Below, piece after piece: positions 1 to 64,000 of a stretch of DNA of 64,000 nt; position 1 is the first letter of the stretch, and each line of letters starts with the position of its first letter. Source of the DNA: Streptomyces zhihengii. Its GTDB lineage: Bacteria > Actinomycetota > Actinomycetes > Streptomycetales > Streptomycetaceae. The position numbers were made by a program, and so were the translations under genes. The stretch lies in assembly GCF_016919245.1 (NCBI RefSeq), contig NZ_JAFEJA010000002.1, positions 932,501 to 996,500 of the forward strand. The letters are read 5' to 3'. The notes beneath the pieces were generated by a model. It made no database searches. It was given only the letters and a program-made list of their open reading frames with translations, and was not told the DNA's origin.

Positions 1-54
1 GGCAACCGCTGAGCCGGCGCGGCGGCGCCACGCCCCGACGGGGGCGCGGCACCG

Positions 55-150
55 CCGCGTGCCTCGCGGTGCGGCTATGGGCGTGTGCCGGCGCTTCGGC
101 GGCCGCGTGCCTCGCTGCGGGGCCGTGGGTGTGTGCCGCCGCTCCCGCGG
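55..150. repeat. 48-bp imperfect tandem duplication
   Basis: Two adjacent 48-base copies (55-102 and 103-150) both start CCGCGTGCCTCGC and end in a GTGTGCCG...CGG segment. A weaker third partial copy may follow to about 195. No convincing gene is visible in 1-210. Open frames here look like products of GC bias and lack a ribosome binding site or recognisable domain. Confidence 0.6.
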
Positions 151-210
151 GCCTGGCGCCGCCGCGGGGCGTGTCCGCTCCCGTTGTTGGCGGCTCGCGG
201 CGCCGGCGCC

Positions 211-594
211 CTACCGCGGCTGCGAGGGCTCCAGCGAGAACGAGTGGCCCGCCGGGTCGGCGAACAGCCGCGCCCCGCGCGGCCCCGGGCCCCCGCTGTC
301 CACCGGCATCGCCCCGAGGCTCACCGCCTCGCGCTCCGCCGCGTCCATGTCGCCCTCGGCCACGAAGATGCACAGATGCGACTGGAGCGAGTCCTCCGGC
401 CGCGGCCAGCTCGGCGGCGCGTGACCGTGGTCGCGGCGCACCGCGACCCGTACGCCGTCCGGGGTGTGGACCTCCACCAGATCGCCGTCGGCGCCGGGGC
501 GGGCCTCGCCCCCCAGCAACCCGGCGTAGAACTCGGCCAGTTCGAGCGGCTCGGCGGCGTCGAGGACGAGAACGGGGACCTTGGGTGTCGTCAT
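211..594 (-). CDS. VOC (glyoxalase/bleomycin-resistance fold) protein
   Basis: A 127-residue protein of the vicinal oxygen chelate superfamily. It opens with VPVLVLDAAEPLELAEFYAGLLG, the beta-strand plus helix that starts a glyoxalase-like module (written here as VPVLVLDAA then ELAEFYAGLLGG). It ends with LFADPAGHSFSLEPS, the usual D-P-x-G-x-x-F/L closing strand. One module of this length normally dimerises to build the metal site, and the substrate cannot be read from sequence. I chose the ATG at 594 because GGAG lies just upstream and the family begins there; the frame stays open further back. It is divergent from the second VOC gene at 789, and the two are not close paralogues. Confidence 0.85.
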   Translation of the reverse strand: MTTPKVPVLVLDAAEPLELAEFYAGLLGGEARPGADGDLVEVHTPDGVRVAVRRDHGHAPPSWPRPEDSLQSHLCIFVAEGDMDAAEREAVSLGAMPVDSGGPGPRGARLFADPAGHSFSLEPSQPR

Positions 595-649
595 GGGGCT
601 CCGCCTACCCCCGCCGCCGGCGCCCATACGGCCCCGGCCGCCGCGGGAC

Positions 650-674
650 GGTTGGACCGCCCCGTACCGGGTAC
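650..674 (+). promoter_or_regulatory. candidate sigma-B-type promoter (GGTT-N15-GGGTAC)
   Basis: GGTT at 650-653 and GGGTAC at 669-674 are separated by 15 bases. This matches the GNNT-N14..16-GGGTAC/T pattern described for Streptomyces SigB-group promoters. It points at the VOC gene starting at 789. Similar boxes occur at 5997, 15582 (minus) and 39670. This is a pattern match, not a measured promoter. Confidence 0.45.
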
Positions 675-713
675 CCGGGGCGCGGCAGCGGGGAGCGTCC
701 GGCCGCCGAAACG

Positions 714-762
714 GTGACCTGAGCGAGCCGCAGGGTCACATACCGTGACGAGCGGCTAGCCT
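714..762 (+). promoter_or_regulatory. GTGAC/GTCAC cluster over a candidate -10 box
   Basis: GTGAC at 714, GTCAC at 735 and GTGAC at 745 form two nested inverted repeats: GGTGACC with GGGTCAC, and GTCAC-N5-GTGAC. A TAGCCT -10-like hexamer lies at 757-762, so the second palindrome covers the -35 region. This layout suits a repressor or activator site for the downstream VOC gene. Confidence 0.35.
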
Positions 763-788
763 GAGCGCGGCCGTACGAAGGAGCACGC

Positions 789-1709
789 ATGCTGGTGTAC
801 GGCGTCCCGCAGCCCGGCGAGCGGCGCCGCGCAGTGGTTCCCCGAGTCCCTGAGAGCCGGACACTGGTGATGAACGACAAGACGACCCGGTCGATGACGG
901 CCGCCCCCAGTGCCTCCATGTACGGCGCACCGTGCTGGGTCAGCCTGATGGCGCGCGACCTCGGGGCCGCGCAGGACTTCTACGGAGCCGTCCTCGGGTG
1001 GGAGTTCCGCAAGGGCCGGCTCGGCGAGGAGTTCAGCGTCGCCCTGTCCGGCGGCGTGCCCGTCGCGGGGATCGGCGCCCTCGCGCCGAGGCTGACCGTC
1101 GCCGTCGCCTGGACGCCGTACTTCGCCGTCGAGGACGCCGACCGGACGGCCGCGCGGATCCGGGAGCGCAGCGGCACCGTCGCCGTCGGCCCCATCTCGC
1201 TCTCCACCGGGCGCGGCCTGCTCGCCGCCGACCGCGACGGCGCCGTCTTCGGGGTCTGGGAGGGCGAGCTGGTCCGCGACTGGCCCGCCTGGCGCGACAG
1301 CTCACCCGCCTGGATCCGGCTGCTCGCCCGGGACGCCTTCGAGTCGGCGATCTTCTACGGCGAGATCCTCGACTGGGCCGCGGACCGCGCGGGCTGCTGC
1401 GAGGTGAGCTATGTGGAGGACGCCGTCCAGCTCCACCGCGAGGGCCGGGTGCTCGCCCGGCTGACCTCCGGGGCGGACCCCACCTCGGACAACCCCCTCC
1501 TCCACCCGCGCTGGCACGTCCACTTCGGCGTCGAGGACGTCGAGGAGACCGCCCTCACCGCCCGTCGGCTCGGCGCCACGCTGCTCGGCGAGCGCTTCAC
1601 GCCCCGCGGCCGCGAAGCGAGCCTGCGCGACCCCGACGGCGCCATCTTCACCGTGAGCTCGGGCAACGACACCCTGCCGGGCTCGTCTCCCCACTCCGCC
1701 AGCCCCTGA
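789..1709 (+). CDS. two-module VOC family protein
   Basis: A protein of up to 306 residues with two tandem VOC modules. The first has WVSLMARDLGAAQDFYGAVLG then YFAVEDADRTAARI. The second has WIRLLARDAFESAIFYGEILDW and closes with LRDPDGAIFTV. Tandem modules in one chain make an intramolecular version of the dimeric VOC fold, and many Streptomyces homologues are annotated only as hydroxylase-like or glyoxalase-like. The ATG at 789 has a good GAAGGAG five bases upstream. Conserved sequence only begins near residue 42, so the ATG at 870 (280 residues) is a reasonable alternative. Upstream lie a sigma-B-like box and a GTGAC palindrome, which hints at stress control. The substrate is unknown. Confidence 0.85.
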   Translation: MLVYGVPQPGERRRAVVPRVPESRTLVMNDKTTRSMTAAPSASMYGAPCWVSLMARDLGAAQDFYGAVLGWEFRKGRLGEEFSVALSGGVPVAGIGALAPRLTVAVAWTPYFAVEDADRTAARIRERSGTVAVGPISLSTGRGLLAADRDGAVFGVWEGELVRDWPAWRDSSPAWIRLLARDAFESAIFYGEILDWAADRAGCCEVSYVEDAVQLHREGRVLARLTSGADPTSDNPLLHPRWHVHFGVEDVEETALTARRLGATLLGERFTPRGREASLRDPDGAIFTVSSGNDTLPGSSPHSASP

Positions 1710-1871
1710 CCGGAGTTCGCCCGTCCGGCACCTCTCCCGGGGACGCGCCCGGCATGGTGACGGACGGTGACAGCCTGCGTGGCGGACGACGCCGTCACGG
1801 ATCACAATGAGGCACCGGACGGACATCGTTCCGCCGTGTGCCGGGGGTTCGCAGAAACCGGGAGACACACG

Positions 1872-2126
1872 ATGCTGATGCCCGACACGAGCGTCGTCAC
1901 CAGGCTCATCGCCCGCTACCGGGCCCAGGAGCACCGCCTGCTCGACGCTCCTCACGACGAACGAGCGCGGCGGAGGTTCGAGGACACCGCCTACACGCTC
2001 TGCGTGCTGATGTGCGAGCGCTCGGCCCGGGAGGCCGTGCTCGCCGCCGAACGCTACGTGCACCGCCATGTCCGGGCCGCCCCGCAGCCCGTGGCGGCCA
2101 GACGCGCGGCGTCCGGCGGCTGCTGA
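1872..2126 (+). CDS. DUF5133 domain-containing protein
   Basis: A small 84-residue protein matching the Streptomyces DUF5133 family as I remember it: an MLMP start, a helix with TRLIARYRAQEH, then RRRFEDTAYTLCVLMCERSAREAVLAAERYL-like sequence. The family has no established function. The ATG at 1872 follows GGGAGA. A 7-base inverted repeat (GTGACGG at 1757, CCGTCAC at 1792) lies upstream and repeats the GTGAC theme seen before the preceding gene. Placement next to stress and transport genes does not fix its role. Confidence 0.75.
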   Translation: MLMPDTSVVTRLIARYRAQEHRLLDAPHDERARRRFEDTAYTLCVLMCERSAREAVLAAERYVHRHVRAAPQPVAARRAASGGC

Positions 2127-2213
2127 CCGCCGGCCCGGGGCGGCGTCGTGCCGCCCCGGGCCGGCGGCCGTGCCGCGCCCCGGGCCGACCGCTCGTCACG
2201 AAGAAGGAGGAAG

Positions 2214-3482
2214 GTGCCCGACGCCCGCACGGCACTGAGCACACGGGTCCACGCGCTCCTGGCCAGGCGCAGGGACCCGGTCGTCGCCCAGACACTCCGC
2301 TCCACCGCCGCCGCGACGATCGCCTACGTCGTCGCGCTCCAGCTCAGCAGTGAGCCCGCGCCCCTCACCGCTCCGCTCACCGCGCTGCTCGTCGTGCAGG
2401 TGACGCTCTACTCGACCCTCACCACCGGCGTCCGCCGGGTGAACTCGGTCGTCGTCGGCGTGCTCATCGCCATCGGCTTCAGCGTGCTCGTCGGACTGAG
2501 CTGGTGGAGCCTCGGCCTCATCATCCTCGCCTCGCTGGTGGTCGGACGCTTCGTGCGCGTCGACGAGTTCGTGCCCGAGGTCGCGATCAGCGCCATGCTG
2601 GTCCTCGGGGTCACCCAGGTCGCCGACACGGCCTGGGACCGCGTCCTGGAGACGCTGATCGGCGCCGTCGTCGGCCTGCTGTTCAACGTCCTGTTCGTGC
2701 CGCCGGTCTGGGTGGAGACGGCGGGCGACTCCATCGAGGACCTCGCCCGCCGGATGCGGCGGCTGCTGCTCGGCATCGGCGACGAACTGACCCGCGAGAC
2801 CCCCGTGGAGCGCGCCGCCGAACGGCTCCACGAGGCCCGCCGGCTCGACAACGAGGTCGCCGACGTCGACGCCGCGCTGCGCCAGGCCGAGGACAGCCTC
2901 CGGCTCAACCCGCGGGTCAAGGAGGGGCTGTTGCACCGCATCGTGCTGCGCACCGGCCTCGACACCCTGGAGATCTGCGCGGTCGTCCTGCGGGTGATCG
3001 CCCGCACCATCACCGACCTCGCCAAGGAACGCAAGGACGAGGCGCTGTTCCCGCACGAGGTCGGCGTGGCGCTCCAGGAGCTGCTCGCCCACGTCGCGGA
3101 CACCCTGGTCAGCTTCGCCGTGCTGGTCACGACCCGGACGAGCGAGAGCGCCGACGCCGCCGAGGAACGGCTCACCGGCGAACTCGCCGCCGCCCGTGCG
3201 AGCCGCGACACGGCGGCCGACCTGCTGCTGGAGGGGGTGCAGCGGCTGCCGCGGCAGTGGCAGCTCCACGGCGCGCTGCTCACCGAGATCGACCGGATCC
3301 TCGACGAGCTGGACCTCGACCACCGCTCGCGCCGCCTGATGGAGGAACTCGACCGGCACACCCGGGAGCAGCGCGAGCGGCGTCCGCGGGTGTTCGCGCT
3401 GGGGGAGCGGGCACGCGGCAGGGGCAGTCCACCGGATCGGGACGGGTCCGGCCGTCAGCAGACCGACAGGAGCCACCGATGA
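2214..3482 (+). CDS. aromatic acid exporter / FUSC-like membrane protein
   Basis: A 422-residue protein whose first ~170 residues hold several hydrophobic segments ([40 protein letters not shown]). A long charged, mostly helical cytoplasmic part follows. This is the layout of aromatic-acid-exporter (ArAE) and FUSC-domain proteins, which are thought to export aromatic carboxylates. The GTG at 2214 sits just behind AAGGAGGA. The stop codon overlaps the next gene's start (ATGA), so the two are probably translated together. The neighbour is an MFS carrier of the aromatic-acid or shikimate type, which fits a paired import/export function, but that pairing is inference. Confidence 0.75.
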
Positions 3483-4954
3483 GCCGAGCCCCCGACGTGT
3501 CGCTGGGCACCGTCACCACCAAGGTGCCCGCCCGCCTCGACCGGCTGCCGTGGTCGCGCTGGCACTGGATGATCGTGATCGGCCTCGGCACCGTCTGGAT
3601 CCTCGACGGCCTGGAGGTGACCATCGTCGGCAACATCGCCAGCCGGCTGTCCGAACCGGACAGCGGGCTGCCGATCTCCGACGCGCAGGTCACCGGCGTC
3701 GCCGCCGCGCTCTACGTGGCCGGCGCGTGCTCCGGGGCGCTGTTCTTCGGCTGGCTCACCGACCGCTACGGGCGCAAGAAGCTGTTCCTCATCACCCTCG
3801 CCGTCTACCTCGCGGCGACGGCGCTCACGGCGATCTCCTTCTCGGTGTGGTGGTTCTTCCTCTTCCGGTTCCTCACCGGCTTCGGCATCGGCGGCGAGTA
3901 CGCGGCCATCAACTCGGCGATCGACGAGCTCATCCCCAGCAAGTACCGCGGCCGGGTCGACCTCATCATCAACGGCAGCTACTGGCTGGGCGCGGTCGGC
4001 GGCGCGCTGCTGTCCGTGGTCGCGCTGAACACCGACATCTTCCCCGCGGACGTCGGCTGGCGGCTCACCTTCGCCCTCGGCGTCGTCCTCGGCCTCGTCA
4101 TCCTGCTGGTGCGCCGCCACGTCCCGGAGAGCCCGCGCTGGATGTTCATCCACGGCCGCTCCGAGGGCGCCGAGGAACTGGTGGCGGACGTCGAACGGCG
4201 GATCGAGGCGGAGAAGGGCGAACCGCTGCCGGAGCCGGCGCAGGCCATCACCATCGAGCAGCGCCGCAGCATCGGCTTCATCGAGATCGCCCGCACCCTG
4301 TTCCGCCGGTACCCCAAGCGGGCCGTGCTCGGCTTCTCGCTCTTCATCGGGCAGGCGTTCCTCTACAACGCCATCACCTTCGGCTTCGGCTCGATCCTGG
4401 TGAAGTTCTTCGACGTGCCCAGCGGGAACACCGGCTACTTCTTCGCCGTGATCGCGTTCGGCAACTTCCTCGGGCCGCTGCTGCTCGGCCGGCTCTTCGA
4501 CACCTGGGGCCGCCGCCCGATGATCGCGGGCACCTACATCCTCTCCGGCCTGCTGCTCTTCGTCACCGCCTGGCTCTTCGACGAGGGTCATCTGAACGCC
4601 ACCACGATGACCGCCTGCTGGTGCGTGGTGCTGTTCTTCGCGTCCGCGGGGGCCAGTTCGGCCTATCTGACGGTCAGCGAGATCTTCCCGATGGAGACCC
4701 GGGCCATGGCCATCGCGTTCTTCTACGCGATCGGCACCGCCGCGGGCGGCATCTCGGGCCCGCTGCTCTTCGCCGATCTCACCGAGAGCGGGGTGGTCGG
4801 CGACGCCGCGCTCGCCTTCTCCATCGGGGCCGCCCTCATGGTGGCCGCCGGGCTGGTGGCGGTGTTCTTCGCGGTGGCCGCGGAACGCAAGTCGCTGGAG
4901 GACATCGCGACACCGCTGTCCGTCACCGAGGCCGAGGGGCGCAAGGACTCCTGA
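3479..4954 (+). CDS. MFS transporter (sugar/aromatic-acid porter type)
   Basis: A 491-residue major facilitator protein with 12 predicted membrane segments. It has the loop 2-3 signature [11 protein letters not shown], the conserved [10 protein letters not shown] first helix and [17 protein letters not shown] in helix 4. The second-half [10 protein letters not shown] repeats the loop signature. Tight similarity to the metabolite:H+ symporter/sugar porter group suggests uptake of an organic acid or sugar, but the substrate is not readable. The start overlaps the upstream stop in ATGA. The C-terminus ends in a short charged tail. Confidence 0.88.
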
Positions 4955-4990
4955 CCGGTGGCGGGGCAGGGACTCCTGACCGGCGGCGGG
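4945..4990. repeat. 21-bp direct repeat at the MFS gene end
   Basis: GGACTCCTGACC...GGCGGG occurs at 4945-4965, overlapping the MFS stop codon, and again at 4970-4990 with one substitution. The repeat copies the last codons and the stop, as a short local duplication would. Confidence 0.7.
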
Positions 4991-5002
4991 GGAGGGCGCC
5001 GC

Positions 5003-5791
5003 TCAGGCGGCGTCCCGCATCACCTCGTCCCGCAGGCGGTCGCAGCTGCGGCTGATGAGACGCGACACGTGCATCTGGGAGATCCCGAGGCTGCGCGCGA
5101 TGCTGCTCTGCGTCATGTCGCGGAAGAACCGCATGTACAGGATGGTCTGCTCGCGCTCCGGCAGCCGCCGCAGCCCCGGCTTGACGGCCTCCCGGTCGAC
5201 GAGGACGTCGATCGCCGGGTCGGACGAGCCCAGGGTGTCGCCGAGGCTGTACCCGTCGTCGGCGCCCGGGAGCTCCGCGTCGAGCGACAGGGCGGAGAAG
5301 CTCTCCAGGGCGTCCAGGCCGACGAGCGTGTCCTCCTCGCTGAGCCCCGCCTCGGCGGCGACCTCGGCGACCGTGGGGGAGCGGCCAGAGGTGGTGGAGA
5401 CCAGGTCGCGGCGGGCGGTGCGGACCCGGTTGCGCAGGTCCTGCACACGGCGCGGGACGTGCAGCGCCCACATGTGGTCGCGGAAGTGCCGCTTGACCTC
5501 GCCGACGACGGTGGGCACCGCGAAGCTCTCGAAGGCCCCGCGCTCCGGGTCGTAGCGGTCGACGGCCTTCACCAGACCGAGCGCGGCGACCTGCCGCAGG
5601 TCCTCCAGGGACTCGCCCCGGTTGCGGAAGCGCCCGGCGATCCGGTCGGCCATCGGAAGCCAGGCGGCGACGACGGCCTGGCGCAGCTCCCGCCGGTCCG
5701 GCCCGTCGTCGAGTTCCGCCAGTCTCCTGAAGGCCGCCGCGGTGTCGGGTGCGTCGGAGTGGCTGTGCTTGCGGTGTGGGTGCATGCGCAT
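5003..5791 (-). CDS. SigB/SigF/SigG-family RNA polymerase sigma factor
   Basis: A 262-residue group 3 sigma factor. Region 2 contains DLRQVAALGLVKAVDRYDP and the core-binding/melting stretch FESFAVPTVVGEVKRHFRD. Region 3 lies around SPTVAEVAAEAGL. Region 4 ends in the helix-turn-helix SSIARSLGISQMHVSRLI. Proteins of this group are held inactive by RsbW-like anti-sigma kinases and freed by STAS antagonists. Both kinds of partner are encoded within 3 kb (6134-6987 and 8076-8501). The ATG at 5791 has GAGGAAG upstream; 5785 is a second possible start. It is a paralogue of the sigma factor at 7078-7953. Confidence 0.93.
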   Translation of the reverse strand: MRMHPHRKHSHSDAPDTAAAFRRLAELDDGPDRRELRQAVVAAWLPMADRIAGRFRNRGESLEDLRQVAALGLVKAVDRYDPERGAFESFAVPTVVGEVKRHFRDHMWALHVPRRVQDLRNRVRTARRDLVSTTSGRSPTVAEVAAEAGLSEEDTLVGLDALESFSALSLDAELPGADDGYSLGDTLGSSDPAIDVLVDREAVKPGLRRLPEREQTILYMRFFRDMTQSSIARSLGISQMHVSRLISRSCDRLRDEVMRDAA

Positions 5792-6133
5792 GATGTGCGG
5801 TCTTCCTCGCAGGGGGTCGAGGCCTCGAAGGAACGCACCGCGGGCGCGGTCCGCGCCGGTCGCCCGGCCGCGGGCCCCGCTCCGCGGGGCGTGCTCGCGC
5901 GGAGCACATGACGCGGCTGCCCGGGTCTTTCGTACGGAAACGTCGCGGAACGCGATCGTCCGCCGGAAGGCGGGGCAGACGCCGTACGTTCCGCGGGTGT
6001 ACACCGCACGCGCGGTGGGTACCCGTCGCGACGCGGGTGGATCACCCGCTCCCGGGCGGTGCGCCGCGTACCGCCGGACAATGGTCGAAAGCTTGTCCGA
6101 CGGGCGGGCGCAAGGGTCGAGGAGGCGGAGCCC
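5792..6133. other. intergenic region between sigma factor and STAS gene
   Basis: The 342-base divergent spacer contains no convincing gene. It holds the sigma-B-like box at 5997-6022 aimed at the STAS gene, and short GC-rich inverted repeats. An ORF could be forced through the region but it has no RBS or domain. Confidence 0.6.
5997..6022 (+). promoter_or_regulatory. candidate sigma-B-type promoter (GTGT-N16-GGGTAC)
   Basis: GTGT at 5997-6000 and GGGTAC at 6017-6022 are 16 bases apart, an exact fit to the Streptomyces SigB-group pattern. The STAS gene starts 112 bases downstream. Control of an anti-sigma antagonist by the sigma factor it releases would be positive autoregulation, as known for other SigB systems. 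Confidence 0.55.
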
Positions 6134-6529
6134 ATGGGTGCGTCGGACGCGGGGGAGTCCCCGGAGAGGGAGTCGGGCGACGGGCGCTTCGCGGTGCGCG
6201 ACAGCCGGCGCGGGGACACGGTCGTGCTGTCGCTGAGCGGCGAGCTCGACCACGACACCGCCGAGCCGCTGCGCGAGGCCCTCGACCGGCACACCGGCGC
6301 CGCCGCGGAGCGCGTCCTGGTCGACCTGAGCGGTCTCACCTTCTGCGACTCCACCGGACTCAACGTGCTGCTCCACGCCCGGCTGGCCGCCCACGACGCG
6401 GGCGGCAGCATCGAACTGGCCGGGCTCCGCCCGCCGGTGGCCCGGATGTTCGAGATCACCGGGGCGCACACCGTCTTCCGCGTCCACGCCGGCCTCGACG
6501 AGGCGCTGGCGCGCGAGCGGCCCGCGTGA
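6134..6529 (+). CDS. STAS-domain anti-sigma factor antagonist (RsbV-like)
   Basis: A 131-residue single STAS domain. The core reads VVLSLSGELDHDTAEPLREAL, then VLVDLSGLTFCDSTGLNVLL, the family's phosphoacceptor loop, with the serine in D-S-T-G. When unphosphorylated such proteins bind RsbW-like kinases and release the sigma factor. The ATG at 6134 follows GGAGGCGGAG. The stop codon overlaps the GTG of the next gene, an RsbW-like ATPase, so the pair is likely co-translated. The upstream promoter box matches the sigma-B type. Confidence 0.92.
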   Translation: MGASDAGESPERESGDGRFAVRDSRRGDTVVLSLSGELDHDTAEPLREALDRHTGAAAERVLVDLSGLTFCDSTGLNVLLHARLAAHDAGGSIELAGLRPPVARMFEITGAHTVFRVHAGLDEALARERPA

Positions 6530-6987
6530 CGGGCCCGCCGATGCGTACCGGGCCGGACGGATCCCGCGGACAGACCAGGAGGCTGGCGCTGTTCGGCACC
6601 CGGGGCGTGGTCGGCCGCTGCCGCGACTTCACCCATGAGGCGCTCCGCGACTGGGGATGGCCGCGCGCCGACGGGCCGGAGCCCTGGCAGGACCCGCCCG
6701 GCGAACTCGTCGAGGACGTGCTGCTGCTCGTCTCCGAGATCGTCACCAACGCCTGCCTGCACGCGGGCGGACCGCAGGAGCTGGCGCTCCACCAGGACGC
6801 GCGGCTGCTGCGCATCGAGGTCGCCGACGCCGACCCGGCGCCCCCGCACCGCCGTGCGCCGGGGGACCTGGCCCAGCCCGGCGGGCACGGCCTGATCATC
6901 CTGGAGCGCCTCTCCGACCGCTGGGGCTCCGAGCCCCGCGGCACCGGCAAGGTGGTCTGGGCCGAGGTGCCGGTGCCGCCCGTCTGA
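6526..6987 (+). CDS. RsbW-like ATP-binding (HATPase_c) protein
   Basis: A protein of about 150 residues with a GHKL ATPase fold. The N box is LLLVSEIVTNACLHAGG and the G1 region is GGHGLIILERLSDRWG. This short, soluble class in Streptomyces covers anti-sigma kinases and related regulators. The start is uncertain: GTG at 6526 overlaps the upstream stop as GTGA and suits translational coupling, while ATG at 6541 would give a protein five residues shorter. Neither has a strong RBS. It is paralogous to the protein at 8076-8501. Which sigma factor each binds cannot be decided from sequence. Confidence 0.88.
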   Translation: MTGPPMRTGPDGSRGQTRRLALFGTRGVVGRCRDFTHEALRDWGWPRADGPEPWQDPPGELVEDVLLLVSEIVTNACLHAGGPQELALHQDARLLRIEVADADPAPPHRRAPGDLAQPGGHGLIILERLSDRWGSEPRGTGKVVWAEVPVPPV

Positions 6988-7016
6988 CCGCCGCCGTCGG
7001 CCCGAGGAGGTGCACA

Positions 7017-7057
7017 GGGAAGTGCCCGGCCCCCTCCGAGGGGGCCGGGCACTTCCC
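7017..7057. terminator. bidirectional hairpin terminator
   Basis: A perfect 19-bp stem (GGGAAGTGCCCGG... at 7017-7035 with 7039-7057) closes a CCG loop. It sits between the convergent RsbW-like gene and the sigma gene ending at 7078. There is no strong T tract, as is common in this GC class. Confidence 0.8.
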
Positions 7058-7077
7058 CGTGCGGTCGTCCGGGCAGG

Positions 7078-7953
7078 TCAGACGGTCTCCTCCGTGAGCG
7101 CCTCCCGCAGCACGCCGAGGATCCGGTGCAGCAGCCGCGAGACGTGCATCTGCGACACCCCGAGCCGCTCACCGATCTCCGACTGCGTCAGCTCGTCGCA
7201 GAAGCGCAGCGAGAGGATCAGCCGGTCCCGCTCGTCGAGCCCGGCGATCACCGGCCGCAGCGCGGTCAGGTTCTCCACCAGGTCGTACGAGGGGTCCTCG
7301 GCGCCCAGCCGCCGCGCCACACCGGTGCCGGACTCCTCGTCGTCACCGGCGGCCGTGTCCAGCGACTGTGCGCTGTAGCCGTTCGACGCCAGCTCGCCCT
7401 GGACCACCTCCGCCTCGCTGACGTGCAGGTACTCGGAGAGTTCGGGGGTGGTCGGCCGGTGGCCCAGCTCCTGTTCCAGGACGTCCATCGCCTTGGCCAG
7501 CTCTATCCGCAGCTCCTGGAGCCGGCGCGGCACCCGCACCGACCAGCTCGAGTCGCGGAAGTAGCGCTTGATCTCGCCGACCACCGTCGGCAGCGCGAAG
7601 GAGGCGAACTCCACCCCGCGCGAGACGTCGAAGCGGTTGATGGCCTTGATCAGCCCCACGGTGCCGACCTGGACGATGTCCTCCATCGGCTCCGCGCGGT
7701 TGCCGAAGCGCAGGGCGGCGAACCGGACCAGGCTGAGGTTGAGCTCGACCAGCGTGTTGCGCACGTAGGCGTACTCCGCGGTCCCCTCCTCCAGCTCCGC
7801 GAGACGCTCCAGCAGCGAGGCCGACAAGGAGCGTGCGTCGGCCGGGCCGACCGACCGCGGGTCGTCGGACACCGGCGCCGCGGGCGGGCGCGCGTCCTCG
7901 CGCGTCCCGGGGCCGGAGACGGCTCCTGAGCGGGTCTGCACGGTGTTGAACAT
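7078..7953 (-). CDS. SigB/SigF-family RNA polymerase sigma factor
   Basis: A 291-residue group 3 sigma factor. Region 2 shows MEDIVQVGTVGLIKAINRFD and FASFALPTVVGEIKRYFRD. Region 3 is near RPTTPELSEYLHV. Region 4 ends in SEIGERLGVSQMHVSRLLHRI. It carries about 50 more N-terminal residues than the paralogue at 5003-5791. The ATG at 7953 follows GAAGGG and lies downstream of a sigma-B-like box. An ATG at 8001 in frame would fall inside that promoter, which argues against it. The divergent neighbour at 8076 is an RsbW-like protein, the usual arrangement for a sigma factor and its anti-sigma partner. Confidence 0.93.
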   Translation of the reverse strand: MFNTVQTRSGAVSGPGTREDARPPAAPVSDDPRSVGPADARSLSASLLERLAELEEGTAEYAYVRNTLVELNLSLVRFAALRFGNRAEPMEDIVQVGTVGLIKAINRFDVSRGVEFASFALPTVVGEIKRYFRDSSWSVRVPRRLQELRIELAKAMDVLEQELGHRPTTPELSEYLHVSEAEVVQGELASNGYSAQSLDTAAGDDEESGTGVARRLGAEDPSYDLVENLTALRPVIAGLDERDRLILSLRFCDELTQSEIGERLGVSQMHVSRLLHRILGVLREALTEETV

Positions 7954-7989
7954 CTGATGCCCTTCGCCGGGTACGGAGTCTGGGCGGCC

Positions 7990-8012
7990 TGTCCCAATCA
8001 TGCCTTTTAAAC
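7990..8012 (-). promoter_or_regulatory. candidate sigma-B-like promoter (GTTTAA, GGGACA)
   Basis: Read on the minus strand, GTTTAA (8012-8007) is followed 11 bases later by GGGACA (7995-7990). Counting from GTTT the spacer is 13. This resembles the GTTTAA...GGGTAT form of SigB promoters with a weak second box. It lies 37 bases before the sigma gene's ATG and may provide autoregulation. Confidence 0.35.
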
Positions 8013-8075
8013 CCTTTTCAAGGCTACTTCCCGGTTTGGATGCTTTGATGCGCCGATCAGGGGAACCGGGAGCGT

Positions 8076-8501
8076 ATGGGACACGCATCCGAGCTGGGCA
8101 CCACCGGGGAGACCAGGAGGTTCGTGCTGGAAAAGGGGCCGGGAGGCGTCGGGAGGTGCCGCGATCTGACCCGCGGAGCGCTCCGTGACTGGTTCGGCCT
8201 CACCGGCCCCGTCCACCCCGTCCTCGTGGGCGACATCCTGCTGCTCGTCTCCGAAGTCGTCACCAACGCCTACCGCCACGGTGGCGCTCCGTACGAGCTG
8301 GAGCTGGTCAGAGGCCGCGGCCGCATCTGGGTCCAGGTCAGCGACGCCAGCCCCGAGCGCCCTCGCCCGCACGGCCCCCACCGGGCGGCCCGGGCCTCCG
8401 GACACGGGCTGTACCTGCTGCAACGGCTCTCCGCCGACTGGGGCTGGGCGCGCCACGGCTCCGGGAAGTCGGTCTGGTTCGCCGTGGACGTGCCCGGATG
8501 A
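8076..8501 (+). CDS. RsbW-like ATP-binding anti-sigma-type protein
   Basis: A 141-residue GHKL-fold protein with N box LLLVSEVVTNAYRHGGAP and G1 motif SGHGLYLLQRLSADWGW. It is strongly similar to the protein at 6526-6987, sharing the GVGRCRDLT/GVVGRCRDFT entry to the domain. The ATG at 8076 is preceded by CGGGAG. It is divergent from the sigma gene at 7953, across a 122-base spacer. Proteins of this family phosphorylate STAS antagonists or bind sigma factors; the sequence alone does not separate these roles. Confidence 0.88.
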   Translation: MGHASELGTTGETRRFVLEKGPGGVGRCRDLTRGALRDWFGLTGPVHPVLVGDILLLVSEVVTNAYRHGGAPYELELVRGRGRIWVQVSDASPERPRPHGPHRAARASGHGLYLLQRLSADWGWARHGSGKSVWFAVDVPG

Positions 8502-8626
8502 GGCCGCCGCCCGGCCGCCACCGCGCGCGGGGTGGCGTGTCCGGGCCCCCGTGCCACAGTGGAGGGCGGGAAGGCCGTGCCTCCGGCTCCGGGGACGCGG
8601 CGCACCGCCACCCGGTGAGGTCGCCG

Positions 8627-11581
8627 ATGGACGCGTCAGCCCCCGGACCGGGCCCCGAAGCGGGCCGGGAGTCCGCGGAACCGAGCGAGGAGGGCCTGCG
8701 GAGGCTGCTGGCCGGTCTCGTCGCGGTTCGCGACGGAGACCTGTCGGTCCGGCTCCCCGGCGACACCTCGCCCCTGCTCTCCGAGATCGCCGGCATCTAC
8801 AACGGCATGGTCGACCAGCTCTCGCTGGTCACCTCCGAGGTCACCCGCGTCGCCCGCGAGGTCGGCGGACAGGGGCTGCTCGGCGGCCAGGCCAGGGAAC
8901 CGCGCGTCAGCGGGGCGTGGAGCGAGCTCACCTCGGGCGTCAACACCATGGCCGACAACCTGACCTCCCAGGTGCGCTCCATCGCCCAGGTCGCCACCGC
9001 GGTGGCCCGCGGCGACCTGACGCAGAAGATCCGGGTCGACGCCCGCGGGGAGATCCTGGAGCTCAAGGAGACCATCAACACCATGGTCGACCGGCTGTCG
9101 TCCTTCGCGGAGGAGGTCAGCCGGGTGGCCCGCGAGGTGGGCACCGACGGCAACCTCGGCGGCCAGGCGACCGTCCGCGGCGTCTCCGGCACCTGGAAGG
9201 ACCTCACCGACAACGTCAACTCGATGGCCACCAACCTGACCAACCAGGTCCGCAACATCGCCCAGGTCACCACCGCCGTCGCCCGCGGCGACCTCACCCG
9301 GAAGATCGACGTGGACGCCCGCGGCGAGATTCTGGAACTGAAGACGACCATCAACACCATGGTCGACCAGCTCTCCTCGTTCGCCGCCGAGGTGACCCGC
9401 GTGGCCCGCGAGGTCGGCAGCGAGGGGCGGCTCGGCGGCCAGGCCGAGGTCGAGGGCGTGTCCGGCACCTGGAAGCGCCTCACCGAGAACGTCAACGAAC
9501 TCGCCGGCAACCTCACCCGCCAGGTACGCGCCATCGCCCGGGTCACCAGCGCGGTCGCCGAGGGCGACCTCACCCGGTCCATCACCGTCGAGGCGCCCGG
9601 CGAGGTCGGCGAACTGAAGGACAACATCAACGCGATGGTCGAGTCGCTGCGCGCCACCATCCGGGCCAACGAGGAGCAGGACTGGCTCAAGACCCACCTC
9701 GCCCGGATGTCCTCCCAGATGCAGGGCGCCCGCAACGTCGACGAGCTCGCCACCCGCATCATGGACGAGGTCCCGCCGCTGGTCAGGGCCCAGTACGGCG
9801 GCTTCTTCCTGGCCCGCGACACCCCCGGCGGCCGGGAACTCGCCCTGATCGCCTCCTACGGGTCGCCCGACCCGCCCGGGACGCCGCGCGTCTTCCGCTT
9901 CGGGCAGTCCCTCGTCGGCCAGGCCGCCCACAGCCGCCGGCCCGTCCAGGTCGACGACCTGCCGCCCGGCTACGCCACGGTCAGCAGCGGCACCGGCAGC
10001 GCCGACGCCGCCCATCTGCTGGTGCTGCCGGTGGTCCTGGAGGGACAGGTGCTGGCCGTGGTGGAACTCGCCGCGCTGACCCCGTTCACCGGGGTCCACC
10101 GCGACTTCCTCGACCGCTTCGCCGAGAGCGTCGGCGTCAACGTGGGCACGCTCATCGCCAACAGCCGCACCGATGAACTCCTCGGCCGGTCCCAGCGGCT
10201 CACCGCCGAGCTCTCCACCCGCTCCAAGCAGCTCACCGCACGGCAGGAGGAGCTCCAGCGCTCCAACGCCGAACTGAAGGAGAAGGCCGCGCTGCTGGCC
10301 GACCGGAACCGGGACATCGAGCGCAAGAACCTCGAGATCGAGCAGGCCCGCCAGGAACTGGAGGCCCGTGCGCAGCAGTTGTCCCGGACCTCGATGTACA
10401 AGTCCGAGTTCCTGGCCAACATGAGCCACGAGCTGCGCACCCCGCTGAACAGCCTGCTGATCCTCGCCCAGTTGCTCGCCCAGAACCTCGACGGCAACCT
10501 GACCGCCAAGCAGGTCGACTACGCCGAGGTCATCCACTCCGCGGGCTCGGACCTCCTCCAGCTCATCAACGACATCCTCGACCTGTCCAAGGTGGAGGCG
10601 GGCAAGATGCCCGTCCACTTCGCCGAGTTCGCCCTGCCGGAGCTCCTGGAGTACGTGGAGGCGACCTTCCGGCCGGTCGCGGGCGAACGCGACCTCGCCT
10701 TCGCGGTGATCGCCGAGCCCGGCACCCCGCGGACGCTCGTCACGGACGAGGCCCGGCTGCGGCAGGTCCTGCGCAACCTGCTCTCCAACGCGCTGAAGTT
10801 CACCGACCACGGCCGGGTCGAACTGCGGGCCGCCGTCGCGGCGGAGGACGAGGTGCCTGCCGCGCTGCGCGACGCCGGACCGGTGGTCGCCTTCCATGTG
10901 CACGACACCGGCATCGGGATCCCCGCGGACCGGCTGGAGAGCATGTTCGGCGCCTTCCAGCAGGGCGACGGCACCACCTCGCGCCACTACGGCGGCACCG
11001 GCCTCGGGCTGTCGATCAGCCGGGAGGTCGCCAAACTGCTCGGCGGCGCCATCGACGTCCGCAGCACCCCCGGGCGCGGCAGCCGCTTCACCCTCTATCT
11101 GCCGGCCGGCGGCCGGGGCGGCTCCTCCGACGTCACGGCCGCTCCCGTCCACGAGCCCGCCGAACCGGCCGCCCTGCCGGCCGGCGCGCCCCCGCCGGCC
11201 GACGGCCGCGCCGTGCTCGTCGTCGACGACGACAGCCGCAACGTGTTCGCGCTGACCGAGGTCCTCCGGGGCGCCGGGATCCGGGTCCTGACGGCCGACA
11301 ACGGCGCGGACGGCATCGAGCTCCTGCGCGGGAACGAGGACGTCGGGCTCGTCGTCATGGACGTGATGATGGCCGGCATGGACGGCTACGCGGCCATCGC
11401 CGCGATCCGTGAACTGCCCCGCAACCAGGCGGTGCCGGTCATCGTCGTCACGGCCAAGGCGATGCCCGGGGACCGCGCGGAGGCGCTCGCGGCCGGCGCC
11501 GACGACTGGGTGGCCAAGCCCGTGGACACGGCGGAGCTGCTCGCGATGATCAGCGAACGGCTCGCGTCGGAGCCCGGATGA
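8627..11581 (+). CDS. hybrid histidine kinase with stacked HAMP repeats, GAF, HATPase and receiver
   Basis: A soluble-looking 984-residue sensor. Residues ~33-380 hold a ladder of HAMP modules repeating every 92 residues (RGDLT...LKxTINTMVDxLSSFAxEVxRVAREVG). A GAF domain follows (~385-530), then a coiled coil, a HisKA domain with H601 in [11 protein letters not shown], a GHKL ATPase ([19 protein letters not shown]), and a receiver with phosphoacceptor D912 in VVMDVMMAG. There is no transmembrane segment or HPt domain, so output must go through the receiver or a separate protein. The architecture resembles Nik1-type kinases known from osmotic-stress sensing. It stands among partner-switching genes, with a CsbD-like gene next. 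The ATG at 8627 follows GGTGAGG. Confidence 0.93.
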
Positions 11582-11679
11582 CCGCCGCCCGCGCCGCCCG
11601 GTTCACACCGCGCGCCCCGCCGAGGGGCGCGCGGGGGCGAACGGACGCACACGGACGCACACGCACGAGAGGAGAGAAC

Positions 11680-11889
11680 ATGATCATGGGCAGGGCCAAG
11701 GCCCGGCTGAAGCAGCTCCGGGGCCGGATGGAGGAGTCCGACGGCATCGTGCTGGAGAACGAGCGCCTGCGCGAGGAGGGCCGCCGGCGGGCCCAGCAGG
11801 GCCGGGACGAGGAGGCGGCCGCCAAGGCCGAGGCCGAATCCCGCCGCCGCGACCACCGCGACCACCGCGACGGCACCGACCGGCACTGA
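11680..11889 (+). CDS. CsbD-like small stress protein (divergent)
   Basis: A 69-residue, highly charged helical protein. The stretch GRAKARLKQLRGRMEESDG, followed by NERLREEGRRRAQQG, aligns with the KAKQLKGKxKExxGxxTGNERLxAEGxxxQxxG pattern of CsbD general-stress proteins. The C-terminus is a low-complexity RRRDHRDHRDGT tail. Start ATG at 11680 follows GAGAGGAGAG. It lies 98 bases after the hybrid kinase on the same strand. CsbD genes are classic SigB targets, which suits the location. The family match is by eye. Confidence 0.6.
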   Translation: MIMGRAKARLKQLRGRMEESDGIVLENERLREEGRRRAQQGRDEEAAAKAEAESRRRDHRDHRDGTDRH

Positions 11890-12020
11890 CCTGAACCGAC
11901 CGGCACCGGTCTCCACCGGCCTGCGCTGACCGGCGCCGACCGGATCCGACCTCCACCGGGCCTGCACCGGGCCTGCACCGGCCTGCGCCGACCGGCAATG
12001 ACCGGCACTCACGTGCGCCG
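11890..12020. repeat. degenerate ACCGG-rich direct repeats
   Basis: The space between the convergent CsbD-like and phosphatase genes is filled with short variants of CACCGG(G)CCTGC and (G)CGACCGG, about 12-18 bases each. At least four copies run from 11900 to 12000. No gene or clear terminator is seen. Confidence 0.5.
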
Positions 12021-12045
12021 GCCGGCCGGTGCCGCGGGCCCGGGG

Positions 12046-14295
12046 TCAGCCGACGCGGATGGCGACGACGCTCGTGTCGTCGTCCGTGTCCCCGGTCGCG
12101 CGCGCCAGGAGACCCTCCACCAGGGCGTCGACGCCCGTCGTGCGCAGGGTCTCCACCGTGCGGCAGAGGGCCTCCAGACCCTTGTCGAGGCCCTCCGTAC
12201 GGCGCTCGACGAGCCCGTCGGTGTACAGGAGCAGGGTGTCGCCCGGTTCGAGCCGCAGGGTGCGTTCGCGGTAGGCGGCGCCCCGGGCCGCACCGAGCAG
12301 GACGTCGTACGGGGCCTCGACCAGGCGGGCCCGGCCGTCGCGCAGCAGCAGCGGCGGCAGATGGCCCGCGTTCGCCCAGCGCAGCACCTGCCCGGCGGGA
12401 TCGTAGAGCGCGCACAGGGCGGTGGCCGTGGGCTCCCCGGGGACGTGCAGCGTCACCTCGTTGAGCCATCCCATCAGCCGCGCGGGGTCGTGCCCGGTGA
12501 AGGCCAGTCCGCGCAGCGCGTTGCGCAGGGCGACCATGCCGGTCGCCGCGTCCATGCCGTGGCCGGCGACGTCCCCGACCGCCACCAGGACCCGGCCGCC
12601 GGGCAGCGGGAGCACGTCGAACCAGTCGCCGCCCACCCGGTACTCGGCCGCCGCGGGCCGGTAGCGGGCCGCCGCGGACAGCCCGTGCAGGCTCCCCGCC
12701 GACGGCATCTGCGGCACGATCGCCTGCTGGAGCCGCAGCACCAGCCGGTGGCGCAGCACGGCCTGCGCCCGGACCGCCGTGAGCTGGTCGAACGTCGCGT
12801 TGAGCGCGACCTCCGCGTGGTACTCGGCCGAGACGTCCTGGTAGACGCCGGTGATCCCGGTCAGCGCGGGCCCGCTGATCAGCGGCTCTGCCGCGATGCG
12901 CACATGGCGCGGGCCGCCGTCCCGGCGGATCAGCCGGACCACGGCCGAGGCGCCCTTGCGCCGGTCGATCACGTCGCCCAGCAGTTCGCCGAAGGCGCCG
13001 GCGTCGTCGGCGTGCACCAGCGGGCCCAGTTCCGCGAGCGGCACCGGGGCCGCGTCCTTCGCCATGCCGAAGATCGCGTACGTCTCCTCCGTCCACGCCG
13101 TCGTGGCCGACATCAGGTCGTCCTGGAACAGCGCCATCCCCTGGAGCCGGGCCACCGCACGGCGCAGCGCCGTCCGCGGGTCGCTGTCCGTGTGCCAGAG
13201 CACCACCGCCCGCTCCGGTCCCGCGGGCAGCACCCGTACGTCCAGCATCGGGTCCGGGACGTCCCGGGCGTGCTCGGCGGGCAGCCGGGCGGCGCGCTGC
13301 GGCACCGACACGTGCCAGGCCCGCCGTGCCATCGCCGTCAGGTCCCGGTGCAGCAGCGGCAGGGCGGCCTCGACGGACTCGCCGGCCGCCCGGTCCGCCC
13401 CGCTGAGCGCCTCGGCGGCCGGCCGGTTGAGGTGCTCGACGGTGAGCGCCCCCGTGGCGTCGTCGCGGCGCAGGGTCATGCCCGGATGGACGAGGGAGTC
13501 CAGCAGGTCGTCCAGGGCGGGCACGGGGGCGGCCGGGTCGGCGTCGGCGGCCAGCAGCCGCCCCGCCACCTCCACCAGCCGGGGCAGCGCCGCGCGCACC
13601 CGTGCGTCGAAATCCGTCTCCCGGGGCCAGACCACCAGGGCGAGGCCGGTGTTCTGGCCCCGCAGCCGCAGCGGGATCACGGCCCGTGCCGCCCTCGGCG
13701 AGGGGCCGGGCAGTGTGTCGCCGTCCCGGGTGCCGGACGGCAGCCACACGGGCTCGCCGCCGGACAGCGCCGCCCGGACGGACGGCGGCGTGGCGGGCGG
13801 GATCCAGCGCCACTGGTCGGCCTCCAGGGCGGAGACGCCGGCGTGCCCCGCGAGTTCCAGGCAGCCCGTGGACGTCAGCCGCCACAGCCACAGGGCCTGG
13901 GCGCCGAGCGGGCGCAGCCCGCCGTCCAGCAGGGTGCGCGCGCCGCGCGCGGCCGAGTCCTCGGTCTCCACGGCGGCGGCCACCTGCCGCAGCGTCCGGG
14001 CCTCCTCCCGGTGGGCGGGGGTCCTCGGCGGGGCCGACACGGCGATGTACCCGGCGACGGAGTTCACGATGTCGGCCGCGAGGTCCTCGGGGGAGCTCCC
14101 GGCGGCCGCGGCGAGGCGGTTCAGGTGCTCGGCCGCCTCGACGGGCGGCAGCCCGAGCTGGGCGGCGAGGACGCCGGTCGCCACGTCCGTCAGGTGCTGC
14201 CGGGGGAGTTCGCCCGGCGGCGGGCCGGACGGCGGTGTGCCGGAGTCGCCCCGGTCGCCCTCCGGTCCCGGGGGACCGGGTGCAGCAGCGCTCAC
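12046..14295 (-). CDS. PP2C/SpoIIE-type phosphatase with ANTAR-like, GAF-like and PAS regions
   Basis: A 749-residue regulator. Near residues 35-80 it has an ANTAR-like helical segment (ATGVLAAQLGLPPVEAAEHL...). A GAF-like region and a PAS segment (around ITGVYQDVSAEYHAEVALN) follow. The C-terminal ~240 residues form a SpoIIE/RsbU PP2C domain with the metal-binding aspartates in GGDWFDV, VGDVAGHG, YTDGLVERR and DDTS. Such phosphatases dephosphorylate STAS antagonists and switch on SigB-like factors; the STAS gene at 6134 is the nearest candidate. GTG at 14295 is preferred because GGGGAG is five bases upstream; GTG at 14301 would overlap that RBS. Confidence 0.87.
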   Translation of the reverse strand: MSAAAPGPPGPEGDRGDSGTPPSGPPPGELPRQHLTDVATGVLAAQLGLPPVEAAEHLNRLAAAAGSSPEDLAADIVNSVAGYIAVSAPPRTPAHREEARTLRQVAAAVETEDSAARGARTLLDGGLRPLGAQALWLWRLTSTGCLELAGHAGVSALEADQWRWIPPATPPSVRAALSGGEPVWLPSGTRDGDTLPGPSPRAARAVIPLRLRGQNTGLALVVWPRETDFDARVRAALPRLVEVAGRLLAADADPAAPVPALDDLLDSLVHPGMTLRRDDATGALTVEHLNRPAAEALSGADRAAGESVEAALPLLHRDLTAMARRAWHVSVPQRAARLPAEHARDVPDPMLDVRVLPAGPERAVVLWHTDSDPRTALRRAVARLQGMALFQDDLMSATTAWTEETYAIFGMAKDAAPVPLAELGPLVHADDAGAFGELLGDVIDRRKGASAVVRLIRRDGGPRHVRIAAEPLISGPALTGITGVYQDVSAEYHAEVALNATFDQLTAVRAQAVLRHRLVLRLQQAIVPQMPSAGSLHGLSAAARYRPAAAEYRVGGDWFDVLPLPGGRVLVAVGDVAGHGMDAATGMVALRNALRGLAFTGHDPARLMGWLNEVTLHVPGEPTATALCALYDPAGQVLRWANAGHLPPLLLRDGRARLVEAPYDVLLGAARGAAYRERTLRLEPGDTLLLYTDGLVERRTEGLDKGLEALCRTVETLRTTGVDALVEGLLARATGDTDDDTSVVAIRVG

Positions 14296-14642
14296 GACCA
14301 CTCCCCTCTGCGGCGGCCGTGACGGCCGTCCGAAGCGCGCCCCCGTGGGATGTTACGCGCGCGGCTCCCGCCGGGCCGGGCCCGCGCGCGGCTTCGGAGG
14401 GGCCGGAGGGGTGTCCGGCCCCGGCCCCGTGGCGGTGTGCGGCGGGCGGGCCCCGGCCTCCCCGCGCAGGGCCGTCCGGGTGAACGGGCCCCCGGGCGCA
14501 CCGGCCCGGGACGGTGCGCCCGGGGCGGCGGGCGCCCCGGGGTGTGCGGGACCGGCCGGGGCGGGCCAGTCTGGGGGGATGACACCGGTGTGTCCGTTGA
14601 CGACGGCGGCACCGGCGGGAAGACGGAAAGGGGACGGTTGAC

Positions 14643-14882
14643 GTGAAGGAGACCGGGCGCCAGGGCGTCGATCCGGCGCGGCTCAGCGAACAGGACCTGC
14701 TGCGCGAACTGGAGACCATCCACCGCAGCCGCCACGACACACTGCTGTACGGCTCGGCGGCCGCCCTCGCGGCCCACAACGCGCGCATGGCGGACCTGGA
14801 GGGCGAGTACCTCCGGCGCCACCGGGACCGGCCCCCCGCCTCGGGCCGCACCCGCGAGGGCGCCCGCGCCCGCGAGAGCTGA
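14643..14882 (+). CDS. DUF6158 family small protein
   Basis: A 79-residue charged protein. The pattern GVDPARLSEQDLLRELETIHRSRHDT...GSAAALAAHNARMADLEGEYLRRH matches the DUF6158 family as I know it, which is found in Streptomyces near stress loci. The function is unknown. The start is GTG at 14643 with AAAGGGGA about ten bases upstream. It stands alone between divergent and convergent genes. Confidence 0.75.
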   Translation: MKETGRQGVDPARLSEQDLLRELETIHRSRHDTLLYGSAAALAAHNARMADLEGEYLRRHRDRPPASGRTREGARARES

Positions 14883-14909
14883 CCCGCACCGGCCCGGGCA
14901 CACGGCAGC

Positions 14910-14943
14910 GGGCCGGCCGCCCCGGTGCGGGGGCGGCCGGCCC
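14910..14943. terminator. hairpin between convergent genes
   Basis: A perfect 14-bp stem (GGGCCGGCCGCCCC at 14910-14923 with 14930-14943) closes a GGTGCG loop. It lies between the DUF6158 gene and the PfpI gene and can serve both strands. Confidence 0.7.
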
Positions 14944-14960
14944 GTCGGCCGTTCCGGGGT

Positions 14961-15518
14961 TCAGCGGGCGGCGCCCACCCCCGCGGCCTTGGCGAACTCC
15001 GCGGTGAACGTCTCGCAGAACGCCTTCAGGTCGTCCGGCTTGCGGCTGGTGATCAGGGTGCTCGGGGCGGCCGTGCAGACCTTCACCCGCTCGTCCACCC
15101 AGGTGCCCCCGGCATTGCGGATGTCGGTGCGCAGACTGGGCCACGAGGTGAGGGTCCGGCCGCGTACCAGGTCCGCCTCCACCAGCGTCCAGGGCGCGTG
15201 GCAGATCGCCGCGATCGGCTTGCCCGCGTCGGCGAACGCCTTCACGAAGGCGACCGCGTCCTCGTCCATCCGCAGGGCGTCCGGGTTCGCCACACCGCCG
15301 GGCAGCACCAGCGCGTCGTAGTCGCCGGCCGACGCCTCGGACACCACCTGGTCGACGGGGAAGGTGCCGGCCGCGTCGAGGTGCTCGAAGGCCTGCACCG
15401 TGCCCGGCCGGGTGGAGATCAGCCGGGGCTCGCCGCCGGCGTCCTTCACCGCCTGCCACGGGTCGGTGAGTTCGATCTGCTCCACACCTTCGTGCGCGGT
15501 CAGAAATGCGATCGGCAT
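14961..15518 (-). CDS. DJ-1/PfpI family protein (YhbO/PfpI-type)
   Basis: A 185-residue class I glutamine-amidotransferase-like protein. The nucleophile elbow is AAICHAPWTLVEADLVRGR, with the catalytic Cys followed by His as in the PfpI/YhbO subgroup. YDALVLPGGVANPDALR is the preceding conserved strand. Subgroup members have been described as proteases, chaperones or glyoxal-protective enzymes, and are often stress induced. The ATG at 15518 follows GAGGAG. A GTGT-N15-GGGTAC box 64 bases upstream supports sigma-B-type control. Confidence 0.9.
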   Translation of the reverse strand: MPIAFLTAHEGVEQIELTDPWQAVKDAGGEPRLISTRPGTVQAFEHLDAAGTFPVDQVVSEASAGDYDALVLPGGVANPDALRMDEDAVAFVKAFADAGKPIAAICHAPWTLVEADLVRGRTLTSWPSLRTDIRNAGGTWVDERVKVCTAAPSTLITSRKPDDLKAFCETFTAEFAKAAGVGAAR

Positions 15519-15581
15519 GTTGCGCTCCTCGGGTCGTCCGCCGCCGGCCGATCCGGTTCCGCGGCCGGCGACCACGCACGG

Positions 15582-15606
15582 GTACCCGCCGCGCGGCCGC
15601 CGACAC
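15582..15606 (-). promoter_or_regulatory. candidate sigma-B-type promoter (GTGT-N15-GGGTAC)
   Basis: On the minus strand, GTGT (15606-15603) and GGGTAC (15587-15582) are separated by 15 bases, a full match to the Streptomyces SigB-group pattern. The PfpI gene starts 64 bases downstream. Confidence 0.55.
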
Positions 15607-15631
15607 ACCCGGGGGCGGGCCCCCGCGCTGC

Positions 15632-16621
15632 CTACGGGGTGCGCCCGAAGGCCTCCAGGATCCGCTGCGCCGCGAGGGTCGCCGTCAGCTCCCCGTCGCG
15701 GACCGCCCGCTCGACGGCGGGCGCCTCGGCGCGGACGGCCGGGTGCCGGTGCAGGCGGTCCATGAGGGTCTCGCGGACCATCGACCACGTCCAGCCGATC
15801 TGCTGGTCACGCCGCTTGGCGTCGAGCCTGCCGGTCGAGTCCAGCAGCGCGCGGTGCTGCTCCAGCCGCTCCCACACCGTGTCGAGACCGGTGTTCTCCC
15901 GGGCACTGCACGACAGCACCGGCGGGGTCCACGCGGCGTCCGCCGGGTGCATCAGCCGCAGCGCGCCCGCCAGTTCACGGGCGGCGGCGCGGGCGTCGCG
16001 CTCATGGGGGCCGTCGGCCTTGTTGACGGTGATCACGTCGGCCAGCTCCAGCACCCCCTTCTTGATGCCCTGGAGCTGGTCGCCGGTGCGGGCGAGGCTC
16101 AGCAGCAGGAAGGAGTCGACCATGTCGGCGACGGCGGTCTCCGACTGGCCCACGCCCACCGTCTCGACCAGCACGACGTCGTAGCCCGCGGCCTCCATCA
16201 CGATCATCGTCTCGCGGGTCGCCTTGGCGACGCCGCCGAGGGTGCCCGCGCTGGGGGAGGGGCGCACGAACGCGGCCGGGTCGACCGAGAGCCGCTCCAT
16301 CCGCGTCTTGTCGCCGAGGATGGAGCCGCCGGTCCGGGTGGACGACGGGTCCACCGCGAGCACGGCGACCCGGTGCCCGAGACCGGTCAGCATCGTCCCC
16401 AGGGCGTCGATGAACGTGGACTTGCCCACGCCGGGCACACCGCTGATGCCCACCCGCCGCGCCTCGCCGGTGTACGGCAGCAGCTCGGTGAGCAGTTGCT
16501 GCGCGAGCACCCTGTGGTCGGGGCGGGTGGACTCGACGAGCGTGACGGCGCGCGCGATGTACGCACGCGAGCCGTCCCGCACGCCTTTGACATAGGTGTC
16601 GATGTCGATCGTCGGAGGCAT
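15632..16621 (-). CDS. meaB: methylmalonyl-CoA mutase-associated GTPase MeaB
   Basis: A 329-residue G3E-type GTPase. Walker A is GVPGVGKST (residues 61-69), the base-recognition region reads TVNKADG, and [13 protein letters not shown] carries the switch region. MeaB loads and protects the adenosylcobalamin of methylmalonyl-CoA mutase. It starts three bases after the mutB stop codon, so mutA-mutB-meaB form one operon. The length is normal for bacterial MeaB. Confidence 0.95.
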
Positions 16622-16624
16622 GGC

Positions 16625-18829
16625 CTACAGCTCGTGGCCGAGCGAGCCGGCGAGGGTGCGCACCAGGTCCCGGGCGGCGTCCGGGATCACGGTGCCCGGC
16701 GGGAAGACCGCCGCCGCGCCCGCGTCGTGCAGCGCCTGCACGTCCTGCGGGGGGATCACGCCGCCGACGACGATCATGATGTCCTCGCGGCCCTCGGCCG
16801 CCAGCTCCTCGCGGAGCGCGGGCACGAGCGTCAGGTGCCCGGCGGCCAGCGACGACACACCGACGATGTGCACGTCCGCCTCGACCGCCTGCCGGGCCAC
16901 CTCGCCCGGCGTCTGGAACAGCGGGCCGACGTCCACGTCGAAGCCCAGGTCGGCGAAGGCGGTCGCGATCACCTTCTGGCCGCGGTCGTGGCCGTCCTGG
17001 CCCATCTTGGCCACCAGGATGCGGGGCCTGCGGCCCTCGGCCTCCTCGAAGGCGTCGACCAGCGCACGGGTACGGTCCACCGACGGTGACATGCCTGCCT
17101 CGTTCCGGTACACACCGGAGATCGTACGGATCTGGCCCGCGTGCCGGCCGTACACCTTCTCCAGGGCGTCGGAGATCTCCCCGACGGTCGCCTTCGCCCG
17201 CGCCGCGTCCACGGCCAGCGCGAGCAGATTGCCCTCCAGCGAGCCGCCCTTCGACGGCTCGGACCCGGCGGCCGCGGTCAGCGCGCGCAGCGCGTCCTGG
17301 CAGGCCGCCTCGTCGCGCTCGGCCCGCAGCCGGCGCAGCTTCTCCACCTGCTGGGCGCGCACCTGCGAGTTCTCGACCTTGAGCACGTCGATCTGCTCGT
17401 CGGACTCCACCCGGTACTTGTTGACGCCGATCACCGGCTGCCGGCCGGAGTCGATGCGCGCCTGGGTACGGGCGGCGGCCTCCTCGACGCGCAGCTTCGG
17501 GATGCCCGCGTCGATGGCCTTCGCCATGCCGCCGGCGGCCTCGACCTCCTCGATGTGCTGCCAGGCGCGGCGGGCGAGGTCGTGCGTCAGGCGCTCCACG
17601 TAGGCGCTGCCGCCCCACGGGTCGATGACCCGGTTGGTGCCCGACTCCTGCTGGAGCAGGAGCTGGGTGTTGCGGGCGATGCGCGCCGAGAAGTCCGTCG
17701 GCAGGGCGAGTGCCTCGTCGAGCGCGTTGGTGTGCAGCGACTGGGTGTGTCCCTGGGTCGCCGCCATCGCCTCGATGCAGGTGCGGGTGACGTTGTTGAA
17801 GACGTCCTGCGCCGTCAGCGACCAGCCGGATGTCTGCGAATGGGTGCGCAGCGACAGCGACTTGGGGTTCTTCGGGTCGAAGGTCCGCACCAGCTTCGCC
17901 CACAGCAGCCGCGCGGCGCGGAGCTTGGCGACCTCCATGAAGAAGTTCATGCCGATCGCCCAGAAGAACGACAGCCGCGGCGCGAAGGCGTCCACGTCCA
18001 GGCCCGCCCCGATACCGGCCCGCAGGTACTCCATGCCGTCGGCCAGCGTGTACGCGAGCTCCAGGTCGGCCGTCGCGCCGGCCTCCTGGATGTGGTAGCC
18101 GGAGATCGAGATGGAGTTGTACCGCGGCATCTTCTGCGAGGTGAACGCGAAGATGTCCGAGATGATCCGCATCGAGGGGCCGGGCGGATAGATGTAGGTG
18201 TTGCGGACCATGAACTCCTTGAGGATGTCGTTCTGGATGGTCCCGGCCAGCTTCTCGGGCGGTACGCCCTGCTCCTCGGCGGCGACGATGTACAGCGCCA
18301 GCACGGGCAGCACCGCGCCGTTCATCGTCATCGACACGCTCATGCGGTCCAGCGGGATGCCGTCGAACAGCTGCCGCATGTCGTAGATCGAGTCGATCGC
18401 CACACCCGCCATGCCGACGTCGCCGGTCACCCGGGGGTGGTCGCTGTCGTAGCCGCGGTGGGTCGGCAGGTCGAAGGCGACCGACAGGCCCTTCTGCCCG
18501 GCCGCGAGGTTGCGCCGGTAGAAGGCGTTCGACTCCTCGGCCGTGGAGAACCCGGCGTACTGACGGATCGTCCAGGGCTGGTTGACGTACATCGTCGGGT
18601 ACGGGCCGCGCAGGAACGGCGCCATGCCGGGGAAGGTGCCGAGGAAGTCGAGCCCTTCCGCGTCCCGCCCGGTGTACAGCGGCTTGACCGGGATGCCCTC
18701 GGGGGTCTCCCAGATCAGCGCCTCCGCGTCCTTGCCGGTGGACGCCTCGACGGCCGCGCGCCACTCGTCCTCGGTCGCCGGGCCGGAAGCCGTGCCCAGC
18801 TCGATCCCCGTGAAGTCAGGGATGCCCAT
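16625..18829 (-). CDS. mutB: methylmalonyl-CoA mutase large (catalytic) subunit
   Basis: A 734-residue protein that interconverts succinyl-CoA and (R)-methylmalonyl-CoA using adenosylcobalamin. The N-terminal TIM barrel includes [13 protein letters not shown] and [11 protein letters not shown]. The C-terminal B12 domain has [12 protein letters not shown], where H614 is the lower cobalt ligand. In streptomycetes the enzyme supplies methylmalonyl-CoA for polyketides and degrades odd-chain acids. The ATG at 18829 shares its A with the mutA stop (TGATG). A GTG at 18832 is an alternative. Confidence 0.97.
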
Positions 18830-20718
18830 CACGCCACTCCGATCCGGTCGAGGACGGAGCCCAGGACGGCGACCGCGTCACCGCCCGCGACGACGAACTC
18901 GTCGACCCCGGCCTTCTCGTAGGTCTCACGCAGGTCCCCGGGCCGTCCGGCGAGGAACACCCGCTCCGCGCCCGCCGCCTTCAGCGCCTCGGCCACGGGG
19001 GCGGCCTGCTCGGCGTAGAGCGCGTCGCTGGAGCAGACGCAGGCCACCCGCGCCCCGCTCGCCGCGAAGGCGGCGGCGGCCGACGCGGCGTCCACCGTCA
19101 CCGGGTCGTGCACCGGCTCGATGCCGCCGGCCTGGAAGAGGTTGGCCGCGAAACCGGCCCGCGCGGTGTGCGCCGCGGCCGGGCCGAGCGCGGCGACGAA
19201 CACCTTCGGCCGGGCTCCGGTGGCCGCGAGATGGGCGTCGGAACGACTGCGCAGCGCCTCGAACGCCTCGTCCCTGCGCACCACGGGCAGACCGCCGCCG
19301 GGGCGTGCGGGCGCCGTGTCGCGCACCACGGGTGCCTCGGCCAGCAGCGGGAACTCGCTGACGCCGGTGACCGGTTCGCGGCGGGTCGCCAGCTTCCGGC
19401 TCCGGGCCTGCCAGGTGGCGCCGATCCGGTCCGCCACCAGCCCGTCGCGCAGCGCCGCGGCCTGGCCGCCCGCGCCCTCGATCTCCTGGAACCAGGCCCA
19501 GGCCGCCTGCGCCAGCTCCTCGGTCAGCCGCTCCACGTACCAGGAGCCGCCCGCCGGGTCGACGACCCGGCCGAGGTGGGACTCCTCCATGAGGATGGTC
19601 GACGTGTTGCGGGCGATGCGCCGGGCGAACGCGTCGGGCAGCCCGAGCGCGTGGTCGAACGGCAGCACGGTGACCGAGTCGGCGCCGCCCACTCCGGCCG
19701 CCATCGAGGCGACCGTGGTGCGCAGCATGTTCACCCACGGGTCGCGGCGGGTCATCATCACGGACGAGGTCACGGCGTGCTGCACCTGTGCGGCGGCACC
19801 GCCGGTGACCCCGCTGACCTCGGCGACCCGGGACCACAGCCGGCGCGCGGCGCGCAGCTTCGCGATCGTCAGGAACTGGTCGGCGCTGGCCGCGTAGCGG
19901 AATTCGAGCTGACCGGCCGCCACGTCGGCGTCCAGCCCGGCCGCGGTGAGCTCACGCAGCCAGGCCACCCCGGTCGCCAGCGAGCAGCCCAGCTCCTGGG
20001 CCGCGCTGCCGCCCGCCTCGTGGTAGGGCAGCGCGTCCACGACGACGGCCCGCAGGCCCGGGTACTCACGGGCGCAGCGCGCCGCGAGCGCGGCGGCCGC
20101 GGCCGTCCCCGGGGCGACGAAGCCGTGGTCGCCGGTGCGCGCCGCGTGCCCGTACGGGTCGGCGCCCAGGTTGCCGAGCGCCGCCGCAGGGGCGACGCCC
20201 CGCTCCGCGTGGAGGGCGAACAGGGCCTCGGCGGCCGCCTCGAACCCGGCGCCCGCGTCCAGCACCACCGGCGCGAGGTCCAGCAGCACCCCTTCGAGGG
20301 CCGTACCGAGGCCGCCGGCGGGCACGCCGCCGTCGCCGACGGTCAGCCAGAGGGAGGTGACGCCGTTCTCCAGGTCGCCGAGGACCGCCTCGTTCGTCCG
20401 TACCGGATCGGGCCGGTCGTGGCGCTGGCGCACGTCCCAGCCGGACACGGCGCCGCCCTCCGGGCGGCCGCCGCGGGTGAACGGAGCGAAGCCGGGCAGC
20501 CCGGCGCCGTCTGCGGAGTCCGCGCCGTCGGCCGTGTAGAGAGGACGGGTGGTGATCCCGTCCTCCAGAGCCGTGGACAGCGCTTCCTCCGCCGCCGAAC
20601 CCTGGGCGTCCTTGCCTGCCTTGCGCAGCACACCCTCGACGAGGCGCTGCCACTCTTCGCGGGTCGCACCAGGGAATTCGGCGGCCAGTGTGAACCCGTC
20701 ATCGGGGAGGACCGTCAT
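18829..20718 (-). CDS. mutA: methylmalonyl-CoA mutase small subunit
   Basis: A 629-residue subunit that pairs with MutB. It keeps the barrel ([35 protein letters not shown]) and a degenerate C-terminal B12-like domain lacking the D-x-H-x-x-G motif, as expected for the non-catalytic chain. I place the start at ATG 20718, where the family begins. There is no RBS, but TAGCAT ends seven bases upstream, which fits a leaderless mRNA. An open frame continuing to 21126 is not supported. Confidence 0.93.
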
Positions 20719-20725
20719 GGCCACG

Positions 20726-20731
20726 ATGCTA
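20726..20731 (-). promoter_or_regulatory. candidate -10 box of a leaderless transcript
   Basis: TAGCAT on the minus strand ends seven bases before the mutA ATG, so transcription would begin at or next to the A of the start codon. No clear -35 is visible. Confidence 0.4.
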
Positions 20732-20917
20732 GACAGCGCCGGGGCCGCCACGTAGCCCCTATCTTCTGTGACCTTGCACTCTCCGGTCCGCACTTGATCG
20801 CTCGCACTGTGTGCACTACCCGGGACATGACCGCACCGCGGCCGGGTACCCGCAACAGCGAAACAGCAGCACACAGCACGGACAGCGCACAGAACCGAAC
20901 CGAGAGAGGTGGTCCGC

Positions 20918-21145
20918 GTGGGTATCGGCGGATGCATCATCCTGATCGCCGCGGGGGCGATCCTGACCTTCGGCACCGACTGGGAAGTCGAGGGTGCCAA
21001 CCTCGACGTGGTGGGGTTGATCCTGATGGCAGTGGGGCTGATAGGGGTCGCCACGTTCACCAGCATCGCCAAGCGCCGCCGTGTCGTCGTCCCGCCGGCC
21101 ACACCCGTCATCGACGAGCGGGCCACGCGCCGCCCCTACGAGTGA
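20918..21145 (+). CDS. DUF6458 family small membrane protein
   Basis: A 75-residue protein with two hydrophobic segments: GIGGCIILIAAGAILTF near the N-terminus and VVGLILMAVGLIGVATF, then a basic tail with SIAKRRR. This matches the two-helix DUF6458 family of actinobacteria, whose function is unknown. GTG at 20918 has GAGAGG at good distance; GTG at 20909 overlaps that RBS. A GGGTAC at 20844-20849 preceded by a shifted GACAT is a near match to the sigma-B-type pattern found elsewhere in this window. Confidence 0.8.
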   Translation: MGIGGCIILIAAGAILTFGTDWEVEGANLDVVGLILMAVGLIGVATFTSIAKRRRVVVPPATPVIDERATRRPYE

Positions 21146-21296
21146 GCGGCGGGCCCGACGGGACGCACGGAGCGAGGCCCCGCCACAGCGCGTGACCGCC
21201 TCGCCGGCCGCCCCCCGGCGTTTGACGGCCGGGCGGCCGGGCACTCGCACACCGCCGGGCGCGCCCCGTCCTGCTCCCCGTCCCCAAGGAGCTGAC

Positions 21297-23159
21297 ATGC
21301 GAGTCTCCACGGCTCAAGACGAACAACTGGCAGAACTCGGGCAGCAGTTGCGGGTCGACGCGATCCGCGCCGCCGACGCCGCCGGGTCGGGGCACCCCAC
21401 CTCGTCCATGTCCGCGGCCGACATCGCGGCCGTCCTGCTCGCCCGCCATCTGCACTACGACTTCGACCGGCCCGAGCACCCCGGCAACGACCGGTTCGTG
21501 CTGTCCAAGGGCCATGCGTCACCGCTCCTCTACGCCCTCTACCGGGCCGCGGGCGCGATCGACACCGCCGAACTGCTCACCTTCCGCTCCCGCGACAGCC
21601 GGCTGGAGGGCCATCCCACGCCCCGGCTGCCGTGGGTGGACGTCGCCACCGGCTCCCTGGGCCAGGGGCTGCCGGTCGGTGTGGGCATGGCCCTGGCCGG
21701 CAAGCACCTGGACAAGGTCCCGTACCGGGTCTGGGTGCTCTCCGGCGACAGCGAGATGGCCGAGGGGTCCGTCTGGGAGGCGGTCGAGCACGCGGCCCAC
21801 GAGCGGCTCGACAATCTGACGCTGATCATCGACGTCAACCGCCTCGGCCAGCGCGGGCCCACCCGGCACGGCCGGGACCTGGAGGCCTACGCCCGGCGGC
21901 TGGAGGCCTTCGGCTGGCACACGCTGCGCATCGACGGCCACGACACGGCGGCGATCGACGCCGCCCTCACCGACGCCGCCGCCACCACCGGCCGGCCCAC
22001 CGCCGTGATCGCCGGCACCGACAAGGGCCACGGCGTCGCCGCGGTGGAGGACAAGGAGGGCAAGCACGGCAAGCCGCTGCCCGACGCGGAGGAGGCGATC
22101 CGGGAGCTCGGCGGCGTCCGCGACGCAACGGTCGAGGCCGCACCGCCGCACGAGGCGCCCCGCCGCACCGGCCGGGCGGGCGGCGGCCTGGAGCTGCCCG
22201 TGTACGCCGAGGGCGACGAGGTCGCCACCCGTGACGCCTACGGCGAGGCGCTGGCGGCGCTCGGCACCGCACGGGACGACGTCGTCGTGCTCGACGCGGA
22301 GGTCGGCGACTCCACCCGCGCCGACCGCTTCGAGAAGGAGCACCCCGAGCGGTACTTCCAGTGCTACATCGCCGAGCAGCAGCTCGTCGCCGCGGCCGTC
22401 GGCATGGCCGCCCGCGGCTGGAACCCTTACGCGTGCACCTTCGCCGCGTTCCTCACCCGGGCCCACGACTTCGTGCGGATGGCCGCCGTCAGCCGGGTCT
22501 CCCTCAGGCTGGCCGGCTCCCACGCGGGCGTCTCCATCGGGGAGGACGGCCCCTCGCAGATGGGCCTGGAGGACCTCGCGATGTTCCGCTCGGTGCCCGG
22601 CAGCACGGTGCTCTACCCGTGCGACGCGCAGGCGACCGCCCGGCTCGTCGCGGCGTCGGCCGACGTGCCGGGCATCGTCTACCTGCGCACCACCCGCTCC
22701 GGCACGCCCGTGATCTACGGGCCCGGCGAGGAGTTCCCCGTCGGCGGCGCCAAGGTGCTGCGCTCCTCGACCCGGGACCGGGCGTGCGTCGTCGCCGCCG
22801 GGATCACCGTCCACGAGTCCCTGGAGGCGGCGCGGATCCTGGAGCGCGAGGGCATCTCCGTCCGGGTCGTCGACGCCTACTCCGTCAAGCCCGTGGACAC
22901 CGCCATGCTCCAGCAGGCCGCCGACGAGACGGGCTGCCTGATCACCGTCGAGGACCACCGCCTGGAGGGCGGTCTCGGCGACGCCGTCGCCGAGGCCTTC
23001 GCCGACGGCCGCCCCGTGCCCCGGCTGGTGCGCCTCGGCGTGCGCGGCGTCCCCGGGTCCGCGACCGGCGCCGAGCAGCTCCACGCCGCGGGCATCGACG
23101 CCGAGTCCGTCGCCGCCGCCGTGCGGCTGCTCGTCGCGGAGGCGATGGTGAGTCCATGA
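21297..23159 (+). CDS. transketolase
   Basis: A 620-residue thiamine-diphosphate enzyme moving two-carbon units in the pentose phosphate pathway. It has the entry motif AADAAGSGHPTSSMSAADI, the ThDP motif GDSEMAEGSVWEA ending in IIDVNRLGQ, and the pyrimidine-binding domain with FFQCYIAEQQ-like sequence and SHAGVSIGEDGPSQMG. The length and GTDKGHGV/LKVRD-like features resemble the shorter, animal-like transketolases rather than the ~695-residue bacterial TktA; it is therefore probably a second, accessory transketolase. The ATG at 21297 follows AAGGAG. A hairpin terminator follows the stop. Confidence 0.92.
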   Translation: MRVSTAQDEQLAELGQQLRVDAIRAADAAGSGHPTSSMSAADIAAVLLARHLHYDFDRPEHPGNDRFVLSKGHASPLLYALYRAAGAIDTAELLTFRSRDSRLEGHPTPRLPWVDVATGSLGQGLPVGVGMALAGKHLDKVPYRVWVLSGDSEMAEGSVWEAVEHAAHERLDNLTLIIDVNRLGQRGPTRHGRDLEAYARRLEAFGWHTLRIDGHDTAAIDAALTDAAATTGRPTAVIAGTDKGHGVAAVEDKEGKHGKPLPDAEEAIRELGGVRDATVEAAPPHEAPRRTGRAGGGLELPVYAEGDEVATRDAYGEALAALGTARDDVVVLDAEVGDSTRADRFEKEHPERYFQCYIAEQQLVAAAVGMAARGWNPYACTFAAFLTRAHDFVRMAAVSRVSLRLAGSHAGVSIGEDGPSQMGLEDLAMFRSVPGSTVLYPCDAQATARLVAASADVPGIVYLRTTRSGTPVIYGPGEEFPVGGAKVLRSSTRDRACVVAAGITVHESLEAARILEREGISVRVVDAYSVKPVDTAMLQQAADETGCLITVEDHRLEGGLGDAVAEAFADGRPVPRLVRLGVRGVPGSATGAEQLHAAGIDAESVAAAVRLLVAEAMVSP

Positions 23160-23167
23160 CGCCGCCG

Positions 23168-23197
23168 CGCACCGCCCGCGGGGACGCGGGCGGTGCG
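23168..23197 (+). terminator. hairpin after transketolase gene
   Basis: CGCACCGCCCGCG (23168-23180) pairs perfectly with 23185-23197 around a GGGA loop, nine bases after the stop codon. There is no T tract. Confidence 0.65.
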
Positions 23198-23227
23198 TCG
23201 CGGCGGGACGGCTGAGAGGGAGCGGTC

Positions 23228-23899
23228 ATGAGGGACGACGACCACGACCACCCACGGGGCGCGCCGGACGGCCGGGACGGGAACGCGGGCGCGTCGCACG
23301 GCCGCGGCGGGAACCCCGGCGTGTCGCACGGCCGGGACGGGCGCGCCGGGGTGCCGGACGGCCGCGGCGGGAGCACGAGCGTGTCGCACGGCCGGGACGA
23401 GACCGAGGAGGAGCGGGCGGACCGGAAATGGCGCGATCTGCTCCAGGAGCTCCGGGTCGCGCAGACCGGCGTCCAGATCCTCTTCGGCTTCCTGCTGACC
23501 GTGGCCTTCCAGCCGCGCTTCACCGATCTGTCCGGCACCGACCAGGCGATCTACACCGTCACGGTGATGCTCGGCGCCGCCGCCACCGGCGCGCTCGTGG
23601 GGCCCGTGGCCCTGCACCGGATGGTCGCCGGCAGGAGGCTCAAACCGCAGACGGTGGACTGGGCGTCCCGGCTGACCCTGCTCGGTCTCGCCCTGCTGGT
23701 GTGCACCATGGCGAGCGCCCTGCTCCTCATCCTGCGGCTCGTGGTGACGGACACCGACGCCGTCTGGCTGGTGGCCCTGATGGTCGCCTGGTTCGTCCTG
23801 TGGTGGTTCGCCCTGCCCGTCTGGCTCCGTATGCGGGACCGGGACATGCGGGACCGGGACATGCGGGACCGGGACATGGGGGACCGGGACCGCTCCTGA
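23228..23899 (+). CDS. DUF6328 family membrane protein with repeat-expanded termini
   Basis: A 223-residue protein. The conserved middle (about residues 65-200) begins ERADRKWRDLLQELRVAQTG and has four membrane segments, which matches DUF6328, a family of unknown function. The N-terminal ~60 residues consist of ten-residue repeats of the form (D/H)GR(D/G)Gxxxx(S/P). The C-terminus is four MRDRD units. Both are encoded by tandem DNA repeats and look like recent expansions outside the conserved core. The ATG at 23228 follows GAGAGGGAG. Confidence 0.75.
   Translation: MRDDDHDHPRGAPDGRDGNAGASHGRGGNPGVSHGRDGRAGVPDGRGGSTSVSHGRDETEEERADRKWRDLLQELRVAQTGVQILFGFLLTVAFQPRFTDLSGTDQAIYTVTVMLGAAATGALVGPVALHRMVAGRRLKPQTVDWASRLTLLGLALLVCTMASALLLILRLVVTDTDAVWLVALMVAWFVLWWFALPVWLRMRDRDMRDRDMRDRDMGDRDRS
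23267..23401 (+). repeat. 30-bp tandem repeats inside the DUF6328 gene
   Basis: Four and a half copies of a 30-base unit built on (G/C)ACGGCCG(G/C)GACGGG. They encode the N-terminal ten-residue repeats, rich in Gly, Arg, Asp and Ser. The reading frame is kept throughout. Confidence 0.75.
23831..23890 (+). repeat. 15-bp tandem repeat x4 at the 3' end of the DUF6328 gene
   Basis: ATGCGGGACCGGGAC occurs three times exactly (23831, 23846, 23861) and once with one change (23876). The units encode MRDRD and MGDRD just before the stop codon. Confidence 0.9.
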
Positions 23900-24035
23900 C
23901 GGGACCGGGCCGCGCATGACGTGAATACGCCCCCCGCCCGGCGGGAATTCCGGGGTGGCCGCACGCCGTTCGGGCACCGACGGTAGGGTTCGCGGACCGC
24001 CAGCAGTGGTGGCGTGTCTTCGTGGAGGAACCCAA

Positions 24036-24668
24036 GTGACCAACAACAAGAGAACGCTGCGGCGTTCGGCGGCCATGGTGGTCGCCGCCGCGGCCGGCGT
24101 GATCGGCCTCGGCATAGCCGCCGGCCCGGCCGTCGCCCACACCCCGACGTGGTCGGTGACGTGCGACGCGGTGGACATCAAGCTCACCAACTACGGCCGC
24201 AACACCCAGAACACCGTGACCGTCACCGTCGACGGCAAGGACCTGCTGCCGACCGAGACGTTCGAGAACGACTTCGCCAAGAAGCTCGCGCTCCCCGAGC
24301 ACGACAAGGAGGTCGCGGTCCGCCTCGTCGTCAAGGCGCAGGACGGCGACCAGTACTCGCGCGACGAGACCAAGACCGCCCCCGTGTGCGAGGAGGAGGA
24401 GCCCCCCACGCCGACTCCTTCCGCCCCGAGCCCCACCCCGAGCACGGCGTCCCCGACGCCGACGCCCACGCCGAGCGACACCCCCAGTGACACCCCGAGC
24501 TCGCCCGCCGCCACGCCGTCGCCGGCGCCGAGCAGCGAGGGCCCGGACCTGGCCGAGACCGGCTCCTCCAGCTCCACCCCGCTGATCGCGGGCGCGGCCG
24601 CCGTCGTCATCGTCGCCGGCGGTGGCATCGTGTGGGCCTCGCGCAAGCGCCGCGGCGCCCAGAGCTGA
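24036..24668 (+). CDS. LAETG-anchored sortase-dependent surface protein
   Basis: A 210-residue cell-wall protein. It has a signal peptide (basic start, AAMVVAAAAGVIGLGIAAG, cleavage after AVA), a small beta-rich region with two cysteines (~40-115), a Pro/Ser/Thr stalk (PTPTPSAPSPTPS...), then LAETG at residues 172-176. A hydrophobic helix and SRKRR tail follow. LAETG is the class E sortase variant of actinobacteria. GTG at 24036 follows GGAGGAA. A TAGGGT -10-like box lies at 23984. The ligand or role of the globular part is unknown. Confidence 0.92.
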   Translation: MTNNKRTLRRSAAMVVAAAAGVIGLGIAAGPAVAHTPTWSVTCDAVDIKLTNYGRNTQNTVTVTVDGKDLLPTETFENDFAKKLALPEHDKEVAVRLVVKAQDGDQYSRDETKTAPVCEEEEPPTPTPSAPSPTPSTASPTPTPTPSDTPSDTPSSPAATPSPAPSSEGPDLAETGSSSSTPLIAGAAAVVIVAGGGIVWASRKRRGAQS

Positions 24669-24712
24669 CCCACGCGTCACCCGGCCGGGCGGCCCCGCCG
24701 CCCCGGCAGGCA

Positions 24713-24746
24713 GAAGCGGCCGGACCCTTCGGGGTCCGGCCGCTTC
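24713..24746. terminator. strong bidirectional hairpin terminator
   Basis: A perfect 15-bp stem (GAAGCGGCCGGACCC with its complement) closes a stable TTCG tetraloop. It separates the convergent sortase-substrate gene and the dioxygenase gene ending at 24759. Confidence 0.85.
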
Positions 24747-24758
24747 GTCGTCCGCGGA

Positions 24759-25655
24759 TCAGGCGGCGGCGGGCGTGTAGTGCGGCGCCTCGTCGCCCTC
24801 GATCACCGTGCTGGTCCGCCCGTCCGTGCCGACCGGGACGTCACCGGCGACCGTCACCCGGTGCAGCAGGCGCGGCAGGTCGCCGTAGTCGTCGGGCGCG
24901 TAGTGCTGGGTGATGCGGTTGTCGAACAGCACCAGGTCGCCCGGCGCCCACGTCCAGCGCACCACGTTCTCCGGGCGGGTCACGTACGACTGGAGGATGC
25001 GCAGGATGTCCCGCGACTCCGACGCCGACAGGCCGACCAGCGACTGGGCGAACCCGCCGATGAACAGGCCCCGTTCCCCCGACTCCGGATGCACCCGCAC
25101 CACCGGGTGCTCGGTGCGGTAGCGGGTGGACACGAAGCGCCGCCGGTGCTCGGCCGCCTTCTCGCTGCGCGGTTCCGCGTAGTCGTAGGCGTTGGTGTGC
25201 ACCGCCCGCAGCCGGTCGGCGAACGCGCGCAGCGGCTCCGGCAGGTCCTGGTAGGCCGCCGCCGAGTTGGCGATCAGCGTGTTGCCGCCGTACGGGGGGA
25301 CGACCAGGCTGCGCAGCGTCGTCGCCTTCGGCGGGGTGCGCACGAAGGTGACGTCCGTGTGCCAGTGGTTGGAGCGGACGCCCTCGTCGCCGTCGACCGG
25401 CAGGATCTGCGGCTGCCCCTCGACCGAGGGGACCGTCGGATGGGCGCCCGTCAGCGGGCCGAACAGCGACGCGAAGCGGAGCTGGGCCGCGTCGTCGAGC
25501 CGCTGCCCCCGGAAGAACAGCGCCTTGTGCTCGACGAGCGCCGCGTTGATCTCGGAGACGATGCCGGGGTCGAGTTCCTGCGAGATGTCGACGCCGAGGA
25601 TCTCCGCGCCGATGCGGCCGCCGACGCGGCGTATGTCGAAACCGGTGGTGGTCAT
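24759..25655 (-). CDS. TauD/TfdA-family Fe(II)/2-oxoglutarate dioxygenase
   Basis: A 298-residue dioxygenase of the taurine/alkylsulfatase group. The iron triad is H99 and D101 in HWHTDVTF and H251 in RITQHYAPDDY, with a 2-oxoglutarate-binding arginine in PRLLHRVTV. Enzymes of this group release sulfite or sulfate from taurine, alkylsulfonates or alkyl sulfates. It is the last gene of the sulfonate operon that begins near 30546. A 136-base spacer with short direct repeats separates it from the flavin monooxygenase gene. The exact substrate is not predictable. Confidence 0.9.
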   Translation of the reverse strand: MTTTGFDIRRVGGRIGAEILGVDISQELDPGIVSEINAALVEHKALFFRGQRLDDAAQLRFASLFGPLTGAHPTVPSVEGQPQILPVDGDEGVRSNHWHTDVTFVRTPPKATTLRSLVVPPYGGNTLIANSAAAYQDLPEPLRAFADRLRAVHTNAYDYAEPRSEKAAEHRRRFVSTRYRTEHPVVRVHPESGERGLFIGGFAQSLVGLSASESRDILRILQSYVTRPENVVRWTWAPGDLVLFDNRITQHYAPDDYGDLPRLLHRVTVAGDVPVGTDGRTSTVIEGDEAPHYTPAAA

Positions 25656-25671
25656 GGGGTGCTGCCTCTCT

Positions 25672-25746
25672 GTACGGGTGGGCCCGTACGGGTCCGGGCT
25701 CTCGTGGCGCGTGGCCTGTACGGGTGGGGGCTCTCGTGGCGAGTGG
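25672..25746. repeat. 29-bp direct repeat between two sulfur genes
   Basis: GTACGGGTxxGGGCTCTCGTG-type units lie at 25686-25714 and 25718-25746 with three mismatches. The GTACGGGT core occurs once more at 25672. The repeats fill the spacer between the monooxygenase and dioxygenase genes. Confidence 0.7.
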
Positions 25747-25791
25747 GGGACCGGGCGTCCCGGGGACGCCCGGGACGGTGGGCCGGCCGGG

Positions 25792-27126
25792 TCAGGCGGC
25801 CGGCGCGGAACGGCCGGCGGGCCGCTCCAGGCCGTAGTGGTCGCGCAGGGTGCGCCCCACGTACTCGGTGCGGAACAGCCCCCGGCGCTGGAGCAGGGGC
25901 ACGACGTGGTCGACGAAGTCCTCCAGACCGCCCGGCAGATGCGGCGGCATGATGTTGAAGCCGTCCGCGGCGCCGGAGGTGAACCACTCCTCCAGCTGGT
26001 CCGCGATCTGCTCCGGCGTCCCGGCGAAGACCCGGTGCCCCCGGCCGCCGCCGAGACGGGCGATCAGCTCCCGGATCGTGAGCCGCTCCCGCCGCGCGAG
26101 GTCGGCGACGAGCGTGAACCGCGACTTGTTGCCGTTGATGGCGCTCTCGCCCGGCAGTTCGGGCAGCGGGCCGTCCAGCGGCAGGCCGGTGAGGTCGGTG
26201 CCGAGCATCCCCGACAACTGCTGGAGCCCGTACTCCGGCACCTGGAGGGCGGTGAGCTCGGCCTCCAGGGCACGGGCCTCCGCCTCCGTCGCACCGATCA
26301 CGGGGCAGATCCCGGGGAGGATCCTCACCTCGTCGGGCCGCCGGCCGTGGCGGGCGAGCCGGGACTTGAGGTCCTTGTAGAAGGTCTGCCCGTCGGCCAG
26401 CGTCTGCTGGGCGGTGAACACGGCCTCCGCGTAGCGGGCCGCGAACTCCCTGCCGTCCTCCGACGACCCTGCCTGCACCAGCAGCGGGTGCCCCTGCGGC
26501 GGGCGCTGCACGTTCAGCGGCCCGTCCACCCGGAAGTGGGCGCCCCGGTGGCCGACGGGCGCGACCGCGCCCTCCTCCGTGTACACGCCGCGGGCCCGGT
26601 CGACGACGGGCGCGCCGTCGGTCCAGCTGTCCCACAGCAGCCGCGCCACGTCGACGAACTCGGCCGCCCGCTCGTAGCGCAGCGCGTGGTCCGGGTGCTC
26701 GTCGAGCCCGAAGTTGCGGGCCTCGGCGACATTGCCCGAGGTCACGATGTTCCAGCCGGCCCGGCCGCCGCTGAGGTGGTCGAGCGAGGCGAACTTGCGG
26801 GCCACATGGTAGGGCTCGTTGAAGGTGGTGGACACGGTGGCGATCAGACCGATGTGCTCGGTCGCCACCGCGAGGGCCGACAGCAGTGTCAGGGGCTCGA
26901 AGCCGCCGACCGCGTTGTGGCGGGCGTTGCTCCACAGGGTGAGCCCGTCGGCGAGGAACAGCGAGTCCAGCCGCCCCCGTTCGGCCGTCCGGGCCAGCTC
27001 CTGGAAGTACGTCAGGTCGGTGACCCGTTCCGGCTGGGTGCGCGGATGGCGCCAGGCTGCGTCGTGATGGCCGGCGTTCATCAGGAAGGCGTTGAGATGG
27101 AACTGTCGCGGCGGATGCGCGGGCAT
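25792..27126 (-). CDS. FMN-dependent monooxygenase, NtaA/SnaA/DszA family
   Basis: A 444-residue flavin monooxygenase of the luciferase-like (LLM) superfamily. The start QFHLNAFLMNAGHHDAAWRHP and the region ARKFASLDHLSGGRAGWNIVTS are typical of the long NtaA/SnaA/DszA/SoxA branch. This branch uses reduced FMN from a separate reductase and includes DszA, which opens dibenzothiophene sulfone. It is longer than SsuD alkanesulfonate monooxygenase (about 380 residues). It begins ten bases after the permease stop, so it is inside the sulfonate operon. No flavin reductase is encoded nearby. Confidence 0.9.
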   Translation of the reverse strand: MPAHPPRQFHLNAFLMNAGHHDAAWRHPRTQPERVTDLTYFQELARTAERGRLDSLFLADGLTLWSNARHNAVGGFEPLTLLSALAVATEHIGLIATVSTTFNEPYHVARKFASLDHLSGGRAGWNIVTSGNVAEARNFGLDEHPDHALRYERAAEFVDVARLLWDSWTDGAPVVDRARGVYTEEGAVAPVGHRGAHFRVDGPLNVQRPPQGHPLLVQAGSSEDGREFAARYAEAVFTAQQTLADGQTFYKDLKSRLARHGRRPDEVRILPGICPVIGATEAEARALEAELTALQVPEYGLQQLSGMLGTDLTGLPLDGPLPELPGESAINGNKSRFTLVADLARRERLTIRELIARLGGGRGHRVFAGTPEQIADQLEEWFTSGAADGFNIMPPHLPGGLEDFVDHVVPLLQRRGLFRTEYVGRTLRDHYGLERPAGRSAPAA

Positions 27127-27135
27127 GGCGGGTCC

Positions 27136-28023
27136 TCAGATTCCGGTAGGGGTGCGCCACGACGTGAAACGCCGTTCCAGGGCGACCAGGAGCTGGTTGA
27201 ACGTGACCCCGATCGCGGAGATCGTGATGATCCCCGCGTACATCTCGGGGATGGCGAAGTTGAACTGCGAGGCGTTGACCAGGTAGCCGAGTCCGGCCTT
27301 GGCGCCGACCATCTCGGCGGCGACGAGCACCAGGATCGCCACCGCGCCCGCCAGCCGGATGCCGGTGAACACCGACGGCACGGACGCCGGCAGGATCACC
27401 TTCTGGAAGATCCGGTGCGCCGGCAGGTCCATCGACCGGGCCAGCCGCAGCAGGGTCGGATCCACGCTGCGCACGGCGCTGATCGTGTTCAGCAGCACCG
27501 GCCAGGTGCACGCGTAGAGCACGATCGACACCTTCGACGTCTCGCCGATCCCCAGCAGCAGCACGAAGACGGGCAGCAGGGCGAGGGCGGCCGTGTTGCG
27601 GAACACCTCCAGCAGCGGGCCGAGCAGGTCGGCGACCCGGCGGTACCAGCCGATCAGCAGGCCCAGCGGCACGGCCACGGCCACCGCGAGGCCGAAGCCG
27701 GCCAGCGAGCGGCCGAGGCTCGCCCAGGTGTGCTCGGCCAGCGAGCCGTCCCGCGCCAGCCCCCACCAGGCCGAGGCGACGTCGGAGAACGGCGGCAGGA
27801 AGGTGGCGTCCACCAGGCCGAGCCGGGGCGCGGTCTCCCAGAGCCCCAGCAGGGCCAGCACGGCCACGCTGCGGGTGGCGGCCGTGGCCAGGGCCCGGCC
27901 GGCCCGGCGCGGCAGGGACGGCGCCCCGGAACCGGCCGCCGGGGACGGGGGAGCGGGTGGCGCGGGCGCGGCGGGCGGTGCCTGCTCGCGGCCGGGGGTC
28001 TTCTCGGTGACGGTGCTGGTCAT
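27136..28023 (-). CDS. ABC transporter permease, SsuC/TauC type
   Basis: A 295-residue inner-membrane permease of the binding-protein-dependent nitrate/sulfonate/taurine family. About 40 Pro/Ala-rich cytoplasmic residues precede six membrane segments. The coupling loop is near LLRLARSMDLPAHRIFQKVILPASVPSVFTGIRL. The start overlaps the ATPase stop as ATGA. It forms the membrane channel of the importer with the genes at 28020 and 28832. Confidence 0.93.
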   Translation of the reverse strand: MTSTVTEKTPGREQAPPAAPAPPAPPSPAAGSGAPSLPRRAGRALATAATRSVAVLALLGLWETAPRLGLVDATFLPPFSDVASAWWGLARDGSLAEHTWASLGRSLAGFGLAVAVAVPLGLLIGWYRRVADLLGPLLEVFRNTAALALLPVFVLLLGIGETSKVSIVLYACTWPVLLNTISAVRSVDPTLLRLARSMDLPAHRIFQKVILPASVPSVFTGIRLAGAVAILVLVAAEMVGAKAGLGYLVNASQFNFAIPEMYAGIITISAIGVTFNQLLVALERRFTSWRTPTGI

Positions 28024-28829
28024 GCCGCCGGCCTCTCCCTCTCCTGCTGCTGGGCGCGGGTGACCTCGTCGCGCAACAGGCTCCAGATCCGGTGGCGGTG
28101 ATGCGCGAACTCGGGCCGTGAGCGCGGGTCCTCGTCCGGCGACGCCTCGCCGAGGTCGATCGGCACCACCTCCTTGATGCGGCCGGGCCGCGAGGTGAGC
28201 ACCGCGACGCGCTGCCCGAGGCGCACCGCCTCGTCGATGCCGTGAGTGATGAACACGACGGTCTTGCCGGTGCGCCGCCAGATCCGCAGCAGCTCGTCCT
28301 GGAGCGACTCCCTGGTCTGGGCGTCGAGCGCGGCGAACGGCTCGTCCATCAGCAGGACGTCGGGGTCGTAGGCGAGGCTGCGGGCGATGGCGACGCGCTG
28401 GCGCATACCGCCGGACAGCTCGTGCGGATGCCGGTCCTCGAAGCCGGTGAGCCCCACCAGGGCCAGGTGGTCCCGTGCCCGGCCGGCCCGTTCCCGGCGC
28501 GGCACGCCGGTGGCCTCCAGGCCGAACTCCACATTGCCCTGCGCGGTGCGCCACGGCAGCAGCGCGTACTGCTGGAAGACGATGCCCCGGTCGAGACCCG
28601 GGCCGCGCACCGGCCTGCCGTCGAGCAGGATCTCGCCCGTCGTCGGCCGCGAGAGCCCGCCCAGCAGGTCGAGCAGGGTCGACTTGCCGCATCCGCTGGG
28701 GCCCACCACGACGGTGAACTCCCCGGCGGGGATGTCGAGGTCGATGCCGTCGAGCGCCACCGTGCCCGGCCCCCGGCCCCGGCCCGGGAACGTCTTGCCG
28801 ACGCCCCGGAAACTGATCTTCGCGGTCAT
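28020..28829 (-). CDS. ABC transporter ATPase, SsuB/TauB type
   Basis: A 269-residue ATP-binding subunit. Walker A is GPSGCGKST (residues 43-51), the signature is ELSGGMRQR and Walker B is VLLMDEPFAALD. It energises sulfonate-type import with the neighbouring permease and lipoprotein. The start lies two bases after the binding-protein stop codon. The spacing confirms one operon. Confidence 0.94.
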   Translation of the reverse strand: MTAKISFRGVGKTFPGRGRGPGTVALDGIDLDIPAGEFTVVVGPSGCGKSTLLDLLGGLSRPTTGEILLDGRPVRGPGLDRGIVFQQYALLPWRTAQGNVEFGLEATGVPRRERAGRARDHLALVGLTGFEDRHPHELSGGMRQRVAIARSLAYDPDVLLMDEPFAALDAQTRESLQDELLRIWRRTGKTVVFITHGIDEAVRLGQRVAVLTSRPGRIKEVVPIDLGEASPDEDPRSRPEFAHHRHRIWSLLRDEVTRAQQQERERPAA

Positions 28830-28831
28830 GG

Positions 28832-29854
28832 TCAGCCCTTCCTCGCGGCGCCGGCGCCGCCGTTGAACTCGTTGGTCCAGAGCTTCTTCAGGTCCACCGA
28901 GCCCCGCTCGATGTCGCCCCGCTCGGTGAGCCAGTCCGACCACACGGACAGCTCCCGTTCGTCGATCCGGCCGCCGGGAGCCGACACCCCGTAGGACCGC
29001 CAGTAGCGGAGCGCGTCCGTGCTCTCGTTGCGCTTCCGCCGGCGCACGACCTCGGTCATCCGCGCCACCACCTCGTCGCGCGGTGTGGCCCGCGACCAGT
29101 CCAGCGCCCGCCCCACCCCGGTGACGAAGGTGCGCACCGTCTCCGGGTTCTGCCGGATGAACCGCTCGGTGAGCACATACGTCCCGGCGCTGAAGGCGCC
29201 GCGCAGGTCGAAGTCGCTGAACAGCTTGCGGACGCCGCCGGTCTCCAGCGCCTTGTCGCGCAGGATGCCGCCGAGCACGGCCACGTCGATCTGCCCCCGG
29301 CGCAGCGTCTGTTCGGTGTTCACCGGCGGCACGACGATGCGTTCCACCTTCTGCGCCTCGGCGCGGCTCAGCCCGTGCTCGCGGAGGTAGATGTCGAGCA
29401 TCGCCTCGCTGTGGGCGCCGAGGGTGTTCATCCCGACCTTGCGGCCGATCAGATCGCGCGGGGTGCGCACGGGGCTGTCCTCGGTGACGTAGTAGCCGCT
29501 GTACGCGGCCTCGTCGGAGCCGTAGTAGCTGATGACGGCTCTGACGGGCGCGTCGCGGGAGGCGAGTTTGACGATGGCGCCGTTGAACGCGCCGCCGAAG
29601 TCGATCTGGCCCGAGGCCGCGGACTGGATGTCCTGCGGCCCGCTGATGGTGTTGCCGACCCAGTCGAGCTTCACGTCCTCCAGGTAGCCGAGCTCGGCGG
29701 CGAGTTCGGCCGGGGTGACCTGCCCGGCCCAGCCCTGGTAGCGCAGCTTCCCGGTGTTCCGCACCCCGCTGCCGCTCGCCGTGCCGCAGCCGGCGGCCGC
29801 GAGCGCGGACAGTCCGGTGAACGCGAGAAATGTGCGTCGTGATGTGGTGTGCAC
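28832..29854 (-). CDS. Tat-exported lipoprotein, sulfonate/nitrate-type solute-binding protein
   Basis: A 340-residue binding protein of the SsuA/NMT1 type. The N-terminus combines a Tat motif (SRRTFLAFTG) with a lipobox LAAAGC, so it is probably folded in the cytoplasm and then anchored outside. The body has DLIGRKVGMNTLGAHSEAML and QIDVAVLGG, typical of this class. GTG at 29854 follows AAAGGA. Upstream ATG choices would add low-complexity residues before the signal and are rejected. It is the first structural gene after the Cys-containing leader ORF. Confidence 0.92.
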   Translation of the reverse strand: MHTTSRRTFLAFTGLSALAAAGCGTASGSGVRNTGKLRYQGWAGQVTPAELAAELGYLEDVKLDWVGNTISGPQDIQSAASGQIDFGGAFNGAIVKLASRDAPVRAVISYYGSDEAAYSGYYVTEDSPVRTPRDLIGRKVGMNTLGAHSEAMLDIYLREHGLSRAEAQKVERIVVPPVNTEQTLRRGQIDVAVLGGILRDKALETGGVRKLFSDFDLRGAFSAGTYVLTERFIRQNPETVRTFVTGVGRALDWSRATPRDEVVARMTEVVRRRKRNESTDALRYWRSYGVSAPGGRIDERELSVWSDWLTERGDIERGSVDLKKLWTNEFNGGAGAARKG

Positions 29855-30402
29855 GTGGAATTCCTTTATTCGCTGCGCGGAGGGCAGGGGCGGAAAAGGC
29901 GTCGGAAATCGGCGGACGGAAAAGGGGGAATGCGCGCCCGGCGGTCCCGGCGCGGGACGCCGCGCCCGCCGCGCGGACACGGACGGTGCGGACGGCGGCC
30001 CGGCGCGGGGTGCGCCGCGAGGGACACGGGCGGGCGGCGGTCGAGGGAAGCCCGCCGGGCCGGCGGACACCGGCCGCGGGACGTCCCGCCGTCCGGCCGG
30101 CGGGACGGACCCGCCCTCGGCCCGCGTGCACCGCCCGCCCCGTGGACGGGGGGACCGTGGCGCCGCCTCGGGCTTCCGGCCGCGAGCCGTGAACAGTCGT
30201 GTGGCCAGGCCCGATACGGCCGGGAGCGCCGAACCGGGGCGGTGTGCGCGGAGGAGGGAGCGCCGGGGGCGGCGGCCGCGGTGACCCGGGAGCGGGCCGC
30301 CCGTACGAGCCGGGCCGCAAACGCGGAGCCGGGGGCGACGGAGGGAGTGCGTGGCCGTCGCCCGGCGGGCGTGTCCCGGCGGCTCAGCCGCTCAGGGGCG
30401 GC
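29855..30402 (-). other. 548-nt untranslated spacer between leader ORF and binding-protein gene
   Basis: No supported gene is present. The minus strand, which would be transcribed if the leader ORF and the transporter share an mRNA, is very GC-rich with many short inverted repeats. Long open frames on both strands are continuations of GC-biased frames without RBS or domains. A promoter for the transporter could lie inside; AT-richer DNA right before the GTG (29855-29890) is one place. Confidence 0.5.
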
Positions 30403-30403
30403 T
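30386..30403 (-). promoter_or_regulatory. hairpin overlapping the leader ORF stop codon
   Basis: AGCCGC and GCGGCT form a 6-bp stem with a six-base loop, starting at the last base of the leader stop codon on the minus strand. Additional GGCTGAGCC sequence follows and could extend or compete with it. Position suits an attenuator whose folding depends on ribosome progress. Confidence 0.4.
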
Positions 30404-30546
30404 CAGCGGCCGGCGGCACACAGCGCGCTGGCGAGGCGTCGCAGATCGACGTGCAGACGCGAAACGAGAATCTCGGCTTGACTCACGCTCAAGAGACTGG
30501 CAGCGAATTCCCGGTGCGTCAATATCGCAGGTAAAACGTCTCGCAT
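30403..30546 (-). CDS. putative Cys-containing leader peptide of the sulfur operon
   Basis: A 47-codon ORF missed by normal length filters. It ends in L-V-S-R-L-H-V-D-L-R-R-L-A-S-A-L-C followed by AAGR and stop. This matches the (S)-R-(R/L)-H-V-D-L-x-R-x-x-S-A-x-C signature of short 'putative leader peptides' that precede sulfur and cysteine assimilation genes in actinobacteria. A downstream sulfonate operon on the same strand supports the call. Codon 5 is TTA, the rare bldA-dependent codon. The start is uncertain: ATG 30546 lacks an RBS, and an internal GTG would give 27 residues. The conserved C-terminal part is the firm evidence. Confidence 0.75.
   Translation of the reverse strand: MRDVLPAILTHREFAASLLSVSQAEILVSRLHVDLRRLASALCAAGR
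30477..30493. promoter_or_regulatory. inverted repeat CTTGA-N7-TCAAG
   Basis: A perfect 5-bp inverted repeat with a 7-base centre lies inside the leader ORF, in an AT-richer island (30460-30590) between the divergent leader and glycosidase genes. It could be an operator, but no regulator is encoded adjacent. Confidence 0.3.
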
Positions 30547-30794
30547 CGTGAATTGTTGCAGATTTCTTGCGCCACCTTTCACTGCGTCAGCAGACGGAAC
30601 CGGGGCCCCTCACCGGCGTGGTGACCGGGCCCCCGCGGCCCGGTCCGCGCAAGATGCCAGGACGTCCATGGTCCCGACAGCCCCCGTTCCCCTCCGTGTT
30701 CCCCCCGCCCTCTGGTGCGTGCGCCCCCGCACCGGGATGCTGTCCGCCGACAGCGCTTACCACGAGCTCGACCAGCCGTATTCCGGGAGTAGTT

Positions 30795-33700
30795 GTGGGC
30801 CTTGGCAGAGCAAGACACACCGTCGTGCTGCTCGCGACCGTGACCGCCCTCGCGGTGGGCGCCGCCGCGCCGGCCGCCGCCGCCACACCCGATCCGCCGC
30901 CCCGGGAGAGCGCGGAGATACTGCGGCCGATCGCCCCGCCGCCCGCCACCGGCCCGGGGACCGGCTCCGCGGCGGTCGTCGACGGGACGGGCATCGAGAC
31001 CGCCCGCAGCGCACGGCCCGTCGCGCCCGGCGTACGGCTCACCTCCTACGACCGCCTCGAAGCCGCCAAGTGGCTGCGCGTCGACGAACTCTCCGTCGAC
31101 CTCGGCGGCGACGTCGCCACCGACTACCTGTCGTCCGGGAAGGTCGCCGACCGGCAGAGCGTCAGCGACCTCGCGGCCCGCCACGACGCGGGCGAGGGGC
31201 GGCGCACGGTCGCGGCGATCAACGCCGACTTCTTCGACATCAACCAGACCGGCGCACCGCTCGGCGCCGGCATCCGCGACGGCGAGCTCACCCACTCGCC
31301 GGGCTACGGCACCCACCGGGCCGTCGGCATCGGGCCGGGCGGCGCAGGGCGCGTGCTGGAGCTGTACTTCGAGGGCACCCTCACGCTCCCCTCCGGCCCC
31401 CACCCCCTCGGCGCCTACAACGCCGCGAACGTGCCCGCCGGCGGCATCGGCGCCTACACCTCGGCCTGGGGCGAGGCCGACCGCGCCCTCACCGTCGACG
31501 CCGCCTCGCCCGTCGCCGAGGCCGAGGTCCGCGACGGCCGGGTCGTCGCCGTCCACGACCGGCCCGGCACCGGCGCCGTCGCCGACGGCACCACCGTGCT
31601 CGTCGGCCGGGAGGCGGGCGCCGCCGCGCTCGCCGCGCTGGCCCCCGGGGACCCGGTCTCCCTCGCCTACCGGCCGCGCACCGACAGCGGCCCGGTGCCC
31701 CGCACGGCGGTCGGCGGACGCGAACTCCTCGTCGTCGACGGCGTGGCCCAGGACCACGAGGGCGAGGGCAACAACGCCACCGCGCCCCGCACCGCCGTCG
31801 GCTTCTCGGCGGACGGCCGCCGGATGCACGTCATCACCGTCGACGGCCGGCAGGCCGACAGCGGCGGCGTCACCCTCACCGAACTCGGCCTGATGATGCA
31901 GAAGGCCGGCGCGCACAACGCGCTCAACCTCGACGGCGGGGGCTCCTCCACGCTCGTCGCCCGCGAACCGGGCAGCGACGCCCTCCTCGTCGAGAACAGC
32001 CCCTCCGACGGCAGCGAACGCACCGTGCCCAACGGTCTCGCCCTCACCGTCCCGGACGGCAGCGGCCGGCTGCGCGGCTTCTGGGTCGAGACCGCGACGC
32101 CCGCCGCCACCGCGCCGACCGGCGACCCCGTGCTCGGCGGGCACCCCGACCGGGTGTTCCCCGGCCTCACCCGCCGGCTGACCGCCGCCGGCTTCGACGA
32201 GACCTACGGCCCCGCCGCCGGCACGCCCCGCTGGCACACCCGGGCCGCCTCCGTCGGGCGGGTCGACGGCGACGGCGTCTTCCACGCCCGCCGCACCGGC
32301 ACCACCGAGGCCGTCGCCGAGCGCGGCGCCGCCCGCGGCACCCTCCGCCTGTCCGTGCTCGGCGAACTCGACCGGATCGAACCGACCGTGCGCCGTGTCG
32401 CGCTCGGCGACTCCTCCGCCACCGGCACCTTCGGCGTCCTCGGCCACGACGCCCAGGGCAACAGCGCGCCCGTGGAGCCCGGGGACGTCACCCTCGACTA
32501 CGACCGCGCCCTGTTCGACATCCGCCCCGACGGGCGCGGCTCCTTCTCCGTCCTCGCCCGCACCGGCGGGCGCAGTGCCGGGCCGGTCACCGTGCGGGCC
32601 GGCGGCGAGACCACCGTCGTCGGTGTGACCGTCGGCCTCGCCGAGCAGGACGTGGCCGGCTTCGAAGACGCCGCCGCCTGGCGCTTCAGCCAGGCCCGCG
32701 CGAGCGGCTCGCTGGCCGCGACACCCGACGGGCACGAGGGCACCGGCCTCGAACTGACCTACGACTTCACCCAGTCCACCGGCACCCGCGCCGCCTACGC
32801 CGCCCCGCCGCAGCCCGTCGCCGTCCCCGGGCAGCCGCAGTCCTTCGCCCTGTGGATCAAGGGCGACGGCAACGGCGCCTGGCCCACCCTCCACCTCAAG
32901 GACGCCGCGGGCTCCGACCACCTGCTGCGCGGGCCGTACATCACCTGGACCGGCTGGCAGCAGGTCACCTTCCCCGTCCCGGCGGGCGCGGCGACCCCGC
33001 TGTCGGTGTTCCGCTTCTACCTCGCGGAGACGGCGGCCAACCGGCAGTACACCGGACGCATCGTCATCGACGGCCTGACCGCCCAGGTCCCGCCCGGTAT
33101 CGACCTGCCCGCCCCGCCCAGGGTCACCGACCCGCTGATCGACCCCGCCGCCGTCACCGGCGCCCGGGACTGGCGCTTCGCCGTGATGTCGGACGCCCAG
33201 TTCGTCGCCCGCGACCCGGACAGCGCGCTGGTGCGCCAGGCGCGCCGCACCCTGCGCGAGATCAGGGCCGCGGCGCCGGACTTCCTCGTCGTCAACGGGG
33301 ACCTCGTCGACGAGGGCGCCCCCGCCGACCTGGCCTTCGCCCGCCGCGTCCTCGAGGAGGAGCTCGGCGACGCCGTGCCCTGGTACTACGTGCCCGGCAA
33401 CCACGAGGTCATGGGCGGCCGGATCGGCGACTTCGTCACCGAGTTCGGCCCCGCGCAGCGCGTCTTCGACCACCGCGGCACCCGCTTCGTCACCCTCGAC
33501 ACCTCGTCGCTGAGCCTGCGCGGCGGCGGCATCGCCCAGATCAGGGAGCTGCGCGCCCAGCTCGACGCGGCCGCCGCCGACCCGGGGATCGGCTCGGTGA
33601 TGGTCGTCGAGCACGTGCCGCCGAGGGACCCGACCGTCCAGAAGGCGAGCCAGCTCGGCGATCGCAAGGAGGCCGCGCTGGTGGAGAACTGGCTGGCGGA

Positions 33701-34271
33701 GTTCCGCCGCTCGACGGGGAAGGGCGCGGGCCTGATCGGCAGCCATGTCGGCGTCTTCCACGCCTCCCATGTCGAGGGCGTCCCCTACCTCGTCAACGGC
33801 AACTCCGGGAAGAACCCGGCCGCGCCCGCCGACGAGGGCGGCTTCACCGGCTGGTCGATGGTGGGCGTCGACGAGGTCGACCCCGCCGAGCAGGCCGCCG
33901 CCCGCCGCGCGCCCTTCGGCCCCCAGCCGGACTGGGTCTCCGTCCAGACCAGGGCCCACACGGACTCGCTGCGCCTGGACGCCCCGCTCACCCTCGCCCC
34001 CGGCGCCACGGCCCCGGCCACCGCGACCGTACTCCAGGGCACCCGCGGCGTCCCCGCGGCCTGGCCGGTGAGCGTCGACTGGTCGGGTTCCCCCACCCTC
34101 CACATCGGCAGCCCCCGCGACGCCCGCACCCGCCACGCCGCCTCCTTCGACCCCGCGACGGGCCTCCTCACCGGCCTCCGCCGCGGCGCGATCACCCTCG
34201 CCGTCACCGTCAACGGCGTGACCACGACGACAGCCGTCGCCATCACCCGCACCACGGCCTCGGCGGCGTAG
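30795..34271 (+). CDS. secreted phosphodiester glycosidase / metallophosphoesterase fusion
   Basis: A large secreted protein of 1158 residues. A signal peptide (VVLLATVTALAVGAAAPAAA) is followed by an NAGPA-type phosphodiester glycosidase domain (~90-430; AINADFFD, NALNLDGGGSST, which are its hallmark strands). Ig-like and carbohydrate-binding-like beta regions follow (~430-780). Next comes a calcineurin-like phosphoesterase (~790-1060) with MSDAQF, NGDLVDE and PGNHEVMG metal-binding motifs. A final beta domain closes the protein. The glycosidase family removes GlcNAc or other sugars from phosphodiesters, and the second domain cleaves phosphoesters, so a cell-wall or extracellular phosphoglycan substrate is plausible. 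GTG at 30795 follows GGGAG. Confidence 0.88.
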   Translation: MGLGRARHTVVLLATVTALAVGAAAPAAAATPDPPPRESAEILRPIAPPPATGPGTGSAAVVDGTGIETARSARPVAPGVRLTSYDRLEAAKWLRVDELSVDLGGDVATDYLSSGKVADRQSVSDLAARHDAGEGRRTVAAINADFFDINQTGAPLGAGIRDGELTHSPGYGTHRAVGIGPGGAGRVLELYFEGTLTLPSGPHPLGAYNAANVPAGGIGAYTSAWGEADRALTVDAASPVAEAEVRDGRVVAVHDRPGTGAVADGTTVLVGREAGAAALAALAPGDPVSLAYRPRTDSGPVPRTAVGGRELLVVDGVAQDHEGEGNNATAPRTAVGFSADGRRMHVITVDGRQADSGGVTLTELGLMMQKAGAHNALNLDGGGSSTLVAREPGSDALLVENSPSDGSERTVPNGLALTVPDGSGRLRGFWVETATPAATAPTGDPVLGGHPDRVFPGLTRRLTAAGFDETYGPAAGTPRWHTRAASVGRVDGDGVFHARRTGTTEAVAERGAARGTLRLSVLGELDRIEPTVRRVALGDSSATGTFGVLGHDAQGNSAPVEPGDVTLDYDRALFDIRPDGRGSFSVLARTGGRSAGPVTVRAGGETTVVGVTVGLAEQDVAGFEDAAAWRFSQARASGSLAATPDGHEGTGLELTYDFTQSTGTRAAYAAPPQPVAVPGQPQSFALWIKGDGNGAWPTLHLKDAAGSDHLLRGPYITWTGWQQVTFPVPAGAATPLSVFRFYLAETAANRQYTGRIVIDGLTAQVPPGIDLPAPPRVTDPLIDPAAVTGARDWRFAVMSDAQFVARDPDSALVRQARRTLREIRAAAPDFLVVNGDLVDEGAPADLAFARRVLEEELGDAVPWYYVPGNHEVMGGRIGDFVTEFGPAQRVFDHRGTRFVTLDTSSLSLRGGGIAQIRELRAQLDAAAADPGIGSVMVVEHVPPRDPTVQKASQLGDRKEAALVENWLAEFRRSTGKGAGLIGSHVGVFHASHVEGVPYLVNGNSGKNPAAPADEGGFTGWSMVGVDEVDPAEQAAARRAPFGPQPDWVSVQTRAHTDSLRLDAPLTLAPGATAPATATVLQGTRGVPAAWPVSVDWSGSPTLHIGSPRDARTRHAASFDPATGLLTGLRRGAITLAVTVNGVTTTTAVAITRTTASAA

Positions 34272-34828
34272 CGCGCCGGGGGCGCGCGCCACCCGGGACC
34301 GTGCGCGGGCCCGGCCCCGGAGGCCGGGCCCGGTCCGGCCGCGGAGGGCCGGGCCGGACCACGGCGGGGTGCGCCGGGCACCGGTCGCGCGGGTGTCATC
34401 GGGTGCCGTCGGCATCGAGGACCGGCGCCGCCGGGCCGTGTCCCGGCCGGAGGCTCCCCGGCCGGGCCTCGGGGTCCGCTCGGGTGCGGCCCGAGCGGAA
34501 GCACCCCGCCGGCCCGGACCCGGGGGCGATACGGGTCCACCGGCCACCAGCCACCGGCCTCCGGAGCCGGGCTACGGCGCGGGATCCGAGGCGCCCTGGG
34601 ACGGGGCGGAGGCGGGGGCGAGGGCGGCGAGCCGCACCGCCGGTCGTGCCCCGGGGCCGCTCCGGACGTGCGGCTCCCGCCCGGCCCCCCGGTGACCGGA
34701 CCCGTCGGGGCGGGGTCACCGGGCCCGGGCCGACCCCCGCCGCGCGGCCCCCGGGCCGCCACCCGCCGTGCGGGAACGGCGGGGGCGCGGGAGCCTGGGA
34801 GCTGGATGTGGCGAGGAGGTGAGGGGAC
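34272..34828. other. 557-base intergenic region
   Basis: No supported gene. It holds the hairpin at 34307 and further GC-rich inverted repeats (for example around 34330-34365). The open frames over 34369-34719 on both strands are low-complexity Arg/Pro/Gly sequences without an RBS or homology that I recognise. Confidence 0.55.
34307..34331 (+). terminator. hairpin after the glycosidase gene
   Basis: GGGCCCGGCC and its complement form a 10-bp stem around CCGGA, 36 bases after the stop codon. A second GC-rich hairpin follows immediately. Confidence 0.6.
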
Positions 34829-37066
34829 GTGCCGGACCTGGCCGCCTCCGGTGGCGGGGGAGCGCAGCCGCTGCTGTCCTTCGCGCTGGCCGGGATCCTC
34901 GACGACGTCCGCGCCCACGCGGGCGCCGTCTATCTGATGTCGGAGGCGGACGACATCCTGGAGATGGCCGTCATGGCCGGGCTGCCCCGGGCCTTCGCCG
35001 CCCCCTGGGAGCGGGTCGCGCTGTCGGCGCGCATCCCGGTCTCCGACGCCGCGCGGGCCCGGCGGCTGGTGTGGGTGCCGGGGGAGGAGGCCATGGCGCG
35101 CCGCTACCCCCGGGTCTCCGTCGTCCTGCCGTACCCGTTCGCCGTCGCGGCCGTCCCCGTCGCCACCCCGCGTGCGCTCTACGGGGCCGTCTTCGTGACC
35201 TGGCCCGGCTCCCGCCCGGCTGAGCTCTCCGCGGTGGAGCGCGCCCGGCTGGTGGCCGCGGCCGACCGGCTCGCGGTCCGGCTGGAGCGGGCGGCCGAGC
35301 GCGGGCAGCGCATCACCGGGGAGGCCGACTTCACCGGGACGGCGCCTCCCGCGGGCGCCGCGGCCGAGGCGGCCCGGATGGTCGCCCGGCTGCCGGAGGG
35401 CGTCTGCTCCCTGGACATCGACGCCCGCATCACCTTCGCCAACACCGCGATGGGCGAACTCGTCGGCGTCCCGGCGGCCCGCCTGGTGGGCCGGAGCCTG
35501 TGGTCGGCCCTCCCGTGGCTCGACGACCCCGTCCACGAGGACCGCTACCGCGCCGCGCTGATGAGCCAGGAGGGCACGTCGTTCGTGGCGCTGAGGCCGC
35601 CGCGGCACTGGCTGGAGTTCCGGCTGCACCCGAGTCGCAGCGGCATCACCGTCCAGGTCGCGCCCGCGAGCCGAGGCGCGGCGGGGGAGCCGCCGGGCAC
35701 GGCGCTCCGCGACGGCCGGCCGGGCGGGCCGCCCGCGAAGGACCGCGACACCCCCCGGTCCGCCCCGGAGCGGCCCGCCGACGACGCCGCCCGGCACGGA
35801 CCGTCCCGCCTGGTCGCCATCTCCCATCTGCTGAGCCTGGCGGGCGCGCTCACCGAGGCCGTCGGCGTCTCGGACGTCGTCGAGCTGGTGGCCGACGAGA
35901 TCATGCCCGCCGTCGGCAGCAGCGCCCTGGTGGTGCTGGCGGCCGAGGGCGGCCGGCTGCGGGTGCTCGGCCACCGCGGATACGACGATCCGATGATCGT
36001 GGGCCGGTTCGACGGCATGCCGCTGACGGCGCCCACCCCCGGTGCGCGGGCCCTGGCCACCGGCGTCCCGTCGTTCTTCGCCACCCGCGCGGAGCTGGAG
36101 CACATCTACCCGGTGCGCACCGCCACCCCCGACGGCATGGCCGCCTGGGCCTATCTGCCCCTGATCGCCTCCGGCCGCCCGGTGGGCACCTGCGTCCTCG
36201 GGTACGCCGAGCCGCACCGCTTCGGCACCGACGAACGCGCCCTGCTGACCAGCCTCGGCGGGCTGATGGCGCAGGCCCTGGAGCGCGCCCGGCTCTACGA
36301 CGCCAAGCACCGCCTCGCGCACGGCCTCCAGTCCGCCCTGCTCCCGCACAGCCTGCCGCTGCTCCCTGGCCTGGACGTCGCCGCCCGCTACCTCCCGGGC
36401 ACCCAGGGCATGGACATCGGCGGCGACTTCTACGACCTGATGCGCACCGAGGGGGGCGCGGCTCCTCCCGAGGCGGCCGGGCGCGGTGCCGTCTCCCGGA
36501 TCCGCCCGGACGCGGCCGCCGTCATCGGCGACGTCCAGGGCCACAACGTCGCCGCCGCCGGGATGATGGGCCAGGTGCGCACGGCGGTGCGGGCCTACAC
36601 GGCCGCCGGCCAGTCACCGGGCCGGGTCATGTCCAGCACCAACCGGCTGCTGATCGACCTCGACGCCGACCTCCTCGCGAGCTGCCTCTACGTGCACCTG
36701 GACCTGGACCGGCGGCGGGTGCTGCTGGCGCGGGCCGGGCACCCGCAGCCGCTGCTGCGCGACCCCGAGGGCCGGGTGCACGTCCTGGACCTCGCGGGCG
36801 GGCCGCTGCTCGGCGTCGACCCGTCGGCCGTCTATCCGACGACGTCGGTCCCGCTGCCGCCCGGGTCGGTGCTGGTGTTCTACACCGACGGGCTGATCGA
36901 GCGGCCGGGGACGGACATCGACGACGCGCTGGCGGAGCTGGCGGGCAGGCTCGCCCGCGCCGGCGAACCGCTGGAGGAGCTCGCCGACGCCCTGCTCGGG
37001 GACACGCCCTCGGAGCGCGGCGACGACACGGCGCTCCTGCTGCTGCGCACCCGCGACCGCCCCTGA
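34829..37066 (+). CDS. multi-domain PP2C (SpoIIE/RsbU-type) phosphatase with GAF and PAS
   Basis: A 745-residue regulator. The order is an N-terminal GAF-like domain (LLSFALAGILDDVRAHAGAVYLMS), a PAS-like domain near ITFANTAMGELVGVPAARLVGRSLW, a second GAF (~330-500) and a PP2C domain at the end. Metal-site motifs are MDIGGDFYDL, IGDVQGHN, YTDGLIERP and GDDTALLLL. Such proteins dephosphorylate STAS antagonists. No STAS or kinase gene is adjacent, so it may act on partners elsewhere, possibly on the cluster at 5-15 kb. GTG at 34829 follows GAGGTGAGGGG. Confidence 0.92.
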   Translation: MPDLAASGGGGAQPLLSFALAGILDDVRAHAGAVYLMSEADDILEMAVMAGLPRAFAAPWERVALSARIPVSDAARARRLVWVPGEEAMARRYPRVSVVLPYPFAVAAVPVATPRALYGAVFVTWPGSRPAELSAVERARLVAAADRLAVRLERAAERGQRITGEADFTGTAPPAGAAAEAARMVARLPEGVCSLDIDARITFANTAMGELVGVPAARLVGRSLWSALPWLDDPVHEDRYRAALMSQEGTSFVALRPPRHWLEFRLHPSRSGITVQVAPASRGAAGEPPGTALRDGRPGGPPAKDRDTPRSAPERPADDAARHGPSRLVAISHLLSLAGALTEAVGVSDVVELVADEIMPAVGSSALVVLAAEGGRLRVLGHRGYDDPMIVGRFDGMPLTAPTPGARALATGVPSFFATRAELEHIYPVRTATPDGMAAWAYLPLIASGRPVGTCVLGYAEPHRFGTDERALLTSLGGLMAQALERARLYDAKHRLAHGLQSALLPHSLPLLPGLDVAARYLPGTQGMDIGGDFYDLMRTEGGAAPPEAAGRGAVSRIRPDAAAVIGDVQGHNVAAAGMMGQVRTAVRAYTAAGQSPGRVMSSTNRLLIDLDADLLASCLYVHLDLDRRRVLLARAGHPQPLLRDPEGRVHVLDLAGGPLLGVDPSAVYPTTSVPLPPGSVLVFYTDGLIERPGTDIDDALAELAGRLARAGEPLEELADALLGDTPSERGDDTALLLLRTRDRP

Positions 37067-37208
37067 CGGCGCCCAGGCACCGGCCCCCTTGGCGGCCCTC
37101 ACCCCCCCCGCGACCGCCCCGGACGGCGTCCCGGCGCCGGCCCCGGGTGACCCTCACCCCCGCGACCGCCACCGCGCCCCGCCCCCCGCGACCCTTCCGC
37201 CGGAAGCC

Positions 37209-38255
37209 TCAGCCCCACACCCCGGGCCCGTCCAGGGGCGCGAAGTGGCGCTCCACCTCGGCGCGCGACACCTCGGCGAGGCTCGCCGGGGACCAGCGCG
37301 GGGCGCGGTCCTTGTCGATGACCCGGGCGCGGACGCCCTCGACCAGATCCGGCGACGACAGGGCCGCGCAGGAGACCCGGAACTCCTGCTCCAGCACCGG
37401 CTCCAGGGCGCCGAGCGCGCGGGCGCGGCGCACCGCCTCCAGCGTCACCTTCAGCGCGGTCGGCGACCGCTCCAGCAGCGCCCGGGCCGTCTCCTTCGCC
37501 TCGGGCTCGCCGCAGGCGCGCAGCCGCTCGACGATCTCCTCGACCGTGCCGGCCGCGTAGCAGCGGTCGATCCACTCCCGCGCGCCGGCCAGCGGCGCCC
37601 CGGGCGCGGGCTCCGCGAACCGCCGCACGGCGGCGCCGACCTCGCCCGAGGCGAGGGCGGCGGCGAACGCGGGCAGCCGGTCGGACGGCACGAAGTGGTC
37701 GGCGAGGCCCAGCATCAGCGCGTCCCCGGCGCCCACCGCCTCGCCGGTCAGCGCGAGGTGGGTGCCGAGTTCACCGGGCGCCCGGCCCAGCAGATGGGTG
37801 CCGCCGACATCGGGCACGAAGCCGATGACCGTCTCCGGCATGGCGATCCGCGAGCGCTCGGTGACCACCCGCACCGCCCCGTGCGCGGACACGCCCACGC
37901 CGCCGCCCATCACGATGCCGTCCATCAGCGCGACGTACGGCTTCGGGTAGCGCGCGACACGCGCGTTGAGCCGGTACTCGTCGCGCCAGAACTCCACGGA
38001 TTCCCGGCCGCCGGCCTTCGCGTCGTCGTGGATGGCGCGGATGTCGCCGCCCGCGCACAGGCCCCGCTCGCCCGCACCCGACAGGACGACGACGCCGACG
38101 CCCTCGTCGTGCTCCCAGCGGTCCAGCGCGGCGGCGGCCGTGCGGACCATCTCGTGGGTCAGGGCGTTGATGGCGCGCGGGCGGTTGAGGGTGAGGTACG
38201 CGGCGCGGCCCTCGGTGCGCAGCAGTACGGGTCCGTCGCCTTCGTCGGGGGCCAT
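37209..38255 (-). CDS. 3-hydroxyisobutyryl-CoA hydrolase / enoyl-CoA hydratase family
   Basis: A 348-residue crotonase-fold enzyme. The oxyanion loops are GAGERGLCAGGDIRAI and GIVMGGGVGVSAHG. The latter continues into ERSRIAMPETVIGFVPDVGGTH, the pattern of HIBYL-CoA hydrolases (typical length about 345). The enzyme hydrolyses 3-hydroxyisobutyryl-CoA in valine degradation, whose product can feed methylmalonyl-CoA and so the mutase encoded at 16-20 kb. The ATG at 38255 follows GGAAGGA. A CCGAC-CA-GTCGG palindrome lies in the divergent promoter region. Confidence 0.9.
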   Translation of the reverse strand: MAPDEGDGPVLLRTEGRAAYLTLNRPRAINALTHEMVRTAAAALDRWEHDEGVGVVVLSGAGERGLCAGGDIRAIHDDAKAGGRESVEFWRDEYRLNARVARYPKPYVALMDGIVMGGGVGVSAHGAVRVVTERSRIAMPETVIGFVPDVGGTHLLGRAPGELGTHLALTGEAVGAGDALMLGLADHFVPSDRLPAFAAALASGEVGAAVRRFAEPAPGAPLAGAREWIDRCYAAGTVEEIVERLRACGEPEAKETARALLERSPTALKVTLEAVRRARALGALEPVLEQEFRVSCAALSSPDLVEGVRARVIDKDRAPRWSPASLAEVSRAEVERHFAPLDGPGVWG

Positions 38256-38365
38256 GCCGTGGTCCTTCCGCGTCCGTGGATCGATCCGCGCCCATCCTCG
38301 CGCACCGGCCCGGCACGCCGGAGGGCGCCCGTGCGATACGTCCGCCGCCCCTCTTCCCGCGCGGT

Positions 38366-38377
38366 CCGACCAGTCGG
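38366..38377. promoter_or_regulatory. TetR-like palindrome CCGAC-CA-GTCGG
   Basis: A perfect 12-base inverted repeat sits between the divergent CoA-hydrolase and serine-hydrolase genes. Similar GACCAGTCGGT sites are common for TetR-family repressors of acyl-CoA genes. No regulator gene is adjacent. Confidence 0.4.
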
Positions 38378-38429
38378 TATGTTCCGGGTGAGCACGCCGG
38401 ACGCGCCCGGCCGATTCGACGGAGGTTCC

Positions 38430-39590
38430 ATGACCGAGCAGCCCACCCGGATCGAAGGCCACTGCGACGAGCGGTTCGCCGCCGTGCGGGAGGCGTTCGA
38501 GGAGAACTTCCGCGACCGCGGGGAACTGGGCGCGGCCGTGTCCGTGATCGTGGACGGCGCCCTCGTGGTGGACCTCTGGGGCGGCTGGGCCGACGCCGCC
38601 CGCACCCGCCCCTGGGAACGGGACACCCTGGTCAACGTCTGGTCCACGACCAAGGGCCCGACCGCGCTCTGTGCCCACCTCCTCGCCGACCGCGGACTGC
38701 TCGACCTCGACGCCCCGGTCGCCTTCTACTGGCCCGAGTTCGCCGCCGCGGGCAAGGGCAAGGTGCTCGTACGCCACCTCCTGTCGCACCGCGCCGGCCT
38801 CGCCGGGCTGCGGGAGCCCCACTCCCTCGACGACCTCTACGACTGGGACCTGACCTGCGCCCGGCTCGCCGCCACCGAGCCCTGGTGGGAGCCCGGCACC
38901 CGCTCCGGCTACCACGCCCTGACCTACGGACACCTCGTCGGCGAGGTCGTCCGGCGGATCACCGGAGTGCTGCCGGGCGAGTTCCTCGCGGCGGAGATCA
39001 CCGGCCCGCTCGGCATCGACTTCGCCATCGGCCTGCCCGAGGAGGAGAGCGGCCGGATCGCCGAACTCGTGCAGCCCCGCTCCGGCGGCGAACAGGCCGC
39101 GGCCTTCGCCCAGTTGCCGCCGGTCGCCGTCGCCGCGCTGGCGAACCCCGGGACGGGCGTGGCCGCCGCCAACACGGCGCCGTGGCGCGCCGCCGAGATC
39201 CCCGCCGCGAACGGGCACGGCACCGCCCGCGCCGTGGCGGCGCTGTACGGGATCGTCGCGGGACGCGGGGAGCACGACGGGCACCGGGTGCTGAGCGAGG
39301 CCGCCGCCGAGCGGGTGCGCGAGGGACAGGGCGCCTGCCGCGACCTGGTGCTCGGCGCCGGATTCGCCCAGGAGACGGACGTCGCGCTGGGGCTCTGGCT
39401 CAGCGGCGCGAACGGCTCCTACGGCCCCAACCCCCGGGCCGTCGGCCACGACGGATTCGGCGGCTCCTGCGGCCTCGCCGACCCCGAGGCGGGGCTCTCC
39501 CTCGGCTACGTGATGAACCGGATGGGCCCGCACATCGCCGACGACCCCCGCAAGATGACCCTCGTCGACGCGGCCTACCGCGCCCTGTAA
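38430..39590 (+). CDS. serine hydrolase, beta-lactamase/EstB esterase fold
   Basis: A 386-residue cytoplasmic serine hydrolase of the class C beta-lactamase-related family. The nucleophile motif is S72-T-T-K75 in VWSTTKGPTAL. A Tyr motif occurs in SGYHALTYGHLVGEV, and GHDGFGGSCGLADP provides the closing G-x-G-like strand. Members are mostly carboxylesterases, and no signal peptide is present. The ATG at 38430 follows GGAGG. It diverges from the CoA hydrolase and may share its TetR-like operator. Confidence 0.9.
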   Translation: MTEQPTRIEGHCDERFAAVREAFEENFRDRGELGAAVSVIVDGALVVDLWGGWADAARTRPWERDTLVNVWSTTKGPTALCAHLLADRGLLDLDAPVAFYWPEFAAAGKGKVLVRHLLSHRAGLAGLREPHSLDDLYDWDLTCARLAATEPWWEPGTRSGYHALTYGHLVGEVVRRITGVLPGEFLAAEITGPLGIDFAIGLPEEESGRIAELVQPRSGGEQAAAFAQLPPVAVAALANPGTGVAAANTAPWRAAEIPAANGHGTARAVAALYGIVAGRGEHDGHRVLSEAAAERVREGQGACRDLVLGAGFAQETDVALGLWLSGANGSYGPNPRAVGHDGFGGSCGLADPEAGLSLGYVMNRMGPHIADDPRKMTLVDAAYRAL

Positions 39591-39669
39591 CCCCGCGCCG
39601 CCCCGCCCGCCCCGGCGGGTGTGCGGGGCGGCGCGGGCGCCCGCCGGGGACCGGAGGCACTGCCGGTGG

Positions 39670-39695
39670 GGATCGGACGGGCTCCGGGTGGGTAC
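39670..39695 (+). promoter_or_regulatory. candidate sigma-B-type promoter (GGAT-N16-GGGTAC)
   Basis: GGAT at 39670-39673 and GGGTAC at 39690-39695 are separated by 16 bases. Transcription would start near 39702, almost on the ATG at 39705. The gene has no proper RBS, so a near-leaderless mRNA is likely. Confidence 0.45.
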
Positions 39696-39704
39696 GACGC
39701 CGGT

Positions 39705-40643
39705 ATGGACGCTGACCCGCGCACGGGCGACCCGGGGCTCTTCGGCCCCTCGTCCGTCACCTGGCACGCGCACGGCGACCCGGTCATGTGGATCGCCGGC
39801 GTCCGCGCGCTCTGGCTCCAGGCGCTCCACCCCCGCGCCGTGCGCGGCGTGATGCAGAACAGCGACTTCCGCCAGGACGCCTGGGGCCGGCTGCTGCGCA
39901 CCGCCGACTTCGTCGGCACCATCACCTACGGCGCCACCGGGGCCGCCGAGAAGGCCGGCGCCCGCGTGCGCCGCATCCACTCCAGGCTCACCGCCGAGGA
40001 CCCGGACACCGGCGAGCGCTACGGCGTCGGCGAGCCCGCCCTGCTGCTGTGGGTGCACTGCGCCGAGGTCGCCTCCTACCTCGACGTGCTGTGCCGCTCG
40101 GGCCTCCCGGTCGACGGCGCCGCCGCCGACCGCTACCTGCGCGAACAGCGCGAGTCCGCCCGCCTGGTGGGCCTCGACCCGGCCGCCGTCCCGGCCACCC
40201 GGGCCGAACTCGACGCCTACTTCGCGCGGGTGCGCCCCGAACTCGCCGCCGGACCCGAGGCGTACGCCGTCGACGACTTCCTCCGCCGGCCCCCGGTCCA
40301 CCCGCTGCTCGTCCCCGCGCGCGCCCTGCTGTGGCGGCACGCCGCCGCCCTCGCGTACGCCTCCCTGCCCGGCTGGGCCCACGGCCTCTACGGCAGACCC
40401 GCCCCGCCCGAGGCGGTCGTCTCGCACCGGCTCGCCGTCACCGGGGGTCTGCTGCGGCGCGTCCCCGCCCGGATACGCTGGCAGTTGCCGCCCGGTCACA
40501 TCCTGAAGGCGATGGCACGGCTCGGGCCCGGCACCCGCCCCACCCCGCACGGACTCACAGGAGGGGCCGCCATACTGGACGGTCAGGGGAGGGCGAACGG
40601 CAGCGACGGGGGCGACAGCACGAGATGGCGGAAACCAGGCTGA
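39705..40643 (+). CDS. MpaB-family oxygenase-like protein (DUF2236)
   Basis: A 312-residue protein of the MpaB/latex-clearing-protein superfamily. The opening SSVTWHAHGDPVMWIAGVRALWLQALHPRAVRGV and the following DAWGRLLRTADFVGTITYG are the family's characteristic block. Members bind heme b and some cleave carbon-carbon bonds, but most bacterial ones are uncharacterised. The last 19 bases overlap the kinase gene, which suggests co-expression. The start fits the sigma-B-like promoter just upstream. Confidence 0.88.
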   Translation: MDADPRTGDPGLFGPSSVTWHAHGDPVMWIAGVRALWLQALHPRAVRGVMQNSDFRQDAWGRLLRTADFVGTITYGATGAAEKAGARVRRIHSRLTAEDPDTGERYGVGEPALLLWVHCAEVASYLDVLCRSGLPVDGAAADRYLREQRESARLVGLDPAAVPATRAELDAYFARVRPELAAGPEAYAVDDFLRRPPVHPLLVPARALLWRHAAALAYASLPGWAHGLYGRPAPPEAVVSHRLAVTGGLLRRVPARIRWQLPPGHILKAMARLGPGTRPTPHGLTGGAAILDGQGRANGSDGGDSTRWRKPG

Positions 40644-42997
40644 TCCACGGCCGGTACCGACTGCTCGACCAGATCGGGCGCGGCGGCATGGGCGAGGTGT
40701 GGCGCGCCCGCGACGAGTCGCTGCGGCGCGAGGTCGCGGTCAAGTGCCTGAAGCCGATCGGGGTCCAGCCCGACCGGTCGATCGGCGACGTCCTGCGGGA
40801 GCGGTTCCGCCGCGAGGCCCGGGTGGCCGCCGCGCTCCAGCACCGCGGCGTGACCGTCGTCCACGACTTCGGCGAACACGACGGCGTGCTCTACCTCGTC
40901 ATGGAACTGCTCGACGGGCGCAACCTCAGCCAGCTCATGGAGGACAACAAGCAGCAGCCGCTCCCGGTCGACGAGGTCGTCGACATCGCCGACCAGATCG
41001 CCGACGCCCTCGCCTACACCCACGACCAGGGCATCGTCCACCGCGACCTGAAGCCCGCCAACATCATGCGGCTGACCGGCGGCACGGTGAAGATCTGCGA
41101 CTTCGGCATCGCGCGCCTCGGCGAGGACATCGGCCTCAGCTCCAAGCTCACCGGCACCGGCATCGCGATGGGCACCCCGCACTACATGTCGCCCGAGCAG
41201 ATCGGCGGCGGCTCCGTCGATCACCGCAGCGACCTCTACTCGCTCGGCTGCGTGCTCTACGAACTCGCCACCGGGGCACCGCCGTTCGACCTGGAGGACA
41301 CCTGGTCGATCCTCGTCGGCCACCGTGACACCGTCCCGGTGCCGCCGCGCGAGGTCCGCGAGGAGATCCCCGAGTACCTGGAGCGGGCCGTCCTCGACCT
41401 GCTCGCCAAGACCCCCGACGAGCGGCCGGCGGACGCCGGTGAACTGCGCCGCCGCATCGGCGCGTCCCGCCGGCCGGGCGCCCACCCGGCGCTCCCGCCG
41501 CAGCGCCCGGCCGTCCGGACCGCCGGCCGGGCGCCCGCACTGCCGGAGTGGACGCGCGGCATGACGGAGGGCATCAGGGCCCCGGGCGCCCCCGCCGCCT
41601 CCCGGCTGCCCGACCACACCGCCGCGCTCACCGGCGCCTGGACCAACCCGCCGGCGATCGCCCCGCTCCCCGCGCAGCACGCCCCCGGCACCGCCCACTC
41701 CGCCCTCCCCGGCCGCCACACGCCCGGCCCGCACACCCCCGTCACACCGACGGGCTTCCCCGCGCCGCACACCCCGCCCGCCGTCACCGGCCCGCACACC
41801 CCCGCGGGCTTCCCCGCGCCGCCCCACACCTCGGCCACGGCCGCGCGGACCACCCCGTCGCCCGAGCTGCTCGCGGTGCTCGCCAGCCGTCACGACGCCG
41901 GCCTCAGCCTGGGGCGGCTCGGCCGCTGGGACGAGGCGGGCGAGGTGCACCGGGCGGTCGCCGCCGAGCGCGACCGGCTGCTCGGAGCGGACCACCCCGA
42001 CACCCTCGCCAGCCGTTACGAGGTCGGCTTCACCCTCAGCAGGACCGCCCGCGCCGCCGAGGCCCTCGCCGAGTTCTCCGCGGTCGCCGCCGGGCGGGAC
42101 CGCGCCCTGGGCCCGGACCACCCCGACACCCTCGCCTCCCGCCAGGAGGCCGCCTATGTGCTCGGCCGGCTGGGACGGCACGAGGAGGCCCACGGGATCT
42201 ACGAGTCCGTCCTGGAGTCGCGCGCCCGCACCATGGGCCCCGACCACCCCGACACCCTGCGCTGCCGCCACAACATCGCGTTCAACCTGGGCCGGCTGGG
42301 CCGCATCGAGGAGTCCTGCCGGACGGCCGGCGACGTCGCCGCCGCCCGCGCCCGGGTCCTCGGCGCCACCCACCCCGACACCCTGGCGACCCGCTACGAG
42401 GTCGCCTACACCCTCGGCAGGCTGGGCCGCTGGGCCGAGGCGCTCGACACCTACCGGGAGGTCGCCGAGGCCCGGGCCGGCACGCTGGGGGCCGACCATC
42501 CCGACACCTTCGCCGCGCGCTACGAGGTGGGCATCAGCCTCGGCCGGCTCGGCCGCAGCGCCGAGGCCCTGGACCTCTACCGCGCGCTCGTCGACGACCG
42601 CACCCGGGTGCACGGCCCCGCCGACCCGGAGACCCTGCGCGCCCGCCACACACTCGGCGTCAACCTGGGCCGGCTCGCCCGCTGGCATGAGGCGCTGACG
42701 GAGGCGCGCGAGGTCTGCTCGCTGCGGGAGCGGGTGCTGGGCCCCGACCACCCCGACACGCTGGTCAGCCGCCGGGAGATCGCCGTCGGCTTCGGCTGGC
42801 TGGGCCGCTGGCAGGACGCGTACGGCGTCTACCGCCAGGTCGCCGACTCCCGCGAGCGGGTGCTGGGGCCCGGCCACCCGGACACCCTGGCGAGCCGCAA
42901 CGACGAGGCGCACTGCCTCGAACAGCTCGGCCGCCACTCCGAGGCCGTCGACCTCTACCGCCGTGTCGCCACCCTCCGCGCCGCCCCACCCGCCTGA
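40625..42997 (+). CDS. serine/threonine protein kinase with C-terminal TPR ladder
   Basis: A 790-residue soluble kinase. The Hanks domain (residues ~11-275) has IGRGGMGEVW, K40 in VAVKCLK, HRD at 139-141, DFG at 159-161 and GTPHYMSPEQ. A Pro/Ala/His-rich linker (~285-410) leads to nine TPR-like units of 42 residues (GxDHPDTLxxRxxxxxxLxRLGRxxEALxxxxxV...RxLG). There is no membrane segment, unlike PknB-type sensors, so the TPR part probably recruits partner proteins. The start overlaps the MpaB-family gene by 19 bases; the RBS is weak. Confidence 0.93.
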   Translation: MAETRLIHGRYRLLDQIGRGGMGEVWRARDESLRREVAVKCLKPIGVQPDRSIGDVLRERFRREARVAAALQHRGVTVVHDFGEHDGVLYLVMELLDGRNLSQLMEDNKQQPLPVDEVVDIADQIADALAYTHDQGIVHRDLKPANIMRLTGGTVKICDFGIARLGEDIGLSSKLTGTGIAMGTPHYMSPEQIGGGSVDHRSDLYSLGCVLYELATGAPPFDLEDTWSILVGHRDTVPVPPREVREEIPEYLERAVLDLLAKTPDERPADAGELRRRIGASRRPGAHPALPPQRPAVRTAGRAPALPEWTRGMTEGIRAPGAPAASRLPDHTAALTGAWTNPPAIAPLPAQHAPGTAHSALPGRHTPGPHTPVTPTGFPAPHTPPAVTGPHTPAGFPAPPHTSATAARTTPSPELLAVLASRHDAGLSLGRLGRWDEAGEVHRAVAAERDRLLGADHPDTLASRYEVGFTLSRTARAAEALAEFSAVAAGRDRALGPDHPDTLASRQEAAYVLGRLGRHEEAHGIYESVLESRARTMGPDHPDTLRCRHNIAFNLGRLGRIEESCRTAGDVAAARARVLGATHPDTLATRYEVAYTLGRLGRWAEALDTYREVAEARAGTLGADHPDTFAARYEVGISLGRLGRSAEALDLYRALVDDRTRVHGPADPETLRARHTLGVNLGRLARWHEALTEAREVCSLRERVLGPDHPDTLVSRREIAVGFGWLGRWQDAYGVYRQVADSRERVLGPGHPDTLASRNDEAHCLEQLGRHSEAVDLYRRVATLRAAPPA

Positions 42998-43033
42998 ACA
43001 CCCGGTACCTCCAGCCCTCCGGAGCGCCCTCCC

Positions 43034-43159
43034 AGCCCGTCCGGCGTCCGAGGACGGCCCCGACCAGGGCACTGCAGCCCGTCCGGCGTTCGAGGACGGC
43101 CCCGACCAGGGCACCCCAGCCCGTCCGGCGTTCGAGGACGACCGCGCGCAGCGCGGTGC
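43034..43159. repeat. 42-bp intergenic tandem repeat x3
   Basis: AGCCCGTCCGGCGTTCGAGGA-type units start at 43034, 43076 and 43118. The first two are almost identical over the whole 42 bases, and the third diverges after 22. The AGCCCGTCCGGCG(T)TTGAGGAC core is, from memory, a widely dispersed intergenic sequence in Streptomyces genomes. Here it directly follows the kinase gene. Confidence 0.85.
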
Positions 43160-43224
43160 CCCGCCGGCGGGCCGCCGGACGCCCACCGACCCCAGGCACC
43201 CCACCAACCCCCCGCCCCGCCGGG

Positions 43225-43230
43225 TAAGGT
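43225..43230 (+). promoter_or_regulatory. -10 box of a leaderless transcript
   Basis: TAAGGT ends six bases before the ATG at 43237, so the transcript would start at the start codon. No RBS is present. Confidence 0.5.
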
Positions 43231-43236
43231 CCGCCC

Positions 43237-44778
43237 ATGCCCGCTCACGCCTCGTACGACGCCGTCATCGTCGGCGGGGGCCACAACGGCCTCGTCGCCG
43301 CCGCCTACCTCGCCCGCGCCGGCCGGTCGGTCCTGCTCCTGGAACGCGGCGCGACGACCGGGGGAGCGGCCGTCTCCACGCGGCCGTTCCCCGGTGTCGA
43401 CGCCCGGCTGTCGCGCTTCTCGTACCTGGTCTCCCTGCTGCCCGGCAAGATCGTCCGGGATCTCGGCCTCGACTTCGCGGTGCGGAAGCGCACCGTCTCG
43501 TCGTACACGCCGACCCGCGCCGGGGACGGGCTCCTCGTCGGGGGCCCCGGCACGGCGGAGTCCTTCGCCCGGCTCACCGGCGGCGACCGGGAGTACGCGG
43601 CCTGGCAGGAGTTCTACGGCCTGACCCGCTCGGTCGCCGAGCGGGTGTTCCCGACGCTGACCGAGCCGCTGCCCACCCGGGAGGAACTCCGCGCCCGGGT
43701 CGGCGACGAGGAGGCCTGGCGGATGCTCTTCGAGGAGCCGATCGGCACCGCGATCGAGCGGCGCTTCGACCACGACCTGGTGCGCGGCGTGGTCCTGACG
43801 GACGCGCTGATCGGCACGTTCGCCGACGCCCACGACGCCTCGCTGGCCCAGAACCGCTGCTTCCTCTACCACGTCATCGGCGGCGGCACGGGCGACTGGG
43901 ACGTCCCCGTGGGCGGCATGGGCGCGCTGACCGACGCCCTCGCCGCCGCGGCCCGCTCGGCGGGCGCGGAGATCGCCGTGGAGCACGAGGTGACGGCCGT
44001 GGTGACCGACGGCACGCGGGCGGAGGTGACCTTCAGGACACCGTCCGCCGAGGGCACCGTCGGCGCGGGCCACGTGCTGGTGAACGCCTCGCCCCGGGAG
44101 CTGGCCGCGCTGCTCGGCGACCCGGCGCCCGCGCCTGCCGAGGGCGCCCAGCTCAAGGTGAACATGCTGCTGCGGCGGCTGCCGAGGCTGCGGGACCGGC
44201 GGGTCGACCCGGCGGACGCGTTCGCCGGCACCTTCCACGTCTCCGAGGGCTACGGGCAACTGGCCGACGCCTACCGGGAGGCGGCGGACGGGCGGGTGCC
44301 GAGTGCGCCGCCGTCCGAGATCTACTGCCACTCGCTGACCGACCCCTCGATCCTGGGGGCCCGGCTGAACGCGGAGGGCGCCCACACCCTGACGCTGTTC
44401 GGACTCCACACCCCCGCCCGGCTGTTCGCCGACGACAACGACGCGACCCGGGAGCGGCTGCTGGCGGCCACCCTCGCGGAACTCGACACCTACCTGGAGG
44501 AGCCGATCGCCGGGGCGCTCGCCGTCGACGCCGAGGGCCGGCCCTGCATCGAGGCGAAGACCCCGCTCGACCTGGAGGCGGAACTGCGCCTGCCCGGCGG
44601 CCACATCTTCCACCGGGACCTGTCCTGGCCGTGGGCGGCACCGGACACCGGGCGCTGGGGCGTGGAGACGGCCCACGCCAATGTGCTGCTCTGCGGGGCG
44701 GGCGCGGTGCGCGGCGGCGGTGTCAGCGGAGTGCCCGGCCACAACGCCGCGATGGCGGCGCTGGGCCGGGCGGGCTGA
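43237..44778 (+). CDS. phytoene-dehydrogenase-like FAD oxidoreductase (PYROXD2 type)
   Basis: A 513-residue flavoprotein. The dinucleotide-binding motif is DAVIVGGGHNGLVAAAYLARAG (GxGxxG) and a closing FAD motif sits near VLLCGAGAVRGGGVSGVPGHNAA. The family includes carotenoid desaturases, but this branch resembles PYROXD2-like proteins present in bacteria without carotenoid clusters. No crt genes are nearby, so a role in carotenoids is not supported. Start ATG 43237 fits a leaderless mRNA. Confidence 0.88.
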   Translation: MPAHASYDAVIVGGGHNGLVAAAYLARAGRSVLLLERGATTGGAAVSTRPFPGVDARLSRFSYLVSLLPGKIVRDLGLDFAVRKRTVSSYTPTRAGDGLLVGGPGTAESFARLTGGDREYAAWQEFYGLTRSVAERVFPTLTEPLPTREELRARVGDEEAWRMLFEEPIGTAIERRFDHDLVRGVVLTDALIGTFADAHDASLAQNRCFLYHVIGGGTGDWDVPVGGMGALTDALAAAARSAGAEIAVEHEVTAVVTDGTRAEVTFRTPSAEGTVGAGHVLVNASPRELAALLGDPAPAPAEGAQLKVNMLLRRLPRLRDRRVDPADAFAGTFHVSEGYGQLADAYREAADGRVPSAPPSEIYCHSLTDPSILGARLNAEGAHTLTLFGLHTPARLFADDNDATRERLLAATLAELDTYLEEPIAGALAVDAEGRPCIEAKTPLDLEAELRLPGGHIFHRDLSWPWAAPDTGRWGVETAHANVLLCGAGAVRGGGVSGVPGHNAAMAALGRAG

Positions 44779-44812
44779 CCGCGGACCGCTCCTGCCCCGG
44801 GTCCGTCCGGCG

Positions 44813-46234
<1,422 letters not shown>

Positions 46235-46249
46235 TCAACGCCGGTGATC

Positions 46250-46263
46250 TCGAAACATTTCGA
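46250..46263. promoter_or_regulatory. palindrome TCGAAA-CA-TTTCGA
   Basis: A perfect 14-base inverted repeat 79 bases before the xylanase start. It resembles the CGAAA-N-TTTCG operators that I recall from Streptomyces xylanase promoters, with one extra central base. The cognate repressor is probably LacI-like and encoded elsewhere. Confidence 0.55.
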
Positions 46264-46356
46264 AGTGTCCGGGTGGTTCGGCTCCTCGGACAAAGGTTCT
46301 GAGCTGCTCCGATCCACCGGTGGTCGGCAGGTTGCCGCCGAAGGCCCGTCAATCGA

Positions 46357-46370
46357 TGTGAAGTTTCACA
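46357..46370. promoter_or_regulatory. palindrome TGTGAA-GT-TTCACA
   Basis: A perfect 14-base inverted repeat with the same centre size as the one at 46250 but different arms. It lies 186 bases before the xylanase start and may be a second regulator site. Confidence 0.45.
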
Positions 46371-46425
46371 GTGGTGTTACGAAACTCCGCCGAACATTCG
46401 ATGCCAGGGGCGGGCCCATGGAAGA

Positions 46426-46463
46426 GGCCCCTGTGCCGCGGCGGTCGCCGCGGCACAGGGGCC
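46426..46463 (-). terminator. strong hairpin after the Tat serine hydrolase gene
   Basis: A perfect 17-bp stem (GGCCCCTGTGCCGCGGC with its complement) and a four-base loop lie 24 bases beyond the stop codon at 46487. It insulates the hydrolase gene from the xylanase promoter. Confidence 0.85.
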
Positions 46464-46486
46464 GGGAGGTGCGGGAGGACGGGCCG

Positions 46487-48295
46487 TCAGTCGCCGGACG
46501 GCGCCCATCCGGTGGCCTGGACGCGGGCCGCGTCCGAGGGCCGCGACTCGTCGAAGAGCCGGCGGCCGGACGCGTCCTCGACGCGGAGGCCGTCCGCGTA
46601 CACGCCCCGGCCGACGTAGAGCCGGTCGGTCGCGCTGCGCCAGCGCAGCGACACCGGTGCCTCGCGCCAGGGGGAGAGGTCGGCCTCCACGTCGTGCCAC
46701 ACGCGCCCCGACCAGCCGGTCGCCGTGCCGGCGGGGTGGGTGCGCGCGGTGCCGTCGGGTCCGGTGGCGACGAAGGGCACCGGCTGCCAGGTCGCGCCGC
46801 CGTCGGCCGAGGCCTCCAGCAGCACGGCGTCGGCGCCGGGCTCGGTGTCCCACCACAGGGAGCAGCGGAGCCGTCCGGCGCCCGGACCGAGGGGCGGCAG
46901 GGTGAGCGTGGCGGCGGTGGCGTTCGTCATGCCGGAGAACCACGCGGTGCGCCCCCGGGCGGGACGCACGGGGACCGCGCGGGCCATGTTGTCGGCCGCC
47001 GCGGCGCGCGGCGCGCTGCCGGAGCGCCAGCTCCGCACCGGGTGGACGGAGTTGCCGAGGACGATCAGGAACGAGTCCGTGGTCGGGTCGAGCACCATGC
47101 TGGTCCCGGTGAAGCCGGTGTGTCCCGCGGTGCGCGGGGTGGCCATCGCCCCCATGTACCAGTGCTGGTAGAGCTCGAAGCCGAGGCCGTGCTCGTCGCC
47201 GGGGAAGTCGGTGTTGAAGTCGGTGAACATCAGCTCGACCGATGCGGGGGCCAGGATCCGGGCGCGTCCGTAGGAGCCGCCGTTGAGCAGGGTGCGGGCG
47301 AGGACGGCCAGGTCCCAGGCGCAGGAGAACACCCCGGCGTGGCCGGCGACCCCGCCGAAGCCGTAGGCGTTCTCGTCGTGCACCTCGCCCCACACCAGTC
47401 CGCGGTCGAGGCCGGACCAGGGCAGCCGGGCGTCCTCCGTGGCGGCGATGCGCGGCTTCCACTCGGCGGGCGGGTTGAAGCGGGTGCGGTGCATCCCGAG
47501 CGGAGCGGTGATCTCGTCGTGGAGCAGGACGTCCAGCGCGCGGCCGGTGATCTTCTCCAGGACCAGTTGCAGCGAGATCAGGTTGAGGTCGGAGTAGAGG
47601 TACCGGGTGCCCGGCGCGTTCAGCGGGGCCTCGTTCCACAGGAGCCGCAGCCGCCCCTCCTGCGTCGGCTCCTTGAAGAGCGGGATCCAGGAGCGGAAGC
47701 CGGAGGTGTGCGTCAGGAGCTGCCGCACGGTGATGTCCTGTTTGCCGGCGCCCGCGAACTCGGGCAGGTACGAGGCGACGGTCGCCTCCAGCTCCAGCGT
47801 CCCCCGCTCGATCTGCTGCACGGCGAGGATCGAGGTGAACAGCTTGGAGACCGACGCCAGGTCGAAGACGGTGTCCTCGCGCATCGGGATCTGCTGGTCC
47901 TCGGGCAGCTCGACGGCGGTGTCGGTCGTCTCGTCGTAGGCGGAGTACCGCAGGGCCTTGCCGATCGCCCGGTGCAGGGCGACCGTGCCGCCGCGTCCGG
48001 CGAGCAGCACGGCTCCCGCGTACCAGGGGTGCCGCGGGGAGGGCTGGAGGAAGGCCTCGGCGTCGGTGACCAGGCGGTCGAGGTGCGGGGCGAGCAGCCC
48101 GGCCCGGGCGGGGGTGCCGCGCCGCAGGGTCGGGTGGTGCGGTCCTCCCGCGCCGGCGCCGGGGGAGGTGCCGGCCGCCGTCGCCGCGAAGGGCACGGAG
48201 GCGAGCGCGAGGGCGCCGCCCAGCGCCATGGCCCCGCGTCCCAGTCCTCGTCGGCTGATGGCCCCGCTCCCTCTGTGCGCTGCGTCCTCGGTCAT
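46487..48295 (-). CDS. Tat-exported serine hydrolase (beta-lactamase family) with C-terminal beta domain
   Basis: A 602-residue secreted protein. A Tat signal (ISRRGLGRGAMALGG, cleavage near ATAAG) precedes a beta-lactamase-like domain with S148-V-S-K151, YSDLN and HTGFTGTS motifs. The last ~180 residues are beta-rich (LRCSLWWDTEPGADAVLLEASADGG), like a carbohydrate-binding or fibronectin-like module. Such enzymes include esterases and peptidoglycan-related hydrolases, and the substrate is unknown. The ATG at 48295 follows GGGAGG. A GAAAG-TAT-CTTTC palindrome sits 15 bases upstream. Confidence 0.9.
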   Translation of the reverse strand: MTEDAAHRGSGAISRRGLGRGAMALGGALALASVPFAATAAGTSPGAGAGGPHHPTLRRGTPARAGLLAPHLDRLVTDAEAFLQPSPRHPWYAGAVLLAGRGGTVALHRAIGKALRYSAYDETTDTAVELPEDQQIPMREDTVFDLASVSKLFTSILAVQQIERGTLELEATVASYLPEFAGAGKQDITVRQLLTHTSGFRSWIPLFKEPTQEGRLRLLWNEAPLNAPGTRYLYSDLNLISLQLVLEKITGRALDVLLHDEITAPLGMHRTRFNPPAEWKPRIAATEDARLPWSGLDRGLVWGEVHDENAYGFGGVAGHAGVFSCAWDLAVLARTLLNGGSYGRARILAPASVELMFTDFNTDFPGDEHGLGFELYQHWYMGAMATPRTAGHTGFTGTSMVLDPTTDSFLIVLGNSVHPVRSWRSGSAPRAAAADNMARAVPVRPARGRTAWFSGMTNATAATLTLPPLGPGAGRLRCSLWWDTEPGADAVLLEASADGGATWQPVPFVATGPDGTARTHPAGTATGWSGRVWHDVEADLSPWREAPVSLRWRSATDRLYVGRGVYADGLRVEDASGRRLFDESRPSDAARVQATGWAPSGD

Positions 48296-48309
48296 CCGGA
48301 ATCCTCCCT

Positions 48310-48322
48310 GAAAGTATCTTTC
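48310..48322. promoter_or_regulatory. palindrome GAAAG-TAT-CTTTC
   Basis: A perfect 13-base inverted repeat between the RBS of the serine hydrolase gene and its likely promoter. A partial copy (GAAGCTTTC) occurs at 48341. A repressor bound here would block transcription or its start. Confidence 0.5.
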
Positions 48323-48519
48323 GGATCTTCGGCGACACGTGAAGCTTTCTTGCAGTGTCGGTGGACTGTCAACCATCTCGTCGAAGGTGACGCACTGTCA
48401 GGACCGGCTCGTCCGCACCCCGGCCCCGGGCGGGCGCGGCGGCACGGGGGTGGTGGGGCGTTTGGTCCGACCGGACTCTCGTCGCGCGCGCCCTGCCGGG
48501 CGCTGGCAGCCTTGCCCGC

Positions 48520-49626
48520 ATGAGCGCGGTGAACGTCCTGTCCTTCTTGCGCCGGTGGACCGTCTGGGTGCCGTTGGCCGCGGTCGTCGCGCTGGTGCTC
48601 AGCTGGGGACGCGACCTGTCACCACTGGCCGTCGTGGTGGTCGCCCTCTGCCTGGCCGGCGCCGTGCTCGCCGCCGTCCACCACGCCGAGGTGGTCGCCT
48701 ACCGGGTCGGGGAGCCGTTCGGCTCCCTGGTGCTGGCCGTGGCCGTCACCGTCATCGAGGTGGCCCTGATCGTCACCCTGATGGTGGACGGGGGCGAGAA
48801 GTCCGCCACCCTGGCCCGCGACACCGTGTTCGCCGCCGTCATGATCACCTGCAACGGGATCGTCGGACTGTCCCTGCTCGTCGCCGCGCTCCGTCACCGC
48901 GTCGCCGTCTTCAACGCCGAGGGGTCGGGGGCCGCGCTCGCCACCGTCGCCACCCTGGCCGTGATGAGCCTGGTGCTGCCCACCTTCACCACCAGCAAGC
49001 CCGGCCCCGAGTTCTCCACGGCCCAGCTCACCTTCGCCGCGATCTTCTCGCTGGGCCTCTACTCGCTGTTCGTCGCCGTCCAGACCGTGCGCCACCGCGA
49101 GTACTTCCTGTCCGTCACCCCGGACGGCGAACTCAAGGACGAGGAGGGCGACCGGGCGGAGATCCCGACCCGCGCGGCGGCGTTCGTCAGTCTCGTCCTG
49201 CTGCTCGTGGCACTCGTCGCCGTCGTCGGCGACGCCAAGGCCGTCTCGCCCACCATCGAGTCGGGGGTGGAGTCCGCCGGGATGCCCCACTCCGTCGTCG
49301 GCGTGGTGATCGCCCTGCTGGTGCTGCTGCCGGAGACCCTCGCCGCCGTGCGCGCCGCCCGCCGCGAACGGGTGCAGACCAGCCTCAACCTGGCCCTCGG
49401 CTCCGCCATGGCCAGCATCGGACTGACCATCCCCGTCATCGCCCTGGCGACGATCTGGCTGGAGGGACCGCTGGTCCTCGGCCTCGGCGCCACCCACATG
49501 GTGCTGCTCGCCCTGACCGTCGTCACCGGCGCGCTCACCATCGTGCCCGGCCGGGCGACACCGCTCCAGGGCGGTGTGCACCTGGCGATCCTCGCGGCCT
49601 TCGTCTTCCTGGCGGTGAGCCCGTAG
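48520..49626 (+). CDS. calcium/proton antiporter-like membrane protein (CaCA family)
   Basis: A 368-residue membrane protein with about 11 helices in two inverted halves. The alpha-repeat-like stretches VAVTVIEVALIVTLM and VVGVVIALLVLLPETLAAVRAA carry the acidic residues (E in VTVIEVAL, PET) that coordinate cations in ChaA-type exchangers. A short acidic loop (GELKDEEGDRAE) links the halves. It probably exports Ca2+ or Na+ in exchange for protons. CAGCCT ends seven bases before the ATG and no RBS is seen, which again suggests a leaderless transcript. Confidence 0.88.
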   Translation: MSAVNVLSFLRRWTVWVPLAAVVALVLSWGRDLSPLAVVVVALCLAGAVLAAVHHAEVVAYRVGEPFGSLVLAVAVTVIEVALIVTLMVDGGEKSATLARDTVFAAVMITCNGIVGLSLLVAALRHRVAVFNAEGSGAALATVATLAVMSLVLPTFTTSKPGPEFSTAQLTFAAIFSLGLYSLFVAVQTVRHREYFLSVTPDGELKDEEGDRAEIPTRAAAFVSLVLLLVALVAVVGDAKAVSPTIESGVESAGMPHSVVGVVIALLVLLPETLAAVRAARRERVQTSLNLALGSAMASIGLTIPVIALATIWLEGPLVLGLGATHMVLLALTVVTGALTIVPGRATPLQGGVHLAILAAFVFLAVSP

Positions 49627-49666
49627 CGCCTGATCCCGGCGGCGGGCCCGCGGTGCGCGCCCCGGC

Positions 49667-49745
49667 GGTGAGCCCCGCGCGGTGAGCCCAGGGACCCGCG
49701 GACCCCCGGCTCACGGCCCCCCGGCTCACGGACCCGCCGGCTCAC
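49667..49745. repeat. GGTGAGCC / GGCTCAC inverted and direct repeat block
   Basis: Two GGTGAGCC copies (49667, 49681) face three GGCTCAC copies (49708, 49723, 49739). They are spaced 14-16 bases within each group and can pair in several registers. The block lies between the convergent antiporter and acylase genes and probably acts as a terminator. Confidence 0.6.
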
Positions 49746-49781
49746 GGACCCACGGACCCGCCGCCGTGGCGCCGCCCCGGA

Positions 49782-52175
49782 TCAGCGGCGCTCGCGCACC
49801 CGGACCACCTCCAGCTCCGGCGAGGCGAGGATGTCCCGCTCGCAGAAGCGCGACGTCACCCAGCGCTCACCCGAGTAGAGCGCCGTCTGGTCCCGGTGGT
49901 GCGCCGAGGCGGGACTGGACGACTGCGCGTAGGAGAGCAGCGTGCGGGCCACCGGGCAGCCGCTGCCGTCCCAGCCGACCGCCTGCACATGGCTGGTGCC
50001 GTGGGCGACCTCCGCGTACCCGCCGGCCGACGGCTGCCAGGCCGCCTCGATCTTGTTCCACACGCCCAGCGACTCGGTGCCCCCGTGCACCGGGTACCGC
50101 TCACCGCCCCGCACCACGAACTGGTGGTCGCCGAGCGGCGAGTCCGGGGCGATGCCCGCCGCCCGCAGCTGTGCCACCGCACCCGTGAGCGCCGCCGCGA
50201 ACTCCGGCGACGCGGTGTCCAGGGTGTGCGGGGTGGCCACCGGGTCGGCCGCCGAGAACGGCACCTTCCACAGCCGCGACGCCGGGACCGAGGCCGTCAG
50301 CGCGCGCCAGAACCGGTCGAACAGCAGCGCACCGCGGCTGCCGGTGTCCATCCGGCCGTCCCAGCCCGCCAGGGCGTCGCACGCCGCCACCGGCGCGGGC
50401 GACAGCGCCCGGCAGGCGCGGACCGTGTCCGCGAGGGCCAGATCCGCCGCCGGCACCCGGTTGGCGAACTGCTGCCGCTGGAGGTCGCGCACCGTCAGAC
50501 GCCCGCGGTCCGCCATCGCCGCCACGTCCTCGACGGCGCCGCGGGTGCGCAGCGAACGGGGCGTGCCGGTGTTGCCGAAGACGCGTTCGTAGCCGGTCAG
50601 CGGGGTGTCGGCGTTCGCCAGCCAGGCGCTGTCGTTGGAGTTCTCCGCGTACGGCGCGTCCTGGAGCAGCGGCATCCGGGAGGGGCCGAGGATCCCCGGC
50701 TGCACCGCGTCCCGGTCCCGGCCGAGGGCGCAGTCGCCGCGCGCCCCGTCCAGCACCGCGACGCCCGACGACGGGTACGTCACGCGCCCCAGCGGCGTCG
50801 AGCACCGCTCGGCCAGCTCGTCCGTGATCCGGGGCAGCACCTGCGACTGGGTGAACAGCGAGCGCCCCGAGGAGTCCGCCGCGACCGTGTTCACCCACGG
50901 CAGCCCCTGCGTACGGCGCAGCCCGCGCACGATGTCACCGGTCGAGCGGGCCTTGGCGAAGGCCAGCGCCGTGTCGGTGGCGCGCAGGTTCACCGCGTTG
51001 GGGTCGTTCAGCGCGTATGCCGTCGCCGTCGTCCACGGCAGCGGCAGCGAGGCGCCGAGCGAGGTGACCACCGGGCCGTACCGCGTCCAGTACTGGGTCC
51101 GGCTGACGGGGGCGCCGTCCTTCACGGGCACCGTCACCGTCCGGCGCGTCATCCGCTCCCGCACCCCGTCGACCAGGTACACCGTCGGGTCCGCCGGGTC
51201 GAGGGCGAGCTGGTGGAGGTTGAGCGTCACACCGGTCGCCACGGTGTGGCTCCAGGCCACCCGCTCGTTGAAGCCGATGCTGACGCCGACGGTGCCGAGC
51301 AGTGAGGCCCCCGAGACGTTCAGCTCCCCGGGGATGGTCTGCTGCGACTGCCAGAAGCGCCGGCCGCCGTGCCAGGGGTAGTGCGGATTGCCGAGCAGCA
51401 AACCGCGGCCGTTCGCGGTCACCTGCCCGCCGAAGGCCACCGCGTTCGACCCCATGTCGGCGCTCCCGGCGGCGAAGAGCTGCCGCGCGGCCCGCGCCGT
51501 CGCCGCCGGATCGGGCGCCGCGGCCGGCCCCCGCGCCGCCCCCGGGGAACCGGGCGGGGCCGCGGCCGTGATGCCGTCCACCCCGCGGCCCTGACCGCCG
51601 AGTACGGACACCGCGAACCCGCGGCGGGCGACGTCCAGCGCCGTCACCGGCCGCACCCAGTCGGCGCCCCGGCAGGCCGGGTCGGTGATCCGGTTGCGGG
51701 CCAGCCAGGCGTTGTAGCCGGCCGCCCAGCCGCGCATCAGCTCCTCGGCCGCCCGGCCGGGCCCGGCCGGCGCGGGCGTGGCGAGCAGCCGCTCCACCGT
51801 CCCCGCGTCGCGCACCCCGCGGAAGTACAGATCGCTGGCGAGGTTGTCCGTCGCCGACGACAGCGACCCGTCCGGGGCACCGGCCGCCCCGAAGTGGCGC
51901 GAGCGTTCGCCGCGCACCGTGACGAAGCCGTCGGCCAGCACGCACACCTGGTCGACGGCCTGCGCCCAGCCCGTGCCGAAGCCCAGGTCCGCGTAGTCCT
52001 TCGCGACGATGTGCGGGATGCCGTACTCGGTGTAGCGGATGACGGCGGACAGCCCGCCGCCCGAGGGATGCCGCTCGCGGCCGTCGGCCGCCGCCGGGGG
52101 CGGCAGCGCCGTCGCGGCGGTCAGCAGGGCGACGGCGCCCAGGGCGAGCCGTCCGATGCGGGTCCGGATGAGCAA
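49782..52175 (-). CDS. secreted penicillin acylase-family (Ntn) amidohydrolase, AHL/aculeacin-acylase-like
   Basis: A 797-residue precursor with a signal peptide (LALGAVALLTAATALPPPAAA). The alpha chain starts with IRYTEYGIPHIVAKDYADLGFGTGWAQA. The autocatalytic site is M-G-S243-N-A-V, where the serine becomes the N-terminal nucleophile of the beta chain (GGQVTANGRGLLLGNPHYPW). Relatives of this size in actinomycetes cleave acyl chains of homoserine lactones, aculeacin-type lipopeptides or beta-lactams. The best start is TTG at 52175 behind GGGAGG. The frame is open further upstream but the extension lacks any signal or RBS. Confidence 0.9.
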   Translation of the reverse strand: MLIRTRIGRLALGAVALLTAATALPPPAAADGRERHPSGGGLSAVIRYTEYGIPHIVAKDYADLGFGTGWAQAVDQVCVLADGFVTVRGERSRHFGAAGAPDGSLSSATDNLASDLYFRGVRDAGTVERLLATPAPAGPGRAAEELMRGWAAGYNAWLARNRITDPACRGADWVRPVTALDVARRGFAVSVLGGQGRGVDGITAAAPPGSPGAARGPAAAPDPAATARAARQLFAAGSADMGSNAVAFGGQVTANGRGLLLGNPHYPWHGGRRFWQSQQTIPGELNVSGASLLGTVGVSIGFNERVAWSHTVATGVTLNLHQLALDPADPTVYLVDGVRERMTRRTVTVPVKDGAPVSRTQYWTRYGPVVTSLGASLPLPWTTATAYALNDPNAVNLRATDTALAFAKARSTGDIVRGLRRTQGLPWVNTVAADSSGRSLFTQSQVLPRITDELAERCSTPLGRVTYPSSGVAVLDGARGDCALGRDRDAVQPGILGPSRMPLLQDAPYAENSNDSAWLANADTPLTGYERVFGNTGTPRSLRTRGAVEDVAAMADRGRLTVRDLQRQQFANRVPAADLALADTVRACRALSPAPVAACDALAGWDGRMDTGSRGALLFDRFWRALTASVPASRLWKVPFSAADPVATPHTLDTASPEFAAALTGAVAQLRAAGIAPDSPLGDHQFVVRGGERYPVHGGTESLGVWNKIEAAWQPSAGGYAEVAHGTSHVQAVGWDGSGCPVARTLLSYAQSSSPASAHHRDQTALYSGERWVTSRFCERDILASPELEVVRVRERR

Positions 52176-52211
52176 CGAGCCTCCCGACGTGAGTGCGCAG
52201 CAGCGGAGCCC

Positions 52212-52241
52212 TATGCAGTCAGCCCCCGGCACCGCTGTCAA
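52212..52241 (-). promoter_or_regulatory. candidate promoter for the acylase gene (TTGACA-N18-TGCATA)
   Basis: On the minus strand, TTGACA (52241-52236) and TGCATA (52217-52212) are 18 bases apart, 36 bases before the TTG start. The -35 is a consensus match and the -10 is weak. Confidence 0.4.
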
Positions 52242-52316
52242 CCGTCCGGTCGGTATCCGGCCCCTCGACGTGCCGTCCGGGGACCGGCCGCCCCCGTCCC
52301 GCGCCGGTCCCGCCCC

Positions 52317-52346
52317 TTGACGTTCCGTCACCGGGCCGCACAGGAT
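52317..52346 (+). promoter_or_regulatory. candidate leaderless promoter for acyl-CoA synthetase (TTGACG-N18-CAGGAT)
   Basis: TTGACG at 52317-52322 and CAGGAT at 52341-52346 are separated by 18 bases. The ATG at 52353 is seven bases beyond the -10, so transcription would begin on the start codon. Confidence 0.5.
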
Positions 52347-52352
52347 CACGCC

Positions 52353-53855
52353 ATGACAGGCGCTCACCACAACACGGTCGACTCCCTCGTACGCCGCAGT
52401 GCCCGGCGGAACCCGGAGCGCACCGCGGTCCGCTACGCCGACCGCACCTGGACGTACGCCGAGCTCGACACCGCCGTCTCCACCGCGGCGGCCGTCCTCG
52501 CGGACCACGGCCTCGCACCCGGCGAGCGCGTCGCCGCCTACGGCCACAACTCCGACGCCTACCTGATCGCCTTCCTCGCCTGCGCCCGCGCCGGACTCGT
52601 GCACGTCCCGGTCAACCAGAACCTCACCGGCGACGATCTCGCCTACGTGCTCTCCCAGTCGGGCTCCGCCCTGGTCCTCGCCGACCCCGCCCTCGCGTCA
52701 CGGCTGCCCGACGGGACGCCGGTGCGGGCGCTGCGGGAGAGCGACGACTCCCTGCTGGCCGCGCTGTCCTCGCCCCGCCCGTTCACGCCCGACCGCGAAC
52801 CGGCCTCCGAGGACCTCGTCCAGCTCCTCTACACCTCCGGCACCACCGCGCTGCCCAAGGGCGCGATGATGACCCACCGGGCCCTCGTCCACGAGTACGT
52901 CAGCGCGATGACCGCCCTCGACCTGCACGCCACCGACCGCCCCGTGCACGCGCTGCCGCTCTACCACTCGGCGCAGATGCACGTCTTCCTGCTGCCCTAC
53001 CTCGCCGTCGGCGCGGAGAACACCCTGCTGGACGCGCCCGACGCCGGACAGATCTTCGACCTCGTGGAGGCCGGCCGCGCCGACAGCCTCTTCGCTCCGC
53101 CCACCGTCTGGATCGGCCTGGCCAACCACCCCGACTTCGGCGCCCGCGACCTGACCGCGCTGCGCAAGGCGTACTACGGCGCCTCGATCATGCCCGTGCC
53201 CGTCCTGGAGCGGCTGCGGACGCGGCTGCCCGGACTCGCCTTCTACAACTGCTTCGGCCAGTCCGAGATCGGCCCCCTCGCCACCGTCCTCGGCCCCGGC
53301 GAGCACGAGGGCCGGATGGACTCCTGCGGCCGGCCCGTCCTCTTCGTCGAGGCGAAGGTCGTCGACGAGGACGGCGAGGAGGTCCCCGACGGCACCCCCG
53401 GCGAGGTCGTCTACCGCTCCCCGCAGCTCTGCGAGGGCTACTGGGACAAGCCCGAGGAGACCGAGGAGGCCTTCCGCGGCGGCTGGTTCCACTCCGGCGA
53501 CCTCGCCGTGCGCGACGCCCAGGGCTACTTCACCGTGGTCGACCGGGTGAAGGACGTCATCAACTCCGGGGGCGTGCTCGTCGCCTCCCGCCAGGTCGAG
53601 GACGCCCTCTACACCCACCCGGCCGTCGCCGAGACGGCCGTCGTCGGCCTCCCCGACGACCGCTGGATCGAGGCGGTGACGGCCGTGGTCGTCACCCGCG
53701 AGGAGACCACCGAGGCGGAACTGATCGCCCACGCCCGCGAACGGCTGCCCCACTTCAAGGCCCCCAAGCGGATCGTCTTCACCGACGCCCTCCCGCGCAA
53801 CGCCAGCGGCAAGATCCTCAAGCGCGAGCTGCGCGACCGCTTCGCGCAGGGGTAG
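52353..53855 (+). CDS. AMP-binding acyl-CoA synthetase (fatty-acyl/long-chain type)
   Basis: A 500-residue adenylating enzyme. The P-loop motif is LLYTSGTTALPKGAMMTH, the A5 region is FYNCFGQSEIGPLATV, and WFHSGDLAVRDAQGYFTVVDRVKD carries the hinge. The C-terminal catalytic lysine lies in RNASGKILKRELRD. It activates a carboxylic acid to acyl-AMP then acyl-CoA. The chain length is not predictable, although the neighbouring phenylacetate-CoA ligase suggests acid catabolism. The ATG at 52353 sits at a likely transcription start. Confidence 0.93.
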   Translation: MTGAHHNTVDSLVRRSARRNPERTAVRYADRTWTYAELDTAVSTAAAVLADHGLAPGERVAAYGHNSDAYLIAFLACARAGLVHVPVNQNLTGDDLAYVLSQSGSALVLADPALASRLPDGTPVRALRESDDSLLAALSSPRPFTPDREPASEDLVQLLYTSGTTALPKGAMMTHRALVHEYVSAMTALDLHATDRPVHALPLYHSAQMHVFLLPYLAVGAENTLLDAPDAGQIFDLVEAGRADSLFAPPTVWIGLANHPDFGARDLTALRKAYYGASIMPVPVLERLRTRLPGLAFYNCFGQSEIGPLATVLGPGEHEGRMDSCGRPVLFVEAKVVDEDGEEVPDGTPGEVVYRSPQLCEGYWDKPEETEEAFRGGWFHSGDLAVRDAQGYFTVVDRVKDVINSGGVLVASRQVEDALYTHPAVAETAVVGLPDDRWIEAVTAVVVTREETTEAELIAHARERLPHFKAPKRIVFTDALPRNASGKILKRELRDRFAQG

Positions 53856-53915
53856 GGGCCCGGCGTCCGCGTCCGCACCGGGCACGCGGGCCCGGTCCGG
53901 ACGCGGGCCCGGCCG

Positions 53916-55214
53916 TCAGGCGCCGCCCTCCCGGCGGAGGTCCACGATGCGGCGGATCTTGCCGACCGAGCGCTCCAGGGTCTCCGGGGCCACGACCTCG
54001 ACGGCGGCCGAGACGCCGATGCCGTCCTTCACGGCGGCGGTGACGGCGCGGGCGGCCTCGGCACGCTGGTCGCCCGTCGCCTCCGGCCGCGCCTCCACCC
54101 GCACGGTGAGCGCGTCGAGGCGGCCCTCCCGGGTGAGCCGGAGCTGGAAGTGCGGTGCCACATGGGCGGTGCGCAGCACGATCTCCTCGATCTGGGTGGG
54201 GAAGAGGTTCACCCCGCGCAGGATGATCATGTCGTCGCTGCGTCCCGTCACCTTCTCCATCCGCCGGAACGGGCGCGCCGTGCCCGGCAGCAGCCGGGTC
54301 AGGTCCCGGGTGCGGTACCGCACGACGGGCATGGCCTCCTTGGTGAGCGAGGTGAACACCAGCTCCCCCCGCTCCCCGTCCGGCAGGACCTCGCCGGTGA
54401 ACGGGTCCACGATCTCCGGGTAGAAGTGGTCCTCCCAGACATGGAGGAACCCGTCCTTGGCGTCCACGGACTCCTGGGCCACGCCGGGGCCCATCACCTC
54501 GGATAGCCCGTATATGTCGACCGCGTCGATGGCGAAGCGCTCCTCGATCTCGCGCCGCATCCCCTCCGTCCACGGCTCCGCGCCGAAGACGCCGACCTTC
54601 AGCGAGGTGCCGCGCGGATCGACGCCCTGGCGCTCGAACTCGTCGAGCAGGGTGAGCATGTACGAGGGCGTCACCATGATGATCTCGGGGCGGAAGTCCT
54701 GGATGAGCTGCACCTGCCGTGCCGTCATGCCGCCGGAGGCCGGGACGACCGTGCAGCCGAGCCGCTCGGCGCCGTAGTGGGCGCCCAGGCCGCCGGTGAA
54801 CAGCCCGTACCCGTAGGCGATGTGGACGGTGTGGCCCGGGCGGGCGCCGGCGGCCCGCAGGGACCGGGCGACGACGTCGGCCCAGGTGTCCAGGTCCCGC
54901 TCGGTGTAGCCGACCACCGTCGGCCGCCCGGTGGTCCCGCTGGAGGCGTGGATGCGGCGCACCCGCGAGCGGTCGACGGCGAACATCCCGAACGGGTAGT
55001 GGTCGCGCAGATCGGTCTTGGCCGTGAACGGGAAGCGTGCGAGGTCCGCGAGCGTCCGGCAGTCCTCCGGGCGCACCCCGGCCTTGTCGAAGGCGTCGCG
55101 GTAGAAGCCGACGTTGTCGTACGCGTGCCGGAGGGTGGTGCGCAGGCGCTCCAGTTGCAGTGCTTCGAGCTCCTCGCGCCCGAGCCGCTCCGCCGCGTCC
55201 GACCAGTCCGTCAT
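53916..55214 (-). CDS. paaK: phenylacetate-CoA ligase
   Basis: A 432-residue adenylate-forming enzyme that makes phenylacetyl-CoA, the first step of aerobic phenylacetate degradation. It has RIHASSGTTGRPTVVGYT (the P-loop with HASSGTTGKP pattern of PaaK), VTPSYMLTLLDEF, DIYGLSEVMGPGVA and the terminal SVGKIRRIVDLR with the catalytic lysine. The length matches the family. The ATG at 55214 has GGGAG nine bases upstream. No paaABCDE oxygenase genes are in view. A perfect 20-base palindrome sits 28 bases before the start. Confidence 0.95.
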   Translation of the reverse strand: MTDWSDAAERLGREELEALQLERLRTTLRHAYDNVGFYRDAFDKAGVRPEDCRTLADLARFPFTAKTDLRDHYPFGMFAVDRSRVRRIHASSGTTGRPTVVGYTERDLDTWADVVARSLRAAGARPGHTVHIAYGYGLFTGGLGAHYGAERLGCTVVPASGGMTARQVQLIQDFRPEIIMVTPSYMLTLLDEFERQGVDPRGTSLKVGVFGAEPWTEGMRREIEERFAIDAVDIYGLSEVMGPGVAQESVDAKDGFLHVWEDHFYPEIVDPFTGEVLPDGERGELVFTSLTKEAMPVVRYRTRDLTRLLPGTARPFRRMEKVTGRSDDMIILRGVNLFPTQIEEIVLRTAHVAPHFQLRLTREGRLDALTVRVEARPEATGDQRAEAARAVTAAVKDGIGVSAAVEVVAPETLERSVGKIRRIVDLRREGGA

Positions 55215-55241
55215 GGTGGGCCCACTCCCGTCGCAAACCGG

Positions 55242-55261
55242 ACGACCGATCATTCGGTCGT
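55242..55261. promoter_or_regulatory. TetR-type operator ACGACCGA-TCAT-TCGGTCGT
   Basis: A perfect 8-bp inverted repeat with a four-base centre, 28 bases upstream of paaK. Its CGACCGA...TCGGTCG arms resemble sites of PaaR and related TetR repressors, which release DNA when they bind phenylacetyl-CoA. No repressor gene is in the window. Confidence 0.65.
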
Positions 55262-55443
55262 GCTGTTCGGGATCAGTTACTCAGCCGGCGCGGGGCCGCG
55301 TCAAGGGATCGGCGGCGGCCGTCCCGCGGACCGGAACCGCTGGTACGTCCGGGGGACGTCGGGCGCTCCCCGCGCGGGCGGCGGGCCGCAACCGGGGCGG
55401 ACGGGGACGAATCGCGGGAGGATGACCGGGGAAGGGAAGTTGA

Positions 55444-55463
55444 ATCCCGCAATCAAGCGGGAT
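55444..55463. promoter_or_regulatory. palindrome ATCCCGC-N6-GCGGGAT
   Basis: A perfect 7-bp inverted repeat around AATCAA, 50 bases before the VOC gene at 55513. Its form and position suit an operator for that gene. Confidence 0.4.
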
Positions 55464-55512
55464 CCGGTCCCGTCCCGCCTTCGCCCCGTGCGATCGAACG
55501 AAGGAGTCCGTG

Positions 55513-56046
55513 ATGCCGCAGCCCGAGGGAGCCGCGCTGGAGGCGATCCGCGCCCGCCGCGAGGAACTGCGCAGCCGCTATCTGCACGCCCCCGCCGACC
55601 GCCCGGTCAGCTCCGCGCGCGGCGTGCACCACGTCGCGTTCATCTGCCGCGACGTCGAGGAGACCATCCGCTTCTACCAGGAGTTCCTCGGCTTCCCGCT
55701 GGTGGAGATCGTGGAGAACCGCGACTACCGGGGCTCCACCCACTTCTTCTTCGACATCGGCAACAACAACCTGCTCGGCTTCTTCGACTTCCCCGGCCAC
55801 GACCACCCGCCGGCCACCGAGACCGTCGGTGGTGTCCAGCACCTCGCGCTCTCCGTGGACGTCCAGCAGTACACGGCCGCCCGCAAGGCCCTCGACGCCG
55901 CGGGCGTCGAGTACCTCGGCCCCGACCGCGGTGTGGAGGACAGCCTCTACCTCCACGACCCCAACGGGGTGCCGCTGGAGCTCTACCGGGAGCGGCTCGG
56001 CATCTTCGACGGCGAGCAGATCCTGGAGACCGCGGTCGACGACTGA
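55513..56046 (+). CDS. VOC family dioxygenase-like protein
   Basis: A 177-residue VOC protein. GVHHVAFICRDVEETIRFYQEFLGFPLVEI opens the fold and YLHDPNGVPLELYRERLG closes it. The metal ligands would be the His in HHVAF, a His in QHLALSV and the Glu in PLELY, as in extradiol-type and glyoxalase-like enzymes. A helical N-terminus of about 35 residues is unusual for a simple glyoxalase. The ATG at 55513 lies six bases after GAAGGAG. It is divergent from paaK and may act on an aromatic or CoA-linked intermediate, which is inference. Confidence 0.88.
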   Translation: MPQPEGAALEAIRARREELRSRYLHAPADRPVSSARGVHHVAFICRDVEETIRFYQEFLGFPLVEIVENRDYRGSTHFFFDIGNNNLLGFFDFPGHDHPPATETVGGVQHLALSVDVQQYTAARKALDAAGVEYLGPDRGVEDSLYLHDPNGVPLELYRERLGIFDGEQILETAVDD

Positions 56047-56110
56047 CCGGCCCGCGCGGAGGCCGGCCCGGCCGGGACGCACCGGTCGCCGGGGCGGCCG
56101 GCGGCGGGGA

Positions 56111-56116
56111 TACCGT
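56111..56116 (+). promoter_or_regulatory. -10 box of a leaderless transcript
   Basis: TACCGT ends six bases before the ATG at 56123, with no RBS between. Transcription would start on the start codon. Confidence 0.45.
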
Positions 56117-56122
56117 TCGGGC

Positions 56123-57175
56123 ATGACCGCGCCCGCCCCACACGCCCTCGTCCTGGACTTCGTCCTCACCGTGCGCCACGACGGCCGCGGGGGAGTGGCC
56201 GACGACCTCGCGGACACCGCGGGCCTCGCGGTGTGGATCCGGGAGCACGCCGCCGTCCTCGGCGAGGACGCGCGCCGGGCGCCGGCGGACGAGCGGACGC
56301 TCGCCGCCGTCCGCGACCTGCGGGCGGCGGTGCGCTCCCTGTTCGCGCGGGCCGTGCTCCCCGGGCCGCCGAGCCGGGCGGACGAGGGCCGGCTGCTGCC
56401 GGCCGCCGTCGCCACGGCCCGGCTCAACGCGGCGGCCGCCGCCGTCCCCGTCGTCCCGGCCCTCCACTGGCCCGACGACGCCGACCCCGCCTCCGAACTC
56501 GTCCCCGCCACCCGCTTCGTCACGGACGCCCCTGCCCGAGCCGCGGCCACCGGCCCGGGCCCGGACGGGGGGCCGTTCCCGGGTGCCGGGTCCGCCGCGG
56601 GCGCTGCTCCCGAGGCCGCCGGCCCGGACGGGGGCCCGTTCCCGGGCCTCGGCCCCACCGCGGGCGCTGCTCCCGAGGCCGTCGGCCCGGACGGGGGCCG
56701 GTTCCCGGGCCTTGACGCTGCCGCGGGCGCTGCTCCCGAGGCCGGTGGCCCGGAGGCCGGGGGTGCTTCGCGCTCCGGGTCCGCCCCGGCGGGGGACGGC
56801 CTGCCTGTCGCGGGCGCTGCTCCCGAGGCCGGTGGCCCGGAGGCCGGGGGTGCTTCGCGCTCCGGGTCCGCCCCCGCGGGGGACGGCCTGCCTGCCGCGG
56901 GCGCTGCTCCCGAAGCCGGTGGCCCGGGCGCCGGGGGTGCCGTGCCCGGCCCGGAGGGCGGACCCTCCGCCGGCGGGGTGCTCGGGGCCGTGCTCGCGCG
57001 GGCGGCGATCGCGTTCCTGGCGGGGCCGGACCGGGTGCGGCTGCGGGCCTGCCACGCGCCGCGGTGTGTGCGGTACTTCCTGAAGGACCACCCCCGGCAG
57101 GAGTGGTGCAAGCCGGCCTGCGGCAACCGCGCCCGGGTCGCGCGCCATCACGAGCGCCGGCGGGCCGACGGCTGA
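56123..57175 (+). CDS. CGNR zinc-finger protein with a minisatellite insertion
   Basis: A 350-residue regulator-like protein. The N-terminal ~130 residues follow the ABATE/CGNR layout (LVLDFVLTVRHDGRGG...LRDLRAAVRSLF). The C-terminus is the zinc finger CHAPRCVRYFLKDHPRQEWC with CGNRARVARHHERR. Typical family members are about 180-210 residues. Here ~120 extra residues of Gly/Pro/Ala repeats (147-267) separate the two conserved parts. The zinc finger probably binds DNA. Both halves remain intact and in frame, so the gene may still be functional. Confidence 0.88.
   Translation: MTAPAPHALVLDFVLTVRHDGRGGVADDLADTAGLAVWIREHAAVLGEDARRAPADERTLAAVRDLRAAVRSLFARAVLPGPPSRADEGRLLPAAVATARLNAAAAAVPVVPALHWPDDADPASELVPATRFVTDAPARAAATGPGPDGGPFPGAGSAAGAAPEAAGPDGGPFPGLGPTAGAAPEAVGPDGGRFPGLDAAAGAAPEAGGPEAGGASRSGSAPAGDGLPVAGAAPEAGGPEAGGASRSGSAPAGDGLPAAGAAPEAGGPGAGGAVPGPEGGPSAGGVLGAVLARAAIAFLAGPDRVRLRACHAPRCVRYFLKDHPRQEWCKPACGNRARVARHHERRRADG
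56561..56923 (+). repeat. 63-bp x3 and 87-bp x2 in-frame tandem repeats
   Basis: Three 63-base units (56561, 56624, 56687) encode PDGGPFPG...GAAPEAxG. Two 87-base units (56750, 56837) encode PEAGGASRSGSAPAGDGLP plus the same GAAPEAGG ending. The two 87-base copies are nearly identical. All units share the core CGGGCGCTGCTCCCGA(G). Confidence 0.92.
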
Positions 57176-57203
57176 CGGCGGGCGGCGGCCCCCGGTGGCG
57201 GGC

Positions 57204-57587
57204 CTACGCCGGCGTCGGGGCGGCGTCCCGCCCGCCGCCGGCCGCCCCCGCGGTGCCGTTGATCTTCTCGATCGCCTGGCGGGCGTGTTCCCCCTGGGAA
57301 CGCGCCGTCAGCGACGAGACGGAGGACGGTGCGGGCGGCGGGAGCTGCTGCGTCCGTTCCGGGCTCGCGGGCTGGGCCGGCGGGGGCGCGGAGTGGGCGC
57401 CGGAGCGCAGCCGCAGCCGGTGGCCCGCGGCCTCGTCGAGGCTCACCGGGCGCTGCATCCGGGTGGCGAGCCGCCCCGCCTCCCGGCCGAGCGCGGCCAC
57501 GTCCTCCCAGGCCAGCCGGACGACGAGGCGGAGCTCGGCCTCACCGTCGGGGAGGGCCTGCAACGGAGGGCTGACACGGTCGTTCAT
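57204..57587 (-). CDS. uncharacterised small protein
   Basis: A 127-residue protein that I do not recognise. The first half is acidic to neutral with a likely helical segment (AELRLVVRLAWEDVAALGREAGRLATRM). The second half is Pro/Ala/Gln/Ser-rich and looks disordered. There is no signal peptide or membrane segment. The ATG at 57587 follows GTGAGGA at good spacing, and codon use matches the neighbourhood, so I take it as a real gene. It is convergent with the CGNR gene and divergent from the next. Confidence 0.65.
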   Translation of the reverse strand: MNDRVSPPLQALPDGEAELRLVVRLAWEDVAALGREAGRLATRMQRPVSLDEAAGHRLRLRSGAHSAPPPAQPASPERTQQLPPPAPSSVSSLTARSQGEHARQAIEKINGTAGAAGGGRDAAPTPA

Positions 57588-57764
57588 GGACTGGTCCTCA
57601 CCTTGTCGGTACCCCGTCCCCGAGGGGCGTGCTGCTCCCCGCGGACGCCTGATGTGCCCACGAGTACGGCCGTGCGACACGCCGCGTTCACCGCCGTCCC
57701 CGACGCGTCCGCCGACGCCTCCGCGCGGTGTCGGCCCCGACTCGGCCGGGTGCCTCCGGGCACG

Positions 57765-57770
57765 TACCAT
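57765..57770 (+). promoter_or_regulatory. -10 box of a leaderless transcript
   Basis: TACCAT ends seven bases before the ATG at 57778. It overlaps an alternative in-frame ATG at 57769, which is therefore unlikely to be the start. Confidence 0.45.
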
Positions 57771-57777
57771 GGCGGTT

Positions 57778-58278
57778 ATGTCGTTTCTCCGCCGCCGCAG
57801 CGCCGCCACTCCCGCGGGTCCGGACTTCGATGTCCTGGCCATGGATCCGGGCGACTGGCCCGGCAATCTCGGCGCCGGTCTGCTGCCCGCCCCCGACGGC
57901 ACCTGCCAGGGCGTGTTCCTGCGCTACGACCTCTTCGGCGGCCGCGGTCCCGCGATGATCATCGGCAACCTCCCCGAGGGCTCCCCGGCCCGCGAGGTCG
58001 AGGAGGGCGAGATCCCCTTCGAGGCCGCCCAGCTCCTGCTCGCCCTGGAGAACGACGAGCCCGTCCACGTCACCGGCGTGGAGGACACCCCGGTGATGCA
58101 GGGCGACAACCTGCTGATCGTGCGCCGGGTGAAGCTCTCCGAGAGCCGGATCTCCTGCGTCCAGTTCGACCGCAGCGACAACGTCCTCGTCACCATCGCG
58201 AGCTGGGACCGGCCGATCACCGACGATCTCTACGCGCTGCTCAAGCCGCTCCCGGCGGAGCTCTTCCAGCAGGCCTGA
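57778..58278 (+). CDS. conserved uncharacterised protein
   Basis: A 166-residue soluble protein. I recall very similar Streptomyces proteins of unknown function, with the same MSFLRRR start and the same ending in ITDDLYALLKPLPAELF. Central landmarks are VLAMDPGDWPGNL, GVFLRYDLFGG and DTPVMQGDNLLIVRRVKL. There is no signal peptide or recognised catalytic motif. The start at 57778 fits a leaderless transcript. A good intrinsic terminator follows. Strong conservation with no known role makes it a candidate for functional work. Confidence 0.8.
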   Translation: MSFLRRRSAATPAGPDFDVLAMDPGDWPGNLGAGLLPAPDGTCQGVFLRYDLFGGRGPAMIIGNLPEGSPAREVEEGEIPFEAAQLLLALENDEPVHVTGVEDTPVMQGDNLLIVRRVKLSESRISCVQFDRSDNVLVTIASWDRPITDDLYALLKPLPAELFQQA

Positions 58279-58294
58279 GCCCCTGCCCCTCCGT

Positions 58295-58322
58295 ACTGCC
58301 CGGGGTACCCCCGGGCAGTTTT
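58295..58322 (+). terminator. intrinsic terminator with T tail
   Basis: ACTGCCCGGGG (58295-58305) pairs with 58309-58319 and is followed by TTT. This is the clearest Rho-independent terminator in the window. Confidence 0.85.
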
Positions 58323-58332
58323 CGTTTGCCTC

Positions 58333-58362
58333 TTGCCAAGTGAATCATCGGACCTCTAGCGT
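58333..58362 (+). promoter_or_regulatory. promoter of the GH95-like gene (TTGCCA-N18-TAGCGT)
   Basis: TTGCCA at 58333-58338 and TAGCGT at 58357-58362 are separated by 18 bases, a good housekeeping-type match. The expected transcription start (58369) is the A of an ATG that opens a ten-codon ORF. Confidence 0.55.
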
Positions 58363-58368
58363 CGAGTC

Positions 58369-58397
58369 ATGATCCCAGGGCCGCCGGTGACCTCCGC

Positions 58398-58401
<4 letters not shown>
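58369..58401 (+). CDS. leaderless ten-codon upstream ORF (MIPGPPVTSA)
   Basis: The ATG lies exactly seven bases after the -10 box, so the mRNA would begin with it. The ORF encodes MIPGPPVTSA and its TGA overlaps the ATG of the glycosidase gene (ATGA). It contains a Pro-Pro pair, which slows ribosomes. The ORF may load ribosomes for the downstream gene, whose own RBS (GGTGA) is weak. It is too short to judge by composition. Confidence 0.4.
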
Positions 58402-62992
<4,591 letters not shown>

Positions 62993-63061
62993 CTACCCTC
63001 GCCCGGACGGACGCACGCACCCGGGCGAATAGTCATACCGGTGTGGTTCCCGGGCGAGGGG

Positions 63062-63100
63062 GCGGGGTGCCACCGGACCCCCACGGCGGTGGCACCCCGC
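63062..63100 (-). terminator. hairpin after the amidase gene
   Basis: GCGGGGTGCCACCG (63062-63075) and 63087-63100 form a perfect 14-bp stem with an 11-base loop. It separates the amidase gene from the geosmin synthase gene on the same strand. Confidence 0.75.
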
Positions 63101-63116
63101 GGTCATCGGAGGTCCG

Positions 63117-64000
63117 TCACCTGCGCACCACCCGCACATCGGCGGCCTTCACGAACGCCACCCGGTGCCCGAACTGGATCTGGACGTACTCCTCCTGTCC
63201 GCGCACCACCCGGTGGACCGACGTGTCGAACTTCGGTGCGTACAGGTACTCGCCCGGTGTCCGGTCGCCCGCCACGTACCGCTGCCCCGCCCCGAGGGTG
63301 TACGGCAGCGGCGAGACCGCCTGCACCGGCACCCCGGCCGGATACGCCGACGCCTCCGGGTACGCCCGCCCGTACACCGGCACCCGGTCGAGGCCCTCCC
63401 GGGGCGTCACCAGCGTCCCCCGCGAGGGAACCGCGGTCGGCTGGGTGCGCGGATTGTGGAACCACGCCTTCTGCCCCAGGTACCAGACCGCCGTCCAGTC
63501 GCCGCGGCGCTCCGCCACCGCGTACTGCTGGCCCGTCGAGGCCCGCGCCCCCGTGTCGTTCACCCCGTTCGTCGAATCCGCGCCGTCCGGGCGCAGACCG
63601 ACGTCCTTCACCAGCGGGGTGTCCTCACCCGGACCGGTGTGCAGCCGCACCGCGCCGGAGCCGTGCGGCGCGCAGGCCTCGCCGGCCCGCACGCAGCCCG
63701 TGTACAGCGGCTTGTGGGCGTCGTACGCCGGACGCACGGTGACCACGGCGCTGTCCGGACCCGCGGAGGGCGTCAGCGGCCGGCCCAGCAGCCGGAAGTA
63801 GTGCGCCCAGTCCCAGTACGGCCCCGGGTCCGTGTGCATCCCGCGGATCGTGGCGGTCGTGGTGCCCGGCACGTTGTCGTGGCCGATGATGTGCTGCCGG
63901 TCCAGCGGGATGTCGAAGCGGTGCGCGAGATAGCGCACCAGCCGGGCCGACGTCCGGTACATCGCCTCCGTGTACCAGGCGTCCGGGGCCACCAGGAAGC
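63117..64000 (-). CDS. N-acetylmuramoyl-L-alanine amidase, 5' part outside the window
   Basis: The 3' ~294 codons of an amidase_2 (PGRP-like) protein. The frame runs past the right edge, so the N-terminus is missing. The visible part has LVRYLAHRFDIPLDRQHIIGHDNVPGT, where the histidine is a zinc ligand, and GPYWDWAHYF, the end of the amidase fold. About 190 further residues follow, with SH3-like or wall-binding character (YAVAERRGDWTAVWYLGQKAWFHN, GVPVQAVSPLPYTL). It cleaves the amide between MurNAc and the peptide stem. Confidence 0.9.
   Translation of the reverse strand, partial: FLVAPDAWYTEAMYRTSARLVRYLAHRFDIPLDRQHIIGHDNVPGTTTATIRGMHTDPGPYWDWAHYFRLLGRPLTPSAGPDSAVVTVRPAYDAHKPLYTGCVRAGEACAPHGSGAVRLHTGPGEDTPLVKDVGLRPDGADSTNGVNDTGARASTGQQYAVAERRGDWTAVWYLGQKAWFHNPRTQPTAVPSRGTLVTPREGLDRVPVYGRAYPEASAYPAGVPVQAVSPLPYTLGAGQRYVAGDRTPGEYLYAPKFDTSVHRVVRGQEEYVQIQFGHRVAFVKAADVRVVRR

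Follow-up and report, generated by a model that had tools for sequence, protein, structure and literature searches.

A conserved UGU codon in a predicted leaderless leader ORF ahead of a Streptomyces sulfur-scavenging operon

Does a short open reading frame that precedes a set of organosulfur genes in Streptomyces zhihengii allow the cell to sense cysteine shortage, and does a TTA triplet in the same frame additionally place those genes under developmental control? Both had been proposed in a first-pass annotation of the 64,000-nt stretch of DNA analysed here (the window). The genes downstream are as that annotation described them, an importer and two oxygenases on the same (minus) strand as the short frame. 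They encode an SsuA/NMT1-like substrate-binding protein (28832..29854, GTG start, with AAAGGAA ahead of it), an ABC transporter ATPase (28020..28829), an ABC transporter permease (27136..28035, start approximate), an NtaA/DmoA-family FMN monooxygenase of the luciferase type (25792..27126) and a TauD/TfdA-type dioxygenase (24759..25655).

The minus-strand frame from 30546 to 30403 is present and translates as MRDVLPAILTHREFAASLLSVSQAEILVSRLHVDLRRLASALCAAGR followed by a stop. Submitted at three lengths, its C-terminal motif reached 32.7, 33.3 and 35.0 bits with the NCBIfam model NF042934 (putative leader peptide), for which the cut-off is 27 bits; the highest score belongs to the piece from codon 2 onward. 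A whole-genome scan with the same model returned the window leader at 33.3 bits (E 6.5e-7). The match to NF042936, the Ms4527A leader, was weak (14.9-17.3 bits) and fell below the cut-off of 45. NF042934 members are expected to be short ORFs that precede a sulfur gene on the same strand, and this is the arrangement found. Thus, the short cysteine-containing leader ORF claimed at first sight is real.

Its conservation was assessed using orthologues of the binding protein. At 65% identity or more, a search of 61 genus genomes yielded ten loci, one of them the window's own; a leader lay within 1.5 kb in three of the nine others, and these three were aligned with the window. A larger set consisted of the best 80 of at least 535 binding-protein loci in GTDB genomes. 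Among these best 80, a leader was present within 1.5 kb upstream in 47, decayed copies were found in two further loci (L061 and L077), and no leader was detectable in 31. The closest relative is L055, from Streptomyces sp. t39, whose binding protein is 95% identical; that of L056 is 81% identical. In both decayed copies the histidine of HVDL has been lost (RLIVEPRR and RLIVDLRR), and the motif cysteine is still TGT. The first-pass annotation had pointed to a leader family with the ending R-x-H-V-D-L...S-A-x-C before sulfur genes, and had staked its proposal on conservation of this C-terminal motif in related operons. The assignment was right and the motif is indeed conserved. The window and the 47 leader-bearing loci together make up the 48-locus alignment used below.

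The alignment places the start of the leader at GTG 30486-30484 on the minus strand, 20 codons 3' of the ATG chosen in the first-pass annotation. This GTG is aligned in 46 of the 48 loci; one locus has ATG and one, L066, an offset start. The leader ORF proper would therefore span 30403..30486 (minus strand), with 27 codons and a TGA stop, encoding MSQAEILVSRLHVDLRRLASALCAAGR, in which there is a single cysteine. Upstream of the GTG lies a predicted -35 box, TTGACG (30517..30522), whose TTGAC lies 35-37 nt before the start in 47 of the 48 loci and at -31 in L066, the locus with the offset start. A predicted -10 box, CAGTCT (30494..30499), follows at a distance of 17 nt and ends 7 nt before the GTG. 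CAGTCT shares just its A and T with NANNNT, and the A at -12 and T at -8 occur jointly in 37 of the 48 loci; a sigma-70 consensus scan of 29700-30900 returned no promoter site. In Streptomyces lividans, according to the available text of PMC8079986, promoters carry TAnnnT together with a weak nTGACn, and 17% of transcripts are leaderless. Since both the start and the promoter spacing are conserved across the 48 loci, we predict that the transcript starts at or next to GTG 30486, and that the 27-codon ORF is leaderless.

This start changes the standing of the TTA triplet. The triplet (30534-30532, minus strand) does lie in the frame 30546-30403, as had been claimed; it falls, however, outside the ORF opened by the conserved GTG, upstream of the -35 box and so outside the predicted transcript. 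The TTA of a bldA-dependent gene lies inside the translated frame, and given the predicted start this one does not. Over the 20 codons that precede the start, the window is the one locus of the 48 with an in-frame TTA; 12 of the 48 have an in-frame stop in this interval. Between the start codon and the stop, none of the 48 leaders contains a TTA. Read by eye, the alignment shows CCA in L055 where the window has TTA, and in L056 the frame of the same ATG meets a TGA before the leader. An upstream alignment of this kind had been suggested in the first-pass annotation to see whether the cysteine and TTA codons are kept: the cysteine codon is, as TGT in 48 of 48 loci, whereas the TTA is not.

The proposal that a 47-residue leader begins at ATG 30546, with the TTA conferring bldA dependence and the cysteine codon sensing cysteine, accordingly has to be weighed against this comparison. 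The frame is open from 30582 and has the TTA within it, the genome encodes a tRNA-Leu(TAA) of the bldA type, a loose -10 match (AACAAT) stands 5 nt before the ATG, and a crude start finder selected that ATG. The choice of the start finder is nevertheless outvoted by the 48 loci, with their single in-frame TTA and their upstream stops. Moreover, the ATG has no TTGAC at the right distance, which the GTG does have in all loci but the offset one, and it is part of a conserved motif that precedes the promoter. We regard such double control as very improbable. The bldA link was dropped because the TTA is upstream of the -35 box and peculiar to the window, and because the ATG falls within the upstream motif. 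If the predicted start is right, the combination of TTA and cysteine codons is a product of taking the wrong start, and the TTA plays no part. A false connection between sulfur scavenging and development is thereby avoided. The same trap occurs at L012 (C2:1381945) in the window's own genome, a weak family match before a Cys/Met PLP enzyme gene, in which, by eye, an in-frame TTA directly precedes the likely ATG at the place of the -10 box.

The motif that contains the rejected ATG occupies 30537..30553 (minus strand) and reads ATTCACGATGCGAGACG in the window and, for example, TTGAGAATATGAGACG in relatives. In the window and in relatives among L055-L130, motifs of this kind lie approximately 45-62 nt before the leader start, directly ahead of the -35 box; those of Streptomyces are like TTGAGAATATGAGACG, and a looser form, CCATGATGTGGGAC, occurs in Lentzea- and Saccharothrix-type relatives. 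The loose pattern TG[ACG]GA[CT] was found within -75 to -37 in 34 of the 48 loci, a count to which the window and L055 contribute through a different, later site. A motif of this type precedes 19 of 116 other family leaders, a raw count uncorrected for background. The motif is a possible operator for some regulator.

If the GTG-started ORF is translated, its peptide should bear the mark of selection. For 50 leaders of this operon type (the 48 and the two decayed copies), dN/dS was 0.25 over codons 10-23 and 0.76 over codons 2-9; when codons 10-23 were read in the two alternative frames, the values were 1.6 and 2.8. Departure from the majority base was 5%, 3% and 17% at codon positions 1, 2 and 3. 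The ratio of 0.25 against 1.6 and 2.8 supports translation of the C-terminal part of the leader under purifying selection. We see a very slim chance that the leader is a remnant that is conserved without having a function, or that it encodes a small protein that works in trans. Its function is putative, which leaves some room for such a reading; yet promoter geometry, start, motif and codon are all fixed, and family members precede sulfur genes of several kinds, in other genera as well as in Streptomyces.

Within the ORF, codons 12-17 contain a possible RNA hairpin, CGTCG-ATCTG-CGACG (30437..30451, minus strand), that includes a GAT and a CGA codon. Each of its five pairs is kept in 47 or 48 of the 48 loci, one pair being U-A in 45 and U-G in 3, and the core appears in the minimum-energy fold of 41 of the 48. 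As few as 3% of 1500 synonymous resamplings were as stable as the observed mean. There is almost no covariation, and other leader groups mostly have GAC, so that the hairpin would be specific to this operon type. The codons concerned are themselves unusual: GAT occurs in 42 and CGA in 45 of the 48 loci, against 6.4% and 4.3% in background ORFs. The feature could equally be a string of slow codons, and no part of the argument below depends on the hairpin.

The cysteine codon of the leader lies at 30418..30420 (minus strand). The TGT found throughout this operon type extends to the family: of 206 distinct leaders, 202 have TGT for the motif cysteine (48/48 of this type, 103/105 in the genus survey and 54/56 in the class survey), among which high-scoring members are over-represented since weaker genus matches, and those beyond the matches listed, were left out. 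In the same ORFs, other cysteine codons nearby, counted over an interval that begins at Arg(-3) and reaches 20 codons past the Val, comprised 43 TGT and 166 TGC (n=209); the difference from the motif position has a Fisher p of 2e-68 which, like every p-value given here, is uncorrected for kinship. As background we used 617 long ORFs from the 80 loci, chosen to have at least 200 codons and a third-position GC above 0.85, a choice that leans towards TGC; TGT makes up 9.8% of their 1559 cysteine codons. The rule holds within single peptides. One orthogroup has TGC at position 8 in 26/26 and TGT at position 10 in 26/26; another has TGC at position 3 in 27/28 and TGT at position 10 in 27/28. In two of the four UGC exceptions, UGU is found at another cysteine of the ORF.

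The 206 leaders were obtained by merging identical 66-nt stretches among 223. Before merging, this operon type contributed 48; a survey of 31 genus genomes gave 116, of which 105 are distinct, and the class gave 59, of which 56 are distinct. The genus survey, among the matches listed, took 80 further ones in listed order, 29 new loci and the 8 of the window's genome; the class set consists of 59 class loci with L140 added and L292, which has no cysteine at the motif place, removed. The searches and parsers for family leaders were blind to the cysteine codon. We did not find the UGU rule in the literature searched, in which coverage of subscription journals was thin.

Why should one synonymous codon be kept? 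A tRNA search of the genome returned 71 matches, 67 of them above the gathering score. ARAGORN named 66 of these 67, and the one left unnamed resembles tRNA-Gly(TCC) by eye. tRNA-Cys was found twice, both times with the anticodon GCA, and UGU would therefore be read by G-U wobble. In the available text of PMC9262613, wobble reading of the aspartate codon GAU is slow in Streptomyces for want of queuosine; by analogy, we infer that the wobble reading of UGU is slow too. Codon-choice theory of attenuators, as far as the available part of PMC1183508 sets it out, concerns codons read by different isoacceptors, and it does not predict the UGU rule because UGU and UGC share one tRNA. The wobble reason offered here would thus be our own extension of that theory.

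Taken together, these observations lead us to consider it probable that a leaderless leader of the NF042934 family makes the sulfur-scavenging operon answer to cysteine shortage through stalling at UGU. RNA polymerase would start at or beside GTG 30486, and a ribosome would load directly on the 5' end and translate the 27 codons. With cysteinyl-tRNA plentiful, the ribosome would reach the stop and most transcripts would not be productively expressed downstream. With cysteinyl-tRNA scarce, it would stall once UGU (30420-30418) had entered the A site, and the genes downstream would be expressed more strongly. UGU would be preferred to UGC since its reading by the GCA anticodon should be slower and more sensitive to starvation. 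Cysteine-responsive attenuation is, in our judgement, the best explanation for the leader, although the spacer that separates the leader stop from the binding-protein gene (29855..30402, minus strand) is, at 548 nt, long for a direct effect and counts against it, as do the 31 orthologous loci in which no leader was detectable.

The least certain part of this scheme is how a stall would be passed on. We prefer Rho-dependent early termination within the spacer, because this is a long stretch that apparently goes untranslated and has no terminator, and because the available text of PMC1262725 names Rho as one possibility for the mycobacterial cys leaders. No intrinsic terminator (a G+C-rich hairpin with a U run) was found in 29700-30900, and no Rfam cis-regulatory RNA matched at the gathering score in the window. 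The C-over-G skew expected for Rho was 0.22 in the spacers (n=43) and 0.18 in loci lacking the leader (n=31), an unclear difference (p 0.16). The length of the spacer varies among relatives. With the tblastn match, which begins a few codons within the gene, taken as its end, the nearest relative has 480 nt and L056 has 212; six loci of the Lentzea/Saccharothrix type have 46-138, and four others have 830-967. Nothing was identified in the extra sequence.

Alternatively, the stall might act by unmasking the ribosome-binding site (RBS) of the binding-protein gene, as in the mycobacterial case. Folding of 31 of the 48 loci, a weak test in GC-rich sequence, gave no support to a release of this site by a ribosome at UGU; mean accessibility was 0.313 with the ribosome stalled, 0.303 with it at the stop and 0.331 with the RNA free (p 0.26 and 0.16). 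Nor did duplexes between the region of the leader cysteine codon and the RBS exceed what composition yields (z -1.3 to 1.7 against 100 shuffles each).

The same tests bear on a different reason for keeping UGU, namely base pairing of its third position, a U, with an invariant site in the spacer or the RBS. A candidate partner of CUGU exists: ACAG was found near the start of the first gene in 32 of 47 leader-bearing loci and in 3 of 32 without an intact leader, two of those 3 being the decayed-leader loci (the count leaves out the window and L057). However, this difference follows clades, and it depends on start codons chosen by a rough criterion. In addition to the negative duplex and accessibility results, the bases beside UGU vary freely and a stop follows it directly in 12 leaders, which points to decoding rather than base pairing; the two UGC exceptions with UGU at another cysteine also speak against a fixed partner. 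We consider pairing improbable.

A more serious contender, though still an unlikely one, is arrest by the nascent peptide, in which R-x-H-V-D-L-x-R in the exit tunnel would hold the ribosome while cysteine or another sulfur signal set its release. In the 206 distinct family leaders, Arg(-3) is present in 206, Asp(+1) in 206 and Arg(+4) in 204, each written with several synonymous codons; these conservation figures, like that for the cysteine, are upper bounds because the parsers demanded Asp, Cys and partly Arg. Residues 6 to 13 before the cysteine show strong conservation although the codons that encode them vary synonymously and, together with the low dN/dS over codons 10-23, this favours a role for the peptide, since a plain hungry-codon sensor would not need conserved residues. 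To our knowledge, it is not usual for one synonymous codon to be fixed in an arrest peptide, and the near-universal UGU thus counts against arrest, as do the two loci that keep the ORF with the histidine lost, one of them also with Asp replaced by Glu.

In the genus sample, each of the 31 genomes has matches to NF042934 above the cut-off, and the number of matches at E ≤0.001 ranges from 3 to 13 per genome; in the class sample, 78 of 118 genomes have a match above the cut-off. The UGU rule was seen in both samples, 33 genus labels being represented in that of the class, as counted from locus labels. The window's genome has 8 members above the cut-off, the window's own included. Behind three of the above-cut-off members lie a sulfatase, a cysteine dioxygenase with a rhodanese, and a flavin reductase, in a downstream-gene count that leaves out L002 and L005-L007, likewise above the cut-off. 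The genes behind four weaker matches in the same genome encode a luciferase-like monooxygenase, a GST-like protein, a 2OG oxygenase and the Cys/Met PLP enzyme.

Two further arrangements were observed among relatives. L058, L059, L069, L073, L074, L083, L084, L086, L087 and other loci have an additional leader, of a different subtype (SRRHIDLGRTSSAIC and variants), 4.6-7.8 kb past the start of the binding-protein gene; two leader-controlled operons may stand close together there. In the class survey, L244, L246 and L247 carry runs of five or six cysteine codons (DLCRVAGCCCCCCSC) that mix TGT and TGC, with TGT at the motif position.

A bolder reading, which we put forward as speculation with little expectation that it is correct, is that the whole actinobacterial family is a two-key sulfur sensor: the peptide would position the ribosome, and UGU would read both the charging of tRNA-Cys and the quality of its decoding, for example through the sulfur-containing modification ms2i6A37. 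This modification is presumably carried by the tRNA-Cys in question, by analogy, and MiaA and MiaB, which make it, are encoded in this genome. Were it so, many sulfur operons per cell would be tuned together through one synonymous codon. The UGU rule has two more immediate uses: it makes wobble decoding as a cysteine sensor testable, and it provides an annotation rule for the family.

How does the leader compare with known systems? Polycysteine leaderless attenuators of mycobacteria were reportedly the subject of Canestrari 2020, and in such attenuators an mRNA structure hides the RBS unless the ribosome stalls. From the available text of PMC9031893, PMC13236596 and PMC9094748, the mycobacterial attenuators combine a leaderless short ORF, cysteine codons and sulfur operons. 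The present leader resembles them in its short ORF (leaderless by prediction here), in a cysteine near the end, in the sulfur operon downstream and in cysteine as the proposed signal. It differs in having one cysteine rather than a tract, in its long spacer, and in that folding lends no support to RBS release. The uORFC-8-2 attenuator of cysS in Rhodobacterales (available text of PMC8632094) is likewise a short ORF with cysteine codons before a cysteine-related gene, whereas there two cysteine codons stand in tandem, UGC dominates, and a U run is consistent with an intrinsic terminator. Candidate leaders of cys operons in Mycobacterium, Propionibacterium acnes and Bifidobacterium longum, described in the available part of PMC1262725, share with ours the cysteine codons, the lack of a terminator and Rho as one possibility suggested; those leaders contain runs of cysteine codons, unlike the one here, and this Streptomyces operon is not described in that part. 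The closest counterpart is NF042934 itself, recorded as cis_reg_atten. The window leader has the same C-terminal motif, above the curated cut-off and with no difference from it, in a short ORF before sulfur genes, and the function is putative by the name of the record. As a protein model NF042934 cannot hold the UGU rule. The leader is thus one more member of a known, predicted regulator family, and it is the UGU rule that merits attention.
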